Below the pieces are notes generated by a model. It was not told the origin of the DNA, did not search any database, and worked only from the letters and a program-made list of their open reading frames with translations. A stretch of DNA of 30,601 nt. It comes from a virus. The stretch covers positions 1 to 30,601 of IMG/VR virus record IMGVR_UViG_3300046018_000224. One strand, written 5' to 3'. Shown here in pieces: positions 1 through 30,601 of this stretch; position 1 is the first letter of the stretch, and each line of letters starts with the position of its first letter. The position numbers and the translations under genes were made by a program.

Positions 1-3000
1 GCCATCACCAGCGAGACCCGTGGCCAGAACTCCTGGCTGAACTATGGGCCGCATGCCGAGAAGAACCAGACTGCCAAGGTCGAAGACACCGTCTTCGCTG
101 ACCAGAAGACCGGGCTGATGCCTGAGTGGACCTGGAGCGAAGGTGTGGCTGGCGACGAATCCCCTCGCATGAGTGCCAAGCAGGACCCCTGGTACAGCGC
201 CCTCGAGCGCCGCCTGGGCACCGTCGACATGAAGGCCGGCCCCGCACAGGGCTGGAATGGCGTCATCAAGGGCCTGGTGGCCAAGGGCGACGTCAAGGCC
301 GACGAGGTCGAGTGGTCCGGCATCAACGACTGGCTGGCGCTGCAGCAGGGCAAGGTCACCAAGGACCAGGTGCTGCAGTTCCTGGCCGGAAACGGCGTGA
401 AGCTGGAAGAGACGGTGCATGGCGCAGGCTCCCTGCACAAGGAGTTCTCCTCCTTTGGCTCTGCGCGCGACTTCCTGCGGGAATATCACGATCAGACCAA
501 GGCAGAGTTCAACGCCGACTATGGGGACTTCAGCGACCAGGAGGTCATCGACACGGCCAATGATCTCTTCGCTGAAACCTACCCCGACAGCGCGGCCCAG
601 ACGAAGTACCACAGCTACACCCTGCCAGGCGGCACCAACTACCGTGAGGTGCTGCTGACGCTGCCGCCAAAAGTCAACTCCAATGATGAGTGGCGCGCTG
701 CTGTAGCGCAGAAACACGCACGGTCTATTGCAGAGTCTGCAGCAGCCTTGCGTTACGCCGAAGAAAAATTCGGACCATTCAGTGATGAGGCGGCTGAAGC
801 GCAAGAGATTGCTAGGCAAGCCCGAGTCGCCCGTGACGCCGACCTGACAGAAGCGGCGCGCACCAAGTTCAATGCCAGTGCGGAAAAAGTCAACTATCTA
901 TCCGGACACTGGGACCAGCCCAACATCCTGGCCCACATCCGCGTCAACGACCGCACAGATGCCGACGGCAAGCGCGTGCTGTTCGTGGAGGAGATCCAGA
1001 GCGACTGGGCGCAGGAGGGCAAGAAGAAAGGTATCACGGGCGACCTGATTCCGCAGAACACCGAATGGCAGGCGGTAGACACCTTGGAGCGCACAGCCTC
1101 TCGCGCTGCTGCGGAGACTTGGATTCGGCGCAATCCGCCGCCCAACCCCGGCGAAAACATGGAGGCGCGGCTGGTCATCAGAGAGATCAATCGCGGCACT
1201 TTCGATGTATTGGAGGAGCAGCGCAGCACGGTCAGTCAGGCGCCGAACAGGGGCGGCGTGCCGCGCGCCCCCTTCATAGACAAGACCGACAAGTGGGTCG
1301 CCCTGGCCCTGAAGCGCGTCATCAAGATGGCCGTCGATGAGGGCTACGACAAGGTGGCGTTCGTCACGGGCGACCAGAGCGCCGACCGATATGACCTGAG
1401 CAGCCAGGTCAACTACATCCAGTGGAACCCCGGGTTCAGCTCCGACCTGAACGTCATGCGTACGCTCGTGCAGCTCGAGACGTCCGGCGGCAATACCATC
1501 GGCTTCGAGGTGAACACGCCGGCCGGCGGGAAGGGCGTCATCGCCGAAGGAGACTTCGAAGGCAAGACCCTCGAGGATGTCCTCGGCAAGGAGATCGCGC
1601 AGAAGATCAACCAGGACGACAGCGGAGATCTGCGCGGCCTTGACCTCAAGGCCGGCGGCGAAGGCATGAAGGCCTTCTACGACAAGATCGTGCCGGCCGT
1701 GGCCAAGGACGTGCTGCGCAAGCTGGGTGGTGGGCGGATGGAGTCGGTGGATCTCGCAGATCAACGCACCAGCGCGTTTACTGGCGAGCCGACTGGCGAG
1801 TACGACATCACGCACGAAGGTCAGCCCGGCTTCGACATCACCCCCGCCATGCGCGAGAAGGCGGCCGACGGCCTGCCGATGTTCAGTCGCAAGCAGACCG
1901 ACAACAGTGGCGCCTTCGACCCGACCAACCCAGACATCCGCTTCAGCCACCAGCAGCAGCCGGTGCCCGAGGAGACCCGCTACGAGGCCAGCCGGCGCGT
2001 GATCCAGGACCAGCACCTCCGCATGCAGAAGATCCGCACCTGGGCGCTGGAGAACGGCGCGCAGCTCAGCCTGGCATCTGACGTCTATGGGGCCGAGGAG
2101 CGCATGCATGGCCGCACAGCCACACGCATCGAGGACTTCCGCGAGAAGACCTTCAAGCCACTGATCGAGCGCGCCCAGCGGGCCGGCTTCAGCCTGGACG
2201 ACATTGCCCAGGTGCTGCACGCGCAGCATGCCGATGAGCGCAACCAGCAGGTCGCCAGGATCAACCCGCAGATGCCAGATGGCGGCAGCGGCATGGACAC
2301 CGCAGACGCGCAGCAGATCCTGGCTGCAGCCAGCCCGCAGCTCAAGGCTATCGCGGCCCAGTTCCAGGCCATCACGACCCGGGCCAAGGACATCCTGCTG
2401 CGCGGCGGGATCATCACCCCGGAGCAGTCTGCAGCCTGGAGCGCTGCCTACCAGCACTACGTCCCCCTGAAGGGCGGGGATGATGCCGAGGCCAGCAAGA
2501 CTGGCACCGGCAAGGGCCTGAGCGTCAATGGCAAGACCAAGCGGGCCATGGGCCACACGCTGCGCGAGGAGCACATCCTCGAGAACATCATGCGCGACTA
2601 TGAGCGTGCAGTGATGCTGGTCGAAAAGAACCGTGTCGGCCAGACCATGATGCTGTGGCTGACCGAGATGGCCGACCCTCGGATCGGCACAGTCGACCAG
2701 CCGGTCAAGCGGGCCATGCTGGTCAACAGCAAGCAGTACGACGTCCGCGCGCAGAACCCTGCGCTGTCGGTGGCCACCTTCGACACCCGGGCCGATGCCG
2801 AGAAGTTCATCCGCGACCAGATCAGGGTCAGGTCTCCCGGCGCGCACCGCCTGGTGATCCGAGAGATGGTGGGCGACCCGATGGTCCAGTACCGGGCCCG
2901 CCCGATGCTCGAGGAGCACGAGGCGCAGGTCTACGTCAACGGCCACGCCGTGCGCATGCAGATCAACGACCCGCTGCTGGCCCAGTCCTACAAGCGCCTG

Positions 3001-4782
3001 AACAGCGACCAGATGGGCAAGCTGATCCAGATCAGCCGCAACATCAACACGTTCCTGTCGCGGGCCTACACCGGCTACAACCCGGCCTTCATCCCGCGCA
3101 ACCTGATCCGGGACTTCGGATCCGGCGTGATCAAGCTGACCGGGAACTTCGGCGTCAAAACGACGGCCGGCGTCCTGGCCAAGTACCCCAAGGCCCTGGC
3201 CAGCTTGCTGCGCTACAGCTTCAGCGGCACCAGCACCCCGCTGATCGACCAGTACCGGGCCAGCGGCGGCAGCACGGGCGCAGCCTACCTGGGCGACCTG
3301 GAGCGCATTGGCACCGACATCCAGAAGCAGTACGAGGAATACGTCGGCGTCAAGGCCCTGGCGATGCAGGGCAGGTACAAGGCCAGCGCGCGGGTTGCTG
3401 CGGGCAAGGTCATCGGTGGCCTGGCCGGCTGGATCGAGCGCCTGAACGGGGCGACTGAGAACGCCATGCGGCTGGCTGCCTTCGAGCAGGTTCTTCAGGA
3501 GACTGGGTCGGTCGATCAGGCTGCCAGCGCCGGCAAGAACAGCACCCTGAACTTCAACCGCAAGGGCGAGATGGGCGGCACGCTGGGCGCCCTGTACCTG
3601 TTCTTCAACCCCAACGTGCAGGACACAGCGTCGATCATCGACATGTTCACCAAGGGCAAGCACAAGGGCCAGGCTATGGCGCTTGTGTGGGGCATGCTGG
3701 CGTCTGCCTATTCCCTGGCCGCCCTGCAGTTCGGCGGCGGCGACGACGACTACCAGCGCTGGCTCAAGATCAGCAACAACGTCAAGGACCGCAACCTCAT
3801 CCTGCGCACTGGCGAGGACACCTACATCACCATCCCGGTGCCGTTCGGGTTCGGCATCTTCCACAGCCTGGGCAATGCGATGTTCGACCTGCAGCGCGGC
3901 AGCAGCATCAACGAGCTGTCGGTCAGCATCGCCAACTCCCTCCTGTCGAACTTCAGCCCGGTCGGAAATCCGCTCGAGGGCGCCAAGACCTGGGGCACAG
4001 CAGACCCCAAGGGCCTTGTCGAGCTGATACCCGGATATGCCGGCGGCGAGCTGTTCCGCGATGCCGCACGCATCGTCGCGAACCGTTCCAGCTTCGGTAG
4101 CCCCATCGTTCCGGACTCGAAATTCGATGAGGGCCGGCCTGACTTCCTGCGCTTGAACCGCAGCACCAAGGGCAGCAGCTACGACATGCTGGCCCGTGGG
4201 ATGAGTGACCTGACGGGCGGAACGGCCACACAGAGTGGCGCGGTCGACATCAGCCCAGAGACCCTGAAGTTCTGGGCCAGCGCCCTGACCGGCGGCACCG
4301 GCACCTTCTTGTCGGACCTGACGCACCTGGCGGGCTTGGGTGTTCGGGCCGGCATGAGCAACCCAGACAACGACGCCCTGGCGCCGGAGCGCCACGAGAT
4401 CCCCATCCTGCGCGACTACACCAAGCAGGAACGGGTGACAGACAGCCGGCGCGCCTTCTGGGATGCCAGCAACGAAGCCAAGGCCGCGCTGCTGGACTTC
4501 CAGCGTGCAGCCAAGGCCGGCGATGAGGACGGCATGAACAAGGTGTCTGCGGACAACGAGGAGCTGCTGGCCCTAGCCCGGGGCGCCAAGGGCTACCAGA
4601 AGCAGATCAAGTCGCTGCGCGACCGGGTCGATGAGATCAACGGGGACAAGACCCTGAGCCTGGCCTACCAGCGCGGTGCGGTGAAGCAGCTCGAGCGGGA
4701 TGAGGCCGAGGTCTACGACCAGTTCCTGCGATCGGTCACGCTGGGCCGGGCAGAGGCCCTGAAGCGGAAGGCTGGTCTGTAG
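1..4782 (+). CDS. Giant phage polyvalent protein, 5'-truncated by window edge
   Basis: The frame is open from the first base, so the gene begins outside the window; the ATG at 118 is probably internal. At least 1593 codons are visible. Around 979-1008 it reads LFVEEIQSDW, inside a block (about 600-1400) seen in very long phage polyproteins. A linker-like NxGxFDPxNPDIRFS segment lies near 1909-1947. The part from about 3040 to 3900 (YNPAFIPRNLIRD, then YLFFNPNVQD) resembles the LPD38 large-polyvalent-protein domain. The C-terminus is charged and helical. Proteins of this type are thought to be packaged and injected with phage DNA to act early in the host; that role is family knowledge, not shown here. 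It closes the rightward late region, and its last 47 bases overlap a leftward gene. Domain numbering is from memory, so the exact LPD assignment is uncertain. Confidence 0.85.
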   Translation, partial: AITSETRGQNSWLNYGPHAEKNQTAKVEDTVFADQKTGLMPEWTWSEGVAGDESPRMSAKQDPWYSALERRLGTVDMKAGPAQGWNGVIKGLVAKGDVKADEVEWSGINDWLALQQGKVTKDQVLQFLAGNGVKLEETVHGAGSLHKEFSSFGSARDFLREYHDQTKAEFNADYGDFSDQEVIDTANDLFAETYPDSAAQTKYHSYTLPGGTNYREVLLTLPPKVNSNDEWRAAVAQKHARSIAESAAALRYAEEKFGPFSDEAAEAQEIARQARVARDADLTEAARTKFNASAEKVNYLSGHWDQPNILAHIRVNDRTDADGKRVLFVEEIQSDWAQEGKKKGITGDLIPQNTEWQAVDTLERTASRAAAETWIRRNPPPNPGENMEARLVIREINRGTFDVLEEQRSTVSQAPNRGGVPRAPFIDKTDKWVALALKRVIKMAVDEGYDKVAFVTGDQSADRYDLSSQVNYIQWNPGFSSDLNVMRTLVQLETSGGNTIGFEVNTPAGGKGVIAEGDFEGKTLEDVLGKEIAQKINQDDSGDLRGLDLKAGGEGMKAFYDKIVPAVAKDVLRKLGGGRMESVDLADQRTSAFTGEPTGEYDITHEGQPGFDITPAMREKAADGLPMFSRKQTDNSGAFDPTNPDIRFSHQQQPVPEETRYEASRRVIQDQHLRMQKIRTWALENGAQLSLASDVYGAEERMHGRTATRIEDFREKTFKPLIERAQRAGFSLDDIAQVLHAQHADERNQQVARINPQMPDGGSGMDTADAQQILAAASPQLKAIAAQFQAITTRAKDILLRGGIITPEQSAAWSAAYQHYVPLKGGDDAEASKTGTGKGLSVNGKTKRAMGHTLREEHILENIMRDYERAVMLVEKNRVGQTMMLWLTEMADPRIGTVDQPVKRAMLVNSKQYDVRAQNPALSVATFDTRADAEKFIRDQIRVRSPGAHRLVIREMVGDPMVQYRARPMLEEHEAQVYVNGHAVRMQINDPLLAQSYKRLNSDQMGKLIQISRNINTFLSRAYTGYNPAFIPRNLIRDFGSGVIKLTGNFGVKTTAGVLAKYPKALASLLRYSFSGTSTPLIDQYRASGGSTGAAYLGDLERIGTDIQKQYEEYVGVKALAMQGRYKASARVAAGKVIGGLAGWIERLNGATENAMRLAAFEQVLQETGSVDQAASAGKNSTLNFNRKGEMGGTLGALYLFFNPNVQDTASIIDMFTKGKHKGQAMALVWGMLASAYSLAALQFGGGDDDYQRWLKISNNVKDRNLILRTGEDTYITIPVPFGFGIFHSLGNAMFDLQRGSSINELSVSIANSLLSNFSPVGNPLEGAKTWGTADPKGLVELIPGYAGGELFRDAARIVANRSSFGSPIVPDSKFDEGRPDFLRLNRSTKGSSYDMLARGMSDLTGGTATQSGAVDISPETLKFWASALTGGTGTFLSDLTHLAGLGVRAGMSNPDNDALAPERHEIPILRDYTKQERVTDSRRAFWDASNEAKAALLDFQRAAKAGDEDGMNKVSADNEELLALARGAKGYQKQIKSLRDRVDEINGDKTLSLAYQRGAVKQLERDEAEVYDQFLRSVTLGRAEALKRKAGL

Positions 4783-4996
4783 CCCGGCTGTTCCAGAAGG
4801 CGGCTACGCTGAAAATTGCAGCGGTGTCGGCTGTCTTTTTGGTCGCCCAGCTATTGGATCCAGAACACCAAGTGGTCCAGATGCCGCACACATCGCAGCC
4901 TGCTCGCCAACGCTGGTTGCGGACCTCATCCCCCCGCTCGTGACTGAGCACAGAACTGCTTCCGCAGAACGGGCACGGCTTTAGCTTAACTTTCAC
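4736..4996 (-). CDS. Lar-like small zinc-ribbon protein
   Basis: An 86-residue protein starting LKPCPFCGSSSV, with a second pair CDVC near residues 35-38 and a later AAFWNSRA. This order (CPFCG, CxxC, then A-x-x-WN-x-R) is that of the Lar-type restriction-alleviation family common in phages. Whether it protects phage DNA from host restriction is unproven. It starts at GTG and overlaps the upstream gene's stop by 3 bases (GTGA), so the two are translationally coupled. Its 3' end overlaps the end of the polyvalent gene antiparallel, and its last 20 residues are low-complexity. It belongs to the leftward strand but lies beyond the attachment site from the integrase, so it would sit at the opposite prophage end after integration. 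Confidence 0.6.
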   Translation of the reverse strand: MKVKLKPCPFCGSSSVLSHERGDEVRNQRWRAGCDVCGIWTTWCSGSNSWATKKTADTAAIFSVAAFWNSRATDQPSASGPLPGPA

Positions 4997-5193
4997 AGGA
5001 ACCTCATCCGCTCATGCACGATGACGGCGCCGCCGCTGTGCTCCACCAGCGGCGGCTCCCAGTCGATGCCGAGCTCGTTGGCCATGGCGCCTGATGCCAG
5101 GAACTCCAGCACCTTGAAGCCGGACTGGAGGTTGACCTGCTCGATGGCCCAGTCTATGGATCCAGGTGTTCTTTCGGTGTACTTTTTGGTCAT
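4993..5193 (-). CDS. Hypothetical small phage protein
   Basis: A 66-residue protein beginning MTKKYTERTP. The ATG at 5193 is preferred over the far upstream start because the longer frame would run through the tRNA-derived attachment site and gives an unlikely arginine/alanine-rich leader. No strong Shine-Dalgarno sequence is visible. It is acidic to neutral, with no membrane segment or recognised domain. It is coupled to the Lar-like gene by a GTGA overlap. One of the two ACTTTTTGG direct repeats is its start region, so any integrase binding there would overlap the coding sequence. Confidence 0.5.
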   Translation of the reverse strand: MTKKYTERTPGSIDWAIEQVNLQSGFKVLEFLASGAMANELGIDWEPPLVEHSGGAVIVHERMRFL

Positions 5194-5250
5194 GGCTGAG
5201 AATTCGTGAGTGTGTTGTCGTGGGTAAAGGCGTGGGGAACTTTTTGGCCA
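5181..5250 (+). repeat. Pair of 12-bp direct repeats beside attP (possible integrase arm sites)
   Basis: ACTTTTTGGTCA at 5181-5192 and ACTTTTTGGCCA at 5239-5250 match at 11 of 12 positions, in the same orientation, 58 bp apart, on the side of the att core away from int. A shorter copy (CTTTTTGGTC) lies at 4835-4844. Arm-type sites of tyrosine integrases are often short direct repeats flanking the core, so these are candidates; nothing here proves binding. Confidence 0.35.
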
Positions 5251-5335
5251 ACAAGCTGCGGATACCGCATTTTCAGCGGCAACCGCCAGGGGCGCGCACC
5301 TATGACAGCGGCATGCGCGGGATGCGCGGAGACCC

Positions 5336-5380
5336 ATTGCAAATCCGTCTAGTCCGGTTCGACTCCGGATCGCGCCTCCA
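5336..5380 (+). other. attP: attP core: 3' half of a tRNA-Cys gene
   Basis: From the anticodon loop (TTGCAAA, anticodon GCA) to the encoded CCA, these 45 bases read as the 3' half of a bacterial tRNA-Cys: anticodon-stem 3' strand TCCGT, a perfect T arm (TCCGG-TTCGACT-CCGGA), acceptor strand CGCGCC, U73 and CCA. The 5' side does not continue as a tRNA: the bases before the loop (ACCCA) do not pair properly with TCCGT and no D arm is visible. This is what a phage carries when it integrates into the 3' end of a host tRNA and restores it. It lies 84 bp from the 3' end of the integrase gene. Confidence 0.88.
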
Positions 5381-5396
5381 CCAATTAACCTAGATG

Positions 5397-5409
5397 AATC
5401 AACGACTTA
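5397..5409 (+). promoter_or_regulatory. IHF binding site (perfect consensus match)
   Basis: AATCAACGACTTA matches the IHF consensus WATCAANNNNTTR at every specified base. It sits 16 bp from the att core end, between the core and int, where IHF bends DNA in many integrase-type recombination sites. The match is seen; the role is inferred from lambda-type systems. Confidence 0.6.
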
Positions 5410-5464
5410 GCTTGTTGCTTTCCATCTTCTAGACGGCTTCTCAGAAAACTGGCGTGGGTGGATT

Positions 5465-6421
5465 TCATCCAACCTTCCGCCCGATCTTCCCCACTGCCAG
5501 CGCTTGCCGCTGCGTGCTGTGGTGGCTGTATCGCATCGTGCTGGCTGCGCTCTTGTGGCCCAGCACCTTCCCCACGGTGGCCAAATCCTCGCCCGCGTTC
5601 ACCATCTCCGTCGCCGCTGTGTGCCTCAAGTCGTGCAGCGTGATGTGCTGCAGCCCGCAGGCCTCGCGCGCCATCGGCCACCAGTAGTCGATCACGCTGC
5701 GCGGCGGCATAGGCACGCGAGATGCGGCCAGCGCCCTGGGGTGGATTGGGATCACGCGCGGTTCGCCATTCTTGGTGTCGGCCAGGACGAAGAATCCCCC
5801 ACTGCGCACGGCGCGCTGCGCCTCGCTGACACGCATGCCGCTGAAGTACAGGACCCAGAGCAAGGCGCGCACACCGCGATGCCGGCAGGCCCTGGCCAAC
5901 TGCAGCACCTGGGCGCGCGTGGCTGTCGTTGTGCGGGCGTTGTCGACCACCGGAGCTACCACCCTGGCGCCCGGGTCCTGCTCGCCCATGCCGTGGCGCT
6001 TCCAGGACCACCGGCAGGCCGACCGCAGGTAGGCGATTCGGTTCTTGATGGTCGCTGGCTTCAGCGCGCCGTGCTGGTCTGCCGCGTATTCGGCACAGAC
6101 GGCAGCCAGGTCATCGATTGCCCGACCATCCCACCAATCTCTCAAGGCCTCAATCTCGCGCGCTGCATTGGCGCCGGCCTTGAGCTGCGGAACCCGGTCC
6201 TTCAGGTAGCGAGCGACAGCTTGACCAATGGTGAACCGAGGCTTGGCAATGCCGTGCGCGAGCGCTGACAGGGCCGAGCTTTCCTTGCGGTCGTAGGCTT
6301 CGGCTTGGTCGCGCGACCAGCCGGCAGGGAGAAGCTGACGCCTGCGAACGCGGCAGCTATCGATGCGCCGGTCATAGTCGAATCGCCATCGGCCGCTGGG
6401 CTTGTCTTTGTAGATCGACAT
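5465..6421 (-). CDS. int: Phage tyrosine integrase
   Basis: A 318-residue tyrosine recombinase that would insert and excise the phage at the tRNA-Cys site. The expected catalytic set is visible: R197 (SGMRVSE), K217 (TKNGE), H263 and R266 (HDLRHT), H289 (LGHKS) and the nucleophile Y298 (MRYSHHS). The N-terminal 60 residues (MSIYKDKPSGRWRFDYDRR) fit an arm-binding domain, and residues 65-150 a SAM-like core-binding domain. Length is normal for short phage integrases. The gene ends 84 bp from the att core and is last in the leftward operon before att. Its first 220 bases overlap, in another frame, the end of the excisionase-like gene. Confidence 0.95.
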   Translation of the reverse strand: MSIYKDKPSGRWRFDYDRRIDSCRVRRRQLLPAGWSRDQAEAYDRKESSALSALAHGIAKPRFTIGQAVARYLKDRVPQLKAGANAAREIEALRDWWDGRAIDDLAAVCAEYAADQHGALKPATIKNRIAYLRSACRWSWKRHGMGEQDPGARVVAPVVDNARTTTATRAQVLQLARACRHRGVRALLWVLYFSGMRVSEAQRAVRSGGFFVLADTKNGEPRVIPIHPRALAASRVPMPPRSVIDYWWPMAREACGLQHITLHDLRHTAATEMVNAGEDLATVGKVLGHKSAASTMRYSHHSTQRQALAVGKIGRKVG

Positions 6422-6573
6422 GATGCTCTGTAGGCCTCCACATCCTGGGGGTCGAAGCGTACCGCACCGCTCCCAGCGCCCAGGCGGTAGCGGGGGAGGC
6501 GGTCTTCGGGGATGTCATAGACTGTGCGGGCGCTGATGCCCAGCATAGCCCCGACCTGGGCTGCGGTGAGCAT
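6202..6573 (-). CDS. Excisionase-like helix-turn-helix protein
   Basis: A 123-residue protein. Residues 1-45 (MLTAAQVGAMLGISARTVYD, then an RY-R-LG...VRFDPQDVEAY pattern) form a MerR/AlpA-type HTH_17 domain as found in phage excisionases. The remaining 75 residues are low-complexity and lie almost wholly inside the int reading frame, because no stop occurs in this frame until 6202. The start at 6573 is 1 base from the upstream stop, with AGGGGG about 10 bases ahead. The position directly upstream of int supports a directionality-factor role, which is inference. Confidence 0.65.
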   Translation of the reverse strand: MLTAAQVGAMLGISARTVYDIPEDRLPRYRLGAGSGAVRFDPQDVEAYRASCRSTKTSPAADGDSTMTGASIAAAFAGVSFSLPAGRATKPKPTTARKARPCQRSRTALPSLGSPLVKLSLAT

Positions 6574-6574
6574 G

Positions 6575-6844
6575 TTAGCCCTTGCCCCCTGCGCGGATGG
6601 CGGCTGCGCACTCGATGGTTGCTGCGTACCAGCCCGCCTCTCCCGACGATGGGTATTCCAGCTCAAGAGCCTCGCACACACCAGCGCACCGCTCCCGTTC
6701 CTGAAGCACAGCCTCGGCCACGCTGGCGGCGGCGTAGGCGTGCATCTGGTCGGCGGTGAACAGCGGGAACTTGTCCGTTCGGTTCACGGCGATGCCGCTG
6801 TATTCAATGACTTGCTCGGTGTAGGGCTCTGGTAGAGGGATCAC
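6575..6844 (-). CDS. Hypothetical small phage protein
   Basis: An 89-residue protein with a predicted helical centre (MHAYAAASVAEAVLQERERCAG) and an ending CAAAIRAGGKG. This alanine-rich pattern, with a cysteine before a CAAAIRA motif, recurs in small phage accessory proteins of unknown function. It overlaps the upstream gene by 4 bases (ATGA) and ends 1 base before the excisionase-like start, so it is an integral part of the leftward operon. Confidence 0.6.
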   Translation of the reverse strand: MIPLPEPYTEQVIEYSGIAVNRTDKFPLFTADQMHAYAAASVAEAVLQERERCAGVCEALELEYPSSGEAGWYAATIECAAAIRAGGKG

Positions 6845-7707
6845 TTGGCACCCTCTGCCTTGGCGATTGCGTCACACACTTGGTCTTGCAGCAATGCAAA
6901 CCCATCTGGAATGACACCTTCCGCCCACACCTTTTCGAGAGCAGCCAGCAAGTCAGGCGCAGCGGCGATCAGGCGGGCGTTGGCTTCGGCTGATTCCCAC
7001 ACTCCGATGCCTGGCGGGACGCTAGACAAGCATTGTGCAATCCAGTAGACATCGGCTTTGACCCACGGGTTACCGCCGTTATCACAGACGGTATCCCAAG
7101 GCCCCGGTGTGTGCGGCGTGTGCTTACTCATGGGCACGCCCGATCTGCGCGGCTGCGCGGCTGCGCGGACGATGGCACGGCGGGTGGCGGCGTCGATCTG
7201 CTTATCCGTCAGCGGCTGCGCCACCCATTGCACGATTTTTCCCGTTGCCATCTCGCACACTGCTGTGCGACCGTCTGGGTAATCGCTTAGATAATAGGGC
7301 TGCGGGGTAGGTGCGGGCTGCCGGGTGTAGAGCGGGGTCCAAAACGGCATCACGTCACCGGTTGGCTTTTCAGCGCGCAATCCGGTTCCGTGGCCGGTCT
7401 TGCATATCCACGCCACCGGCTCACCCTGCGGCACAGGGGCGGCCAGCATCCCGCGCAATTTGATGTACCCAGCGCGCATCTCGTCGGTCTTCAAATGCAC
7501 GCACGCGGCTGCGTACTCGGCCAGCGCCGAGTCGAAGTCTGCGGGCGCAGGGGCGGCATCTGCCAGGGCGGCGCGGAGGGCGTCAATGACCTCGGGGCAC
7601 CAGACGGTTATCGCCTCGACGGTGCCATCGTTATGGTCAGTACAGCCGCCTTGCAGGCTCTCTAGCGCTTCCAGTGCCGCCTGGGCGGCTTCACGGAGGG
7701 CGGTCAT
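6841..7707 (-). CDS. Hypothetical protein, apparent fusion of two phage modules
   Basis: A 288-residue protein of two unlike parts. Residues 1-190 hold alanine-rich repeats (AALEALESL, ALRAALADAA) and a segment PVAWICKTGHGTG...FWTPLYTRQPA typical of phage accessory proteins. From about residue 193 the sequence restarts as MSKHTPHTPGPWDTV and ends with NARLIAAAPDLLAALE, which in many phages is a separate small gene. An internal ATG at 7131 marks the joint, but I see no good ribosome binding site before it, so a single fused product is more likely. GC-rich short repeats (GGCTGCGC) flank the joint at about 7147-7170. It overlaps both neighbours by 4 bases. Confidence 0.6.
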   Translation of the reverse strand: MTALREAAQAALEALESLQGGCTDHNDGTVEAITVWCPEVIDALRAALADAAPAPADFDSALAEYAAACVHLKTDEMRAGYIKLRGMLAAPVPQGEPVAWICKTGHGTGLRAEKPTGDVMPFWTPLYTRQPAPTPQPYYLSDYPDGRTAVCEMATGKIVQWVAQPLTDKQIDAATRRAIVRAAAQPRRSGVPMSKHTPHTPGPWDTVCDNGGNPWVKADVYWIAQCLSSVPPGIGVWESAEANARLIAAAPDLLAALEKVWAEGVIPDGFALLQDQVCDAIAKAEGAK

Positions 7708-8117
7708 GACAGGTAGTCCTCCAGGGGCACGATGAAGATGGGCGGCTTGGGCAAGGGCTTGCCGTAGGCATCAACAGCCGGAGCGAGCCTCCTGGCGGCC
7801 AGGGATGCGGTGAAGACGTCCACCGCAGCCTGGAGATCGATCTCCATGTGGCGCGTCATCGCGATGATGACGGCCAGCTTGTTGTAGACCAGGACATCCT
7901 CGCCGTCGACATGGGTCACAGCGACGATGCACTTGTCGTAGACCTCGGCCGGCTCGAGCAGGACCATACGCTGGCTGCCGCTGGCGTGGTCCAGCAATTC
8001 GCGGATGTCCTTCTTGCCTTCATCCTGCATAGCCTTCTCGGCTGCCATCTTGATCTTCTGAAGATGCTGCGCAATGGCATTGGCCGTGCTGGTGTGCTTG
8101 TGCTTCGGTGCAGTCAT
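7704..8117 (-). CDS. Hypothetical phage protein
   Basis: A 137-residue soluble protein with no recognised domain. The N-terminal third is lysine- and glutamate-rich and helical; the middle has alternating hydrophobic segments (KCIVAVTHVDGEDVLVYNKLAVIIAM), and the C-terminus is proline-rich. It has ATGA-type overlaps with both neighbours, so it is co-translated within the leftward operon. Confidence 0.6.
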   Translation of the reverse strand: MTAPKHKHTSTANAIAQHLQKIKMAAEKAMQDEGKKDIRELLDHASGSQRMVLLEPAEVYDKCIVAVTHVDGEDVLVYNKLAVIIAMTRHMEIDLQAAVDVFTASLAARRLAPAVDAYGKPLPKPPIFIVPLEDYLS

Positions 8118-8335
8118 TTCTGTCGTCTTTCGATTTCACGGTTGATGTACCAGGCGGCCTTCTTCAGGTCCTCTATTGCGTCATCTTTCAGGTCTGCGCG
8201 CCAGATGTACTTGATGGCATTTCCCAGGCAGAAGCCCATGTGCTCAGTGATCTGGATGCATTCGACACAGGCTCCGCAGCCGCAATGGGCCGGGCTGGAC
8301 GTGTAGTGGCTCGGGTGGTTGACCGGATCAGTCAC
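8114..8335 (-). CDS. DUF3310 family protein
   Basis: A 73-residue protein matching the DUF3310 pattern end to end: VNHPSHY at residues 5-11, then ECIQITEHM, GNAIKYIWR, and DLKKAAWYINREI. The same domain occurs in T7 gene 1.7 (a nucleotide kinase), but this protein is only the short stand-alone form, so an enzymatic role cannot be assumed. Two extra cysteine pairs (CGCGACVEC) sit in the N-terminal half. It overlaps the MazG-like gene by 4 bases, which fits a nucleotide-pool theme for this pair. Confidence 0.8.
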   Translation of the reverse strand: MTDPVNHPSHYTSSPAHCGCGACVECIQITEHMGFCLGNAIKYIWRADLKDDAIEDLKKAAWYINREIERRQK

Positions 8336-8694
8336 GACTGTCTCGCGTCCAGGCCGCCCTTGTCTGCACGGGCCTCGGCAGCCTCGTTGCTGTAGGACTG
8401 CGGGAAGCGCAACTGCAGCTTGGCAATGTTGTCTCGAGCCATCTGGTGCATCGATATCCCGAGGGTCTCGGCGGCCAGCGCAACGTACCAGAGCAGGTCG
8501 CCCAACTCCTCCGCCATGTGGACTCGGATTTCGTCGGTGATTTCCTTGTCGTAGATCGCCGCGCGCTTGACCTCAGTGATGAATTCGCCGGACTCTGTCG
8601 CCAGGCCGAGGCTGGCATGGGTCAGATCGGTAGCCTCATGGCCGAAGCGCTTGGCGGTGCGCATGGCCAGGGCTTGGTATTCGTTGAAGTTCAT
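8332..8694 (-). CDS. MazG-like nucleotide pyrophosphohydrolase
   Basis: A 120-residue all-alpha protein with the metal-binding MazG signature: ExxE at residues 34-37 (ESGE) and ExxD at 63-66 (ELGD), separated by a helix with acidic residues. Enzymes of this type hydrolyse (d)NTPs to monophosphates plus pyrophosphate; in phages, roles in nucleotide-pool cleaning or lowering alarmone levels have been proposed. The substrate cannot be read from sequence. It lies between DUF2303 and DUF3310 genes in the recombination operon; a 6-bp-stem hairpin (8715-8730) precedes it. Confidence 0.85.
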   Translation of the reverse strand: MNFNEYQALAMRTAKRFGHEATDLTHASLGLATESGEFITEVKRAAIYDKEITDEIRVHMAEELGDLLWYVALAAETLGISMHQMARDNIAKLQLRFPQSYSNEAAEARADKGGLDARQS

Positions 8695-8714
8695 GGTGTT
8701 TGCTCTGGTGTGGA

Positions 8715-8730
8715 CCCGCCGGTCGGCGGG
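8715..8730 (-). other. Intergenic hairpin
   Basis: CCCGCC-GGTC-GGCGGG forms a perfect 6-bp stem with a 4-base loop between the DUF2303 stop (8757) and the MazG-like start (8694). There is no U tract, so it is not an intrinsic terminator. It resembles the intergenic stem-loops of the other leftward operon in position, but lacks their conserved arms. Confidence 0.5.
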
Positions 8731-8756
8731 CCCTGCTCTCGATTCGATGCTCTCGA

Positions 8757-9656
8757 TCAGCCGTTGAAGGCGCCCGTGTAGAGCGGCACACCACCAAGGC
8801 TGGCCTTGATCTTCGCGATCAGGTTCATCGACGCCAGCTCATGGACCACATCGGGTCGGATCAGCTCGTACCAGAACGTCAGCTTCCCACCAGCCGTGCT
8901 GTACTTCAGCCGGGCCTGCAGCGGCCAGGCCGTGATCGGGCTGCCATCCTTTGTGGTCGACCAGAACACCGGGATACCGACCTGGAAGCGCGCGAAGAGC
9001 TTCATGCGCGACTGGGTCTCTGCGTTGTCGCTGTCCACAAAGACCAGCTCGACACCGCCCGACTGGGTGTTGACCTTGGACTTGAAGGACTTGTCGCTGT
9101 TGGCCTCGAAGTTCTTGGCCATCGACAGCATCTCCAGAGAGCTGGGCAAGCCGTCACCACCAGCGATGTCCTTCTCGTTCTCTTCGATGAATTCCGCGAA
9201 GTCCACCTGGCTCATGCGCTTTCCGTTGGCGGCCATCCAGGTCTTCCATTCGTGGCTGGTCTCCGGTACGAAGGTAGCCTTGTGGTCACGCCAGCCGGGG
9301 GTTCCGGACATGTGGTCGTTGATCACAGCCGAGAAGGCCAGCCTCGATTGGGCCGGAGCAAAGTGGACCCAGGCTGCGGTGGACACGACACAGTGCCTGT
9401 CGACGTAGGCCAAGAAGCTCTCATCATCGCCAAGGGTGGCAGTCCCCACTGCGCGGCGCGGAGTGGATTGCAGCTTCTCATCATCGAAAGTCTTGACTTC
9501 GAAGTCCTTGGGCACAGCGATGTGATGAACGCTGCTGTGGGGCTCAGCGGAGTTGTCCCTGAAGAAGCCCAGCTCCAGAATGTGGTCTGGCGCTGGCATG
9601 TGGGCAACGATGGACTCAACGAGGTTGTTGGTTTCGGTGTCTGAGTTGTAGGTCAT
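8757..9656 (-). CDS. DUF2303 family phage protein (YfdQ-like)
   Basis: A 299-residue protein matching the DUF2303 family known from lambdoid and cryptic prophages (E. coli YfdQ). Features seen include HHIAVPKDFEVKTFD near residues 44-58, RAVGTATLGDDESFLAYVDRH, and a C-terminal LKYSTAGGKLTFWYELIRPD. The family is usually encoded with phage recombination genes, as here, but its activity is unknown. It starts 27 bases after the upstream gene's stop. Full length for the family. Confidence 0.8.
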   Translation of the reverse strand: MTYNSDTETNNLVESIVAHMPAPDHILELGFFRDNSAEPHSSVHHIAVPKDFEVKTFDDEKLQSTPRRAVGTATLGDDESFLAYVDRHCVVSTAAWVHFAPAQSRLAFSAVINDHMSGTPGWRDHKATFVPETSHEWKTWMAANGKRMSQVDFAEFIEENEKDIAGGDGLPSSLEMLSMAKNFEANSDKSFKSKVNTQSGGVELVFVDSDNAETQSRMKLFARFQVGIPVFWSTTKDGSPITAWPLQARLKYSTAGGKLTFWYELIRPDVVHELASMNLIAKIKASLGGVPLYTGAFNG

Positions 9657-9683
9657 GTTGGATTCCTAGAAGTCGGTGGTGGT

Positions 9684-10007
9684 TCAGGCCCCAGCGACGA
9701 CGCGCGCCTGGGTCGGGATCTGTTGCAGATCCAGCTTGCGCTGGTTCGGGTTTTCTTCGGTCAGGCGCCCTTCCGGCGTCGACCAGAACAGATCGGGGTC
9801 ACGCAGCTCCTGCGGCGTCTTGTCCACTGCGGTCGCCTTGATCGAGACGGCAGCGCCGCTCTTGGCCACGTCGATGGTGATGACGAGCTTGCCGGCCTTG
9901 CCGGTCGACTCGACGGCCTTCACGACGGATGCCAGCTTGTCGCCGCAGTCGCTGCTGAAGGCGCCACCCTGGAGTCGGCGAAGGGTGGAAACGATGGGTT
10001 CGGACAT
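9684..10007 (-). CDS. Hypothetical phage protein upstream of DUF2303
   Basis: A 107-residue protein. The pattern of a central beta-rich GKAGKLVITIDVAKSGAAVSIKATAV followed by DLFWSTPEGRLTEENPNQRKLDL is a conserved companion of DUF2303 in many phages, from memory of such operons. No catalytic motif is seen. The ribosome binding site is an AGGA (CCAAGGATTGACATG). It is preceded by a 128-bp structured gap. Confidence 0.6.
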   Translation of the reverse strand: MSEPIVSTLRRLQGGAFSSDCGDKLASVVKAVESTGKAGKLVITIDVAKSGAAVSIKATAVDKTPQELRDPDLFWSTPEGRLTEENPNQRKLDLQQIPTQARVVAGA

Positions 10008-10090
10008 GTCAATCCTTGGTTGTTGAAGATGGGTGCCCTGGCAAGATCGTCACCACGGGCCATGGTGTTGCAAAGCCCCCGAGGGCCGTG

Positions 10091-10122
10091 CCGCTGCGGC
10101 TCTTGCCATGCCATTGCAGCGG
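10091..10122 (-). other. Intergenic stem-loop
   Basis: CCGCTGC (10091-10097) pairs perfectly with GCAGCGG (10116-10122), with a GGC/GCC inner helix possible in the 18-base loop. It lies in the 128-bp gap between the 10136 and 10007 genes, the longest gap of this operon. A second smaller stem (GCCC-CCGA-GGGC) follows near 10076-10087. No U tract, so processing or mRNA stabilisation is more likely than termination. Confidence 0.45.
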
Positions 10123-10135
10123 ACCCCGTGTCAAT

Positions 10136-10477
10136 TCAGGTGTTCTTGGGCTTGTACTGGATGAACTCGAAGCGCTCGAGCACATCGATGCGGTCCATGG
10201 CCTGCGCCAGCTTGGCCTCCAGCTCGGCGATGCGGGGAAGCAGGGGAATACGAGCGTTGCTTGTCACCGCGTTGGCACTGATCCCGAGCTGCTTACGGGC
10301 AGAGCAGACATGGTGGTGCAGCGTGGCGATTCCGGTGTCGGCCTGAAACTTCTCAGCGAAGGTCCTGTCGATCAGACCGGAGCCGCTATAGGTCGAGCTG
10401 ACCGCCAGCAGCAGCTTGGCCTTTTCGAGCGGGGCCAGGGCATTTGGGCAGCGGCCCTCTTTGGTTTCGGTGCCCAT
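10136..10477 (-). CDS. Hypothetical phage protein with coiled C-terminus
   Basis: A 113-residue protein. The start at 10477 (MGTETKEGRCPNALAPLEKA) is chosen because a strong AGGAG lies 8 bases upstream, while the longer frame adds only an arginine/proline-rich shadow of the SSB-like gene. It contains an alternation of helices with LPRIAELEAKLAQAMDRIDVLERFEF at the C-terminus, likely a short coiled coil. A bihelical DNA-binding fold is possible (TGIATLHHHVCSARKQLG resembles an HTH), but this is not certain. Confidence 0.6.
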   Translation of the reverse strand: MGTETKEGRCPNALAPLEKAKLLLAVSSTYSGSGLIDRTFAEKFQADTGIATLHHHVCSARKQLGISANAVTSNARIPLLPRIAELEAKLAQAMDRIDVLERFEFIQYKPKNT

Positions 10478-10493
10478 GCTTGCTTCTCCTAAG

Positions 10494-10862
10494 TCAGAAA
10501 GGGATGTCATCGTCTTGGAAATCCTGGGGCGGCGGGGCCTGGCGCTGCTGCGTGCGCTGGGCCGGGGCCGGGGCCGGGGCCTGCGGGCGCCGATCGCTGT
10601 AGCGGCCACCGAGGTCATCTCGGTCATCGCGGCGGGTCTCGCGCGGCGGCGGGTCGCGGCGCTGCTGGGTCTGGCCCTGCTGGTCCTTCTCGGTGAAGGC
10701 CAGAGACAGGAACTTGCCGTTGCGGCCGTCCTTCAGCCAGGACGAGATCCAGTACTCGACGCCGCCGATCTCGCAGCTCCCCTTGTAGTCGGGGTGGCGG
10801 TCTTGTTCCTTGCGGTCGTTCTTGAACAGAACGCCTCGAAGTTCGTTGTCATAGTCGCTCAT
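10494..10862 (-). CDS. SSB-like protein with DDDIPF C-terminal tail
   Basis: A 122-residue protein in two parts. Residues 1-62 form a compact domain (RGVLFKNDRK, GSCEIGGVEYWISSWLKDG, GKFLSLAF) compatible with a small OB-like or DUF736-type fold. Residues 63-115 are a disordered Q/R/P/A-rich linker, and the last residues are DDDIPF. That ending is identical to the tip of bacterial SSB, which recruits host RecQ, RecO, PriA, exonuclease I and others. The protein sits next to ERF and YqaJ genes, so a role in single-strand handling during phage recombination is likely. Binding to ssDNA is inferred, not shown. Confidence 0.7.
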   Translation of the reverse strand: MSDYDNELRGVLFKNDRKEQDRHPDYKGSCEIGGVEYWISSWLKDGRNGKFLSLAFTEKDQQGQTQQRRDPPPRETRRDDRDDLGGRYSDRRPQAPAPAPAQRTQQRQAPPPQDFQDDDIPF

Positions 10863-10892
10863 GTGGTCCTTTTAGTGAGCTGTTGCTGTGGT

Positions 10893-11987
10893 TCAGGAGT
10901 GGGTGACCTTGACGTCAGTCAGCAGGGCCAGCAGGCCTTGCAGGTCGAACGTCCAGCGGCCGTCGTTGGTGTTGACGCCGTGCTTGTCGGCAGCAGCGCG
11001 GATCTCGGCGAACGGACCCTCATCGGTCTTCTGGATGGGTACGCGCTTGACCTTGGTAAGGGCTGCCGGCACAGCCGACACGGGATGTTCCAGCGCTTTT
11101 TCCGGGATCAGCGAGGGTTGGGGTGCAGCAGCTAGATCGGAGGCCTTCTTGGCCTCCTGCGCGGCAGCGCGCTCGGCAGCCAGGGCCTTGCGCTCACGCT
11201 CCAGCTCGGCGCGCTCAGCAGCCAGGGCCTTAGCCTGGCGCTCGTTCTCTAGGCGCAGCGCCTCGGCAGCGGCCTCACGATCCTCGCGGGCCTTCGTCTC
11301 GACCAGCAGGGCCTGCAGACCGACGACGGTCGCATCACGAGCACCCTGCGCCTGGCCAGCGAACTCTTCCCAGTCCTTCTTCTCGAAGACCATGTCCGAG
11401 AGCGCCTCGATGGCCTTTTCGATGGTGGCCGACGTTGAGCCTGCAGCTTTGCCAAGGTAGCCCTGCAGCTTCTCGAGGCCGGCCTTGTGCTTGGCCACGC
11501 GCTCGGCCTCGATGCGGGCACGCTCCTGACGCTCAGCTTCCAGCTTGGCCTCGGCCGCTTCGATCTGCGGGGTGATCAACGCCTCGGCCTGGGCGAAACC
11601 CTTCTCGGCGTCTTCCTCTGCCTTGGTCACGGCCTTGCCCGCCTGAGACAGCAGCGAACGGATGCGCTTGCCGTCGGCGCGCAGGCCGGCAAGCGGCTTT
11701 CCGATCAGCCTGTGGCGCAGGCTCTTGGCCTCATCGACCTTGCTCTGGGTCGACAGGTCGTGCTCGACGCCGGTCAGCGTGTCGACTGCGACCTTGACGC
11801 TGGTGCGCCAGTCGCCCAGCGCAGCCACGGCCAGGGTGCCGACGTTGGCCTTTTCCAAGGTCAGGTCGTTGGCCGGCTTGATCAGAGACAGCAGGTTCTG
11901 TGTCGGCGCGACGGCAGCAGCCGCATCGCGCTCAGTGTGGCGATCTGCCAGCTCGTGATCCACAAGATCTGCGAAAGATGCTTCCAT
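10893..11987 (-). CDS. Long coiled-coil phage protein of the recombination operon
   Basis: A 364-residue protein dominated by charged alpha-helix: residues 110-175 and 225-290 are rich in A, E, K, R with heptad-like spacing (AEAKLEAERQERARIEAERVAKH; ALAAERAELERERKALAAERA). The N-terminal 100 residues are mixed helical, and the C-terminus ends in a small globular piece (DGRWTFDLQGLLALLTDVKV). I do not recognise a catalytic domain. Its place directly after the exonuclease and annealing genes suggests a structural or nuclease-inhibitor role, which is guesswork. Confidence 0.65.
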   Translation of the reverse strand: MEASFADLVDHELADRHTERDAAAAVAPTQNLLSLIKPANDLTLEKANVGTLAVAALGDWRTSVKVAVDTLTGVEHDLSTQSKVDEAKSLRHRLIGKPLAGLRADGKRIRSLLSQAGKAVTKAEEDAEKGFAQAEALITPQIEAAEAKLEAERQERARIEAERVAKHKAGLEKLQGYLGKAAGSTSATIEKAIEALSDMVFEKKDWEEFAGQAQGARDATVVGLQALLVETKAREDREAAAEALRLENERQAKALAAERAELERERKALAAERAAAQEAKKASDLAAAPQPSLIPEKALEHPVSAVPAALTKVKRVPIQKTDEGPFAEIRAAADKHGVNTNDGRWTFDLQGLLALLTDVKVTHS

Positions 11988-11994
11988 GTTGTCC

Positions 11995-12705
11995 TCAGAA
12001 AAGTTCGGGAAGGGCTGTGGGGGTCACCGCATTTGCGGCGGGTGTTGCGGCTGGTGCTGGTGCCGTGGTCGGTGCGGATTGCGCTGGCTGCATCAGCTTG
12101 CGAAGCTCGGCCTCGAAGCTGGCCGTCAGCGATTCATGCTCCATCAGGTCCTTGACCAGAGCCTCGATCTCGGCCTCGTTGCGCTCGATGCGAATGACCT
12201 TCATCAGATCCAGATCGGCGCAGTACAGCGTCAGGTCCATCCAGTCCAGGTGCAGCAGCCACATGGCGCCCAGGCACTGGTCGACGTATTCGGTGATGTC
12301 GCCATGCACCAGGGTCTTGAACAGCGTGTCGCTGCTGACCATGGTCTTGCACTCCCAGCCACCCTTGGTGTCGATCAGGCCATCGACAGACGCGCCGAAG
12401 AGCCGGTCTTCGGTGAAGGCGAAGCCAACCTCATCGACCAGCACACCCTTCAGCAGCTCGTACTTCTGGCGGGCGACCGCTTCCATCTTGCTTCCCAGGC
12501 GCATGGCTTCGGTCTGGTAGATGTCTGGCGCCTGGCCGCCAAGGCGCTCTCGCGCCAGGTCCATGCCGTACTGGATGCAGGGCTTTGACATATGGCCGCC
12601 CCTGATACGCTCGCGGCAGACCTTGAACTTGCTGGCGGTGCGCACACCGCGCCTGGCTGCTTTCCATTCATCAGACCCCTGCGGGGCAAGGCTCCACTTG
12701 ATCAT
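11995..12705 (-). CDS. YqaJ-type viral recombinase (lambda-exonuclease fold)
   Basis: A 236-residue PD-(D/E)XK nuclease. Visible motifs: GSDEWKAARRG (10-20), E75 in GSKMEAVA, D108 in ASVDGLID, and E118-x-K120 in WECKT. This set is the active site of lambda-exonuclease-like YqaJ enzymes, which resect double-strand ends 5' to 3' to give ssDNA for an annealing protein. The C-terminal 35 residues are a proline/alanine/threonine tail beyond the fold. It overlaps the ERF gene by 4 bases, so exonuclease and annealase form one translationally coupled recombination module. Confidence 0.9.
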   Translation of the reverse strand: MIKWSLAPQGSDEWKAARRGVRTASKFKVCRERIRGGHMSKPCIQYGMDLARERLGGQAPDIYQTEAMRLGSKMEAVARQKYELLKGVLVDEVGFAFTEDRLFGASVDGLIDTKGGWECKTMVSSDTLFKTLVHGDITEYVDQCLGAMWLLHLDWMDLTLYCADLDLMKVIRIERNEAEIEALVKDLMEHESLTASFEAELRKLMQPAQSAPTTAPAPAATPAANAVTPTALPELF

Positions 12706-13454
12706 TGCTTCGCCCCCAGTTGCTGACGACGCGCCGCGACGGCCGCTCTGAATTCGGTGCTGGCAGTGGTGTCGCCCAGGCCGGCCAAGATCTTCTTGCC
12801 GATGGTCCAGACGGCGATGACTGCAGCGTCATCCGCTGCATGCTGGACGTCGGACATCAGGTCCTGCAGCACACCCTCGACGTGACGCGGGCTGGCGGCG
12901 CCGGCATCCTTGCCGTCGTCGTCTTCCTGGTCATGCGTGGCCAGGCCAGTCGCCAGCAACAGCGTGTAGCGCTGCAGGTAGGTGACGGCACTGGCCATCG
13001 CCTGGATCGGGTTCTTCTTCCCGCTGGTGTCGGCGCTGGCTGTCAGGCTGGTGCTGAAGCTGTGTCCGAGCTTGTGGGTCAGCACACAGGACACGATGAT
13101 CTGGCCGTCGCCAGGCTGATCCACCGACCAGCGGTGACTGAAGCCGTGCTTCGACAGGCCGGCAGTCACAGCGCCCGTCACGTCACCGATGGTGGCGTGC
13201 TTGTAGCTGGTGCCGCTGAACTCGACCTGCTTGTTTTTGAAGATTACCGGCGGGTCTGCCTTGAACTCGGTCATGGCCAGCACGGCCGACTTTTCGGCCT
13301 CGCGGGCCTCCCAGCGGAACTGGAGCTCCATGAGCTGGCCGAGCTGCTCGATGCTGGCGCCGCGCTGCAGAGCAACCAGGACCAGGTCAGCCGGAGTGGC
13401 GCCACCGACTGGGATGACAGAAGGGGTGATCTGCTCGATCGCGGTGAGGCTCAT
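12702..13454 (-). CDS. erf: ERF family single-strand annealing protein
   Basis: A 250-residue ERF-family protein that anneals complementary ssDNA in phage recombination and genome circularisation. The hallmark block is IQAMASAVTYLQRYTLLLAT followed by an acidic DQEDDDG; before it are HGFSHRWSVDQPGDGQIIVSCVLTHKLGH and SYKHATIGDV. The start at 13454 is fixed by an ATGA overlap with the upstream membrane-protein gene; a longer frame to 13511 adds a basic leader unlike the family. It pairs with the YqaJ exonuclease next door. Confidence 0.9.
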   Translation of the reverse strand: MSLTAIEQITPSVIPVGGATPADLVLVALQRGASIEQLGQLMELQFRWEAREAEKSAVLAMTEFKADPPVIFKNKQVEFSGTSYKHATIGDVTGAVTAGLSKHGFSHRWSVDQPGDGQIIVSCVLTHKLGHSFSTSLTASADTSGKKNPIQAMASAVTYLQRYTLLLATGLATHDQEDDDGKDAGAASPRHVEGVLQDLMSDVQHAADDAAVIAVWTIGKKILAGLGDTTASTEFRAAVAARRQQLGAKQ

Positions 13455-13648
13455 ACGCCGTCCACGATCCACTCGTACACGCCAAAGCCGATGAAGGCTA
13501 GGGACACGCACATGATGACCATCAGCGTGAGCTGGGCCACCTCGGCCCAGACCGAGATGGCCGGCCTGTAGTGCTCGACGGCGCCTGCTGTCGGGTCCAA
13601 GACGGTGTCATCGAACCGCCTGGGTGTGATGAAGTGGCTCTTGCGCAT
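13451..13648 (-). CDS. Small single-pass membrane protein, first gene of leftward operon
   Basis: A 65-residue protein with one hydrophobic helix at about residues 37-59 (VAQLTLMVIMCVSLAFIGFG) and a polar N-terminal half starting MRKSHFITPRRFDD. The ATG at 13648 is chosen because the alternative GTG at 13675 lies upstream of the transcription start predicted from the promoter at 13678-13707. Function unknown; as the first early product in the inner membrane, a superinfection or host-takeover role is possible but unsupported. It overlaps erf by 4 bases. Confidence 0.6.
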   Translation of the reverse strand: MRKSHFITPRRFDDTVLDPTAGAVEHYRPAISVWAEVAQLTLMVIMCVSLAFIGFGVYEWIVDGV

Positions 13649-13677
13649 TGCGTGATCTCTGGTGCTTAGGAGCACTC

Positions 13678-13707
13678 ATTATCACGACCGTGTTTCTACC
13701 CTGTCAA
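13678..13707 (-). promoter_or_regulatory. Leftward early promoter (pL)
   Basis: On the minus strand: TTGACA (perfect -35, at 13702-13707), an 18-base spacer, then GATAAT (-10, 5 of 6, at 13678-13683). Both elements are overlapped by operator-like palindromes at 13706-13719 and 13681-13694. Transcription would start near 13671, about 23 bases before the ATG of the membrane-protein gene. Confidence 0.8.
13681..13694. promoter_or_regulatory. Operator OL1
   Basis: ATCACGACCGTGTT: a CACGNNNGTG core in a near-palindrome (ATCAC-N4-GTGTT). It covers the -10 element and spacer of pL, so a bound repressor would block RNA polymerase. Confidence 0.65.
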
Positions 13708-13719
13708 CACGTTTGTGTT
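13706..13719. promoter_or_regulatory. Operator OL2
   Basis: AACACGTTTGTGTT: a perfect AACAC-N4-GTGTT inverted repeat with the same CACGNNNGTG core, overlapping the -35 of pL. Its centre is 25 bp from OL1. Confidence 0.7.
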
Positions 13720-13729
13720 CGGCGAAGGG

Positions 13730-13754
13730 AAAAAAATGCCGCCCTGATGGCGGC
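13730..13754 (-). terminator. Intrinsic terminator of the repressor gene
   Basis: On the minus strand GCCGCC-ATCAG-GGCGGC is followed by A and then seven T (A run at 13730-13736). It lies 41 bases after the repressor stop and just upstream of pL, so it separates repressor transcription from the leftward operon. Confidence 0.85.
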
Positions 13755-13794
13755 GTCGGCTTGGTGCCGGTGGTGCGGGTCTGCGGTCTGCGGT

Positions 13795-14439
13795 CTAGAT
13801 GCGCTCGCTTTGCCGATAGACGACCTCTCCGATCACCAGCGAGTCTGCGCGCAACACCTTGTCGGCGTATCGAGCCTTGTCATGGTTGTCTGATCGGACG
13901 ATCCATTCCCCGTCGTGGAATAGACGCTTCACAACAAAGTCACCCATGACCATCATCGCGAATACATGACCGTCCTTGGGTGATATCTGATCAGTGTTGA
14001 CCACGATCAAGTCGGTGTCATAGAGCGTCGGCTCCATCGCTGACCCGGAAACCTTGACGACGACCAGAGCTTCCGGACGGAGCTTGTTAGCAGCGAACCA
14101 CGAATTATGAAAGACGATGGGAGACCCGCGTCCGTCTTCGTACTCAACAGCGAAACCTGTACCTTTGGTAGACACCGTGTACCTCACCCCACGAACAGCA
14201 TGGTATTCAGTATTGTCGGCGATCCGTACCCCTTCCTTAATGTCAGTCCCGTGACGTAGCCAATGTGGTGACACACCGATGGCAGCGGCTATCGCCAGCA
14301 GCTCGCGCGGCTCCTTGCGTAGGCCCGATTCGATGTTGCCGATCGTGCCTTGACTGACGCCAGACCTCATCGCCACGTCTTGCTGACTGAGGCCGAGAGA
14401 TTCGCGCTTCTTCTTGAGTCGCTCTGCGATCGTTTCCAT
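13795..14439 (-). CDS. cI: CI-like repressor, XRE HTH plus S24 domain with Ser to Ala change
   Basis: A 214-residue repressor. Residues 5-60 form an XRE helix-turn-helix (LSQQDVAMRSGVSQGTIGNIE at about 17-37), residues 105-210 a LexA/S24 peptidase-like domain. In the usual G-D-S-M-E-P motif the residue before Met is the nucleophilic Ser; here the motif reads G132-S133-A134-M135-E-P, so alanine takes that place (codon GCG, plus-strand 14038-14040). The general-base Lys is kept (K171 in FVVKRL). RecA-stimulated self-cleavage is therefore expected to be lost unless S133 can substitute. The start at 14439 is favoured because the HTH begins at once; upstream codons are the shadow of cro. Likely binds the CACGNNNGTG operators. 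Confidence 0.88.
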   Translation of the reverse strand: METIAERLKKKRESLGLSQQDVAMRSGVSQGTIGNIESGLRKEPRELLAIAAAIGVSPHWLRHGTDIKEGVRIADNTEYHAVRGVRYTVSTKGTGFAVEYEDGRGSPIVFHNSWFAANKLRPEALVVVKVSGSAMEPTLYDTDLIVVNTDQISPKDGHVFAMMVMGDFVVKRLFHDGEWIVRSDNHDKARYADKVLRADSLVIGEVVYRQSERI

Positions 14440-14460
14440 CGGTGAGATTTCATCAGGGAC

Positions 14461-14488
14461 TTGCCCCACGATGGTGTTTGGCTGTAAT
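14461..14488 (+). promoter_or_regulatory. Rightward early promoter (pR)
   Basis: TTGCCC (14461-14466), a 16-base spacer and TGTAAT (14483-14488): 9 of 12 consensus positions. One operator lies over the spacer and -35 end, another starts right after the -10. The predicted start of transcription (near 14495) is only a few bases before the GTG of cro. Confidence 0.6.
14465..14478. promoter_or_regulatory. Operator OR1
   Basis: CCCACGATGGTGTT: same CACGNNNGTG core as the pL operators, with a weaker left half (CC in place of AT or AA). It overlaps the -35 end and spacer of pR. Its centre is 24 bp from OR2, nearly the same spacing as at pL. Confidence 0.55.
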
Positions 14489-14502
14489 ATCACGCTCGTG
14501 AT
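14489..14502. promoter_or_regulatory. Operator OR2
   Basis: ATCACGCTCGTGAT: a perfect ATCAC-N4-GTGAT palindrome immediately downstream of the pR -10. It covers the expected transcription start and includes the GTG start codon of cro. Confidence 0.7.
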
Positions 14503-14740
14503 AGATGACTCCAAACCACTCAAGGCTCTCTCCCGAGCCATCGCTGTAGCCGGATCGACATCCGAGCTCGCCAGGCTGATCGGGGTGTCTGCCAGCCTAC
14601 CCAGCATGTGGCGCTCCAGAGGCCGGATCCCGGCCGAGCATTGCCCCTCGATTGAGGAGGCCACAGGTGTCCGCTGCGAGCTTCTCAGGCCAGACGTCCC
14701 GTGGCGCGTGCTGCGCAAGCCACGAGCCAGGAAGGCCTGA
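14498..14740 (+). CDS. YdaS/Cro-like early regulator
   Basis: An 80-residue DNA-binding protein. Residues 8-60 (LKALSRAIAVAGSTSELARL, then a GVSASLPSMWRSRGRIPAEHCPSIEEATG pattern) form a YdaS/Cro-type HTH, ending with CELLRPDVPW, the typical tail of this family. It is divergent from the CI-like repressor, so it is the probable antagonist in the lysis-lysogeny switch. The GTG at 14498 fits the predicted promoter but leaves almost no leader; an in-frame ATG at 14471 would lie upstream of the transcription start. No other early start codon exists before the HTH. Confidence 0.75.
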   Translation: MIDDSKPLKALSRAIAVAGSTSELARLIGVSASLPSMWRSRGRIPAEHCPSIEEATGVRCELLRPDVPWRVLRKPRARKA

Positions 14741-14743
14741 CTG

Positions 14744-14881
14744 ATGAATGACGTCTGCGTCATCGGCCGGATGGGGGTTTGTCTTCAGGTGACGCATAGA
14801 CGCACTGTGGCACCCCATCACGGGTGTGATCTGTGCGGTAGCGCTCTTAGCCATGCGCTGAAGTGTAGGGATCCCCGATGA
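14744..14881 (+). CDS. Small CxxC protein between cro and the next gene
   Basis: A 45-residue frame starting MNDVCVIGRMGV. It starts 3 bases after the cro stop behind an AGGAAGG sequence, and its TGA overlaps the ATG of the next gene (ATGA). This tight packing supports it as a real gene. It contains CDLC near residues 29-32 and a third cysteine near the end, so it could bind a metal. No family recognised. It also contains the operator-like palindrome at 14817-14830. Confidence 0.45.
   Translation: MNDVCVIGRMGVCLQVTHRRTVAPHHGCDLCGSALSHALKCRDPR
14817..14830. promoter_or_regulatory. Operator-like site O5
   Basis: ATCACGGGTGTGAT: a perfect ATCAC-N4-GTGAT palindrome with the same CACGNNNGTG core as the four promoter operators, about 330 bp into the rightward operon. 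No clear promoter sits on it, so it could act as a roadblock or an auxiliary site for repressor looping. Confidence 0.5.
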
Positions 14882-15210
14882 AGCCTAACACTGTCCCTAT
14901 GGGGGATGTCGATCCATACAGGTGGCTGCCGCCCCTGATGGAGCAGGCCGAAGTCAACGCGCGCATCGAGCGCCTGGACGACGCCGAGATCGCAACCCTC
15001 ATGCAGCGCGGCCGCGCCTTCCACCGGCTCGGCATGCCTGCGCCGATCGCTGCAGCCTGGGCCGATCGCCTGGCGCTGCGCGACCAGGAGCAAGAGACCC
15101 GCGTGTTCTGCCCTGAGTGCAAGCACCTCAAGACGTCAGGCCTGTGCGCCAAGGGCGCGCTGTCCAGCCGTAACCACCTTTTGACCTGCCACCTTTTCAA
15201 GGCCGTCTGA
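14878..15210 (+). CDS. Hypothetical early protein with C-terminal Cys cluster
   Basis: A 110-residue protein. The N-terminal part is helical (EQAEVNARIERLDDAEIATLM; RAFHRLGMPAPIAAAWADRLALRDQE), and the C-terminus carries CPEC at about residues 78-81, then further Cys/His residues (GLCAKG, NHLLTCHLF), a possible zinc-binding knuckle. It is coupled to both neighbours (ATGA with the gene before, TGATG with the ParB-like gene after). Position suggests a replication-accessory role; the function is not recognised. Confidence 0.7.
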   Translation: MKPNTVPMGDVDPYRWLPPLMEQAEVNARIERLDDAEIATLMQRGRAFHRLGMPAPIAAAWADRLALRDQEQETRVFCPECKHLKTSGLCAKGALSSRNHLLTCHLFKAV

Positions 15211-16091
15211 TGCTGACCCAACACTACCTGAGTGCCGCATTCCCGGCCATGTCGCCGGAAGACTTGAGCGCACTGCAGCAGGACATCGAAGACTACGGCC
15301 AGCGTGATCCCATCACGATCTTCGAGGGCCAGGTTCTCGACGGCTGGCACCGCTACGGCTGCCTGGTGCGCTTGGGCATGGCTGTCAAGGCCGTCGAGTT
15401 CCCGGCCGGCGTGGACCCGAAAGCCTTCGTCAAGAGCCGCAACCTGCACCGCAGGCACATGAATGCGTCTCAGCGGGCGATGGCGGTAGTGGCCTGCAAT
15501 GCCTGGGCTCCAACAGGCCGCCCTGAAAAGGGGGAACCAGGTCCCCACTTGTCGACCAACGCGGAGATGGCCAAAGAGGCTGACGTCAGCACCAAGACCA
15601 TCAAGCAAGCCAAGGTGGTGGCATCCAAGGCCGCCCCCGAGGTGATCGAGGCGGTCAAGGCCGGCGAGATGTCGCTCAAGGCCGCCGTCGAGACCACCAA
15701 GCCGACCATGGCCACGCCCGCCCCGTCCCCTGCGTCGGGCCCCGTGACGGTCCTGACGCCCGCACCGTCGCCCGAGCTGGATCCGGCGCCGGCACCGAAG
15801 CTCTCGCCTGCACCAGCGCCGGCCGGAGACGTGGACTGGAAGGCGAAGTACGACGAGCTGCTGGTCGAGCTCCATGAGATGGCAAAGAGCTGCGAGAGCG
15901 CCATCGCCGACAACAACAAGATGGGCGCCATCTTCGATGCGGACGACCGGCTCAAGGCGGCCATGGAGCGCATCAAGCAGTTGGAAGCCCTGGTCGCTGT
16001 GATGGAAGGCCGCGCTGCCGGCCTGATGAGCGAAAAGAACGAGGCCATCAGGGCGGCCAAGAGCTGGAAGCGGAAGGCGGAAGGCAAATGA
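15210..16091 (+). CDS. ParB-like nuclease-domain protein
   Basis: A 293-residue protein. Residues 1-90 resemble a ParB/Srx-type domain: ALQQDIEDYGQRDPITIFEGQVLDGWHRYG, then FVKSRNLHRRHMNASQRAM. A HTH-like stretch follows (EMAKEADVSTKTIKQAKVV). Residues about 165-210 are a Pro/Ala-rich linker built from PAPSP-like repeats, and the C-terminal 85 residues are helical, with likely coiled coil (RLKAAMERIKQLEALVAVMEG). Such proteins in phage replication regions are presumed to bind DNA or guide the helicase; whether it cleaves DNA is unknown. It overlaps the helicase gene by 4 bases. Confidence 0.75.
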   Translation: MLTQHYLSAAFPAMSPEDLSALQQDIEDYGQRDPITIFEGQVLDGWHRYGCLVRLGMAVKAVEFPAGVDPKAFVKSRNLHRRHMNASQRAMAVVACNAWAPTGRPEKGEPGPHLSTNAEMAKEADVSTKTIKQAKVVASKAAPEVIEAVKAGEMSLKAAVETTKPTMATPAPSPASGPVTVLTPAPSPELDPAPAPKLSPAPAPAGDVDWKAKYDELLVELHEMAKSCESAIADNNKMGAIFDADDRLKAAMERIKQLEALVAVMEGRAAGLMSEKNEAIRAAKSWKRKAEGK

Positions 16092-17632
16092 ACGCCCCGC
16101 TCTTCGAGGATCCGAAACCGAACTACATCGGGGCGGTCTTCCCGCCTCCGCGCGAGTTCCAGGTGGCGGCCCACGAGTCCCTGCGCCAGGCCGTCCGAGA
16201 GAAGGTGCGCGTTGTCATGCTGATGAGCCCGACGGGGTCCGGCAAGACCTACCTGGGCATGCGTGTTGCGCACGAGGCTCTGATCAAGGGCAAGCGGGTT
16301 CTGTTCATCTGCGACCGGCGCACCCTGATCAACCAGACCAGCTCGGTGGCCGACAACTACGGCCTGGGCGCGCACGGCGTGATCATGGCCGACCACTGGC
16401 GCGTCAACCCAGACATGCCGCTGCAGATCGCCAGCGCACAGACGCTGATGCGGCGCGATTGGAAGGACGACTTCGACGTCATCTTGGTCGATGAGGCGCA
16501 CACCCAGATCAAGTGGGTGATCGAGATGATCAAGGCCACCAGGGCCATCGTGATCGGGCTGTCAGCCACCCCGTTCAGCCCAGGCCTTGGCCAGACCTAC
16601 GAGCGCCTGGTGAACGCCACCACGATGGCGGCATTGACTGAGTCTGGCGTGCTGGTCCCCATGCGCATCCTGAGCTGCTCCAGGGTCAACATGGTTGGTG
16701 CTGCCACCAGCGGAGGAGAGTGGACCGAGGCTGCTGCCGGCGAGCGTGGCATGGACATCATCGGTGATGTTGTCAAGGAATGGCAGCAGCATGCCGAGGG
16801 CCGCAAGACGATCGTCTTCGGGTCCACGATCAAGCACTGCGAGGAGATGTGCCGCCAGTTCAACGAGCAGGGTGTCCTGGCGCAGCTCTTCACCTCGGAG
16901 ACGAAGGAGGATGAGCGCACCGCCATCCTGGCCGAATTCAAGAAGCCCGACAGCAGCACCCGTGTGTTGATCTCGGTCGAGGCCCTGGCCAAAGGTTTCG
17001 ATGTCCCTGACGTCGGCTGCGTGGTCGATGTCAGGCCGCTGCGCAAGAGCCTGAGCACGGCCATCCAGATGTGGGGGCGCGGCCTGCGCAGCAGCCCCAG
17101 CACCGGCAAGACCGATTGCATCCTGATGGACCACTCCGGGAACATCGAGCGGTTCGCCGACGACTACAGCGACATTTTTTTCAATGGCCTGGATTCGCTC
17201 GACATGGGCGAGAAGCTCGACGCGGCGATCCGCAAGGACTCCGAGGACGACCAGCCCAAGAAATCATGCCCGTCGTGCGGATTCAGCCCCATGGGCAAGC
17301 GATGCCTCGCATGCGGTCATGAGCGCCAGTCGATGGCCGCACTGGTCGAGCATGAGGCCGGTGAGATGCGCGAGATCCACATCGGCAAGACCAAGCTGGC
17401 CGATGACCGGCGGCACCTCTATGCCCAGGTCTGCACTTACACGCGCAGCCACGGCAACCCAGAGACCTCGAAGGGTCGCGCCTGGCACCTGTTCAAGGAC
17501 TTGGTCGGCAGCTACCCGGAGGGTTTGAGTTTCCACCGGACGGCGAACGTCGAGATCACCAGGCCTGTGCTGAACCTCATCAAGTCCCGGAACATCCGCC
17601 TGGCCAAGGCGAACAACCGGCCATCGGCATGA
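16088..17632 (+). CDS. SF2 DEAD/DEAH-type helicase with zinc ribbon
   Basis: A 514-residue superfamily 2 helicase. Motif I is SPTGSGKT (47-54), motif II DEAH (135-138), motif III SAT (159-161), and motif VI QMWGRGLR (327-334). A C-terminal zinc ribbon is seen: CPSC (394-397) and CLAC (406-409). These are the expected motifs of UvsW/Res-like helicases that remodel DNA using ATP. The unit with the ParB-like and Toprim genes suggests a phage replication or fork-remodelling module. Starts with an ATGA overlap on the ParB-like gene. No polymerase or replicative DnaB-type helicase is visible in the window. Confidence 0.9.
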   Translation: MNAPLFEDPKPNYIGAVFPPPREFQVAAHESLRQAVREKVRVVMLMSPTGSGKTYLGMRVAHEALIKGKRVLFICDRRTLINQTSSVADNYGLGAHGVIMADHWRVNPDMPLQIASAQTLMRRDWKDDFDVILVDEAHTQIKWVIEMIKATRAIVIGLSATPFSPGLGQTYERLVNATTMAALTESGVLVPMRILSCSRVNMVGAATSGGEWTEAAAGERGMDIIGDVVKEWQQHAEGRKTIVFGSTIKHCEEMCRQFNEQGVLAQLFTSETKEDERTAILAEFKKPDSSTRVLISVEALAKGFDVPDVGCVVDVRPLRKSLSTAIQMWGRGLRSSPSTGKTDCILMDHSGNIERFADDYSDIFFNGLDSLDMGEKLDAAIRKDSEDDQPKKSCPSCGFSPMGKRCLACGHERQSMAALVEHEAGEMREIHIGKTKLADDRRHLYAQVCTYTRSHGNPETSKGRAWHLFKDLVGSYPEGLSFHRTANVEITRPVLNLIKSRNIRLAKANNRPSA

Positions 17633-18567
17633 GCTACGAATTCATCGCCTTCGCGCGAGCGCACGGCGTCGAGATCGACCCGAGCCGCCTGGACGACAGC
17701 GGCAAGCTGCGCCGCTGCGCCACGGTCGAGCACCCACGCTCGAAGAATGGCGCCTACGTCTGGGACGGTAAGGGAGGCTTCGTCTGGGCCTGGGACGGTG
17801 ACGGTGTCGCCATCCGCTATCAGGATCCCCGGGCGCCTGCCGAGACCGAAGCCGACAGGGCCAGGGCCCGTGCGCGCCGGCAGTTGCTGATGCAAGAGCG
17901 CGTCGACCTGCGCACGAGCGCCGAGGCCAAGGCGGCAAAGATCCTGGACAGCGCCAGGCCAGACACGCACGACTACCTGCACCGCAAGGGGTTCCCGGAT
18001 GCCACCGGCCTGGTGCTGCCAGGCGGAGAGCTGTTCATCCCCATGCGCGACCAGCACCAGCACCTGGTCGGCGGCCAGGTCATCAAGTGGCTGCCCGAAG
18101 AGATGCGCTGGGAGAAAAAGTACATCTACGGCCAGCAGTCCGACGGCGCCATGCTGCGCCTCGGCCCGCGCCACCCCGATGTGACGTTCCTGGTTGAGGG
18201 CTATGCCACTGCTCTGTCGGTCGAGCTGGCCTGCCGGCAGATGCGCCTGCGTGCTGCGGTCATCGTGACGTTCTCAGCTCACAACCTCAAGGTCGTGGCC
18301 AAGCTGATCGGCGGCAAGCGTGTGGTCATCGCAGACCACGATGCACCGCAGCGCGACCCGGTCAAGGCCCGCATCAACCCGGGCTGCACAGGTCAGTTCG
18401 CTGCTGCCGCCACGGGCCTGCCATGGGCCGCTCCGGAGTACGAGGGGATGGATGCCAACGACCTGCACGTCCAGTACGGCCTGCCGGCCCTTTGCAGGCT
18501 GCTGGTGGGGGCTATGAGGGGGCAGCCAGTGGAGTACCGGTCGGTGGGCCTTGAGGCGGCCGGATAG
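17629..18567 (+). CDS. Toprim-domain primase-like protein
   Basis: A 312-residue protein. The C-terminal Toprim fold shows FLVEGYATALSVE (catalytic Glu at 190) and VVIADHD (D236-x-D238), followed by DANDLH, as in phage and plasmid primases of the DnaG-like/VirE-type group. The N-terminal region carries VEHPRSKNGAYVWDGKGGFVWAWDG, a basic/aromatic segment resembling the zinc-less N-terminal part of such proteins. It likely primes or relaxes DNA at the phage origin, together with the helicase it overlaps by 4 bases. No zinc finger is visible in the N-terminal domain. Confidence 0.85.
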   Translation: MSYEFIAFARAHGVEIDPSRLDDSGKLRRCATVEHPRSKNGAYVWDGKGGFVWAWDGDGVAIRYQDPRAPAETEADRARARARRQLLMQERVDLRTSAEAKAAKILDSARPDTHDYLHRKGFPDATGLVLPGGELFIPMRDQHQHLVGGQVIKWLPEEMRWEKKYIYGQQSDGAMLRLGPRHPDVTFLVEGYATALSVELACRQMRLRAAVIVTFSAHNLKVVAKLIGGKRVVIADHDAPQRDPVKARINPGCTGQFAAAATGLPWAAPEYEGMDANDLHVQYGLPALCRLLVGAMRGQPVEYRSVGLEAAG

Positions 18568-18577
18568 GCCGGCCTCG

Positions 18578-18709
18578 ATGGCCTGCGTGGACGCATGCAA
18601 ATGCACCGGCACGCAGGCCACGAAGCCCAACCGGGGGGTAGACGTTGAGACAGGGCAGCGGGGTGGCGAAGCTAGTGCCCCAGCGTCGAGCGACTGGCGG
18701 GTCATGTAA
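18578..18709 (+). CDS. Possible 43-residue cysteine-containing protein
   Basis: A short frame starting MACVDACKCTGTQATKP, 10 bases after the Toprim stop. Its start has only a weak AGG upstream and its 5' end coincides with a long inverted repeat, so the frame may be an accident of structured DNA. An overlapping frame downstream ends with CNCDECRFM, again cysteine-rich; a frameshift splitting one zinc-binding protein is conceivable. Low confidence. Confidence 0.2.
   Translation: MACVDACKCTGTQATKPNRGVDVETGQRGGEASAPASSDWRVM
18579..18620. repeat. 11-bp perfect inverted repeat in the 255-bp gap after the primase gene
   Basis: TGGCCTGCGTG (18579-18589) and CACGCAGGCCA (18610-18620) are exact reverse complements, with a 20-base spacer that itself contains GCAT-GCAA-ATGC. 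The gap from 18568 to 18822 otherwise holds no convincing gene. Neither strand shows a U tract after it, so simple intrinsic termination is unlikely. Possible roles are a replication-origin hairpin, a structured RNA or a protein-binding site. Confidence 0.6.
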
Positions 18710-18822
18710 CTGCGACGAGTGTCGGTTCATGTGAAGGCCTACCCAGGAAGGGCTAGGTCTGTCCAGCTCGGAGTGTCAGGTGGTCTAGGTGTTCCAGGTA
18801 TTGACTACAGATGGAGGGTCAG

Positions 18823-19176
18823 ATGAATGACGGGGTTGCGCGGGAAGTGGATCCGATGAAGTCGCTGCAGGCGATGCAGTCGACTGGCCCGAGGCTGGCC
18901 CAGGCTAAGGCCGACCGGGTGTACCTGGAGGAGTACCGCAAGAGCTTGAAGGCCATCCTGATGCGGTCGGCCGAGAAGGCCGGCAACACCAGCGCTGCGG
19001 CCCAGGAGCGCGAGGCCTATGCCGATGAGTCGTACTCGGCACACCTGGATGGCCTGAAGGAAGCCGTCAGGCTCGAGGAGCAGCTCCGCTGGACCATGGT
19101 GATCGCCCAGGCTGCGATCGACGTCTATCGCTCGATGGAGGCCACGAACCGGGCCATGGATAGGGGTGCCGCATGA
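18823..19176 (+). CDS. Hypothetical early phage protein
   Basis: A 117-residue helical protein. The start at 18823 is chosen because GGAGGG lies directly ahead (18813-18818); an ATG at 18811 would leave that sequence inside the gene. The block SAEKAGNTSAAAQEREAYAD followed by HLDGLKEAV and IDVYRSMEATNRA is a pattern I have seen in phage early proteins of unknown function. It begins a new group of early genes after the gap and is coupled to the next gene by an ATGA overlap. Confidence 0.7.
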   Translation: MNDGVAREVDPMKSLQAMQSTGPRLAQAKADRVYLEEYRKSLKAILMRSAEKAGNTSAAAQEREAYADESYSAHLDGLKEAVRLEEQLRWTMVIAQAAIDVYRSMEATNRAMDRGAA

Positions 19177-19508
19177 CGCCGCAGTTCAGGGCCCTGGGCC
19201 GCCTTCCGGCTGGCAAGATGAATCGCACCGAGGCCGAATACGCCGCCATGCTCGAGCTGCGCAAGCATGCCGGCGAGGTGATCTGGTGGGAATTCGAGCC
19301 CTTCAAGATCCGCCTGGCAGACCGGACGTTCTACGACATCGACTTTGGTGTGATGTTGGCCGACCGATCGCTCGAGGTGCATGAGGTCAAGGGCGGCTTC
19401 ATCACCGACGACGGCCGCGTGAAGCTCAAGGTCGCCGCCTCGCGTTTCCCTGCGCAGTTCTTCCTGGCCCAGAAGGTCAAGAAGGCCTGGTCGGTGACAG
19501 CGCTGTGA
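19173..19508 (+). CDS. DUF1064-type nuclease-like protein
   Basis: A 111-residue protein of the DUF1064 phage family. The order KMNRTEAEYAAML, FKIRLADRTFYDIDF and VHEVKGG is that of a PD-(D/E)XK-like core, with D57 and E71-x-K73 in catalytic positions. Family members are presumed phage endonucleases, perhaps acting on branched DNA, but activity here is inferred. It overlaps the previous gene by 4 bases and the next by 4 (GTGA). Confidence 0.8.
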   Translation: MTPQFRALGRLPAGKMNRTEAEYAAMLELRKHAGEVIWWEFEPFKIRLADRTFYDIDFGVMLADRSLEVHEVKGGFITDDGRVKLKVAASRFPAQFFLAQKVKKAWSVTAL

Positions 19509-19741
19509 GGTGCCCTGAATGCACCTCTCCTTTCAGCGACGTCCTGGACACCAGGAACTCACCGTCCGGCCCGAGACGGCGCCGGATCTGCGGCAACGGC
19601 CACAAATTCTCGACGGTCGAAACCGTCGTCCCGCTGGGTCAGCACATCCGCAAGAGAGGCAGCCGTGAACCGAAGCAAGCCGATGAAGCGCACCGGGTTC
19701 AAGCCGGCGTGGACGCCCAGGCCGGTCAAGCGGATGGATGA
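19505..19741 (+). CDS. NrdR-like zinc-ribbon protein
   Basis: A 78-residue protein starting with GTG. Residues 1-42 read CPEC (3-6), then an arginine run RRRRICGNGHKFSTVE, which is the zinc-ribbon layout of the NrdR N-terminus (CPxC...RRRxCxxxxxRFTTxE), without the ATP-cone domain. Short proteins of this type are common in phages and may bind DNA. The last 35 residues overlap the next gene and are low-complexity. Confidence 0.65.
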   Translation: MRCPECTSPFSDVLDTRNSPSGPRRRRICGNGHKFSTVETVVPLGQHIRKRGSREPKQADEAHRVQAGVDAQAGQADG

Positions 19742-20213
19742 CTACACGGTCAAGCCGAAACAGCCGGCCAGGCCGGCCAGGCCTGCTGCCCAGATGGCCC
19801 AGGAAGTCCTGCCACGGCCCAAGGAATGCGTGCTGGACCACGAGGGGTACATGGATGTGGTCAGGGCCATGCCGTGCTTCCGCTGCGGCCGCCATGGCCC
19901 TTCCCAGTTCTGCCATTCCGACGAAGGCAAGGGCATGGGGATCAAGACCGACTGCCGACGTGGATGGCCTGGCTGCGCTGCATGCCACGAGCTCGTGGGC
20001 AGCAGCGGGAAGCTGGGCAAGCAAGGCCGCAGGCTGTTCGAAGTCGTTGCAGCCCTGGCCACCAGGACCAGGGTGATCGAGCAGGGCCTGTGGCCTGCAA
20101 CGCTGCCGGAGTGGAGACCAACAGGAGGGACCGATGGTCAAGGTGAGACGCAAGACGAAGATCGTCTACAACAAGTTGCTGCCGAGGCCGGTCCACGGCT
20201 ATCAATACCTTGA
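19665..20213 (+). CDS. HNH/DUF968-like zinc protein
   Basis: A 182-residue protein. After a basic proline-rich N-terminus (MKRTGFKPAW...), the core shows C71-x-x-C74 (CFRC), C83-H84 with DEGKGMGIKTD, and C104-x-x-C107-H108 (GCAACHEL). This metal-cluster order is that of small phage HNH-type or DUF968 recombination endonucleases (compare lambda NinG region proteins). Start GTG at 19665 with GAGAGG just ahead. It overlaps the upstream gene by 77 bases and the downstream one by 80, so the tail beyond about residue 155 may have little function. Confidence 0.65.
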   Translation: MNRSKPMKRTGFKPAWTPRPVKRMDDYTVKPKQPARPARPAAQMAQEVLPRPKECVLDHEGYMDVVRAMPCFRCGRHGPSQFCHSDEGKGMGIKTDCRRGWPGCAACHELVGSSGKLGKQGRRLFEVVAALATRTRVIEQGLWPATLPEWRPTGGTDGQGETQDEDRLQQVAAEAGPRLSIP

Positions 20214-20631
20214 TGTCCTCCGCGAGGACGGCGGGTGGATGTCTGCTGCCGAGGTCGGCGCGCGGTGTGGCGTGGCCTGGCAGAAGGTCATCTTCTGGCT
20301 TAACAAGCAGGCCGAGCTGGGTCTATTGGAGTGGGTTGTGGTAGACCACCCAGGATCGGCCAGGACAATAGAACAGAGCAAGCTGTTCAGGTCCCGGCCG
20401 ATGCAAGGTGAAATCAAGCGTGTCGAGACGACACTACCGGCCTGGTTGGCTCCGCAGGCGATCGTAGCGATCGGGGAGCTCAGGCGTGTGGACGGCACCG
20501 CAGGCATGCGGCGCACCCGTCAGGTCAACGGTCAGTCCAGGGGCGGCCCGGGCGGGCCGCTGAACGGTGCGGCCAGTGAGAAGCCGGCGTCAGCACCAGT
20601 GTCCTCGACGGTCGATGCCGAAGCGGACTGA
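20134..20631 (+). CDS. Winged-helix-like DNA-binding protein, end of rightward operon
   Basis: A 165-residue protein with strong AGGAGG ahead of its ATG. Residues 20-70 (YQYLDVLREDGGWMSAAEVG, then a CGVAWQKVIFWLNKQAELGLLE segment) look like a winged helix-turn-helix. The C-terminal 45 residues are G/A/P-rich and overlap, antiparallel, the end of the leftward gene at 20532. It could regulate late or accessory transcription; its target is unknown. Confidence 0.65.
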   Translation: MVKVRRKTKIVYNKLLPRPVHGYQYLDVLREDGGWMSAAEVGARCGVAWQKVIFWLNKQAELGLLEWVVVDHPGSARTIEQSKLFRSRPMQGEIKRVETTLPAWLAPQAIVAIGELRRVDGTAGMRRTRQVNGQSRGGPGGPLNGAASEKPASAPVSSTVDAEAD

Positions 20632-20843
20632 GGGGCGGGGTAGCTGCGCACGCCCATCGTGATCGCAGCGCAGGCCAGAGAGATGGCCTTGGGAACGGGC
20701 TGGGTCCCTTTGATCCACTGATACCAGGCGGTTCTCGACACGCCCAGCAGCGCGGTCACCCGCGTCACCGGCATGCCGACATGTACCCGCCACTGATCCA
20801 GTTGTTCGCCCGTCATGCTCGAGAGTGTAATCTCAGATGACAT
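20532..20843 (-). CDS. XRE/Cro-like HTH protein, last gene of second leftward operon
   Basis: A 103-residue protein with a TGATG junction to the upstream gene fixing the start at 20843. Residues about 13-57 (LDQWRVHVGMPVTRVTALLG, then VSRTAWYQWIKGTQPVPKAI) form a helix-turn-helix resembling small phage regulators. The last 30 residues are G/P/A/S-rich and share 100 bp antiparallel with the rightward operon's last gene. The two HTH genes meet tail to tail, so each transcript would carry antisense to the other. Confidence 0.65.
   Translation of the reverse strand: MSSEITLSSMTGEQLDQWRVHVGMPVTRVTALLGVSRTAWYQWIKGTQPVPKAISLACAAITMGVRSYPAPQSASASTVEDTGADAGFSLAAPFSGPPGPPLD
20543..20560. other. GC-rich hairpin at the convergent gene overlap
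   Basis: GCGGCCC-GGGC-GGGCCGC is a perfect 7-bp stem lying inside the 100-bp overlap of the two convergent genes. It has no U tract on either strand. It could slow polymerases or block exonucleases from both directions. Confidence 0.45.
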
Positions 20844-21145
20844 CACAGCCCCGGGTGCCTGAAGCTCGCGATGAACTCCGGCGTGAAGAAGGCCTTGATC
20901 GCAGCGCCGACCTGATCATCGATCGGCAGCCACCAGCGCAGCACGTTGGTCAGGTAGACCTCCTTGCCGTCGTCCTCGAGGTTCTCGAAACACAGATCCG
21001 GCCTGGCCCTGAACCCGATGCGCTGCAGTTGCACCGAGGTGGCTTCCATGCGCCGCTGGTTGCTGGGCCGTTCGCGCAGCCACCCGCCCTGGTTGTAGTC
21101 CCACTCGAGCACGGCGTGGGCCTCGGCGATGTCGAAGCGGTCCAT
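20843..21145 (-). CDS. Hypothetical phage protein
   Basis: A 100-residue protein. It begins MDRFDIAEAHAVLEWDYNQGGW and has a conserved-looking IGFRARPDLCFENL and RWWLPIDD. The MDRFDIxEA opening occurs in many phage small proteins of unknown function. Start at 21145 is set by the TGATG junction with the upstream stop; its own stop joins the HTH gene the same way. No domain recognised. Confidence 0.65.
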   Translation of the reverse strand: MDRFDIAEAHAVLEWDYNQGGWLRERPSNQRRMEATSVQLQRIGFRARPDLCFENLEDDGKEVYLTNVLRWWLPIDDQVGAAIKAFFTPEFIASFRHPGL

Positions 21146-21459
21146 CACGCAGGCTCCTTCAGCAGCTCATCGACCAGGCCCTGGATGCGCGCAGTGGCTG
21201 CTCGCTGGCTCGGGAAGTGGTGGAAACCGCCCAGCGTCTCGATGCCTCCGGTGGTGCTGTGCAGGTAGCGCACGCTGAAGCGCTTCTCTCCGGACAGGCT
21301 GGTCTCGGCCGTGACGAACGCGAACCCGCCGCGCACCTCGAAGCCGTACTGCGGCAGCACGGTGCGAAAGAACGAGATGGCGCCGGCGTCGAACCACGGG
21401 CTGCCCGGCTTGAGCTGCTGATGCAGCGCGCGGATGGTGGTGAACGGGATCTGCTTCAT
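21145..21459 (-). CDS. Hypothetical phage protein
   Basis: A 104-residue mixed alpha/beta protein (MKQIPFTTIRALHQQLKP, WFDAGAISFFRTVLPQYGFEVRGG, then strands). The start at 21459 is supported by GGAGAT 5-9 bases upstream; upstream codons would be an arginine/serine-rich shadow. An intrinsic terminator lies just ahead (21475-21498), so its expression requires read-through or an additional promoter not seen here. Confidence 0.65.
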   Translation of the reverse strand: MKQIPFTTIRALHQQLKPGSPWFDAGAISFFRTVLPQYGFEVRGGFAFVTAETSLSGEKRFSVRYLHSTTGGIETLGGFHHFPSQRAATARIQGLVDELLKEPA

Positions 21460-21474
21460 GGGGATCTCCAGACG

Positions 21475-21498
21475 AAAAAAAGCCCGCACGAGGCGGGC
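21475..21498 (-). terminator. Intrinsic terminator within second leftward operon
   Basis: On the minus strand GCCCGC-CTCGT-GCGGGC is followed by seven T. It stands between the genes at 21521 and 21459, so it would dampen the last three genes of the operon. Confidence 0.85.
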
Positions 21499-21520
21499 AG
21501 GCTGATGATTGGAGGCTGGG

Positions 21521-21712
21521 TCAGCGGTAGACCAGCCGCAGATCGCAGCGCCGCTTAGCCAGGACGTACCCGGACGCGACGACCGCGTCGTCGGACGAGC
21601 GGAAGACGGTCCGCTCGGGGATGCTCTTGACCTCACGCAGGGCGTCGGCCAGCGTGCGCTGGCAATCGCCGTCGGTGGGGCGGCGGCCGTTCAGGGGTGC
21701 TGTGTAGTACAT
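21521..21712 (-). CDS. Hypothetical small phage protein
   Basis: A 63-residue protein (MYYTAPLNGRRPTDGDCQRT, ending KRRCDLRLVYR). AGGAT lies at a suitable distance before the ATG. It is isolated between two terminator hairpins, forming its own stretch. No domain recognised. Confidence 0.55.
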   Translation of the reverse strand: MYYTAPLNGRRPTDGDCQRTLADALREVKSIPERTVFRSSDDAVVASGYVLAKRRCDLRLVYR

Positions 21713-21747
21713 GATGTTGATCCTAAGTGGTTAGATGGTTCGATGAC

Positions 21748-21765
21748 AAAACGGCAAGCTTGCCG
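21748..21765 (-). terminator. Weak intrinsic terminator
   Basis: On the minus strand CGGCA-AGCT-TGCCG is followed by TTTT. It comes 7 bases after the HD-hydrolase stop, so this gene may mark the main 3' end of the operon transcript. Confidence 0.6.
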
Positions 21766-21771
21766 GTCGGT

Positions 21772-22221
21772 TTAGTTATCGAGCAGTGCCAGGGCCTCGG
21801 TGTACTTGGCCACGAGCCGCAGGCGAACATCGTCTGGCAGCAGCGCCAGGCGATCGGGGTCGATGTTGTCCTCGATGTCGCAGCGCTTCACCAGGTCTGG
21901 GCCGAAGCCCAGGAGGTCTGGGTTTCTCGGTAGCTGCCTGTCGACGTATTCAAGGTAGCTTTCATCAAACCCCCTGGTCAGACTGAGGACACATGCGATC
22001 ACGCTGCGTGGCAGGCCGGCCTCTCGCAGTTCGGGGATGCTGACGTTGGTGTCCTCGAGTGCATCGTGGAACAGCGCTACCAACTGCGCTAGATGGCCGC
22101 CGCCGGCATCCTGCACGCGCAGCATGACCCGCGTCAGGTGCTCGATGTACGGGCGGCCGGCCTTGTCGACCTGGCCGGCATGGAGCTGGGCGGCCACCTT
22201 GTAGGCGTCGATGAGCTTCAT
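21772..22221 (-). CDS. SpoT-type HD-domain (p)ppGpp hydrolase-like protein
   Basis: A 149-residue HD protein close to the hydrolase domain of RelA/SpoT and the small alarmone hydrolases (MESH1-type). Seen: LHAGQVDKAGRPYIEHL (H28), FHDALEDT (H52-D53, E56-D57) and KRCDIEDN (D115, N119). The length equals a bare hydrolase domain without synthetase or TGS regions. It may remove host alarmone and keep the cell growing during phage development; this is inference, and some HD relatives act on other nucleotides. It overlaps the next upstream gene by 4 bases. Confidence 0.8.
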   Translation of the reverse strand: MKLIDAYKVAAQLHAGQVDKAGRPYIEHLTRVMLRVQDAGGGHLAQLVALFHDALEDTNVSIPELREAGLPRSVIACVLSLTRGFDESYLEYVDRQLPRNPDLLGFGPDLVKRCDIEDNIDPDRLALLPDDVRLRLVAKYTEALALLDN

Positions 22222-22421
22222 GCCGGCGTCTTCCTCAAGTCGCAGGCGATGTCGCGGATGCGCTGGCCGCGAACAGCATGTTGGTGGAAGTATGGCCGAC
22301 CCAGGCTTTCACGCCAGCCGCAGCCGTCTTCGTTGCTGCTGAATCGCCAGTCATTGTGGCCCCACCGGATCAGGGGCCCTACCATGGCGCGAGCGCGCCG
22401 CAATGCCTCAGTCTTGCTCAT
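22218..22421 (-). CDS. Hypothetical phage protein
   Basis: A 67-residue basic protein (SKTEALRRARAMVGPLIRWG, RPYFHQHAVRGQRIRDIACDLRK). Two adjacent ATG codons (22424 and 22421) follow a GGAGG; the second has the better spacing. It overlaps both neighbours. No domain recognised. Confidence 0.6.
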   Translation of the reverse strand: MSKTEALRRARAMVGPLIRWGHNDWRFSSNEDGCGWRESLGRPYFHQHAVRGQRIRDIACDLRKTPA

Positions 22422-22627
22422 CATTGGACCTCCAGTCCGTCGTTGATCATGCCCTCGACGATGTCGCCGAGGTAGCGGGGCTCGACGACGATGCCGTGGG
22501 CGCCCCACGTCAGCGCATCGCTGGCCAGATTGTTGTCCATCCATTCACGGCCGGCCTCGGTCAGGCCATTGACGATGAGGATGGAGCCGTGATTGTCGAT
22601 GCGCACGTCGGCGCTTGCATTGGCCAT
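22421..22627 (-). CDS. Hypothetical small phage protein
   Basis: A 68-residue acidic protein with a beta-alpha-beta pattern (SADVRIDNHGSILIVNGLTEAGREWMDNNL, then GIVVEPRYLGDIVEGM). Similar small proteins occur in phage accessory clusters, function unknown. AAGGAGG lies 10 bases upstream. A hairpin element fills the gap to the next gene. Confidence 0.65.
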   Translation of the reverse strand: MANASADVRIDNHGSILIVNGLTEAGREWMDNNLASDALTWGAHGIVVEPRYLGDIVEGMINDGLEVQ

Positions 22628-22650
22628 GGCGGCCCTCCTTGGTGGTTGAT

Positions 22651-22689
22651 CACACAGGACTGCAGCGCACGCGCCGCAGGGTCTGTGGG
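22651..22689 (-). other. Intergenic stem-loop element E8
   Basis: CACAG (22653-22657) pairs with CTGTG (22683-22687), and CTGC (22660-22663) with GCAG (22676-22679), giving a stacked hairpin between the genes at 22698 and 22627. It is a divergent member of the family seen at 23186-25916: same place relative to stop and ribosome binding site, different arms. Confidence 0.5.
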
Positions 22690-22697
22690 GTCAGGGG

Positions 22698-22904
22698 TCA
22701 GTAGTCGCCGAACGTGCAGACCGGCCCGCAGTGGGATTTCTTGCAGTCATGCGACCGGATGTCAGCCAGGCGCTGGGCATCGCTGCTCGAGCGCTGATTG
22801 CGCCAGGTCCGAGGCGGCATGCCCAGGCGCAGCTCGGTACAGCGCGGGCATCCGTCAACCTTTCGGCCGAAGACCACCGGGTGTGTGTGCTGGGTCGTAT
22901 CCAT
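22698..22904 (-). CDS. Small zinc-finger-like phage protein
   Basis: A 68-residue protein with CPRC near residues 19-22 and a C-terminal cluster HDCKKSHCGPVCTFGD. The VDGCPRCTEL opening and CGPVCTFGD ending form a pattern common in phage genes of unknown function, presumably binding zinc. It is 7 bases downstream of the previous gene, the only junction in this group without a hairpin. Confidence 0.7.
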   Translation of the reverse strand: MDTTQHTHPVVFGRKVDGCPRCTELRLGMPPRTWRNQRSSSDAQRLADIRSHDCKKSHCGPVCTFGDY

Positions 22905-22911
22905 GGATGTG

Positions 22912-23163
22912 TCACTCCTGGTTGATGTCGTTGATCAGGCTGGTGCGCTCGAAGGCGGCCTGGCGCTGCGCCTGATCGGGTTCGATCTCGACGCTGCGCG
23001 TCTCGTAGCCGATCTGCCGCAGGATGCGGATGGCCTCACGCAGTTGCCGGTGCTGGGGCTCGCGCTGGTCGAGCATCAGGCCGAAGGTTCGGCGCTCGAA
23101 GACGCCGATGGCGCCGTCGCGCCGCACGTTGGCGACGACAGCGGTATGGGACAGGTGGGGCAT
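22912..23163 (-). CDS. Hypothetical phage protein
   Basis: An 83-residue protein (MPHLSHTAVVANVRRDGAIG, RQLREAIRILRQIGYETRSVEI). The start at 23163 follows AGGAG by 8 bases and is preferred to 23199, which lies inside the hairpin element. Alternating strands and helices suggest a small alpha/beta fold; no domain recognised. Confidence 0.65.
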   Translation of the reverse strand: MPHLSHTAVVANVRRDGAIGVFERRTFGLMLDQREPQHRQLREAIRILRQIGYETRSVEIEPDQAQRQAAFERTSLINDINQE

Positions 23164-23185
23164 GACAGGCTCCTGTTGGCGTTGG

Positions 23186-23232
23186 TGGATCACAAGCACG
23201 AGCCCCGCACGCGGGGCAAGTGGCTGGGATCA
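23186..23232 (-). other. Intergenic stem-loop element E7
   Basis: Outer GATC (23188-23191) and GATC (23228-23231), AAGCACG/AAGTGGCTGG internal segments, and an apical GCCCCGC/GCGGGGC helix. It begins on the minus strand with the TGA stop of the gene at 23230. Arms resemble those of E1-E3 (TGATCCCAGCC against TGATCTCAGCC). Confidence 0.7.
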
Positions 23233-23454
23233 GTTGATGCGCTTGACGACGACAGCGCCGCTGGCCTCGACAGCCCTTCCGCTTTTGTTGGCCAGGGCAC
23301 GCTCGCCCAGGTCGGCTGCGAGCATGTCGAGATCGATCTCGATGGTCACTTGGCCGCGCTGCGCCGCACGCACCACCCGACGGCTGCCGTCCGGGTTCTT
23401 GTTCCACGACAGAATCTCTGGCGCGTCGACATCGACGGTGAAAATCTTCTTCAT
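23230..23454 (-). CDS. Hypothetical phage protein
   Basis: A 74-residue protein (MKKIFTVDVDAPEILSWNKN, GQVTIEIDLDMLAADLGERAL) with two beta strands and a helix. GGAG lies 8 bases ahead of the ATG. Its stop codon is part of hairpin E7 and its ribosome binding site follows hairpin E1. No domain recognised. Confidence 0.65.
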   Translation of the reverse strand: MKKIFTVDVDAPEILSWNKNPDGSRRVVRAAQRGQVTIEIDLDMLAADLGERALANKSGRAVEASGAVVVKRIN

Positions 23455-23483
23455 GCTGTTGCTCCAGTTGGTCGATCAGGGAT

Positions 23484-23528
23484 TGATCGCACTCGCAGGG
23501 GCCCAGAAGGCCCGAGCGGCTGAGATCA
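23484..23528 (-). other. Intergenic structured element E1
   Basis: Minus strand: TGATCTCAGCCGCT arm, apical stem GGGCC/GGCCC, then GCGAGTGCGATCA arm. The outer TGATC pairs with GATCA and CGC with GCG, leaving an internal loop between. The leading TGA is the stop codon of the gene at 23526. Followed 30 bases later by the TGGAG ribosome binding site. Confidence 0.8.
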
Positions 23529-23810
23529 GATCTCGGCGGTGGCGGCTTCGAGCGGGCGTCCGAAGTACTCCAGGTTGAACCACTCACCCCGGTCGCTCAG
23601 AGTCATGTAGCCGTGGTTGCCGCCGAAGCAGTAGCGCTGCTCGTTCACGCTCCACCAGAACTCGCTGCCGGGCGGGTCTCCAGGCGCGGCCAGGCGTTTC
23701 AGCATGTTGTTGGCCAGCTCGCAGATGCGATCTGCGTGGGCCTTGTCGCGCGGCGGCTGCAGCTCGATCCACACGCGCGGCGGCAGGTCTTTGGCAGGCT
23801 TCTTGGTCAT
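23526..23810 (-). CDS. Hypothetical phage protein
   Basis: A 94-residue protein (MTKKPAKDLPPRVWIELQPP, EFWWSVNEQRYCFGGNHGYM). Start at 23810 is supported by TGGAG 7 bases upstream; earlier codons lie in hairpin E2. Aromatic-rich centre, no domain recognised. Confidence 0.65.
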   Translation of the reverse strand: MTKKPAKDLPPRVWIELQPPRDKAHADRICELANNMLKRLAAPGDPPGSEFWWSVNEQRYCFGGNHGYMTLSDRGEWFNLEYFGRPLEAATAEI

Positions 23811-23837
23811 GGTTGCTCCAGGTTGGCAATCGGGGAT

Positions 23838-23883
23838 CGATCGCACTCGCATCCCCTCCGCAGAGGGGCAGCGGCTGAGATCA
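23838..23883 (-). other. Intergenic structured element E2
   Basis: Same arms as E1 (TGATCTCAGCCGCT and GCGAGTGCGATC), but the apical stem is CCCCTC-TGCG-GAGGGG, different in sequence from E1 and E3 and still fully paired. The leading TGA is the stop of the gene at 23881. Confidence 0.8.
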
Positions 23884-24129
23884 GGCTTCGGCTGCGAACC
23901 AGGCATGCGCCTGGGCGTTCTCGAAGGTCAGGTACAGCGACAATCGCTGCGCGCGGTTCAGCGTGAAGGGCGCACCGACACGGCTGGTGTGCAGATACCA
24001 GTCCTTCAGCATGGCCTGGCCGTTGGCGGTCAGGTGGTTGTCGTACTCGAAGGCCGCGTGCTCGCGCGGCAGGCCGTCGCGGTGGGCGAACTCGATGAAG
24101 TGGTGGCGGGTGCCAGACGGTGGGCGCAT
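23881..24129 (-). CDS. Hypothetical phage protein
   Basis: An 82-residue protein (MRPPSGTRHHFIEFAHRDGL, GAPFTLNRAQRLSLYLTFEN). Start at 24129 follows TGGAG by 7 bases. It has no recognised domain; histidine- and phenylalanine-rich N-terminal half. Confidence 0.65.
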   Translation of the reverse strand: MRPPSGTRHHFIEFAHRDGLPREHAAFEYDNHLTANGQAMLKDWYLHTSRVGAPFTLNRAQRLSLYLTFENAQAHAWFAAEA

Positions 24130-24147
24130 GGTGGTCTCCAGGTGGAT

Positions 24148-24193
24148 TGATCGCACTCGCGAGCACCCCGCAGGGCGCAAGCGGCTGAGATCA
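24148..24193 (-). other. Intergenic structured element E3
   Basis: Arms as in E1 and E2; apical stem GCGCCC-TGCG-GGGTGC (one G-U pair). It begins 6 bases after the stop of the gene at 24200. Its apex is shared almost exactly with E5, whose arms differ, as if apex and arms are separate modules. Confidence 0.8.
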
Positions 24194-24199
24194 GCGTGG

Positions 24200-24979
24200 T
24201 CAGGCGGCCTGGTCGATGTAGACGCCAGTGACCTGCTCCAGCGTGCGCCGGCCCTTCGTCTTGCTGGGCATCAGCATCACCTGGCCGGTGCTGCGCTCCA
24301 GCTCGACGTAGCGCCGGTACAGCGTCGGGTTCAAGCCGGCCGCAGTGCGCAGGTCGTGCTCGCTGGCCATCACGCAGAAACAGCAGCTAAAGCGCGACAT
24401 GCCCTGGGCGTAGACCGCGTGCGGCTCCTGGCCGGCGGCCTTGATGGTCGCGAAGACCTCATCGACCAGCATGTCGTGGATGGGCAGCCAGTCGTACCAC
24501 TCGCGGCCGGCCTTGCTGTTCTTGTCGGACAGCTTGAACGTCGTCAGCTTGGCGCGGCTGCTCGACTCCTGGGCACGCATACCCATGCAGTTCACGATGA
24601 TGTCAGCACCGACCTGGCGTAGCTGCCGGCGGCGCTCGACAAGGCCACGAATGGTCCGCTCGATGGGGCCGCGCTTCAGGTCCGACGTGCATTGCCGCAG
24701 CGTGGGCGACGGGAACATGCCGCGCTCTTCGATCATCTCGAGCAGCGTGCGGCGGGACCGGGTGACGTGCAGCGGCAGCGTCGTGGTCGCCTTGATGTGC
24801 TCCTGGGCGCCGGCCCACTCGACTTCACCCAGGTCGGCGTGGACGATGACCAGTTGCTCACGCGGCACCAGCGACTCGAGCTTGATGCACATCGCCTGGC
24901 TGTCCTTGCCGCCGCTGTGGTTGACGACGAACAGGGCGCCGCGCTTGATCAGCGCCTGGATCTCGTTGGGTACTTGCAT
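24200..24979 (-). CDS. PAPS-reductase-like PP-loop ATPase
   Basis: A 259-residue protein of the adenine nucleotide alpha-hydrolase (PP-loop) fold. SGGKDS (22-27) is the ATP pyrophosphatase P-loop; R95-Q-C97-T...K102 matches the RxCT..LK..P motif of PAPS reductase relatives; further GMRAQES (133-139) and C199-x-x-C202. Such enzymes activate a substrate by adenylation, often to transfer sulfur. In phages they are linked by some to DNA phosphorothioation or nucleotide modification (DndC-like), but no dnd partner genes are visible. Start at 24979 after AAGGAAC. It is the largest gene of this operon. Confidence 0.8.
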   Translation of the reverse strand: MQVPNEIQALIKRGALFVVNHSGGKDSQAMCIKLESLVPREQLVIVHADLGEVEWAGAQEHIKATTTLPLHVTRSRRTLLEMIEERGMFPSPTLRQCTSDLKRGPIERTIRGLVERRRQLRQVGADIIVNCMGMRAQESSSRAKLTTFKLSDKNSKAGREWYDWLPIHDMLVDEVFATIKAAGQEPHAVYAQGMSRFSCCFCVMASEHDLRTAAGLNPTLYRRYVELERSTGQVMLMPSKTKGRRTLEQVTGVYIDQAA

Positions 24980-24994
24980 GGTGTTCCTTGCGGG

Positions 24995-25037
24995 TTGAAC
25001 TGGTCTACCCAGCAAGCTGGGCAGAGCGCTTCAATCA
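24995..25037 (-). other. Intergenic structured element E4
   Basis: Minus strand: TGATTGAAGCGCT arm, apical CTGCCCAG-CTTG-CTGGGTAG stem (8 pairs, one G-U), then ACCAGTTCAACC arm; TTGAA pairs with TTCAA. The leading TGA is the stop of the gene at 25035. Second arm class, shared with E5. Confidence 0.8.
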
Positions 25038-25547
25038 GCGGGCGTCGACTTCCCAGACCAGGGTCAGGTAGGCCGGGTTCTTGTCGCGGGCAGCGTCCTT
25101 GGCCTTGAAGGCCAGGTCTCTGCTGCTGTGCCAGGACAGCACGCAGTTGCCAGTGGCCTTCTTGAGGGCGATGTACTTCTCGAGCCTGGCGAGGCTCTGG
25201 GCCGACAGCTTCGCGGCGAACTCCTCGACCGTCGTCGCACCGTCGAGCCACTTCAGAGCGCTGTCCTTGTCGCGCTGCTCGATCGGCCAGCTCCAGCAGA
25301 GCTTCACGCGGCCGTCGCGCACCTCAGTCTGTTTCGGGATCTCGCCGAGCGGCGTGTCCAGGCGCAGCCGGCAGAAGCTCCATCCGCTCTTCGCATCAGC
25401 GTCGACCGTGCTGTGCGCTGCGAACGATCGGCGCGCGGCGTCCTCATCGAAGTCGGTCAGGATGACTGCATGCGTGTAGGGCCTGTCGGTGCTGCGGGTG
25501 CCGATCACGCGGCCGTTGAAGGTGACGGACAGTCTGGGCTTTGCCAT
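25035..25547 (-). CDS. Hypothetical phage protein
   Basis: A 170-residue protein (MAKPRLSVTFNGRVIGTRST, then RPYTHAVILTDFDEDAARRS; helical ARLEKYIALKKATG; WHSSRDLAFKAKDAARDKNP). AGGAG 8 bases before the ATG at 25547 supports this start over 25652. Beta-rich N-terminal half, helical second half, no catalytic motif seen. Confidence 0.7.
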   Translation of the reverse strand: MAKPRLSVTFNGRVIGTRSTDRPYTHAVILTDFDEDAARRSFAAHSTVDADAKSGWSFCRLRLDTPLGEIPKQTEVRDGRVKLCWSWPIEQRDKDSALKWLDGATTVEEFAAKLSAQSLARLEKYIALKKATGNCVLSWHSSRDLAFKAKDAARDKNPAYLTLVWEVDAR

Positions 25548-25566
25548 GTTGCTCTCCTGAGCGTGG

Positions 25567-25609
25567 TTGAACTGGCATGCACCCCGCAGGGCGCATGGCG
25601 CTTCAATCA
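25567..25609 (-). other. Intergenic structured element E5
   Basis: Arms TGATTGAAGCGC and CCAGTTCAACC as in E4; apex ATGCGCCC-TGCG-GGGTGCAT, extended from the E3 apex. The leading TGA is the stop of the gene at 25607. Confidence 0.8.
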
Positions 25610-25855
25610 CAGGACGCTGTAGACACCGTCCCACGAGTAGCCGGTCAGCCACTCCTTCAGGTTCAGGCTCCAGGGGGCGACGTTGCAGACGCGGGCCAGG
25701 AACGCTTCAGCGCGCTCCCGGGTGCGGAAGACAGCGCGGTGGGCAATCGGATCCCACAGCGAATCGGGGCAGTCGCGGGTGATGCCGCCGACGCGGAAGC
25801 CGACGACTTCGTTGCGGAAGGTGACGGGCACGACCTTGAGATTGCGGATGGACAT
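25607..25855 (-). CDS. Hypothetical phage protein, first gene of second leftward operon
   Basis: An 82-residue protein (MSIRNLKVVPVTFRNEVVGF, RTRERAEAFLARVCNVAPWS). AGGAG is 8 bases ahead. It is the promoter-proximal gene, about 220 bases from the predicted transcription start. The opening resembles that of the next gene (both VTF-N-x-V-x-G), hinting at a distant duplication. Function unknown. Confidence 0.65.
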   Translation of the reverse strand: MSIRNLKVVPVTFRNEVVGFRVGGITRDCPDSLWDPIAHRAVFRTRERAEAFLARVCNVAPWSLNLKEWLTGYSWDGVYSVL

Positions 25856-25871
25856 GAGGCTCTCCTGAGCG

Positions 25872-25916
25872 GGTTGGAAGGCACTGAACAGGCGAGCTGC
25901 GCAGTGCGCTCCAACC
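25872..25916 (-). other. Leader hairpin E6 upstream of first gene
   Basis: GGTTGGA (25872-25878) pairs with TCCAACC (25910-25916), and GCACTG (25881-25886) with CAGTGC (25902-25907). It lies in the mRNA leader in the same place relative to the ribosome binding site as the elements between genes, so it is not just a product of a preceding stop codon. The stretch 25917-26080 holds no gene but two palindromes (ATCGATGAATCGAT at 26027-26040; TGCAAAATTGCA at 26054-26065). Confidence 0.7.
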
Positions 25917-26080
25917 AAGGAGCTGTGAGGAATTGCGTGTCCTCGGGCATTCAGCGGTTCACACCCGGCTGCGGGTTCCACCTCCGGGCTACTCAGGCAG
26001 TTGGCGCCGCCTGTCTCAAAGCCGTGATCGATGAATCGATGTTGAAAATGTAATGCAAAATTGCAGAGCTGTGTTCTGAG

Positions 26081-26108
26081 ATTACACAAGCCATAGTAAA
26101 TCAGTCAA
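26081..26108 (-). promoter_or_regulatory. Promoter of second leftward operon
   Basis: On the minus strand TTGACT (26103-26108), a 16-base spacer and TGTAAT (26081-26086): 10 of 12 consensus bases. It sits in an AT-richer stretch. It lacks the CACGNNNGTG operator, but the palindrome TGCAAAATTGCA (26054-26065) lies just downstream of the expected start, so a different regulator may act here. No convincing sigma70 promoter was found for the rightward late genes. Confidence 0.65.
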
Positions 26109-26152
26109 CTATTCACGACCGCACGAGGCCGCGCACAGAGGACAGACCACCC

Positions 26153-26944
26153 ATGACCAGCACTCGGTGCTCGAATGCGCACATGACACTGAAGCCACGC
26201 CCGGCTTCCGATGTCCCGGCTGCTGCGCCGACAACGCAGCGCAAGGGCACCGCGAAGCGACCGTCAGCCAAGCAGACGGAGAAACCACCAGCGAAGAGCC
26301 CCTCGAAGCCTCCGAAAACTGCCAAAACAGTTCAGGAACGCAAGAGCGAGCGCTCACTTGTGCCAATCGCAAGCAAGGCCATGCCTCCAAAGGATCAGGA
26401 CGCATCGCAGCCAGACATCCTGTCGATGCTCCCCCTCGAGACGCACACGCCAGGCACACCGCAGCCGCTCAAGCGCGGGCGCAAGAGCAGCTACGACCGC
26501 GCGACCGGCGAGCTGGTGCTGGCGCGCATCGCCAATGGCGAGCTGCTCAACCGGATCGGGGAAGAGGTGGGAATGCCTACGGCTGCGGCTGTGAGGTCGT
26601 GGGTCATCTCCGATGTCGACGGGTTTGCAGCGAGGTACGCGCACGCGCGCGAGCTAGGCTGGCACTGGCACGGCGAAGAGATCCTCGAGCTGTCGAACAA
26701 GTGCCGCGTCGGCGCCAAGGTCAAGACCAGCGCGGACGGTGTCGAGATCCAGACGGCAGACATGGTCGATCGCACGAGGCTGCAGATCGACGCCCGCAAG
26801 TGGGTGCTCTCGAAGATGCTGCCCAAGGTCTATGGCGACAAGGTCAACGTCGACGCCAACGTCCAGCTCAGCGTGGCCGATGAGCTCAAGGCTCTGGCCC
26901 TGGCCGTTGTCCCTGCCCATGCACCGCTGCGTCGCGATGACTGA
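26153..26944 (+). CDS. Terminase small subunit
   Basis: A 263-residue protein that would recognise phage DNA and load it for packaging. After a basic, disordered K/P/A-rich N-terminal 105 residues, the body has a helix-turn-helix (LVLARIANGELLNRIGEEVG, then MPTAAAVRSWV), a YAHARELGWHWHGEEILEL helix, and a C-terminal RLQIDARKWVLSKMLPKVYG, the hallmark of Sf6-like small terminases. The long N-terminal extension is unusual for the family. It opens the late operon and overlaps the next gene by 8 bases. Confidence 0.85.
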   Translation: MTSTRCSNAHMTLKPRPASDVPAAAPTTQRKGTAKRPSAKQTEKPPAKSPSKPPKTAKTVQERKSERSLVPIASKAMPPKDQDASQPDILSMLPLETHTPGTPQPLKRGRKSSYDRATGELVLARIANGELLNRIGEEVGMPTAAAVRSWVISDVDGFAARYAHARELGWHWHGEEILELSNKCRVGAKVKTSADGVEIQTADMVDRTRLQIDARKWVLSKMLPKVYGDKVNVDANVQLSVADELKALALAVVPAHAPLRRDD

Positions 26945-27314
26945 CCAGCGAGGTCTGGGCCGCCAGCCCTACGGGAGCATGTGGTCGGTCAATCACCCAG
27001 AGGCCTACAGGATCTGGCTGAAGCGAGATGTCGAGCTGGAGCCCACCCCTGAGTTCGGCATGGTGTCGTTGTCGTCCGTGGACGATGACGATGACAAGGC
27101 CGCCATTCATGCTGCGGAGATCGCGAGGCTGGTGGCTGCGCTGGTGACGCCTCGGCAGATGCTGGTGCTGCGGTACATCTACTGGCAGGGTCTGACACTC
27201 GAAGAGACCGGGCAGATCATGGGTGTCAGCAGGGAGAGGGTGCGACAGATCGAGCAGGCCGCCATCCGCAAGATCAAGACCATGGCATTCAGATGGGGTG
27301 TGCGCAATGACTGA
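26937..27314 (+). CDS. Sigma-70 region 4-like protein
   Basis: A 125-residue protein. Residues 70-115 (TPRQMLVLRYIYWQGLTLEE, then GQIMGVSRERVRQIEQAAIR) are a close match to sigma-70 region 4, including the recognition helix (RERVRQIE). There is no region 2, so it cannot be a full sigma factor. An acidic run VDDDDDK precedes the domain. Both junctions are 8-base overlaps of sequence ATGACTGA. It may bind the RNA polymerase beta flap or -35 DNA and act in late transcription, or bind packaging-site DNA; its placement between the terminase genes is the only clue. Confidence 0.8.
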   Translation: MTDQRGLGRQPYGSMWSVNHPEAYRIWLKRDVELEPTPEFGMVSLSSVDDDDDKAAIHAAEIARLVAALVTPRQMLVLRYIYWQGLTLEETGQIMGVSRERVRQIEQAAIRKIKTMAFRWGVRND

Positions 27315-28854
27315 TCCTCGGTCTGTCCTGGCCCAGATGCAGGGCGACTTCCTTTTCTACGCTCCGCGTGCGTTGCGCATCAGGACGAAGTCGGGCGCGA
27401 TCGAGCCGCTGGTGCTCAACGACGCCCAGGTCTACATCCACCATCGCCTCGAGAAACAGAAGGCGCGGATCGGCAAGGTCCGCGTGAACCTGCTCAAGGG
27501 CCGGCAGCAGGGCGCGAGCACCTACATCCAGGCTCGGTTCTACCACCAGACCAGCCTGCGGCCAGGCCTGATGGCGCTGATCCTGACGCACCTGGGCGAC
27601 AGCACAGACGCGCTGTTCGGCATGACCAAGCGCTACCAGGACCTGGCGCCCAACTCTGTCCGGCCGGCTACCAGCGCATCGAACTCCAACGAGCTGAGCT
27701 TCAGCGAGCTGGACAGCGGCTACGTCGTGGCCACCGCCGGCAATCGGAAAGGCGTGGGCCGTGGTCGAACTTTCCAGCTCCTGCATGCTTCGGAGTTCGC
27801 CTTCTGGGAGGGCGCCGACGACCACATGGCCGGCCTTGGTCAGACCGTGCCAGACATGCCTGGCAGCGAGGTCATCTTCGAGACCACGGCCAACGGTGTC
27901 GGCAATGCGTTCCACCGCGCCTGGACCAGCGCAGACCGTGGCGAGTCCGACTACGAGAACATTTTCGTGCCATGGTTCTGGCAGCGCGAGTACAGCCGGC
28001 AGGTCTACCCCGGGTTCCAGCTCGACGCCTATGAGCAGGACTACCTGGCACGATACGAGCGCAAGGGCCTGACCGTCGAGCACATGGTGTGGCGCCGGGC
28101 CAAGCTGCACGGCGACTTCCGAGGCGACATCGCCCTGTTCGACCAGGAGTACCCGGCCGAGCCGAGCCTGGCATTCACCAAGGTCAGCGGCGACCCGCTG
28201 ATCACGGCAGACATCGTCAGCCGCGCCATGGTGCTCGGGCTCAACGTCGAGCCTCGCGGGCCCAAGATCTTCGGCGTCGACCCAGCAGAGTACGGTGACG
28301 ACAGCACCGCGATCGTCATGCGCCAGGGCCGTCGAGCCTACGGCCTGGACCGCGACGGCAAGGTCGCTCGGTTTCACAAATATGGCCCGATGGAAGTCGT
28401 GGCCAAGGTCGCAGCGCTGGCAGACATCCACAAGCCGGCCGCCATCAACGTGGATGCGACCGGCGTGGGCAGCGGCATCGCAGACCGGCTGCTCGAGCTC
28501 AACTACCCCGTGCATCGGATTCATTTCGGGGGCCGCGCAGCGCGCGATGAGCTGTACTCGATCAAGCGCGATGAGATCTGGGGCGACATGAAGGCCTGGC
28601 TCGATGACGCCCCCAACCAGCTCCCGTCCGACGACAGCCTGGCATCGGACCTGTGTGCGCCACAGTTCAGTTACGACAGTTCGCGCCGGCTGCGACTTGA
28701 GAGCAAGGAAAGTATGCGCAAGCGCGGTGTCAAGTCTCCCGATGCTGGTGACGCCCTGGCCCTGACCTTCGCCACCCCGTTCGCAGCGGACGCTGGCCTG
28801 TCAGAGAAGGCCGGCTCGTACCGTGCGGCGCGCATGCAGCGAAGGGTGTGGTAG
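27307..28854 (+). CDS. Terminase large subunit
   Basis: A 515-residue DNA-packaging motor and nuclease. The ATPase has a deviant Walker A (KGRQQGAST, 64-72) as in Sf6/BPP-1-type terminases and a Walker B-like FQLLHASE (E163). The RNase H-like nuclease shows D325 (FGVDPAEYGDDS), D383 (INVDATGVGSG) and D479/D482 (SPDAGDAL). Start at 27307 is set by the overlap with the sigma-like gene and the MTDPRSVLAQ opening. Length is typical. It cuts and pumps phage DNA into the prohead through the portal encoded next. Confidence 0.95.
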   Translation: MTDPRSVLAQMQGDFLFYAPRALRIRTKSGAIEPLVLNDAQVYIHHRLEKQKARIGKVRVNLLKGRQQGASTYIQARFYHQTSLRPGLMALILTHLGDSTDALFGMTKRYQDLAPNSVRPATSASNSNELSFSELDSGYVVATAGNRKGVGRGRTFQLLHASEFAFWEGADDHMAGLGQTVPDMPGSEVIFETTANGVGNAFHRAWTSADRGESDYENIFVPWFWQREYSRQVYPGFQLDAYEQDYLARYERKGLTVEHMVWRRAKLHGDFRGDIALFDQEYPAEPSLAFTKVSGDPLITADIVSRAMVLGLNVEPRGPKIFGVDPAEYGDDSTAIVMRQGRRAYGLDRDGKVARFHKYGPMEVVAKVAALADIHKPAAINVDATGVGSGIADRLLELNYPVHRIHFGGRAARDELYSIKRDEIWGDMKAWLDDAPNQLPSDDSLASDLCAPQFSYDSSRRLRLESKESMRKRGVKSPDAGDALALTFATPFAADAGLSEKAGSYRAARMQRRVW

Positions 28855-28920
28855 CGGTCAGACCACCCCTGGCCGTTGATCTGGCCCATTCTGCGCAGCA
28901 TTCAGCACCACGAGGCCGGG

Positions 28921-30601
28921 ATGCAGGTCAACGACGCACTGTCGCAGCACACGATCACTGGACAGATGCCAACGGCTACCGGCGAGCTGGCGCCTGAGCA
29001 GTTCATGAAGTACGTCGAGGAGACCCGGGCGCAGCCTGCGTTCAGGACCTCGATGGACAAGTCGGCCGACTACTACGACGGCAACCAGCTCACCCCCGAG
29101 GTCCTGCAAGAGCTCGACCGCATGGGCTTCACCCAGCTCATGACGAACCTGATCAAGCCGGCTATCGACGCCGTGCTGGGCATCGAGGCCAAGACCCGGC
29201 AGGATTTCCGGGTGGTAGCAGACAGCGACGACCAGCAGGATGTCGCTGAAGCGCTGAGCGCCAAGCTCGCCGAGGCCGAGCGCGAGAGCCGGGCCGACAG
29301 GGCCTGCAGCGATGCCTACGCTGGCCAGGTTAAGGCCGGCCTGGGCTGGGTCCATGTGGCACGCAACTCGGACCCGTTCAAGTACCCCTACAAGGCCGAA
29401 TCGGTCCACCGCCGCGAGATCTACTGGGACTGGGCCACGCCCGTCGGTGACTCTGCGCTGGATGAATCGCGCTACCTGATCCGCCAGAAATGGTTCCCGA
29501 TCGACCAGGTCACTGCGGCCATGCCAGAGCACGAGCCGCTGATCCAGGCCAGCGCGAGCGGGTGGCAGCCTGACTGGCTGCAGCGGGCCCGAGAGTCGAC
29601 CACGCTCATGAACGCCCTGGACCAGGAGAGCCGCATCAGCGTGTCGGCCTGGGACTGGCGCAACATCAGCAACCGGCGCGTGGCGCTCAGCGAGATCTGG
29701 TACGCGACCTACGTTCGCGGCCTGGTGCTCAACCTGGGCACGCGCACCGTCGAGTTCGACAAGGCCAACCCGATCCACATGGCGGCCATCGGCAGCGGGC
29801 AGTTCAAGCCCACGCCGGCCATCTACCGCAAGCTGCGCGCTGGCATCTGGTTCGGGCCGCACCTCCTGCACGACTACGACCCGGGCACCAACCGCATGCC
29901 CTATGTGCCATTCTGGGGGTTCCGCGAGGACCTGACCGGCGTGCCCTACGGCCTCATCCGCTCGATGATGCCGCTGCAGGATGAGGTCAACGCCAGGCGC
30001 CGCAAGCTGATGTGGCTGCTCTCGAGCAAGCGCGTGGAGATCGACGCTGACGCGCTGGACCAGCGCTACAACGATTTCCAGACGGTGATGGACGAGATCA
30101 GCCGGCCTGACTCGATGATCATCCGCAGCCCGTCACGCACCCATGCGGACGGCATCAAGGTCGAGTCCGACCTAGGCCTGAGCCAGCAGCAATTCGAGGT
30201 GCTGCAGGACGCGAAGTCCGGCATCCAGGAGGCGGCCGGCATCTACAACACCGTGCTGGGCAAGAGCGACTCCGGCGCCTCTAGTGGCATCGCCATGAAC
30301 ACGCTGGTCGAGCAGTCCAGCAACACGCTGGGCGAGATCAACGACAACTTCAAGTTCTCCCGGCAGCAGGTCGGCGAGCGCCTGCTCACGCTGATCCGGC
30401 AGGACATGACCGGCCGGCAGATCGACGTTGTGGCCGGAGAGAGCGATGCCAGGCGCAAGGTCATCAGCCTCAACGTGCCGAAGACCGACGACCTGACCGG
30501 CGTGCAGTACGCGCACAACGACGTCGACAAGGCCAACGTCAAGGTGGCGCTGGAGGACATCCCGAGCACGCCGGCCTACCGTCAGCAGCAGATGCTGACG
30601 C
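28921..30601 (+). CDS. P22-like portal protein, 3'-truncated by window edge
   Basis: The frame is open from the ATG at 28921 to the right edge (560 codons visible), 66 bases after the terminase stop and in the same frame. GAGG lies 5 bases upstream. The sequence (YYDGNQLTPEVLQELDRMGF, then LIKPAIDAVLGIEAKTRQDF; IYWDWA; later YVPFWGFREDLTGVPYGLIR) matches the P22-type portal family; SASSGIAMNTLVEQ near the visible end also fits. Portals form the dodecameric channel at one capsid vertex. The C-terminal barrel, if any, is outside the window. Confidence 0.88.
   Translation, partial: MQVNDALSQHTITGQMPTATGELAPEQFMKYVEETRAQPAFRTSMDKSADYYDGNQLTPEVLQELDRMGFTQLMTNLIKPAIDAVLGIEAKTRQDFRVVADSDDQQDVAEALSAKLAEAERESRADRACSDAYAGQVKAGLGWVHVARNSDPFKYPYKAESVHRREIYWDWATPVGDSALDESRYLIRQKWFPIDQVTAAMPEHEPLIQASASGWQPDWLQRARESTTLMNALDQESRISVSAWDWRNISNRRVALSEIWYATYVRGLVLNLGTRTVEFDKANPIHMAAIGSGQFKPTPAIYRKLRAGIWFGPHLLHDYDPGTNRMPYVPFWGFREDLTGVPYGLIRSMMPLQDEVNARRRKLMWLLSSKRVEIDADALDQRYNDFQTVMDEISRPDSMIIRSPSRTHADGIKVESDLGLSQQQFEVLQDAKSGIQEAAGIYNTVLGKSDSGASSGIAMNTLVEQSSNTLGEINDNFKFSRQQVGERLLTLIRQDMTGRQIDVVAGESDARRKVISLNVPKTDDLTGVQYAHNDVDKANVKVALEDIPSTPAYRQQQMLT

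Follow-up and report, generated by a model that had tools for sequence, protein, structure and literature searches.

We show by comparison that a family of cis-acting structured RNA elements exists in phage mRNA, and that it is distinguished by a conserved fold, a near-invariant internal loop, sense orientation, anchoring to a stop codon, residence at non-overlapping gene junctions and independence from the neighbouring genes. The function is inferred: our main reading, to which we give a probability of roughly 0.45 and which has no transcript, cleavage or binding data behind it, is that the elements are processing or stabilisation borders of translational units, read via the loop.

The window, by which we mean the whole stretch of DNA analysed, corresponds to a 30,601-base virus record in IMG/VR. 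It encodes an integrase, a CI-like repressor, a helicase, a primase, ERF and YqaJ recombination genes and a small and a large terminase, and from this gene content the phage is likely to be temperate; its earlier description as a Burkholderiales phage, in an initial annotation made from the sequence alone, is plausible and unproven. The elements occupy a leftward operon of chiefly small unknown proteins, located between replication genes on one side and a divergent small terminase gene on the other, and a promoter-like TTGACT-N16-TGTAAT, identified by sequence, precedes its leader. The features are listed below; bits and E-values are those of the hold-out covariance model described further on, and z refers to the fold.

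21772..25855, minus strand: leftward operon carrying the elements (ORFs, Pfam/PHROGs)
21772-22221, minus strand: HD-domain protein, operon member (Pfam/PHROGs)
22652..22687, minus strand: diverged hairpin in junction 22700-22627 (fold and position only)
23187..23232, minus strand: E7, TGATCCCAGCCACTTGCCCCGCGTGCGGGGCTCGTGCTTGTGATCC; contains the stop of gene 23230-23454, next start 23 nt on; 46 bits, E 7.8e-14, z -3.2
23484..23528, minus strand: E1, apex GGGCC/GGCCC; contains the stop of gene 23526-23810; 49.7 bits, E 3.5e-15, z -3.3
23838..23883, minus strand: E2, apex CCCCTC/GAGGGG; contains the stop of gene 23881-24129; 50.9 bits, E 1.3e-15, z -2.5
24148..24193, minus strand: E3, apex GCGCCC/GGGTGC; follows gene 24200-24979; 60.6 bits, E 5e-19, z -3.2
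24200-24979, minus strand: PAPS reductase-like protein, operon member (Pfam/PHROGs)
24992..25037, minus strand: E4, second arm class TTGAA/TTCAA; contains the stop of gene 25035-25547; 27.2 bits, E 3.7e-7, z -3.4
25564..25609, minus strand: E5, second arm class with the apex of E3; contains the stop of gene 25607-25855; 32.7 bits, E 4.2e-9, z -3.6
25856..26085, minus strand: 5' leader of about 225 nt (sequence)
25871..25917, minus strand: E6, loose member in the 5' leader, 15 nt ahead of the first start codon
26153-26944, plus strand: small terminase gene, divergent from the leader (Pfam/PHROGs)

E1-E5 and E7 possess one common architecture on the mRNA (minus) strand, with predicted folding energies of -22 to -27 kcal/mol each (z -2.5 to -3.6). 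E1-E3 and E7 fold into a basal stem, a 1x1 mismatch, CA/UG, a 2x2 loop, 3 bp, another 2x2 loop, 6 bp and a short loop, and E4 and E5 into 5 bp, a 2x2 loop identical to that of the first class, 1 bp, a 1x1 mismatch, 9 bp and a tetraloop. In both classes 11 layers separate the conserved loop from the apex, and all six have about 19-21 stacked layers, mismatches counted. E7 carries CAC/GTG in place of CGC/GCG, and CT, not AG, on the 3' side of the internal loop.

The initial annotation had proposed elements of one design between leftward genes, with apex and arms varying independently. Both claims held for these six, the first by the folds and the hold-out model, the second by the apex common to E3 and E5 and the arms common to E1-E3. 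The lengths it gave, 43-47 bases, are corrected to 45-46 nt in the window and about 39 to 50 nt across the family, so that, judging by length alone, no constant reading frame runs through the elements; a readthrough or bacterial SECIS element would call for translation in frame beyond the UGA into a conserved coding stretch. Its statement that in most elements the first three bases are the upstream stop codon held for E1, E2, E4, E5 and E7; the exception is E3, where gene 24200-24979 stops 9 nt before the element and a second in-frame TGA stands at its start. Of the two looser members it listed, E6 is a weak match (23.1 bits with model R1, below threshold with R2 and R3) which folds at -26.8 kcal/mol (z -3.7) and sits ahead of the first gene of the operon, and E8 could not be identified with confidence. 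The hairpin at 22652..22687, outside the range of that annotation, has no covariance-model match and is without the AGC/AGU loop; judged by fold and position only, it is possibly a degenerate member of the family.

Related elements were sought with R1, a covariance model built from the six window elements, together with DNA patterns of the arms. Besides a single Burkholderiales MAG contig, about 23 further viral contigs proved to carry them, and the carriers fall into several phage groups with few proteins in common. In the final set of 59 distinct element sequences 97.0% of paired cells form standard pairs, compared with 71.8% in shuffles (none of 500 reaches the observed value) and about 25-39% in slid-alignment controls, and compensatory, two-sided change is seen at 14 of the 15 pairs. 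When every window sequence is removed, the figures are 97.2% and 13 of 15. A hold-out model, R3, whose training set came entirely from other contigs, still detects the six window elements on the correct strand, with E between 5e-19 and 3.7e-7, and the rest of that strand of the window gives no match below E 0.07. It should be taken into account that the calibration of the covariance models was short, that related element sequences are not independent, that the contigs were located via patterns derived from the window, and that the training alignment of R3 was gathered with R2, which had seen window elements, although R3 itself had not. The initial annotation had named the absence of homologues with compensatory change as what would refute it; this was checked and the idea survived, and its description of modular non-terminator hairpins with compensatory change, placed at gene junctions and with homologues in other phages, is supported in every part.

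Near-invariance is confined to one part of the element, the 2x2 internal loop together with its A-U pair, 5'-A GC.../...AG U-3'. On the 5' side A is conserved in 100%, G in 95% and C in 95%, and on the 3' side A in 97%, G in 98% and U in 100%, while most stem columns are only about 55-70% conserved. The upper stem measures 9 bp in 44 of 57 sequences, the apical loop is variable, and the distance from loop to apex ranges across the family from 8 to about 13 layers. On the mRNA strand G-U pairs outnumber A-C mismatches (35 versus 17), as is expected of RNA pairing. Covarying stems, a near-invariant loop and the G-U excess together indicate recognition of folded RNA. That a trans-acting factor of the host or the phage reads the loop is our inference, without binding data.

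The data all but exclude the explanation that these are ordinary intrinsic terminators, or hairpins arising by chance in GC-rich DNA. In its favour, genomes of this kind often contain stable hairpins rich in GC, and bacterial chromosomes give scattered matches of 23-31 bits; we rejected the latter as true elements and take them as chance, since they apparently fall in coding sequence and have no junction setting. Against it stand the hold-out E-values, down to 5e-19, the covariation, and the lack of elements, one weak match in L004 aside, at 37 other phage loci whose PAPS reductase is related. There is also no U tract, as had been noted initially; the hairpin is followed by an ATCC/ACC spacer and a Shine-Dalgarno site.

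Position is as regular as structure. Among 77 copies distinct by context, a recognised upstream stop lies within 60 nt in 71 (TGA in 62 of these) and a downstream start with a Shine-Dalgarno-like sequence follows in 66; in at least 55 of the 77 the stop lies in the 5' arm and keeps a constant distance from the loop, usually -8 or -6. The next start codon is 12-45 nt downstream of the element in the family, and in the window 12-29 nt separate hairpin end and start codon. In eight operons, called by a simple script, the median junction gap is 66 nt with an element versus -1 nt without one, i.e. the genes overlap or touch; the long junctions that lack an element are few, and two of them, in the window and in L085, contain other hairpins. 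Elements are also found ahead of first genes (L085 at 5810, L105 at 1890, and E6 in the window), and therefore belong with unit starts no less than with unit ends. Orientation is sense wherever the flanking genes can be placed, and each contig has one cluster.

A search with the large terminase, made without using the element, gave six loci, four of which (G429, G418, G419 and L127, at 72-75% identity) belong to element-carrying contigs; the elements of G429 are at the opposite end of the same contig, so that its locus L175 itself shows none. The remaining two loci, short and more distant, had no elements. Only the last of the ten operon genes of the window has a homologue in G418, G419 and G429, and an identical 46-mer in L105, L113 and L118 has different flanking genes. 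The elements are thus kept while the genes of the operon are replaced, and the element belongs to the operon and not to its genes. Relatives of the PAPS reductase (37 viral and 18 genomic loci) were rejected as expected carriers, elements being present only in L075 apart from the weak L004 match. No protein family is common to all carriers examined, the largest occurring in 7 of about 21 contigs compared, and therefore no phage-encoded partner is evident.

The identical copies between different gene pairs, and the turnover of gene content around copies, could be taken in favour of a DNA-level element, an attC-like or REP-like recombination site or mobile repeat which shuffles cassettes and whose hairpin acts as single-stranded DNA. 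We regard this as very unlikely: wherever the flanking genes can be placed, the elements show one orientation and not both, they are not dispersed over the genome but restricted to one region per phage, their position is coupled to the stop codon and they are missing from junctions where genes overlap, G-U exceeds A-C mismatches, and gene shuffling could simply follow from the repeated homology. The attC sites of integrons and REP sequences are imperfect hairpins located after genes, in which fold is conserved over sequence. The present elements resemble them in these respects and in the exchange of neighbouring genes, and differ in fixed sense orientation, confinement to one region, the stop codon inside and the RNA-type pairing bias.

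Rfam 15 gave no match at the window elements (E<=1) nor in L081, L085 and L087 (E<=0.5). Neither cultured phages, searched by BLAST with the element, nor plasmids had a match to it, and queries with an SprT-like protein, a FHIPAHKN protein, a 94-aa protein of the operon and the terminase found no near relative with a checkable operon among cultured phages. The pattern matched in none of 399 Burkholderiales genomes, and the covariance-model search of the order scored too few candidates in each genome for its result to be taken as negative. A DNA pattern for the second arm class returned 15 matches, all random coding ones, and an unfiltered folding scan of relatives was too noisy to use. No paper on this element was found in the open-access literature searched.

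According to the processing or stabilisation reading, a trans-acting factor would recognise the internal loop in the folded mRNA, each element would mark a border of translational units, and the mRNA would most likely undergo processing or protection at these borders, leaving every unit with a stable hairpin at its 3' end and the following one with a free ribosome-binding site at its beginning. The leading candidate for the reader is an RNase III-like enzyme, cleavage being inferred. With the stop codon placed in the 5' arm, a ribosome that terminates there would for a moment unfold the lower stem together with the recognition loop. Like the RNase III processing sites of phage T7, the present elements are hairpins, about 50 nt long and containing internal loops, which recur between the genes of one phage operon and leave the next ribosome-binding site free. 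Those of the window fit the structural criterion for an RNase III site, an imperfect duplex that spans about two helical turns and contains internal loops; the defining feature of such sites is cleavage, which here is only inferred. They differ in that the stop codon is within the hairpin and the loop is near-invariant across unrelated phages. By analogy, we consider the T7 sites nearest in anatomy and in inferred function. However, phage RNase III sites are not known to need a conserved sequence, and therefore a specific binding protein would account for the conserved loop just as well. The variable distance from loop to apex, the lack of a common phage protein and the absence of the 3'-side AG in E7 also speak against our main reading.

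A possible alternative is that the element is a translational operator, where a phage or host RNA-binding protein on the AGC/AGU loop represses or activates the next gene, the mRNA remaining uncut, and so would coordinate the whole operon; binding data are lacking here as well. A near-invariant loop set in stems that covary usually indicates recognition by a protein, the distance of 12-29 nt to the start in the window could let a bound protein block the 30S subunit, and the same element precedes genes of quite different kinds. Against it, hairpin and Shine-Dalgarno site do not overlap, the carriers compared have no phage protein in common, and masking of the 5' arm in silico leaves Shine-Dalgarno accessibility at 0.53 versus 0.52 (p 0.73, 47 copies, 15 nt masked from the stop). 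As this predicted accessibility is unchanged, a hairpin that occludes the Shine-Dalgarno site is disfavoured.

A termination-coupled switch can also be imagined, in which a ribosome at the stop codon masks the 5' arm and the 3' arm (AGUGC...) pairs with a downstream GCACU just before the Shine-Dalgarno site. Downstream complements such as AGTGC-N6-GCACT, with a spacing of 5-6 nt, are present in many copies and recur in several lineages (KS p 6e-10, the sequences not being independent), including changed yet still pairing ones, AGTGGCGCTTTTGCCA and GTGGTGCTTTTGCCAC, and in the window such a complement follows E1 (CGATCA/TGATCG) and E2 (GCGATCG/CGATTGC). The alternative hairpin would compete with the basal stem, and the masking allows it in several copies. 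However, the ribosome-binding site is equally free in both folds in silico, as the accessibility values given above illustrate, a point that also favours our main reading, and the complement is absent in E3-E5, E7 and short-spacer elements, which makes the switch unlikely. We thus rank processing or stabilisation first, translational control by a bound protein second, the termination-coupled switch third and DNA recombination fourth; the three roles suggested initially (processing site, stabiliser, binding site of a translation regulator) cannot be separated by sequence alone.

Two other systems deserve comparison. The extended start-associated sequences (ESAS) of cluster K phages, to which the initial annotation pointed, are also inverted repeats before non-structural gene starts, in one orientation, with varied gene families and phage-specific. 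The parallel holds for position and orientation only and fails on RNA pairing: there is "little support" for ESAS arms pairing as mRNA hairpins (PMC3203893) and they do not covary, whereas the present elements keep pairing in 97% of cells. ESAS accompany a 13-bp SAS, GGGATAGGAGCCC, over the ribosome-binding site (PMC3203893), which is absent here, the downstream sequences being ordinary, variable Shine-Dalgarno sites. T4 RegB sites are similar as intergenic mRNA control acting at the translation starts of many genes simultaneously (PMC3014915). RegB, however, requires the GGAG that it cleaves within the Shine-Dalgarno site to be unpaired, structure being inhibitory (PMC3014915), and the conserved part here is a structured loop upstream.

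It would be logical to suggest that this is, in all likelihood, a new RNA family that resembles intercistronic processing or protein-binding hairpins, the function being assigned by analogy, and is a member of none of the systems compared. A bolder reading, which we consider possible, is an undescribed phage RNA punctuation, a hairpin with an embedded stop codon that is read by an unknown RNA-binding protein or nuclease and is common to otherwise unrelated phages. If so, the hairpins would delimit the units of a hypervariable accessory operon, and a new gene arriving between two marks would be expressed at once. Because the loop is near-invariant, a specific RNA-binding partner is to be expected, which one bait may be enough to retrieve, and processing, if confirmed, would represent a stop-codon-anchored way to split polycistronic phage mRNA into units. 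As the elements persist while almost all neighbouring genes change, they can serve to locate the same accessory-gene hotspot across unrelated phages and to catalogue its contents.

Leaders of 200-400 nt, structured in appearance, were observed upstream of the operons in the window and in the compared loci L085, L119 and L087.

Operon leaders, each structured in appearance
window 25856-26085, minus strand
L085 about 5480-5810
L119 about 3100-3257
L087 about 3450-3860, reverse strand

The leaders of L119, L113, L125 and L124 also seem to hold covarying CCACGGG/CCCGTGG-type stems.

The leaders of the window and L081 have CGCTGAAT...ATGCCCGAGG in common, and no Rfam match was found for those of the window, L081, L085 or L087. 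The leaders may represent a second new RNA, besides the stop-codon hairpin elements at gene junctions.

In L081 (4480-7750) the operon is built of repeating units, each with an element, a gene and a second, closely linked gene. L004, a contig of 85 kb that encodes a PAPS reductase with 75% identity to the one in the window, carries a weak related hairpin (24.8 bits in the covariance model) at 12117-12160, preceded by a stop codon and followed by a start codon; in this hairpin a C-G pair replaces the loop's G.G mismatch.

Elsewhere, the window encodes a large protein.

window 118-4782, plus strand, 1554-aa protein, C-terminal part matching phrog_14770 and phrog_616 (large phage proteins of unknown function)

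Its residues 264-431 weakly match an endolysin family.

Downstream of the primase gene, at 18580-18702 (plus strand), a full-length match to the Rfam Betaproteobacteria-1 RNA (RF02932; 86.8 bits, cut-off 49.4) suggests a betaproteobacterial host.

Gene turnover in the operon divergent from the terminase genes is almost complete among near relatives, as compared between window 21772-25855 and its counterparts in L081, L085, L105, L113, L119, L125, G418, G419 and G429. These operons encode PAPS reductase-like, SprT-like and FHIPAHKN-start proteins, a DUF932-like protein (assigned by eye) and many unknowns. The locus is a candidate accessory-gene or counter-defence hotspot.
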